DNA of 20,844 nucleotides from positions 1 through 20,844 of the IMG/VR virus record IMGVR_UViG_3300050131_000330. One strand, written 5' to 3'. Shown one piece after another: positions 1 to 20,844 of this stretch. Below the pieces are notes generated by a model that saw only the letters and a list, made by a program, of their open reading frames with translations, did no database searches and was not told the origin of the DNA. Numbering within the stretch: the stretch's first letter is position 1; each line of letters begins with the position of its first letter. The DNA is from a virus. The position numbers were made by a program, and so were the translations under genes.

Positions 1-1
1 C

Positions 2-1291
2 GGCGACCTCGGACTGTTGTTCAAGCAACAGAACGCACAAGGGCTGCAGTGGCTCTCCACTCGGATCGCGGGGCAGCTCGGCATCTCGGACAACATGATG
101 CTGGCGATCCGCAACGGGGAGTTCGCGGCGTTCTTCGCGAAGATGAACCAGGAGCTGGCGAAGTCCGGCTTCGACAAGACCGCCAAGGACGCCCACAGCT
201 TCTGGCAGCAGATCCGTGAGCTGGAGCCGGTGCTTGATCGCTTTGGGAACCAGGTTGTTGATGCGTTGCAGAACAAGTTCAAACTTTCCCTGGAGGGCAT
301 TAAGGCTTGGTTCGACGCAAACGGGGACCGGTTAGCCAAACGCATCGCGGACATCATTGCGACCGTTATTGATTGGGCGGAAAGGATTGTCACTGTCATC
401 GGCAAGGTCATAGCGAAGTTCGAGGAGTGGGACTCTAAGACCGACGGCTGGAGCACGAAGATCCTTGGGCTGCTGGTGGTTATGAAACTCCTCGGTGGAT
501 TCGAGATCATCGGCGGCATCTTGTCCCTCGCCGCTGCGTTCCTGCGCCTCGGCGCGGCGATCGACGTCGCGGCGACTGGCGGAGTGCTCGGCAGCCTCGC
601 GACGAAGGCCGGCGGGCTATTGGGTATTGGCGCCGGCATCGCCTTGCGCGGCGCGGGGGTCGCGGGTGCTGGGATTACTCTGGGCTGGCTGTTCGACAAG
701 CTGTTCCCCAACAACATCCTCGCCAAAGGCGGCTCCGCGCTGGGCGGCGCGCTGTTCGAGCACGGCGACCGCTACGGCGCCGCGATCCGCGACATGACGA
801 GCCTGGGGTGGTCGCACGAGCAGGCGGCCGCCTGGATCGCGAACTTCAACGCCGAGAGCGGCCTCAACCCCAACGCGACCGGGGACAACGGGCTCGGCTA
901 CGGCATCGGGCAATGGCACCCGGACCGGCAGGCGAAGTTTAAGGAGTTCGCCGGGCACGACATCCACGGCTCCACGATGCAGGAGCAGATGGCCTTCGCC
1001 TCCTACGAGGCGCGGCACGGGGCGGAGTGGCAGACGGGGGCGCTGCTGATGGCGGCGAAGAACAACGCGGCGCTATCCGCCGACATCATCTCCCGTCACG
1101 ACCTGCGCCCCGCGGACGCGGAGGGCGAGGCGCGCCGCCGCAGCGCGGACGCGGTGCAGCTGTCCCTGGCGACCACGATACACGTCAACGGCACGGCGGA
1201 CGCGAAGGAGACCGCCAAGCACGTGACCGACGCGCAGGAGCGGGTGGCCTCCGCGGTGCTGCGCAACATCCTCGGCGGCATGGCCTACTAG
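2..1291 (+). CDS. Tape measure protein, C-terminal part, with tail-lysozyme domain (5' partial)
   Basis: The reading frame is open from base 2, so the gene begins upstream of the window; the TTG at 17 is not a convincing start. About 429 residues are visible. The first third is helical and polar. A hydrophobic glycine/alanine-rich stretch at about 440-720 is typical of membrane-active parts of tape measure proteins. From about 760 to 1150 there is a lysozyme-like domain of the phage tail lysozyme type, containing AAAWIANFNAESGLNP and GYGIGQWH; the Glu codon at 854-856 is the expected general acid. Tape measure proteins set tail length and are ejected into the envelope, where such a domain would open the peptidoglycan locally. 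The Dit-like baseplate gene follows 7 bases later, as usual in myoviruses. The domain call is fairly secure; assignment to the tape measure protein rests on position and hydrophobic pattern. Confidence 0.8.
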   Translation, partial: GDLGLLFKQQNAQGLQWLSTRIAGQLGISDNMMLAIRNGEFAAFFAKMNQELAKSGFDKTAKDAHSFWQQIRELEPVLDRFGNQVVDALQNKFKLSLEGIKAWFDANGDRLAKRIADIIATVIDWAERIVTVIGKVIAKFEEWDSKTDGWSTKILGLLVVMKLLGGFEIIGGILSLAAAFLRLGAAIDVAATGGVLGSLATKAGGLLGIGAGIALRGAGVAGAGITLGWLFDKLFPNNILAKGGSALGGALFEHGDRYGAAIRDMTSLGWSHEQAAAWIANFNAESGLNPNATGDNGLGYGIGQWHPDRQAKFKEFAGHDIHGSTMQEQMAFASYEARHGAEWQTGALLMAAKNNAALSADIISRHDLRPADAEGEARRRSADAVQLSLATTIHVNGTADAKETAKHVTDAQERVASAVLRNILGGMAY

Positions 1292-1298
1292 CGCGCCG

Positions 1299-1922
1299 AT
1301 GCCAGGCCTAGTGACGGTAATCCCCGCCGGGAACATCGGCGGGATCGAAGTGGACGCGACGATCGAGGAGATCCACAGCAACTCGCTCCAAGTGACGGAG
1401 CACCCGGTGGAGGCCGGGGCGCTGATCACCGACCACAGCTTTAAGCGCCCCGTCGGGCTCGTGATGCGCTGCGGGTGGAGCAACTCCTCTGCTGCTGCGT
1501 TCAACGCGACCCTCACCGCGCTGTTTTCCGGCGGCGCTGTCGCGCTCTCGGACTACGTGAGCGGCGTCTACTCCCAGCTGCTCGCGCTGCAGGAGACCCG
1601 CGCGGTGTTCGCGGTGATGACGTCGATCTGCATGTACCAGAATATGCTGATGACGGACGTGCAGCTGCTACGGGACCAGAAGACGTCCCAGGCGCTGATG
1701 GTGACCGTCACCTTCCGCTCGGTCATCCTCGTCAGCACGCAGTCCACGACCCTGCCCGCGACGGCGGTGCAGAAGGACCCCGCCAGCAGCGCGGAGGTGC
1801 TGAACAACGGGACGCAGCAGCTGCAGCCCGGCACCCCGGCGCCGGGCGGCGCGGTGCCGCCGCAGATGTGGGTACAGGAAGTGACCGCGCGGGTGATGTC
1901 CCCCAACGAGGTCATCCCGTGA
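1299..1922 (+). CDS. Dit-like baseplate/tail protein
   Basis: This 207-residue protein starts at ATG 1299. Its N-terminal half reads as a Dit-like phage tail protein: a beta-strand around VDATIEEIHSNSLQVTEHPV, then GALITDHSFKRPVGLVMRC, the pattern seen in myovirus Dit-like proteins, where 'TEHPVE.GA.ITDH' precedes a strand. Such proteins join the tape measure/tube end to the baseplate hub. The C-terminal 50 residues are proline- and alanine-rich and probably flexible. The last codon overlaps the next gene as GTGA (GTG at 1919, TGA at 1920-1922), so the two are probably translationally coupled. Its place directly after the tape measure gene supports the call. No clear Shine-Dalgarno sequence precedes it, so coupling to the upstream gene is also likely. 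Confidence 0.7.
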   Translation: MPGLVTVIPAGNIGGIEVDATIEEIHSNSLQVTEHPVEAGALITDHSFKRPVGLVMRCGWSNSSAAAFNATLTALFSGGAVALSDYVSGVYSQLLALQETRAVFAVMTSICMYQNMLMTDVQLLRDQKTSQALMVTVTFRSVILVSTQSTTLPATAVQKDPASSAEVLNNGTQQLQPGTPAPGGAVPPQMWVQEVTARVMSPNEVIP

Positions 1923-4900
1923 GCCGCCTCATCCCCATCATTCGCGTTCCGCACCAGCGTCCGCCGCCGCCGCCCGCGCCCGTGCCGACCCCCACTCTGG
2001 GGACGCCGACCGTCGTCAGCACGAGCGAGATTGACGTCACCGCCGCCTACACCGGGCCGCCGTCGCTCGCGACGTTCACCTTCGAGTACTCTCAGGACCC
2101 GCTGTTCGGGTCCTTCGTGACGTTCGCGGTGCAGAGCGGCACGACCGCGCACGCGACGGGACTGGCGGCGGCGACGCTCTACTACTTCCGCGTCTTCGTG
2201 ACGACGACAGACTCACGCAACAGCGGGTTCTCCCTCACGCATAGCGCGACGACCAGCGCCGTGCCCATCGCGCTGATAAAGGTCAACCCGGGCCACTACC
2301 TCTGGTCCTACAACATCTCCGGCACCGGGCCTTCGAACCAGGGCGAGATGAACAACCTCGCCGACGCCCGCTCTGCCAATGTGCTGGGTGGTGCCTGGAT
2401 CTACCGCTGGGGGACTGTGCAGGCCGCCAAGGGCGTCTACGACTTTTCCTCCATCGGGACGGACTTCAACTACCTGCAGAGCAAGCGCCCCGGCGCGCGG
2501 TTCTGCGCGGCGTTCGCGACCCGCGTGTTCGGCGGCCCCTACACCGCCGCCACAACGGTGAGCGCGGGGTGGATCCCGGCCTACATCCTGAACAACTCCG
2601 TCTATGGCACCCCGGGCGGCGGCGCGGGGCCGAACGGCACGCAGTTCGGCTACACCCTGGGCGAGTACGCGTCCGGCTCCAACTACGGGCAGGTGGCGGC
2701 TTGCATCTGGCGCGCAGTCATAATGACTGAGAAGATCGCACTGTTCGTCAACTTCCTGAACTCCATCGTGCCGGACGGCAGCGGGCTCACCTGGAACAAG
2801 CACCCGCTGTTCGAGGCGATCATCGACTGGGACGAGTCCGTGCTCGCGCTCGCCGGCCCCAACGCGCCGCCCTCGGACTACAGCTGGTCGGCGCTGATGA
2901 CACAGTTGGAGGCCTGGTGGCAGCAGGTGACGGCCGCCGCGACGGAAACAAGCGTGCTGACGGCGCTGAATTTTGCGGCGCAGAACGGCGCGCCGGGGGA
3001 CATGCTGACGCTGCTGACCTCCGCTTACAACGCGCGCGCGGGCTTCTCCTGCCCGGACGTGAAGTACAACGACGCCATCGACGCGCAGCAGGCGTTCCAG
3101 GGCAAGGTCTACAACGGCACCGCGTGGGTCTCGGGCGGCACGAGCTTCAGCAACCGGATGGACTCCTCCCCGCAGGTGCAGCAGCCGGACTACAGCTCCG
3201 GGACCGTGGCGCAGATCTACTCTCAGTGCGAGCTGCTATCGCCCAACCGCATCTTCTGGGGCATGAAGACGGGGACGCCGGGGGATTGGTTCAGCCAAGT
3301 CATCCCCGTCATCAACGCCAACCCGACCCTCAACACCACCTGCCCGACCGAGTACGACGGCATGTGCCTCTCGGGCGGCAGCACCTTGCCCGCGCCCACC
3401 TGGTCCGCGGTCCCCGCGCTCAACTTCACGCAGGGCGTTGCGGGGACCTACAACCTGAACGCCTACTGCGCGAACGCGGTGTCGTTCGCGCTGCACAGTG
3501 GAACGCTGGAGACGGGCGTCAGCCTGAACCCATCGACCGGGGTCGTGAGCTACAACGGCACGAGCCCCGCGGCGGCGAGCGGGTCACTCGTGTTCGCCGC
3601 GACGAATGCGACGGGAAGCGCCAACAGCGCGTCCACCACGTCCAGCATCGTAGCGACCGCGCCGCCGCCAGTCTGGTCCGCGGTGCCCGCGCTCAACTTC
3701 GTGCAGGGAACGGCGTCCACTTACAACCTCAACTCCTACTGCGCGCACGCGAACTCCTTCGCGCTGGCCTCGGGGGCTCTGGAGACGGGGGTCACGCTGA
3801 ACGGGGCCACGGGCGTCCTCAGCTACAATGGCACGAGCCCCGTGGCCGCGAGCGGCGTGCTGGTGTTTGCCGCGACCAATACTGTTTCCACGGTGAACAG
3901 CGGGTCTACGAGTTCGGCGATCGTGGCGCCCGCGCCCGTGTGGTCGGCGCTGCCCGCGCTCAACTTCACGCAGGGCACTGCGGCCAGCTACAACCTCAAC
4001 TCCTACTGCACCAATGCCGCGTCCTTCGCGCTGCAGTCCGGGACGCTGGAGACAGGGGTGACGCTGAACGGCGCCACCGGCGTCGTCAGCTACAACGGCA
4101 CGAGCCCCGTGGCGGCCAGCGGCGCGCTGACCTTCCGCGCGACCAACGGGGTGGGGTCGACGGTGAGCGCCGCGACGACCTCGGCGATTTCGTCCTTCGT
4201 GTTCAACGTCTTCGTCTCCCCCACCGGCAACGACGCCAACCCGGGGACCCTCACCAGCCCCTGGGCGGTGACGTCGCTCATGGGCGCGACACAGAACGCC
4301 AACAACGTCGCGAACTTCAACGCCACGAAAGGCAAGTCTGTGGGCTTCCTGCCCGGCGTCTACAACGTCGGCGCTTTCATGAAGACCAACTCCTGGGAAG
4401 GCGCGCTGCAGATCCCCGGGGGCACTTCCGGGAGCCCAACGACCTGGGCCAGCTGTAACGCCTCGGGCGTCTACACTCCCGGCACCGCGACGATCAACGC
4501 CAAAACCGGCAGCGTGTTCGGCGGCTTCTCCAACGGCAGCCTCACCTACAACGGGCCGGTGTTGGCGAACACGCAGCCGCAGTCCGGGTCCGCGGGCTAC
4601 GCCTCGGGATACCTCACCCTTGACGGCCTCGTGTTCACTGGCTGGTGCTACAAGGCCATCCGCATCGGCGGCAACTCCTCGGGTGAGGGGCCTGCGAACG
4701 TGCAGGGCGTCACGGTGCAGAACTGCATTGGCACGGGCGGCGGCCACAACGCGGGGGACCCGACCGACAACTCTGGGTGGCTCTGGCTCGATTACTGCGT
4801 CGGCGCGGTCGACTTCAATAATTACGTGCACGACAACATCGGTTGCTCGGGCGCGAATAACTCGGACCATCAGTACTCGACGATCCTCTGGGCCTGCCAG

Positions 4901-5689
4901 GGCTGCAGCGTCAGCTACGATACGGTCGTCAACGCGGGCTACATTTGGGGCAAGGAGAAGTCGAACCAGGGCAACAACGTCCACCACAATTATGTGGACA
5001 GCTCGATGTACACGACGCAGTCGAGCGCGAACGGCATCTCGGATTTCACCGGCTCCCCGACTGCGGGCCTGACCCAGACGACGAACTTCCATCACAACAT
5101 TCTGAAGTCCAGCAGCTTCGGGGCGGTGCTCATCTCGACGCTCTCGCACTCGGGCGGATGGATTACGCCCGTCAACTTCTACAACAACACGATCATCATG
5201 AATTCGGGCGCCGGGGTTGTCGAAGCCGCTGTTTGGCTCGCCTCGATTGGCGTTACCGGGAACATCAAGTATTACAATAATATCTTGACGGGCGCGATCT
5301 CCGGCGACTACCGCATGATCGTGCTCGACCCACTGGGGCCGAACATTTGGGACTACAACGGGGTGCCGAGCGGCGCGACTTACTCCCTGGTGAGTAACTC
5401 CAACCCCGGCACCATCATAGCGAATTACTCCGGTATCGCCGCGGCGCAAGCGGGCGTGACGGCGAACGGCGGCATCACGATCGACGCGCACTCGGTCACG
5501 AACTCAGCGCCGAACTTTGTCGGCGGAACCCCCGCGCTGCCTTCGCAGGCCTACCAGCTCAACAGCGGCTCACCGTTCAAGACCACGGGCTCGACCGACG
5601 GCACCACGGGCGGCGCGCCGTGCGAGATGGGTGCGTGGGGCGGGGCCGCTCCGCCCGTCAATGTCGGGTACAACCCGGCGGTGACTTAA
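1919..5689 (+). CDS. Giant multidomain tail protein: Fn3, glycoside-hydrolase-like, three Ig-like repeats, right-handed beta-helix
   Basis: A 1256-residue protein. The start is the GTG at 1919 overlapping the Dit-like stop; the open frame upstream of it overlaps the Dit gene and is not coding. Domains in order: proline-rich N-terminus (8-25); fibronectin-III-like domain (about 25-115); a region of about 370 residues (117-490) resembling TIM-barrel glycoside hydrolases, with GAWIYRWGTVQAAKGVYDF near its start and E299 in HPLFEAIIDWDES as a possible acid/base; three tandem Ig-like (He_PIG-type) repeats of 89-91 residues (about 495-759); and a right-handed beta-helix (about 765-1245) opening with VSPTGNDANPG. 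The beta-helix is paralogous to the protein encoded at 15236-16810. It probably sits on the virion tail tip and binds or cleaves a host surface polysaccharide. Fn3, Ig-like and beta-helix calls are firm; the hydrolase call is tentative and its substrate unknown. Confidence 0.75.
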   Translation: MSRLIPIIRVPHQRPPPPPAPVPTPTLGTPTVVSTSEIDVTAAYTGPPSLATFTFEYSQDPLFGSFVTFAVQSGTTAHATGLAAATLYYFRVFVTTTDSRNSGFSLTHSATTSAVPIALIKVNPGHYLWSYNISGTGPSNQGEMNNLADARSANVLGGAWIYRWGTVQAAKGVYDFSSIGTDFNYLQSKRPGARFCAAFATRVFGGPYTAATTVSAGWIPAYILNNSVYGTPGGGAGPNGTQFGYTLGEYASGSNYGQVAACIWRAVIMTEKIALFVNFLNSIVPDGSGLTWNKHPLFEAIIDWDESVLALAGPNAPPSDYSWSALMTQLEAWWQQVTAAATETSVLTALNFAAQNGAPGDMLTLLTSAYNARAGFSCPDVKYNDAIDAQQAFQGKVYNGTAWVSGGTSFSNRMDSSPQVQQPDYSSGTVAQIYSQCELLSPNRIFWGMKTGTPGDWFSQVIPVINANPTLNTTCPTEYDGMCLSGGSTLPAPTWSAVPALNFTQGVAGTYNLNAYCANAVSFALHSGTLETGVSLNPSTGVVSYNGTSPAAASGSLVFAATNATGSANSASTTSSIVATAPPPVWSAVPALNFVQGTASTYNLNSYCAHANSFALASGALETGVTLNGATGVLSYNGTSPVAASGVLVFAATNTVSTVNSGSTSSAIVAPAPVWSALPALNFTQGTAASYNLNSYCTNAASFALQSGTLETGVTLNGATGVVSYNGTSPVAASGALTFRATNGVGSTVSAATTSAISSFVFNVFVSPTGNDANPGTLTSPWAVTSLMGATQNANNVANFNATKGKSVGFLPGVYNVGAFMKTNSWEGALQIPGGTSGSPTTWASCNASGVYTPGTATINAKTGSVFGGFSNGSLTYNGPVLANTQPQSGSAGYASGYLTLDGLVFTGWCYKAIRIGGNSSGEGPANVQGVTVQNCIGTGGGHNAGDPTDNSGWLWLDYCVGAVDFNNYVHDNIGCSGANNSDHQYSTILWACQGCSVSYDTVVNAGYIWGKEKSNQGNNVHHNYVDSSMYTTQSSANGISDFTGSPTAGLTQTTNFHHNILKSSSFGAVLISTLSHSGGWITPVNFYNNTIIMNSGAGVVEAAVWLASIGVTGNIKYYNNILTGAISGDYRMIVLDPLGPNIWDYNGVPSGATYSLVSNSNPGTIIANYSGIAAAQAGVTANGGITIDAHSVTNSAPNFVGGTPALPSQAYQLNSGSPFKTTGSTDGTTGGAPCEMGAWGGAAPPVNVGYNPAVT
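3398..4196 (+). repeat. Three tandem coding repeats of Ig-like domains
   Basis: Three copies of about 267-273 bases lie inside the 1256-residue protein gene. Units begin at the Trp codons at 3401, 3674 and 3941. Each encodes W-S-A-(V/L)-P-A-L-N-F-(T/V)-Q-G, then Y-N-L-N-(A/S)-Y-C, SFAL.SG.LETGV.LN, and SYNGTSP.AASG. At DNA level the block encoding SYNGTSP is almost identical in all three (around 3549, 3819 and 4089), which suggests recent tandem duplication or gene conversion. The protein pattern matches putative Ig (He_PIG-type) folds used as stalks in surface proteins. One Cys is conserved per unit (in YC). Confidence 0.85.
4211..5646 (+). repeat. Beta-helix module, copy A (dispersed intragenomic duplication)
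   Basis: This coding segment aligns collinearly, from VSPTGNDAN to GAWGG, with the segment at 15350-16729. Shared exact peptide blocks include NAGYIWGKE, NQGNNV, SSANG, GLTQTTN and GDYRM. DNA similarity is visible in places, for example around 4934-4980 compared with 16037-16086. The copies have diverged enough that the duplication is not very recent. Confidence 0.85.
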
Positions 5690-5691
5690 CC

Positions 5692-6453
5692 ATGTCCGTC
5701 TACACCGTCACCTTCTCCGGCATCAACCGCGCCGCGCCGAGCACCGCCGTCGGCGTGCCGACGATGGCGAACGCGGCGAACGCGCTCATCCTCTACGTCA
5801 CGGGGCTGGGGACCTTCGGCGCGCGTTCCCCGCCGACCGCGCCGGCGGGGTACGGTGCTTCGATCGCGCCTAACGTCAACTCGCCGGACATCGCGATCTA
5901 CCCGCGCATCGCGGTCGCGGCGAACGAGAGCCCGGGGAGTATCAACTGGTCGTCCGCTAATTCTAGCTATGCCTACGCGGTAATCTTGACGCCGCCGGTC
6001 GGATACACGGTGCCCGCGTTAGCTTCAATTCTGGACGTGCCCGGGACCGACTGGTCCACCACGTCAGTGTCCGCGTTCTCCTACTTCACGTCGATTGTTC
6101 CGGTTACCGCGGGGGATCTGCTGCTCGGCATCGGCCAGCGGATAAAGACCACTGCGACCAACGGCGCGACGATTGGGTCGATGTCGCACGACACGGCGTT
6201 CGGCGCACCGCTGTTCACCAACGTGGGCACAGGCGTCGGGCCGGCGGTGGTGGTGAACGGGTGGCAGCAGACGACCCCCACCGCGACGAACGCATCGGAC
6301 GCGCAGGTAATGTCAATCGCGGAGTCTTCCGGACTCAACGGGCAGACCGTGTTCCTCGCGCTCGCGGCCCCGGTGCCGATCGGGTCGCTGGGCGTGCAGT
6401 TCTCCCTCCGCGCCAAGCGCCGCATCGTGAGCACCGTTTCTTACCGTCGATAA
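5692..6453 (+). CDS. Beta-rich probable virion surface protein
   Basis: A 253-residue protein starting at ATG 5692, two bases after the stop of the giant tail protein. It has no signal peptide, membrane segment or cysteine cluster. The sequence is dominated by Ser/Thr/Ala/Val strands. The stretches ANALILYVTG, PPTAPAGYGA and TAGDLLLGIG recall the jelly-roll modules common in phage and bacterial surface proteins, where '.GDLLLA...' is followed by 'P.GW'. The pattern appears twice (about 30-100 and 125-210), suggesting two related halves. Its place between a giant adhesin-like protein and the plug gene implies a tail-tip accessory role. I cannot name a family with confidence; a host-binding or decoration protein is the best guess. 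Confidence 0.55.
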   Translation: MSVYTVTFSGINRAAPSTAVGVPTMANAANALILYVTGLGTFGARSPPTAPAGYGASIAPNVNSPDIAIYPRIAVAANESPGSINWSSANSSYAYAVILTPPVGYTVPALASILDVPGTDWSTTSVSAFSYFTSIVPVTAGDLLLGIGQRIKTTATNGATIGSMSHDTAFGAPLFTNVGTGVGPAVVVNGWQQTTPTATNASDAQVMSIAESSGLNGQTVFLALAAPVPIGSLGVQFSLRAKRRIVSTVSYRR

Positions 6454-6459
6454 ATTCTC

Positions 6460-6464
6460 AGGAG
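6460..6464 (+). promoter_or_regulatory. Ribosome binding site for the 152-residue protein gene
   Basis: AGGAG lies 10 bases before ATG 6475. It is one of the clearest Shine-Dalgarno sequences in the tail block and supports that start. Confidence 0.65.
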
Positions 6465-6474
6465 CCTGTAACTT

Positions 6475-6933
6475 ATGATCCCCGGACAAAAGTACACCGT
6501 CACGGTCCCCGCGGGCGTTGGGGTCGCGGCGCCGGCTTCCAACTTCGATCTGTTTCAGATTGCCCCCGGCGCCGGGGTGCCGCTCTACCTGCACCGGGTG
6601 ACGTGCTCGGCGGCGCAGGTGTCCGCGGTCTCTATCCCCATCGCGCTGATGCGCCGCAGCTCGGCTTCCACGGTGAACGTGGGGTCTGTGACCCCGGTGA
6701 ACGACTCCCCCGCGGGCCCGGCGGCCTCCGCGGTGATCACCTACTGCCTCACCACTTTGGGCTCGGCGGGGACGGTGATCGACGCGCCGATGTGGGAGGA
6801 GTTCGCTCCCTATGACTTCAACTACTACCCGGACGGGAAGATCATCGTCCCGGGCACCTGGTGCTGTCTCTACATGGCCAACACGGCGATCTTCCAGGCC
6901 GGCTTCACCATCGAGTTCACCGAGGTCAAGTAA
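6475..6933 (+). CDS. Small beta-rich hypothetical, probable virion protein
   Basis: A 152-residue protein starting at ATG 6475 with AGGAG 10 bases upstream. It has no signal peptide or membrane segment. Strand-rich sequence with short loops is visible: YTVTVPAGVG near the N-terminus, LYLHRVTCSAAQVSAVSIPI in the middle, and a C-terminal IIVPGTWCCLYMANTAI followed by GFTIEFTEVK. The last pattern (a 'VPGT..CLY.AN' turn then a terminal strand) is typical of a compact beta-sandwich. It is the third gene of the block inserted between the Dit-like and plug genes, so it may be a fibre tip, trimerisation or decoration protein working with the two genes before it. No family is recognised; it is likely real because of its ribosome site and clean fit between neighbours. 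Confidence 0.6.
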   Translation: MIPGQKYTVTVPAGVGVAAPASNFDLFQIAPGAGVPLYLHRVTCSAAQVSAVSIPIALMRRSSASTVNVGSVTPVNDSPAGPAASAVITYCLTTLGSAGTVIDAPMWEEFAPYDFNYYPDGKIIVPGTWCCLYMANTAIFQAGFTIEFTEVK

Positions 6934-6968
6934 ACCGACGAGCGCGTCTCTAGCGGGGTTCCAGCGCT

Positions 6969-7733
6969 GTGGCCGATTACGTACAGACAGTCGAGTTCAT
7001 CCCGCGCATAAAGAGCCGGGAGCTGCTGCTCGGTTACCTGGCGTCGACGACGCCGCACATTTCCCTCGTCGCGCTGACGCGGCGGTGGGACTTTGTTTAC
7101 CCCGATCCGGTTCACCCGCGGGTAAAGAACTACGCCTGGACGGCGCTGTTTGCATCATCGCCGGTTTTCGAAACCGTGCCGGACGTGGTCGGCGATCCGG
7201 TCGCGGTCGCCAACGGCATCCTCACCGGCGCCGGCTTCAACCTCGGCGCGCAGACGAGCGAGTACTCCGAGGACGTGCCCGCGGGCAACGTCATATCGCA
7301 GAACCCTGTGGCGGGCGCTATCGCGGGGCTGGGCACTTTAGTCTTCCTAGTCATTTCCGTCGGTGCGCCCCCCTCCCCGGCGGAGGTGCCGCCGACCGTC
7401 GCGCCGTTTCCGCCGACGTTCGAGATCCCTCTCCAGGTGGGGCAGCCGCAGGTGTTCGCCATCTCGCTCGGGCAGACCCCGTACCAGCTCACCTTCCGCT
7501 ACCGCAACGTGACGAACGGCGGGTGGGTGCTGGACATCGCGGACACCAACGGCAACGCCATCATCAGCGGCATCCCGCTCGTGACGGGGACCAACTTGCT
7601 CGCGCAGTACGCGTACCTGGACTTTGGCGGGGCGCTCTGGGTGCAGACGACGTCAGATCCGGACGCGGTGCCGACGTTTGAGAACCTCGGCGGGGACGCT
7701 TTAATTTGGTGGGTTCCGGATACTTTGCAATGA
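6969..7733 (+). CDS. Baseplate plug (Pam3 gp18/DUF6983-like) with an added N-terminal PASTA domain
   Basis: A 254-residue protein from GTG 6969. Residues 153-250 match the small plug protein of Pam3-like baseplates: IPLQVGQPQVFAISLG, LTFRYRNVTNGGWVLDIAD and GIPLVTG.NLLAQYAYL. That protein is usually only a little over 100 residues. Here it is preceded by a 68-residue unknown segment and by a well-formed PASTA domain at 69-132 (VPDVVGDPVAVANGILTGAG, VPAGNVISQNPVAG, LVISVG), joined by a proline-rich linker (133-152). The plug closes the hub before injection. PASTA domains usually occur in penicillin-binding proteins and Ser/Thr kinases, where some bind muropeptides. The fusion could help the tail tip dock on cell wall, which is inference. 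The stop overlaps the hub start as ATGA. Confidence 0.8.
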   Translation: MADYVQTVEFIPRIKSRELLLGYLASTTPHISLVALTRRWDFVYPDPVHPRVKNYAWTALFASSPVFETVPDVVGDPVAVANGILTGAGFNLGAQTSEYSEDVPAGNVISQNPVAGAIAGLGTLVFLVISVGAPPSPAEVPPTVAPFPPTFEIPLQVGQPQVFAISLGQTPYQLTFRYRNVTNGGWVLDIADTNGNAIISGIPLVTGTNLLAQYAYLDFGGALWVQTTSDPDAVPTFENLGGDALIWWVPDTLQ

Positions 7734-8716
7734 CCCAACAGTACCTCCGCAGGTTCAGCGCCATCGTCGGCAGTCCCGGTGGCGCGGGGATCGACTTCAC
7801 GGACTTCTACTGCAACTTCGTGGTGCGTCGCGGCGACAACCAGACGCCCAACAGCTGCGACCTGCGCATCTACAATCTGGCGGACAACACGGCGAACAAG
7901 ATCACTAATCCGAACGAGTTCACCGAGGTCGTGATCCAGGCGGGCTACGCAGGCAACTACGGCATCATCTTCAACGGCACGATCAAGCAAGTGCGCCTGG
8001 GTCGCGTGGACCAGAAGGACTCCTACGTCGACATCACCGCCGCGGACGGGGACGAGGCTTACAACTTCGCGCCGATCACGGCGTCATTAGCCGCGGGCAG
8101 TAAGCCCGGGACTGTAGCTGGATTTTTGTTGGACGCCTTAAAAGTGCACGGCGTTACGGCTGGGGGCGGCCTCTACGATTATGGCTATGCGCCGAAGTTG
8201 ACAGACAACGGCAGCATCCGCGGGCAAGTGCTCTACGGCATGGCGCGGGACAAGATGCGGGACTTCGCCTTTGAGAACGATTGCGCCTGGAGCATTCAGG
8301 ACGGTAAATTGACGCTGATCCCGTTCACATCCTACATCCCCGGCACGATGCCGCTGGTGACGCCGCAGACGGGGCTGATTGGGGTGCCGGAGGCGACGCA
8401 GCAGGGCATAAAGGTGCGGGTGCTGCTGAACCCCTTCATGCGCATCGGCACTTGCTTCGTGCTGAAGGACGCGACGATTAACCAGTACCGGTTCGGGCTG
8501 GACGCTGCCTCCCTCGCGGACAACCTCTACCTGCAAAGCGTTATCAAGCAATCCCCCACAGGCCAGTACTACATCATGAACGTCGCGCACTCGGGGAACA
8601 CCCGCGGGAACGAGTGGTACACGGACATCGTGTGCCTGGCGGCTGACGCCAGCATCCCGGCCTCCGCCGCGCCTAACGCGTTGTTCGCGGTCGCGCCTGC
8701 GATCCCGAGGTTTTGA
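7730..8716 (+). CDS. Baseplate hub protein
   Basis: A 328-residue protein. The start is ATG 7730, coupled to the plug stop by an ATGA overlap; an in-frame extension to 7706 would overlap the plug further and is less likely. Sequence such as FVVRRGDNQTPNSCDLRIYN, TEVVIQAGY, IFNGTIKQVRLGRVDQKDSY and DVKITAADGD-like strands matches the gpD/gp27-type hub of small contractile tails, where a first beta-barrel domain is followed by a domain read here as 'LLDALKVHG...DNGSIRGQVLYGMARDKMRDFA'. The hub trimer links tail tube and spike. Order plug-hub-spike is the expected one. Its length is normal for this hub class and no unusual insertion is seen. Confidence 0.75.
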   Translation: MTQQYLRRFSAIVGSPGGAGIDFTDFYCNFVVRRGDNQTPNSCDLRIYNLADNTANKITNPNEFTEVVIQAGYAGNYGIIFNGTIKQVRLGRVDQKDSYVDITAADGDEAYNFAPITASLAAGSKPGTVAGFLLDALKVHGVTAGGGLYDYGYAPKLTDNGSIRGQVLYGMARDKMRDFAFENDCAWSIQDGKLTLIPFTSYIPGTMPLVTPQTGLIGVPEATQQGIKVRVLLNPFMRIGTCFVLKDATINQYRFGLDAASLADNLYLQSVIKQSPTGQYYIMNVAHSGNTRGNEWYTDIVCLAADASIPASAAPNALFAVAPAIPRF

Positions 8717-8720
8717 GCCC

Positions 8721-9431
8721 ATGGACCGCCGCGAACGCTACTACGACGAGGAGGAGACGCTGCGCATCGTCATGCGCGCGCTGCAGGGGCAGATCTGGAC
8801 CGCAATGCCCGGAGTCGTGGCGCAGTACCCCGGCAGCGGGGGGCACAAGATGACGGTGGACGTGCAGGTCACCGTCAACGGCAGCTTCCGCACGCAGGCG
8901 GGGGCATTCGTTTCAAAAGAGATCCCGCTGCTGCGGGACTGCCCGGTCTGCTGGCAGGGCGGTGGCGGGGCGATTGCGACCTTCCCCATTGCGGAGGGGG
9001 ACGAGTGCCTAGTGGTCTTCGCCGCGCGCAACATTGACTCGTGGTTTAAGAACGGGTCCGCTGCGCCGGGCGCGCTTTGGGACCCGCCTTCGGGGCGCAT
9101 GCACGACTTGTCCGACGGCTTCGCGCTCGTCGGGGTGCGCTCGATGCCCAATGCGTTCGACATCGACCCCGCGAACGCGAGCCTGCAGAGCGTCGACGGG
9201 ACTGCATACTTTAAGCTCAATCCCACGACCAAATCGATCGCGGCGGTTGCGCCCGGCGGGATCACCCTGAACGGGGTGACGATCGACGCCTCGGGCAACA
9301 TCGTGATGCCGGCGGACAGCACCTTGAGCGGGGACATAGACGACTTACTGATCGGCGGGGTGAGCCTCGCGAACCACGTGCACAGCGGAGTGCAGACCGG
9401 CGGCGGCGACAGCGGACCGCCTGTGCCATGA
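8721..9431 (+). CDS. Baseplate central spike, Gp138 N-terminal domain type
   Basis: A 236-residue protein from ATG 8721, with GAGG about 10 bases upstream. The N-terminal 120 residues form the OB-fold of Gp138-type spikes: MPGVVAQYPG, MTVDVQVTVNG, PLLRDCPVCWQGGGGA and GDECLVVFAARNIDSWF, ending in HDLSDGFALVGVRS. The rest is a narrow beta-helix stalk (TLNGVTIDASGNIVMPAD). The C-terminus holds H219-V-H221 in NHVHSGVQTGGGDSGPPVP, a metal-binding-like tip motif seen at the apex of phage spikes. The spike punctures the outer membrane when the sheath contracts. The end of the gene contains one copy of a 13-base direct repeat whose second copy forms the start of the next gene. Confidence 0.85.
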   Translation: MDRRERYYDEEETLRIVMRALQGQIWTAMPGVVAQYPGSGGHKMTVDVQVTVNGSFRTQAGAFVSKEIPLLRDCPVCWQGGGGAIATFPIAEGDECLVVFAARNIDSWFKNGSAAPGALWDPPSGRMHDLSDGFALVGVRSMPNAFDIDPANASLQSVDGTAYFKLNPTTKSIAAVAPGGITLNGVTIDASGNIVMPADSTLSGDIDDLLIGGVSLANHVHSGVQTGGGDSGPPVP

Positions 9432-9444
9432 GGACCGCCTGTGC
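9414..9444 (+). repeat. 13-base direct repeat across the spike/gp25 junction
   Basis: GGACCGCCTGTGC occurs at 9414-9426 and again at 9432-9444, an 18-base period. The first copy encodes the last codons of the spike; the second supplies the GTG start codon (9441) of the sheath initiator gene. Both copies are exact. Confidence 0.8.
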
Positions 9445-9779
9445 GTTATAGGCCATTATCGCCATCAGGGGATTTCACCATCGGGGTTCCCTTCCTCACC
9501 AACTCCCCCGCCGCCGTCGGGCAGCTCGTGTCGACGCGGCTGAAGCTCTGGGTGGGGGAGTGGTTCCTGGACGTGACCGACGGCATGCCCTGGGCGCAGG
9601 ACGTGGACGGCAAGCCCAACAACGGCACTCCAGACGCGGCGCTGAAGCAGCGCATCCTGAGCACCGCCGGGGTGCTGTCGATCGTGACTTACAACAGCAC
9701 TTTTAACGGCCGCACACGCGCTTTTGCGGCGAGCGGAACCATCAAGACACAGTACGGGGAGGCGGAGTTTAGCGCATGA
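9441..9779 (+). CDS. gp25-like baseplate wedge/sheath initiator
   Basis: A 112-residue protein from GTG 9441. It carries the gp25/W-like pattern: RLKLWVGEWFLDVTDGMPWAQ, then ALKQRILSTAGVLSIVTYNS, and a C-terminal strand ASGTIKTQYGEAEF. Proteins of this family start polymerisation of the contractile sheath on the baseplate, and length and gene order (spike, gp25, J) fit. The start codon lies in the second copy of a 13-base repeat. AGGA at 9431-9434 overlaps the spike stop and could act as a weak ribosome site. The stop overlaps the next gene as ATGA. Confidence 0.8.
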   Translation: MRYRPLSPSGDFTIGVPFLTNSPAAVGQLVSTRLKLWVGEWFLDVTDGMPWAQDVDGKPNNGTPDAALKQRILSTAGVLSIVTYNSTFNGRTRAFAASGTIKTQYGEAEFSA

Positions 9780-10948
9780 CTTCCCCCGCGCCCGTCATCA
9801 CCGCCACAGGCATTACGGCGGGCTCGTTTTCGGATTGGCTGGCCTACTTCACCGCTCAGTATCAAGCGATATTTGGCGATGACGTCGTATTGGACAATTC
9901 ATCGATGGATGGTCAGTTCCTCGCCATCATTTCGCAAGCCTGCGCGGATTGTTGCGCCGGGGCGATCGCGGTCTATAATTCCTTCTCCCCGGCGACGGCA
10001 GTGGGGGTGGGTCTTTCCTCCAATGTGAAGATCAATGGCATGACGCGGCTGGTACCGTCGTTCTCCGTCGTTAATCTGACGCTCATCGGCATCGCCGGCA
10101 CGGTGATCTCCAACGGGCAGGCCGTGGACATTAACGGCAACATATGGGCGCTGCCGTCCTCGGTGACGATCCCGCTCGCGGGCAGCATCGTTGTCACGGC
10201 CACCTGCGTCACCGCCGGCACGATCAACGCCGCCGCCAACACGATAACGGGCATACAGACCGGCGTCTACGGGTGGCAATCCGTAACCAATGTCGCCGCT
10301 GCGATCCCCGGTGAGCCGGTGGAGACGGACGCCGCGCTGCGGCTGCGGCAGTCGCAGTCGACCTCGCTGCCGGCGCTGACGATCTTCGAGGGCATCGTGG
10401 CATCGATTGAGAACCTGCCTGGCGTGACGCGCGCGCGTGGGTACGAGAACAATACCTCGACTGTCAATGCGGACGGCATCCCAGCGAACACCCTCGCATT
10501 CATCGTCGAGGGCGGCGTCGCGGCTTCCATCCAGCAAGCGATCTTTGAGAAGATTACGCCCGGCATCCCGACCCTTGGGGCTATTTCAACCGTCATCACG
10601 GACTCCAACGGCTCCACGCGCGTCATCAACTACGCGATCCCGGTGCCGGCGACCATAAGCGTGGCGATCACTCTGACGCCGCTCACTGGGTGGTCGGCGG
10701 ATATCGTGCCATTCATTCAGTCCGCTATTGCTGCGTACATCAATGAATTGAAAATCGGCGATAACGTCTCCTTCACCGGCATGATTATCCCCGCGTACCT
10801 GCTCGGCACCTCCTACGCGGGGACTTACAACATCACGGCGCTCACGATCCAGAAGAATGCGGGTGCGCCGGCCGCGGCGGATGCGGTGCTCGCTTACAAC
10901 GAGGCGCCGGTGAGCAGCGTGTCCGACATTGCGGTCACGGTGAGCTAG
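9776..10948 (+). CDS. Baseplate J-like wedge protein
   Basis: A 390-residue protein from ATG 9776, overlapping the gp25 stop. It follows the baseplate J pattern: an N-terminal segment with LAYFTAQYQAIFGDDVVLD and SSMDGQFLAIISQA, a central beta domain with GTVISNGQAVDINGNIWALP and GTINAAANTITGIQTGV, then GEPVETDAALRLRQSQS and a segment with ASIENLPGVTRARGYEN. The C-terminal part holds ISVAITLTPLTGWSADIV. These are the marks of gpJ/gp6-like proteins that form the wedge ring around the hub and transmit the signal for contraction. Length is normal for the shorter gpJ-like class. Composition around 9830-9990 and 10690-10790 is slightly lower in GC than neighbours but gives no sign of disruption. 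Confidence 0.85.
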   Translation: MTSPAPVITATGITAGSFSDWLAYFTAQYQAIFGDDVVLDNSSMDGQFLAIISQACADCCAGAIAVYNSFSPATAVGVGLSSNVKINGMTRLVPSFSVVNLTLIGIAGTVISNGQAVDINGNIWALPSSVTIPLAGSIVVTATCVTAGTINAAANTITGIQTGVYGWQSVTNVAAAIPGEPVETDAALRLRQSQSTSLPALTIFEGIVASIENLPGVTRARGYENNTSTVNADGIPANTLAFIVEGGVAASIQQAIFEKITPGIPTLGAISTVITDSNGSTRVINYAIPVPATISVAITLTPLTGWSADIVPFIQSAIAAYINELKIGDNVSFTGMIIPAYLLGTSYAGTYNITALTIQKNAGAPAAADAVLAYNEAPVSSVSDIAVTVS

Positions 10949-10953
10949 CGGCG

Positions 10954-11616
10954 ATGGGCTGGAGCGCTGACAGCACCGACATCACGGCGGATTCGACCTA
11001 CGCGACCGCCGACGGTTCGGACACCGAGCCGCTGTCTTATTTGTCGCTCGTGACGAGCGAACACAACAAGAAGCCGAAGTTCATGGCCATGCTGGGGGCC
11101 TTAATCGCAGGTATTTCCAGCATCACCGCCGCGATACAGAGCATGCCTGCTGCGTTCGATTTGGACAACGCGGTCGGCGCGCAGCTCGACGTGTTGGGTC
11201 TTTGGATCGGGCAGGCCCGCGTTATCGCCAATGTGCTGATCTTCGGGTTCTTTGGCTTTGCTGATGACGAGGCGGCGCTGCCGTTCGGAGAGCTGACGAA
11301 CCTGTCCATTGGCGGCCGGTTCTACGAGTTGGGCGAGGACTACGAAGGCAGCACGATTCTGTCAGACGCGGAGTACGTCACGATCCTTAAGGCGCGCATT
11401 GTGCGTAATCAGTCCCCAGGCACCCTCTCCGCGCTGGAGGAAGCCTTGATCTACATCTTCGGCACTCCGGCCTCGGTGGCGGACAACGGCACGATGGACT
11501 TAGCGCTGACGGTGGCCGCGCCCATTACGCAGACCGACCAGACGCTGCTCAATACTCTGGACCTCCTGCCCCGCCCTGCTGGGGTGCGCATCGGGTCGAT
11601 TACTTACGCGCCTTAA
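10954..11616 (+). CDS. DUF2612 baseplate wedge protein
   Basis: A 220-residue protein from ATG 10954, six bases after the J-like stop. The typical DUF2612 core is clear: YLSLVTSEHNKKPKFMAML at about 29-47 and FDLDNAVGAQLDVLGLWIGQ at 69-88, followed by a C-terminal gpI-like part with ILKARIVRNQSPGTLSALEEAL and YIFG. Proteins of this type take the place of gpI and link the J-like wedge to the receptor-binding fibre. Gene order J, DUF2612, tailspike supports that. A short N-terminal Asp/Ser/Thr-rich segment (WSADSTDITADSTYATADGS) is repetitive and probably flexible. Confidence 0.75.
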   Translation: MGWSADSTDITADSTYATADGSDTEPLSYLSLVTSEHNKKPKFMAMLGALIAGISSITAAIQSMPAAFDLDNAVGAQLDVLGLWIGQARVIANVLIFGFFGFADDEAALPFGELTNLSIGGRFYELGEDYEGSTILSDAEYVTILKARIVRNQSPGTLSALEEALIYIFGTPASVADNGTMDLALTVAAPITQTDQTLLNTLDLLPRPAGVRIGSITYAP

Positions 11617-11631
11617 ACCCGGAGCCCATTG

Positions 11632-13512
11632 ATGATAACCAAGCCTGCTGTCGTCAATGCCTGGGCAGATGGGGCAGTGGCGCCGGTGGACATTGTGGAG
11701 CCATCCGGAGCGTTTATCGAAGCTGGATGGCTGATGAGCGCGACGCCGCCCGCGCGGCAGTATTGGAACTGGGTGTTGAATTTCTGCGCCAATGGGATAC
11801 GGTATTTTTCGCAGCGCGGCATCGTGGACTATGACCCGCTGGAGACTTACTCCATCGGCGCCATCGTGCGCGGCGACGACGGCGTCGTCACGCAGTCGAT
11901 GACGAACGGCAACCAGGCCAACACCCCCTCCACCTCGCCACTGGAGTGGGGGCCGGTGAGCTGGTACTCGCGCACCGCGCAGGAAATCGCCAACGGCGTT
12001 GTCCCGACCAACCTCGCCGTCCTCCCCGGGCAGTTCGAACGCTACGGCGCCGCAGGCGACAACGTGACGGATGATCACATCGCCGTCCTCGCGGCCTTTG
12101 CCTCCGGGCACACGGTGACGGGGATCAACGGGGTCACCTACTTCTGCGGCACCGGGACGCTCAACATCCCGGCGAGCGGCATCCGCGCGGTGCTCTACGG
12201 GGTGAAGCTGCGGACGCAGGTGAATGCGCAAGCGTTCCTCAATTTCACCGGTTCCTTTCTCGAAATCCGCGGCTTGGAGTATTACGGCCGCGGCGGCACA
12301 GTGTACGCGGGGAACGAGAACGGTTTCCAGTGGAGCGGCACAGGCAGCAACTCCGCGCCACCCGTCTATGTGACGGGGCTGCGATTGATCGACGTCTACG
12401 GGCACGACTTCGGCTCCCGCACCTTCTTCTCCGCCTACGGCCAGCAGGCGTTCATCAACGAAGGCTGCGTGTTCAAGAACATGGCCTACGCGGGCGGCCA
12501 CGTGCTCTCGGGGCTCAACTGGGACGTCTGCCCGCAGCTGATCGACATGAACAACCCGCCGGGCGCGTCGTCCGCCAACGCCTACGGCTGGTCCTTCACC
12601 CGCGACCCGACGCTGAGCGACAACCTCGCGTTCGCGCCGCGGAGCAAGAACTGCAAGGCGCACAACATCACCGTGCGCAACAACAACATTTGGACCGCGC
12701 TCGACACTCACGGCGGCGAGGAGTGCGTGTTCTCAGACAACATCATTGAGAACTGCGCATTCGGCATCACCATAGGCTCCTGCCCGGGAATTTCCGGCCT
12801 TTCCAAATTCGCGCCGAAGAACTGCAAGTCCATCGGCAACACCGCGTTTGGCTGCGCGGCGGCCGGCGTCGGCGGCTACGGGGTGACGATCAACGGCGCG
12901 GGCACCGTGACCGGGACTCCGATCGACCTCGCGACCGGGTGCATGAGCATCGGGGACACGATTTCCAACTACGGCGTGCGCGCCTCCTCCTCCAACGGCG
13001 GCGCCTACTTCCTCTACACCCAGGGGTTGGTGGTCGCGGACTTGACGGCGAACCAGTGCCTCTATAACGCCATTTGTATGTACCACGACAACTACAATTT
13101 CGTGGTCAACGGCGGGTGCGTCACCGACCCCTACGACAACGCCGGGACGGACTGCGCCGGGCTGCGCCTCGACGCCGGGTACAACACGGGGCTGGTGAAC
13201 GGGCTCGCGCTGCTGCGGGTCAACCCGGCGCTCGGCACGACGGTCGCCGCGCGCGGCATCTACATCGTGACGGCGACCGCCTCCAGCATCATCATCGGCC
13301 CGAACGTGAACACCTTCACGCTGCCCTACTCCGGCATTCCAAACTTCGCGCTCGCGAACCTGGTGGACAGCACCGGGGCGACGGAGGGCAATAACCTCAT
13401 CACCTCCCCCGGCACCTACGACGCGCCGACGCTGAATGGGCAGCTGGCGGCGCTCGCGGGGAAGGTGATCGGGATCATGGCGACGCTGAAGAACCTTGGT
13501 GTGATGCAGTGA
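11632..13512 (+). CDS. Tailspike/tail fibre with pectate-lyase-like beta-helix
   Basis: A 626-residue protein. ATG 11632 is preferred over the TTG directly before it, because GGAG at 11621-11624 lies 7 bases upstream. Residues 1-130 look like a virion-attachment domain (KPAVVNAWADGA, AGWLMSATPP, YWNWVLNFCANGIRYF). Residues 137-148 read RYGAAGDNVTDD, the classic opening of pectate-lyase-superfamily tailspikes, followed by a right-handed beta-helix rich in Asn and Gly (HNITVRNNNIW, ECVFSDNIIENC). It probably binds and cleaves a capsule or O-antigen polysaccharide. It shows no clear similarity to the other two beta-helix proteins beyond fold, so it is not a third copy of their module. The C-terminus is a short helical tail (LAALAGKVIGIMATLKN). 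Confidence 0.8.
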   Translation: MITKPAVVNAWADGAVAPVDIVEPSGAFIEAGWLMSATPPARQYWNWVLNFCANGIRYFSQRGIVDYDPLETYSIGAIVRGDDGVVTQSMTNGNQANTPSTSPLEWGPVSWYSRTAQEIANGVVPTNLAVLPGQFERYGAAGDNVTDDHIAVLAAFASGHTVTGINGVTYFCGTGTLNIPASGIRAVLYGVKLRTQVNAQAFLNFTGSFLEIRGLEYYGRGGTVYAGNENGFQWSGTGSNSAPPVYVTGLRLIDVYGHDFGSRTFFSAYGQQAFINEGCVFKNMAYAGGHVLSGLNWDVCPQLIDMNNPPGASSANAYGWSFTRDPTLSDNLAFAPRSKNCKAHNITVRNNNIWTALDTHGGEECVFSDNIIENCAFGITIGSCPGISGLSKFAPKNCKSIGNTAFGCAAAGVGGYGVTINGAGTVTGTPIDLATGCMSIGDTISNYGVRASSSNGGAYFLYTQGLVVADLTANQCLYNAICMYHDNYNFVVNGGCVTDPYDNAGTDCAGLRLDAGYNTGLVNGLALLRVNPALGTTVAARGIYIVTATASSIIIGPNVNTFTLPYSGIPNFALANLVDSTGATEGNNLITSPGTYDAPTLNGQLAALAGKVIGIMATLKNLGVMQ

Positions 13513-13564
13513 GGAGGCGGGAACGCCGTCGCCGTGCGCCGCCCGCAGCAGCGCGCTTGCGAGC

Positions 13565-13642
13565 GTGGGCGCGTCGCTGTTGGTTGTCGGTATTGGCAGA
13601 CTTATCGCGGCGCTGGAAGCGCTAGGAGAGAACGGAGCATGA
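13565..13642 (+). CDS. Possible 25-residue hydrophobic peptide
   Basis: In the 126-base gap after the tailspike, one frame is open from 13505 to TGA 13640-13642. From GTG 13565 it encodes ASLLVVGIGRLIAALEALG and ends with an ATGA overlap to the next gene (ATG 13639). The overlap and hydrophobic sequence are suggestive, but no ribosome site is evident and the peptide is very short. It may be the remnant of a longer membrane protein. The rest of the gap is GC-rich and shows no hairpin or promoter. Confidence 0.2.
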   Translation: MGASLLVVGIGRLIAALEALGENGA

Positions 13643-13944
13643 CAGACGTGCAAGAACCCAGCGCGTGGCTCGGCCCCATCGCGACGGCCGTGCTCGCTTT
13701 ATTGGCGGGGGCATGGCTGTTCATAAAGCGGCATTTTAATTTGGTGATGCGCGAGGAAATCATGGCCGAGACACAGAAGGAGTTCCTGAAGCTCCAGACC
13801 ATGATCCTGGAGAATCGCTCAGAGGCGTCGAAGGGTCGCGAGACGATCTACGTGCGGCTGGGTAACCTGGAGTCCACGGTCTCGTATTTGAAGGGCGTCG
13901 TGGAGTCCCACTCCAACCGGCCAACTCGCGGGCGCAAAATTTAA
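13639..13944 (+). CDS. Small membrane protein with coiled coil
   Basis: A 101-residue protein from ATG 13639, with AGGAGAG at 13624-13630 eight bases upstream; the longer in-frame extension to 13534 is arginine-rich and unlikely. Residues 10-30 form one membrane segment (LGPIATAVLALLAGAWLFIK), followed by a charged helix and a coiled-coil stretch (REEIMAETQKEFLKLQTMIL; LGNLESTVSYLKGVV). The topology (short N-terminal part, one TM, long charged helix) is compatible with an inner-membrane spanin subunit or another lysis-cassette protein, but no family is recognised. It opens a run of three small membrane proteins. Confidence 0.6.
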   Translation: MTDVQEPSAWLGPIATAVLALLAGAWLFIKRHFNLVMREEIMAETQKEFLKLQTMILENRSEASKGRETIYVRLGNLESTVSYLKGVVESHSNRPTRGRKI

Positions 13945-13957
13945 ACGGAGAAGTGTT

Positions 13958-14128
13958 ATGACACTCGGTCTAATCCTCGTAATCGTCCTCATTGTCTTGT
14001 TGCTGGGCGGCTTCAGCGGCTTCAGCGGCTTCGGCGGCTACGGCTACGGCTTCGGTCACGGTGGCATTGGCGTGCTGGGCACGGTCCTCATCATCGTTGT
14101 CGTGCTGATGTTGCTGGGGAGGATTTGA
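13958..14128 (+). CDS. 56-residue two-TM glycine-rich protein, DUF3309-like
   Basis: A short gene from ATG 13958 to TGA 14128, with GGAG at 13947-13950 seven bases upstream. The protein starts MTLGLILVIVLIVLLLGG, continues with a Gly/Phe/Tyr-rich loop (FSGFSGFGGYGYGFGHGG), and ends with a second hydrophobic segment closed by LLGRI. This is the layout of DUF3309 proteins, which are small, proteobacterial and have two membrane segments around a Gly/Tyr-rich loop and an LLGR(I/L) end. The function of that family is unknown. The loop contains a repeated GFS unit encoded by a 9-base tandem repeat (GGCTTCAGC at about 14009-14026). It may act in holin-like permeabilisation, which is speculation. Confidence 0.65.
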   Translation: MTLGLILVIVLIVLLLGGFSGFSGFGGYGYGFGHGGIGVLGTVLIIVVVLMLLGRI

Positions 14129-14132
14129 AGCG

Positions 14133-14747
14133 ATGGCGAGCACGTCGGATCATCCTGCAATTCGACCGGATCCAGATCCTACCTTCCTCACGACAGCGGC
14201 GTTACTGCGCGAGGTTGCCAATGCCAAGGAGTTGGTGTTCACTAAAATTGTGTGTCTGGAAAAAGAGCTCGGAGATCTGCATGCGAACGTGCATCAGATA
14301 CCCACACAGCGGGCAATAGATATTGCGGCGTCGGAAAAGTTGGTTGATTCTAAGTTCGCCAATATTGAAGAGAAATTTAATGGAGTGCGGACGCAGTTCC
14401 AGGAGCGCGACACCCGTGTGGATCAAACGGCCCGCGCGTCCAAGGAAGCTCTCGACGCTGCGCTACAAGCTGCAAAGGAAGCGGTCGGTAAGCAGAACGA
14501 CTCATTCGTAACCTCGATTGCGAAATCTGAGGCTGCAACCGCCAAACAGATCGACCAATTAGTGCTGTTGCAGAACGCGAGCGCCGCGTCAACGAACGAT
14601 AAGATTGAGGACCTGAAAACGCGCTTGTCTGCATTCGAGGGGCGTGGGATGGGTCGCAGCGATATCTGGGGTTATGTGCTTGCTGCGGTGGGTCTTGTTG
14701 CAACACTGGTCTCGGTGATTTATTACGCAGGTCACCTTGGCCATTAA
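14133..14747 (+). CDS. Long coiled-coil protein with C-terminal membrane anchor
   Basis: A 204-residue protein from ATG 14133, with GGAGG about 10 bases upstream inside the end of the previous gene. Residues 20-160 are highly charged and helical with coiled-coil character (AKELVFTKIVCLEKELGDLH, ANIEEKFNGVRTQFQERDTR, ALDAALQAAKEAVGKQ). Residues about 178-200 form one membrane segment (WGYVLAAVGLVATLVSVIYY). Proteins with this plan (coiled coil, 'ALQAAKEAV', C-terminal TM) occur repeatedly near phage lysis genes, without known function. Base composition is visibly more AT-rich than the flanking genes (for example 14220-14400 and 14470-14620), which may mark separate ancestry. Confidence 0.65.
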   Translation: MASTSDHPAIRPDPDPTFLTTAALLREVANAKELVFTKIVCLEKELGDLHANVHQIPTQRAIDIAASEKLVDSKFANIEEKFNGVRTQFQERDTRVDQTARASKEALDAALQAAKEAVGKQNDSFVTSIAKSEAATAKQIDQLVLLQNASAASTNDKIEDLKTRLSAFEGRGMGRSDIWGYVLAAVGLVATLVSVIYYAGHLGH

Positions 14748-14756
14748 CATGCACGG

Positions 14757-15239
14757 ATGAACTTCCTCCTGACCCGCGACCCCGCGCGGCCGCTCTGTTC
14801 GCTGGGAACCTTGCTCATCGCAGAACTTCGCCTGGACTCCTTGGAGCGCCCCTGGGTCCCGGACCCGTTGGGCGGCGTCTGCGGCGAGCCGGACCTTTCC
14901 TGTGTGCCGCTGGGGCTTTACGACCTGGTGCTGCACGATACCGCGGAGCACCCCAAGACCTGGGCGCTGGTCAATCCCGCACTGGGCATCTTCCACGAGC
15001 CCGCGGGCATTCCGCTCGGTCAGCGCGGCCGGTTCGCCTGCTTAATACACCCAGGCAACTGGGCGTGGCAGAGCATCGGGTGCGTGCTGCCCGGCCTTGG
15101 GCGCGCGCCGAGTGGGCACCGTTCTCGGCGGAGGCGGTTGCAAAACTGGATGGTGACAGACTCTGACGTTGCGATGGAACAGATACGGGCCGCAGTGCCT
15201 TGGGCAGCCGGACACACCATGGAGATCCGTCAATCATGA
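14757..15239 (+). CDS. DUF5675 family protein
   Basis: A 160-residue protein from ATG 14757. It has the DUF5675 pattern: LTRDPARPLCSLGTLLI, LERPW, CVPLGLYDLVLHDTAEHP, then CLIHPGNWAWQSIGCVLPG. H98 and C109 in HPGN.....S.GC resemble the catalytic His and Cys of L,D-transpeptidase (YkuD) folds, though DUF5675 proteins have no established activity. The C-terminal third includes a basic patch (HRSRRRRLQNW). It lies between membrane proteins and a holin-like gene, a frequent place for this family. The stop (TGA 15237-15239) overlaps the ATG of the Tat beta-helix gene. Family call good, role unknown. Confidence 0.7.
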   Translation: MNFLLTRDPARPLCSLGTLLIAELRLDSLERPWVPDPLGGVCGEPDLSCVPLGLYDLVLHDTAEHPKTWALVNPALGIFHEPAGIPLGQRGRFACLIHPGNWAWQSIGCVLPGLGRAPSGHRSRRRRLQNWMVTDSDVAMEQIRAAVPWAAGHTMEIRQS

Positions 15240-15250
15240 ACCCTGCAGTG
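15220..15250 (+). repeat. Imperfect direct repeat, left copy, at the start of the Tat beta-helix gene
   Basis: This 31-base stretch matches 16822-16854 with two substitutions in the spacer, one after the shared core, and a 2-base gap. The core TCAATCATGAACCC (15230-15243) is exact in both and contains the start codon of the following gene. GGAG of the likely ribosome site is also shared. The pair brackets the whole Tat beta-helix gene. Confidence 0.8.
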
Positions 15251-16810
15251 TCACGGCGAAAATTTATCGCCCTGGGATCGGCTGGCCTGATCATGATGGC
15301 ACCGGGCGTCTGGTCTTTGTCGCGGGCGACAGTCGGGCCGACTTTCGACTATTACATAAGTCCGACGGGTAACGACGCCAACGCCGGTACGGTCGCGAGC
15401 CCCTGGGCGATCACGAGTGCTCGTTACGGTAGTGCGAACTTCACGAAGACCTACGGTAAGCGCGTCGGCTTCATGCCGGGCACCTACAATGTCGCGGCTT
15501 ACATGCAGAAGGACTCCTCCACGGGCGCTCTGCAGATCCCGGGCGGCACAGCGGCGAGCCCGACTTACTGGGCCTCCTGCGATGCTTCGGGGAACTATAG
15601 TCCCTTGACGGCAACGATCACCGCGCTCGCGGGCGGAGTCTACGGCGGCATCCCCGGCACGACCTACAACGGCCGCAACGGACCCGTCATAGCGAATACG
15701 AAGAGCAATTATCCTTCCGGCAATTTTACGATCGACGGTATCGTGCTCAGCGGCTTCGCCTACAAAGGTATTCGAGTGGGCGGCGGCTCCTCCGGCGACG
15801 GCCCCAGCAACGTCGCGGGCGTCACAATCAAGAACTGCCTCTTCACCGGCGGCAGCTGCATCGGCAACGCCACGGACAATTGCTTTGCGGTGTGGCTCGA
15901 CTACACCTTGGGCGCAGTCGTTTTCAACAACAAGTTCTTGAACAATTTGGGCTTCGCCAACGGTAGCTGCGATCACTTGGCCGCCGTCGGCACGTGGGGC
16001 GCGCAGGGGTCGCAGATCTCCTTCAACACGATGCAGAACGCGGGCTACATCTGGGGGAAGGAAAATGCCAACCAGGGCAACAACGTCTTCAACAACTTTA
16101 TTGATGTGTCGATGTACACTGGGCAGTCGAGCGCGAACGGTCTCCAGGATTTTACCGGTGCTACCGCGACGGGCCTAACCCAAACGACGAACATCCACCA
16201 CAACATCATCCTCTCCAGTTCCTTCGGCCTCGGGTACTACGGGCTCAACCAGGCGGACGGCTGGACCACTCCGGTCAACTTTTACAGCAACACGATCGTG
16301 ATGGTGCAGACAGGCGGCCAGATCATCGAGGCGGCGATCTGGATGTACTCCGAGGTCGCGAAGAACGTGACGCTGCACAGCAACCTCGTGACCGGGGCGG
16401 TATCGGGGGACTACCGGATGTTCCGCTTCAACGCGGGCGGCTTGCTCCAGTGGGACTACAACCTCTTCCCCGCGAACGCCACGTGGGACCTGCTCGCGAA
16501 CGGCGCGGGCGGAGTCTACAACAGCCCCGCCTACGGCACTCTTGCGAGCATCCAGGCGGCGGTGGCTGCCGCGGGGTTCTCGGGCTTCGAGGCGCACGGA
16601 GTACAGAACAGCAATCCGCAGTTCGTCGGCGGAAGCCCCTCATCGCCCGCAGCCGCCTATCAGCTGCAAAGCGGATCGCCCGCCAGGGGCAAAGGCAAGG
16701 GCGGCATCGACATCGGCGCCTGGGACGGCACGGTGACGCAGATCGGCTGCGCAGCGGCCGTCGTCGCGACGGTGGCGCCCCGCCCTCCCAGCAATGTAAC
16801 CGTGAGCTAA
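15236..16810 (+). CDS. Tat-signal right-handed beta-helix protein, paralogue of the giant tail protein's C-terminus
   Basis: A 524-residue protein. ATG 15236 is chosen because it overlaps the DUF5675 stop as ATGA and because it places a full twin-arginine signal at the N-terminus: SRRKFIALGSAGLIMMAPG (residues 6-24). From residue 39 (YYISPTGNDANAG) to about 498 the protein aligns collinearly with the C-terminal beta-helix of the protein encoded at 1919-5689, sharing blocks such as NAGYIWGKE, NQGNNV, GLTQTTN.HHNI and GDYRM. Parallel-beta-helix proteins of this look include polysaccharide lyases and hydrolases, but catalytic residues cannot be picked out. The signal suggests export of folded protein to the periplasm of the infected cell, in contrast to the tail-bound copy. 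The C-terminal 25 residues (GCAAAVVATVAPRPP) are hydrophobic and proline-rich. Fold and signal are well supported; activity is unknown. Confidence 0.8.
   Translation: MNPAVSRRKFIALGSAGLIMMAPGVWSLSRATVGPTFDYYISPTGNDANAGTVASPWAITSARYGSANFTKTYGKRVGFMPGTYNVAAYMQKDSSTGALQIPGGTAASPTYWASCDASGNYSPLTATITALAGGVYGGIPGTTYNGRNGPVIANTKSNYPSGNFTIDGIVLSGFAYKGIRVGGGSSGDGPSNVAGVTIKNCLFTGGSCIGNATDNCFAVWLDYTLGAVVFNNKFLNNLGFANGSCDHLAAVGTWGAQGSQISFNTMQNAGYIWGKENANQGNNVFNNFIDVSMYTGQSSANGLQDFTGATATGLTQTTNIHHNIILSSSFGLGYYGLNQADGWTTPVNFYSNTIVMVQTGGQIIEAAIWMYSEVAKNVTLHSNLVTGAVSGDYRMFRFNAGGLLQWDYNLFPANATWDLLANGAGGVYNSPAYGTLASIQAAVAAAGFSGFEAHGVQNSNPQFVGGSPSSPAAAYQLQSGSPARGKGKGGIDIGAWDGTVTQIGCAAAVVATVAPRPPSNVTVS
15350..16729 (+). 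repeat. Beta-helix module, copy B (dispersed intragenomic duplication)
   Basis: Second copy of the module at 4211-5646; similarity starts just after the Tat signal and ends at GAWDG. Copy B lacks the Fn3, hydrolase-like and Ig-like parts that precede copy A. Confidence 0.85.
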
Positions 16811-16821
16811 TCACTACCCCG

Positions 16822-16854
16822 TGGAGACCCCTCAATCATGAACCCCGCGCAGTG
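16822..16854 (+). repeat. Imperfect direct repeat, right copy, at the start of the holin-like gene
   Basis: Partner of 15220-15250. It contains the same TGGAGA element, the exact core TCAATCATGAACCC (16831-16844 region) with the start codon of the holin-like gene, and AGTG at the end. The repeat makes both encoded proteins begin MNPA although their continuations are unrelated. Confidence 0.8.
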
Positions 16855-17212
16855 GACCACCTCCCAGATTGCGAAGACCGCGCTCATCGGCATGCTCGGC
16901 GCCATCCCCGTGCTGGCCCCCAATCTCGCGAAGACCTTTGGCCTGACAGATTCGACCCTGATCGGGGAAAAAGCGGACGCGCTCATGGCCCTCGGCGGGG
17001 GCCTTTGGATGCTGGGGTCGTTGGTCTGGGCACTAATCGAGCGAGTGCGCTCCAACGTCCAGCCGCTGACGCTCACCAAGGCCGCCGCGGCCGCCGCCAT
17101 AACCCCCACCTCGCAAGTGATGCAGGACGCGCACGACGCCATACAGGCGGGCGCGACGATTAACAGCGTTGACATTGTCCCCCCTTCCCCGATTGACCTG
17201 GAGCCCAAGTAA
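16838..17212 (+). CDS. Holin-like small membrane protein
   Basis: A 124-residue protein from ATG 16838 with GGAG about 11 bases upstream. Two hydrophobic segments are visible: KTALIGMLGAIPVLAPNLA (about 13-31) and ADALMALGGGLWMLGSLVWA (about 46-65), the second followed by ERVRS, a usual positive cytoplasmic edge. The C-terminal half is polar and alanine-rich, ending DIVPPSPIDLEPK. Size, topology and place beside lipoproteins and DUF5675 fit a holin or a related late membrane protein, but no named family is recognised. The lipoprotein gene begins two bases after its stop. Confidence 0.5.
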   Translation: MNPAQWTTSQIAKTALIGMLGAIPVLAPNLAKTFGLTDSTLIGEKADALMALGGGLWMLGSLVWALIERVRSNVQPLTLTKAAAAAAITPTSQVMQDAHDAIQAGATINSVDIVPPSPIDLEPK

Positions 17213-17213
17213 C

Positions 17214-17684
17214 ATGAAATACTTCCCCCGTTTCCCCCTCATCGCGCTCGCTGCGGTGCTCGCCCTCACGGGCTGCGCGACGCTCAACAACCTGACCAAC
17301 ACGCAGGTGGTCGTCGCGAACCAGGTGCTCACCCTCGGCGCCGAACTTTACATACAAAAGGCCGGCGGAACCGCGGTGCCTCCGGCGCTTTTTTCCGTCG
17401 CGCAGCAGGCGCGGGCGCAGCAGCTGAAGAGCTTCGCGGTGGAGATTAACGGCTTTGCAAGCGGCACCGTGCCACTGACGCAGTTGGACGGAGTGCTGGC
17501 GGGTTGGATCGCGAAGGCGAAGACTCCTCTGGAGCAGGGGTTGCGGCAGGCGCTGATCTTTGAAGTAGATCAGCTGCTCGCCACGAAGATCACTTCCGGT
17601 GCGTTGAACGCCGCGGCGACGGCCATCGTCAGCGAAATATCCGCAGACTGGATCACGGCGGCGACCGCTTACGGCGCAGTGTGA
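17214..17684 (+). CDS. Phage lipoprotein
   Basis: A 156-residue protein from ATG 17214, with GGAG at 17201-17204 nine bases upstream; the open frame further upstream overlaps the holin-like gene and is not needed. Residues 1-21 form a lipoprotein signal (RFPLIALAAVLALTGC) with lipobox LTGC and acylated C21. The mature part is helical (VVVANQVLTLGAELYIQKAG, PLEQGLRQALIFEVDQLLA) with no cysteines. It probably sits in the periplasm, attached to a membrane. As it follows a holin-like gene it could be an outer-membrane spanin component or a superinfection-exclusion lipoprotein, but at 135 mature residues it is larger than most o-spanins. The stop overlaps the next gene as GTGA. Confidence 0.65.
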   Translation: MKYFPRFPLIALAAVLALTGCATLNNLTNTQVVVANQVLTLGAELYIQKAGGTAVPPALFSVAQQARAQQLKSFAVEINGFASGTVPLTQLDGVLAGWIAKAKTPLEQGLRQALIFEVDQLLATKITSGALNAAATAIVSEISADWITAATAYGAV

Positions 17685-17980
17685 GGCTGACGGAGCTCAA
17701 CCCCCGCTGGTATGTCCTGCCGGCGGGGGGACCGAAGATAGGGCTGACGTTCGACTGCCCGCATTGCCGGACGGAGCGGCTTGGCGTCGCGTTTCACCAC
17801 ACGGGGCGAGAGGCCATGGAGGATGCCGAGCTGCACACGCACGGGCAGAATGGCCCCATTTGGCTCATCTCCGGAGACTCCGACGGCTACTCCTTTGAGC
17901 ACCTGTCGTTGTCGCCTTCTATAGATGCAAGCGCCGTGGGGCATTGGCACGGGTTCATCACGGACGGCGAGGTAAAGTAA
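17681..17980 (+). CDS. Small Cys/His-rich phage protein (possibly DUF6527-like)
   Basis: A 99-residue protein from GTG 17681, coupled to the lipoprotein stop. It has LNPRWYVLPAG at the start, GLTFDCPHCRTERLGVAF with C26, H28 and C29, WLISGDSDGY in the middle, and a C-terminal LSLSPSID....GHWHGFITDGEV with H88 and H90. The Cys and His positions could bind a metal. Small phage proteins with this 'FDCPHC ... LSPSI ... HWHGFI' plan are familiar, and the ending recalls the DUF6527 group, but I am unsure of the family. No signal peptide or membrane segment, so it is presumably cytoplasmic. Its function is unknown. Confidence 0.6.
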   Translation: MRLTELNPRWYVLPAGGPKIGLTFDCPHCRTERLGVAFHHTGREAMEDAELHTHGQNGPIWLISGDSDGYSFEHLSLSPSIDASAVGHWHGFITDGEVK

Positions 17981-17999
17981 AAGAGGGGCAGACGGAAGT

Positions 18000-18003
18000 G
18001 GAG
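18000..18003 (+). promoter_or_regulatory. Ribosome binding site deciding the GTG start at 18013
   Basis: GGAG lies nine bases before GTG 18013, in an intergenic gap of 32 bases. The T-run at 18005-18010 in the same gap has no hairpin before it, so it is not called a terminator. Confidence 0.55.
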
Positions 18004-18012
18004 GTTTTTTAA

Positions 18013-18489
18013 GTGAAACGATTAACAGCCCTTTTTGCAACGCTACTCACTGGATGCGTCGCAGTAACTCCGCCGAGCATCGTTCGTGATGCGGAAGAAA
18101 TTGTTCCCTGGCCGATCGCTGTACTGACGACCGACTGCCCCGCGCAGTACATCGGCGAGGTGGGCGCGCCGAACGGTGAAATCTACTTTCTCAACTGCTG
18201 GGGCGACAGCGTAGATGGAACTGAAACCGATGTCGCCTTCACACCGCTCGTGCTGCATGAGTCGGCGGCCGTGCCGCCCAAGCCCTTTAAGCTATTCGTT
18301 GTCACCCGCTGCAAGAAGCCTGTGCAGCTGGTCGGCATTGCCGACGACGGCGCAGTGTTCAGCGAGCCAGCGAAGCACATGCCGATAGCGGAGCTGAACA
18401 AACGCATCGCAATGGTGGAAGCGAGCAACGTCGTCTATGTCCCTTTGCCCGTAACCTGTGCACCGCCCCCGGGAGGATCCAACCTGTGA
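18013..18489 (+). CDS. Phage lipoprotein, uncharacterised
   Basis: A 158-residue protein from GTG 18013. The N-terminus KRLTALFATLLTGC is a short lipoprotein signal with lipobox LTGC and C15 as the lipid site. The mature part has no recognised domain; strand-rich segments IAVLTTDCPAQYIGEVG, GEIYFLNCWGD and KLFVVTRCKKPVQLVGI are visible, and C38, C58, C97 and a C-terminal CAPPPGG could form disulphides in the periplasm. Its stop overlaps the start of the peptidase gene (GTGA at 18486-18489), and the ribosome site for the peptidase lies in its last codons. The pair is therefore probably co-translated and might act together. Confidence 0.6.
   Translation: MKRLTALFATLLTGCVAVTPPSIVRDAEEIVPWPIAVLTTDCPAQYIGEVGAPNGEIYFLNCWGDSVDGTETDVAFTPLVLHESAAVPPKPFKLFVVTRCKKPVQLVGIADDGAVFSEPAKHMPIAELNKRIAMVEASNVVYVPLPVTCAPPPGGSNL
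18471..18477 (+). promoter_or_regulatory. Strong ribosome binding site for the cysteine peptidase gene
   Basis: GGGAGGA lies eight bases before GTG 18486, the best Shine-Dalgarno match in the window. It is inside the end of the lipoprotein gene and fixes the overlapping GTG as the peptidase start. Confidence 0.7.
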
Positions 18490-19268
18490 CTAGACCTGTT
18501 CGCTTCGGCCGCCAGCCCCGCAAGCACGACACCCGCATCCCGCACATGAGCGCGTTGCTGGCGGGCAAGGCATCCCCCCCTCCACCGCCGTCTGCAGACT
18601 ATACGGTCGGGATGCCCGCGGACCTGGGGATCATGCTCAATGGGACCCTGGGGGATTGCACCTGCGCGGCGCTGTTCCACGCGCTGCAGGTCTGGACCTT
18701 CAACGCCGCCGCGGCGATGGTGACGCCGCCGGACTCCGACGTGCTGGCGCTCTACGAAGCCGCCTGCGGGTACAATCCCGCGGACCCCTCCACGGACCAG
18801 GGCGGGGATGAGCAAGCGGTGCTGGCCTACGCGCTCAACACCGGGTTGCAGACCGACGCCGGGATGCACCGCCTCGCCGCGTATGTTGAGATCGACCCGA
18901 AGAACACCGACGATGTGCGGCGCGCGATCGCGGCTTGCGGCCTCGTTTACATCGGATTCGATGTGCCTCAATATCTGGCAGACTACTTAACCGCGCCGAA
19001 TTCCGTTTGGGATCTTTGGCACAAAGCCGACAACAGCATCGCGGGCGGGCATGCAGTTATTCTTGCTGGATACACTAGCAGTGGTGTGCGGGTAATTTCC
19101 TGGGGTAACTATTACACCATGACCTGGGACTTTTTCGCTCGCCGGGTGGACGAGGTCTACGCGCTGGCGGACGCGGATTGGATAAAGGCGACGGGCCTTT
19201 CCCCCGGCGGCTTGTCGCTCGCGGCGCTGAAGGCGCAGATGCTGGCCTTGAAGGCTGAAGGGACGTAA
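18486..19268 (+). CDS. Papain-like cysteine peptidase (C1-like fold)
   Basis: A 260-residue protein from GTG 18486. The order of catalytic motifs matches a papain-like fold: LNGTLGDCTCAALFHALQVW with nucleophile C58; SIAGGHAVILAGYTSSGVRV with H189; and ISWGNYYTMTWDFF with N208 at the Asn position. The N-terminal 45 residues are basic then proline-rich (KASPPPPPSADY) with no signal peptide, so the protein is either virion-borne, cytoplasmic, or released at lysis. Related 'GDC ... GGHAV ... SWG' proteins occur as phage accessory genes with unknown targets. It lies between a lipoprotein and a lipase, so an envelope or host-protein target is plausible. The triad is clear; substrate is unknown. 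It could also be an inactive fold relative. Confidence 0.75.
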   Translation: MTRPVRFGRQPRKHDTRIPHMSALLAGKASPPPPPSADYTVGMPADLGIMLNGTLGDCTCAALFHALQVWTFNAAAAMVTPPDSDVLALYEAACGYNPADPSTDQGGDEQAVLAYALNTGLQTDAGMHRLAAYVEIDPKNTDDVRRAIAACGLVYIGFDVPQYLADYLTAPNSVWDLWHKADNSIAGGHAVILAGYTSSGVRVISWGNYYTMTWDFFARRVDEVYALADADWIKATGLSPGGLSLAALKAQMLALKAEGT

Positions 19269-19271
19269 GGG

Positions 19272-20135
19272 GTGTTCACCCCCGCGCGCGCGGCGCAGCT
19301 CGGGTTGCTGGTCAATTACGCCATGGATATGTACCGCGGCGACCGGGAGAACCTCACCCCCGCGCCGGACGCGCGGCTCGCGCCCGACTGGCGGTTGCTC
19401 GGGTACCTCGCCTCCAGCGACTGTCTGTTCCGCCGCGGGCAGACTTTGGCGCTGGGCGACCCGGTGTGCTTTGGGTATTTGGCGCAGAACGTTGCCGAGC
19501 CGTCGCAGTACATCGCGACCTTGCGAGGGACTGACGGCATCATAGAGTGGATCGAGGACGCGGAGTTCCTCCCCATCGCGCACCCGGCGGGCGGGAAAGT
19601 GGAGGAAGGGTTCTACGACCTTTACTCCGACATGAGGTATTTGAGCGCCGCCCCAGCGGGGTCGGACCCCGCGCAAGCACCGTTCGCGGCCGCCGGCATC
19701 GCTGCCGCGGTCGGCACCGGCACGCTGACGGTCATCGGCCACAGCCTCGGCGCCGCAATGGCGACGTACCTGAGCTACGACCTGGCGGCGCCGGATGCGT
19801 TGGACACGCGGGTGGCGACCTGCCTGCTGGCCTCCCCGCGGCCTGGGGATGCCGCCTTTGTCAAAGCGTTCGCCACGCGGGTTAAAGCCGCGCAAGCCTT
19901 TGCGTACGAGCTGGATATCGTCCCGCGGGTTCCATTGGGCCCGGACTACACGGACCTGTTGAGTTTAAACTGGATTGGCATCAACACTGCGCAGGCGAAG
20001 ATCTGTTTCTCGCTCCCGTGCCATCATCATGTGTTGAGCTACTGCTCCATGCTGGACTGGGCCTTAACGGACTGGCGCAAGGCGCTCGCGGTGGACGCAC
20101 CGTTCGTGGCCTGCATAAAGGGGCCTGCTTCTTAG
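19272..20135 (+). CDS. Class-3 lipase (alpha/beta hydrolase)
   Basis: A 287-residue protein from GTG 19272, three bases after the peptidase stop. The nucleophile elbow is VIGHSLGAAMATYLSYDL with S158. The acid is D215 in YELDIVPRVP, and the base is probably H253 in CHHHVLSYC. Upstream, YIATLRGTDGIIEWIEDAEF is the usual oxyanion-strand region of lipase class 3 (RGT), and KVEEGFYDLYSDM matches its 'v..Gf...y' helix; ASPRPGDAAFV follows the nucleophile as expected. No signal peptide or membrane segment is present. The enzyme would hydrolyse acyl esters, perhaps phospholipids or storage lipids. Its place after a cysteine peptidase suggests a role in envelope breakdown at lysis or entry. The fold and triad are firm; substrate and timing are inferred. 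Confidence 0.85.
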   Translation: MFTPARAAQLGLLVNYAMDMYRGDRENLTPAPDARLAPDWRLLGYLASSDCLFRRGQTLALGDPVCFGYLAQNVAEPSQYIATLRGTDGIIEWIEDAEFLPIAHPAGGKVEEGFYDLYSDMRYLSAAPAGSDPAQAPFAAAGIAAAVGTGTLTVIGHSLGAAMATYLSYDLAAPDALDTRVATCLLASPRPGDAAFVKAFATRVKAAQAFAYELDIVPRVPLGPDYTDLLSLNWIGINTAQAKICFSLPCHHHVLSYCSMLDWALTDWRKALAVDAPFVACIKGPAS

Positions 20136-20139
20136 GGGA
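20135..20139 (+). promoter_or_regulatory. Ribosome binding site for the secreted Fn3 protein gene
   Basis: GGGGA, starting on the last base of the lipase stop codon, lies nine bases before ATG 20149. It supports this start and shows that no terminator separates the two genes. Confidence 0.55.
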
Positions 20140-20148
20140 AAATTTGAA

Positions 20149-20844
20149 ATGCGTAAATTGTTGATCTTTTTCGGGCTTCTGAGTCTCGCGAGCGTCGCCG
20201 CTGCGCAAAATGCCACGGGCCTCGCGCTCACCGCGCCGGGCCTTATCGCCGCGACGCAGGCGAACGTCGTCACATCCACTCGGAACACCGCTTGGGCTTT
20301 TCCGGGGGCGGGCATCTACGTGCTGTCCTACCCTACGGTGCCGCCGAGTGCAGGGGCGGTTTCCTGGGCGGATGCGCAGTTGCAATTCCGGCAGTGGTCG
20401 CTGATCCCCGCGACCTACGGGGTGGAGGCTTGCACGCTGAGCCTCGCGCCGGGGGTCGTCATGGTGCCGGGGTCGTCGACCGACCCCTGCGGCTACGGGG
20501 TGAGCGCGAGCAAGGTGTTCTTGGCGAAGAGCCTTGTCGCTGTCGCCCCTACGCCTGTTCCGCCTCCGGTCGTTGTTCCGCCCGTAGGGCCGACAGCGAC
20601 AACCGCGACGGTCAACTGGCTCGCCCCGACGACCAACACCAACGGCACCCCGCTCACGAACCTCGCGAGCTTCAACCTCTACATGGGCGCCTCCGCCGGC
20701 ACGCTCGCGAAGATCGCGGTGGTGGGTCCGGGGGTCTTAACCTATACCACCGGAACCCTCGCCGCCGGCACCTACTGGTTCACCGTCACGGCGGTTTCGG
20801 GCGCCGGGGTGGAAAGCACGCGTCCCGCGGCGGTGTCGGCCGTC
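20149..20844 (+). CDS. Sec-signal protein with fibronectin III domain (3' partial)
   Basis: The frame is open from ATG 20149 to the window end (232 codons) with no stop, so the gene continues beyond. Residues 1-19 are a Sec signal peptide (MRKLLIFFGLLSLASVAAA, likely cut before Q20). Residues 20-125 form an unrecognised beta-rich domain with two cysteines (EACTLSLAPG and DPCGYGV), perhaps a disulphide. A proline-rich linker (VAPTPVPPPVVVPPVGP) leads to a fibronectin-III-like domain: ATVNWLAPTTNTNGTPLTNL, FNLYMGAS, YWFTVTAVSGAGVES. The product is probably exported to the periplasm of the infected cell. A 19-base inverted repeat spans the linker. What follows the Fn3 domain cannot be seen. Confidence 0.7.
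   Translation, partial: MRKLLIFFGLLSLASVAAAQNATGLALTAPGLIAATQANVVTSTRNTAWAFPGAGIYVLSYPTVPPSAGAVSWADAQLQFRQWSLIPATYGVEACTLSLAPGVVMVPGSSTDPCGYGVSASKVFLAKSLVAVAPTPVPPPVVVPPVGPTATTATVNWLAPTTNTNGTPLTNLASFNLYMGASAGTLAKIAVVGPGVLTYTTGTLAAGTYWFTVTAVSGAGVESTRPAAVSAV
20534..20602. repeat. 19-base inverted repeat in a coding linker
   Basis: Left arm TTGTCGCTGTCGCCCCTAC (20534-20552) and right arm GTAGGGCCGACAGCGACAA (20584-20602) are reverse complements with one mismatch, separated by 31 bases. The repeat spans the proline-rich linker between the N-terminal and Fn3 domains of the secreted protein. No T-run follows, so it does not look like a terminator. Confidence 0.8.

Follow-up and report, generated by a model that had tools for sequence, protein, structure and literature searches.

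Gene content of the window

The stretch of DNA that we analysed (the window) covers positions 1 to 20,844 of the virus record IMGVR_UViG_3300050131_000330 and, at 20,844 bases, is probably a fragment. Its tail genes are of the contractile-tail type (tape-measure end, long tail protein, baseplate hub, wedge, J proteins and tail fibre), and the baseplate J protein shows 42-52% identity in its best matches, which include phages of Burkholderia, Bordetella and enterobacteria. After the tail genes follows a run of genes for small exported or membrane proteins. The gene of interest (Table 1) is an open reading frame of 524 residues. Its ATG shares the sequence ATGA with the stop codon (TGA) of the DUF5675 gene, and a GGAG lies at 15221-15224, 11 bases 5' of this ATG. 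The neighbours of the gene encode a holin-like membrane protein (without a family match in Pfam, PHROGs or NCBIfam), two lipoproteins, a lipase-3 protein and another protein that has a Sec-type leader and matches an Ig domain weakly; the region resembles a cassette for lysis and envelope functions. A scan for sigma-70-type promoters and simple terminators found none beyond chance across 13900-17700, and therefore the gene is probably co-transcribed with the late genes.

Table 1. Features at the locus and in the long tail protein gene, with their positions in the window
Feature	Position	Strand	Evidence or remark
Long tail protein (1256 aa)	1919..5689	+	Lies between tape-measure/tail genes and baseplate genes; carries the same module C-terminally
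Beta-helix module, tail copy (tail residues 762-1242)	about 4202..5644	+	blastp 423 bits; the L003 tail protein ends likewise
DUF5675 gene, upstream	14757..15239	+	PF18925 31.9 bits, above cut-off; phrog_1501; ATGA overlap with the next gene
Direct repeat, copy 1	15214..15246	+	3' end of the DUF5675 gene, ribosome-binding site, start and first codons (MNPA) of the twin-arginine leader gene
Twin-arginine leader beta-helix gene (524 aa, P0001)	15236..16810	+	Open frame, ATGA overlap, GGAG, match to the tail module
Twin-arginine leader (residues 1-31)	15236..15328	+	SRRKFI and hydrophobic stretch; TIGR01409 15.3 bits, residues 5-27
Beta-helix module, free copy (residues 37-498)	15344..16729	+	Alignment to the tail module; AlphaFold model
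Direct repeat, copy 2	16816..16848	+	Includes the ribosome-binding site and start of gene 16838 with its opening codons (MNPA), and a non-coding remnant of the DUF5675 3' end
Small membrane protein, holin-like by position	16838..17212	+	Hydrophobic segment
Lipoprotein with weakly spanin-like N-terminus	17214..17684	+	Leader ends in LTGC; NF037950 (spanin2) 15.1 bits, far under cut-off

One module in a tail protein and in a free protein

The module of the free protein aligns with the C-terminus of the long tail protein with 51% identity over 485 columns (blastp, 423 bits, E 1e-139). Identity by blocks of 40 columns is mostly 34-68% and the whole module is covered; at the DNA level the two copies are 65% identical over 875 nt (E 2e-45), and the best of 200 shuffled controls reached 43 bits versus 423 for the real pair. 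Since the shuffles score low, the match runs along the whole module and similarity is kept in the DNA, we regard the resemblance as true homology. Chance or low-complexity similarity, which the earlier note had named (as an Asn/Gly resemblance) as the finding that would undo its claim, is ruled out by the shuffle scores and the DNA-level match. The same note had proposed that a twin-arginine N-terminus, starting at the ATG fixed by the overlap with the DUF5675 stop codon, precedes a module collinear with the tail protein's C-terminus, so that one module occurs twice, C-terminally in a tail protein and in a free protein; all of this is borne out. It had placed the tail copy at 4211-5646, which is correct in location, whereas the bounds shift slightly, the match being a little longer. 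Nothing in the tail protein corresponds to residues 1-36 of the free protein; its module is preceded by Ig-like repeats instead. Three similar Ig-like repeats are present in the long tail protein, the N-terminal domain of which matches no family. The tail fibre at 11629-13512, considered as a third copy of the module, has no significant match to either copy.

There is no sign in the sequence that the free copy has decayed into a remnant relative to the tail copy. In a relative rate comparison with the only other full-length relative (L003, see below) as outgroup, the free copy alone had changed at 37 sites and the tail copy alone at 45 (chi-square 0.78), and 12 of the 15 charged or histidine positions that are identical in the two tail copies (window and L003) are kept in the free copy; the three members show no change at D47, K75, D167, H247, K275, E276, D290, H321, H322, D407, H454 and D497. 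The balanced rates and the charged residues that have been kept argue more for a functional protein than for a degenerate one.

The twin-arginine leader

The free protein begins with MNPAVSRRKFIALGSAGLIMMAPGVWSLSRA, in which the motif SRRKFI is followed by the moderately hydrophobic ALGSAGLIMMAPGVW, as in Tat substrates, which have a motif of the type S/T-R-R-x-F-L ahead of such a stretch; cleavage is likely after SRA at residue 31, a site chosen by eye. We compared the leader with those of eight Tat substrates of E. coli (DmsA, FtsP, CueO, TorA, EfeB, FdnG, AmiA and MepK) on the NCBI Tat profile TIGR01409. DmsA scored 25.1, FtsP 21.3, CueO 21.0, TorA 17.0, EfeB 14.2 and FdnG 8.7 bits, and AmiA and MepK had no match; the phage leader with its 15.3 bits, just under the cut-off of 16.7, falls inside the range of these eight. 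EfeO and TorC, which are not Tat substrates and use other ways of export or anchoring, did not match TIGR01409, nor did nine other N-termini from the window. Among 2,000,000 random N-termini of equal composition, 23 showed a strict pattern of twin arginine plus hydrophobic stretch. Because the score lies within the E. coli range, the controls are null and the pattern is rare in random N-termini, the leader is probably a Tat signal, as had been claimed before.

It might instead be a Sec signal or a membrane anchor, or the protein might be a minor part of the virion. The hydrophobic stretch is only moderate (Kyte-Doolittle 1.65 over 19 residues), a classical AxA cleavage site is absent and the profile score just misses the cut-off, which would fit such an explanation; however, SRRKFI is near consensus, several genuine E. 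coli Tat leaders score lower, and the exported or anchored non-Tat controls score nothing at all. As regards the virion, the free protein lacks every N-terminal part of the long tail protein. We consider export by a route other than Tat, or none, rather unlikely.

Relatives of the module

Full-length searches of Pfam, PHROGs and NCBIfam found no family that covers the module, and no family of known activity matches it beyond its cap; neither phage genomes nor plasmids contained a match, and PDB sequences offered nothing notable. A search of 2.9 million viral contigs found just one more full-length relative, the C-terminus of a 1543-residue tail protein (L003:6938-11566) in IMGVR_UViG_3300010396_000064 (L003), with 31-33% identity. 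In that protein the module is preceded by a GH5 cellulase domain and, before this, by four He_PIG repeats, which ties the module to glycan targets. It resembles our gene in the full length of the module, but in the tail form only: no form with a Tat leader was found in the 42.8 kb L003 record, nor a second phage example of one elsewhere. Two DNA pattern scans of the viral contigs for conserved motifs revealed no further relatives, and a contig related in its tail genes (L023) has no match to the leader-bearing gene. The phages of the window and of L003 are otherwise different, yet the long tail proteins of both (1919-5689 in the window) end in the beta-helix module.

The cap motif YYISPTGNDANAGT matches the N-terminus of the pectate lyase PelN with 18 bits over residues 31-58 only (PelN cut-off 740), and the PelN profile has no match over the full-length free protein, so that the profile does not assign the whole protein to pectate lyase family 9. 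Enzymes of this family have a catalytic lysine and calcium-binding aspartates; K275, E276 and D290 of the free copy, unchanged among the three members, could not be assigned to such roles, nor could other residues be assigned to catalysis. Bacterial matches share with the module mainly the cap motif xYYVSPTGNDANPGT, which occurs in many cellular proteins, mostly directly after a signal peptide, as in the free phage copy. Capture of a bacterial gene is less likely, though the pattern scan used is insensitive: no full-length bacterial relative was found in genome contigs (cap motif only), in plasmids or in 199 genomes from the phylum of L013 (an Acidobacteria MAG).

Predicted fold and closest known systems

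An AlphaFold model of the module, built from an alignment of nine rows (mean pLDDT 57, pTM 0.66; three sequences gave a pLDDT of 31.8), is a right-handed parallel beta-helix, predicted with modest confidence and unreliable at residues 384-491. It agrees with the beta-helix of the earlier note and is of the polysaccharide-lyase or tailspike kind. Foldseek ranked Pel9A first (E 1.9e-4), and the best VIA-align Z scores, 24.6-27.2, went to AlgE epimerases (AlgE6, Z 27.2, rmsd 3.7, 320 residues aligned), rhamnogalacturonan lyase (26.4), Pel9A, the Sf6 tailspike (25.4) and RbmB (24.8). These scores are nearly tied and so speak for the fold and for a role related to glycans, not for one particular enzyme family. 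Pectate lyase family 9 is close in predicted fold through Pel9A and in the short cap through PelN, but has no sequence match past the cap. The tailspike and depolymerase beta-helices of Sf6, HK620, K5 lyase and Kp32gp38 are alike in predicted fold and probable glycan target, but they are virion parts, whereas the free copy starts with a Tat-type leader and lacks a tail-attachment domain.

The most similar system is bacterial. WceF of Pantoea stewartii is a tailspike-like beta-helix trimer with a Tat signal that hydrolyses stewartan (PMC7949094; structure PDB 6TGF, PMC9915841), and its authors suggest that it was acquired in coevolution with phages (PMC7949094). In both proteins a tailspike-like right-handed beta-helix follows a Tat leader, and both concern a polysaccharide that is also targeted by phages, in our case as judged from sequence and model. 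In contrast, WceF is encoded by a bacterial gene in an exopolysaccharide operon, is larger and has N-terminal and neck domains, whereas the phage also keeps the same module in its own tail. The likeness is one of description, and no PDB sequence match was found; WceF was not among the best 50 fold matches listed, with which a likeness is still compatible. The beta-helix folds, we presume, in the cytoplasm, so that Tat rather than Sec would suit the module, and by analogy the logic of the Tat route in WceF may apply to the phage beta-helix too.

A direct repeat brackets the gene

A feature that goes beyond the earlier note is a direct repeat of 33 nt (28/33 identical) on the two sides of the gene; the next best place in the window reaches 19/33. 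Its exact core, TCAATCATGAACCC, occurs at two places only in the window (0.03 expected), and the starts of our gene and of gene 16838 agree at 26 of 32 positions, the mean over 231 pairs of gene starts being 10.1/32. In frame, the sequence 5' of the ATG in the second copy reads VETPQS*; the first copy has MEIRQS* there, which is how the DUF5675 protein ends. The similarity ends sharply at both sides. That the leader derives from the beginning of gene 16838 past the repeat was rejected, since the DNA similarity does not extend further (score 33 versus a codon-shuffle mean of 36.6). Because the repeat brackets the gene and contains the ribosome-binding sites and starts of both genes together with the DUF5675 relic, an insertion of the gene where the DUF5675 and holin-like genes of a late operon meet is probable. 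The simplest reading of the sequence is that gene 16838 once followed the DUF5675 gene in direct coupling, and that the new gene entered this joint and duplicated it; no sister phage with both neighbours and an empty site was found. The free copy would have arisen from the lineage of the tail module before it was placed between the two genes.

A gene that looks inserted, like accessory genes, might serve the host in lysogeny and remodel its exopolysaccharide, as proposed for Pantoea WceF, the nearest functional precedent (PMC7949094), instead of acting in the lytic cycle. However, the promoter and terminator that a phage moron (accessory gene) would carry for itself were not seen beyond chance in the scan of 13900-17700 for sigma-70-type promoters and simple terminators, the gene's ATGA overlap with the upstream gene leads one to expect late expression, and the window, an incomplete fragment, contains no integrase. 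We regard lysogenic conversion as very unlikely.

Possible role of the free module

The fold and the export route are each known, and their combination and genetic setting are without phage precedent in the searches made; likewise, the literature searched holds no case of a phage-coded Tat-exported tail module, an absence that applies to that scope and is no proof. The earlier interpretation, that the module is carried both on the virion and as a free protein sent to the periplasm, is partly supported, namely by the homology, the Tat-type leader, the ATGA overlap, the repeat and the lack of decay, together with a predicted fold. We give roughly even chances to the gene product being a Tat-exported free counterpart of the glycan-active module of the tail, a reading in which we infer the export, the glycan activity, the biological role and the insertion event. 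Its best-supported site of action is the periplasm or the surface of the infected cell, plus the medium after lysis.

The gene would be translated late in infection, probably coupled to the DUF5675 gene, and the folded beta-helix would be carried to the periplasm by a putative host Tat system, with removal of the leader near residue 31. There the module may act on the polysaccharide that is also targeted by the tail and cut (or epimerise) chains on their way to the surface, so that receptor sugars would be reduced on the infected cell and on its debris, which would lead to less superinfection and less loss of progeny; after lysis, a free depolymerase would be present in the medium. Going further, a tail-tip receptor module turned into a free Tat-exported protein might strip the infected cell of the virion's own glycan receptor (or mask it) and thus be a self-matched factor for superinfection exclusion and progeny release, a proposal that we consider possible but doubtful. 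T5 Llp and phi80 Cor are small, exported superinfection-exclusion envelope proteins of phages that alter protein receptors of the infected cell; the free module would be like them in being phage-coded, exported and directed at the receptor of the infected cell, but they are not copies of tail domains and their receptors are proteins.

The module might also bind the receptor glycan without cutting it and so mask the infected cell as a decoy. Being the same module as in the tail, it should see the same ligand, and some adhesins are beta-helix proteins, among them PfbA, one of the fold matches listed; on the other hand, the free copy shows no loss of conserved charged or histidine residues relative to the tail copy, although both copies may be non-catalytic. 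Taken together, we think a pure decoy unlikely.

If a free module that acts on glycans is the right reading, a dedicated, Tat-addressed copy of a tail module would provide a separate route to the receptor, from inside the infected cell, in addition to phage depolymerases known as virion parts released at lysis, and the match to the receptor would be built in because the exported and the tail protein come from one module. It would also bear on the suggested phage-tailspike origin of bacterial enzymes like WceF, since a comparable form sits here in a phage.

Further genes of the region

In the DUF5675 protein (14757-15239) the stretch IHPGNWAWQSIGC resembles, by eye, the H...SxGC motif of L,D-transpeptidase-like folds, and the related contig L023 has a different small gene in the region that corresponds to the DUF5675 gene of the window. 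For the phrog_19005 protein at 18486-19268, three viral contigs encode close relatives (48-60%), each time beside other neighbours, and the protein may represent a mobile function. It is followed at 19272-20135 by a class 3 lipase gene (PF01764, 59 bits), which lies in the phage late region and adjoins genes for secreted proteins and lipoproteins.
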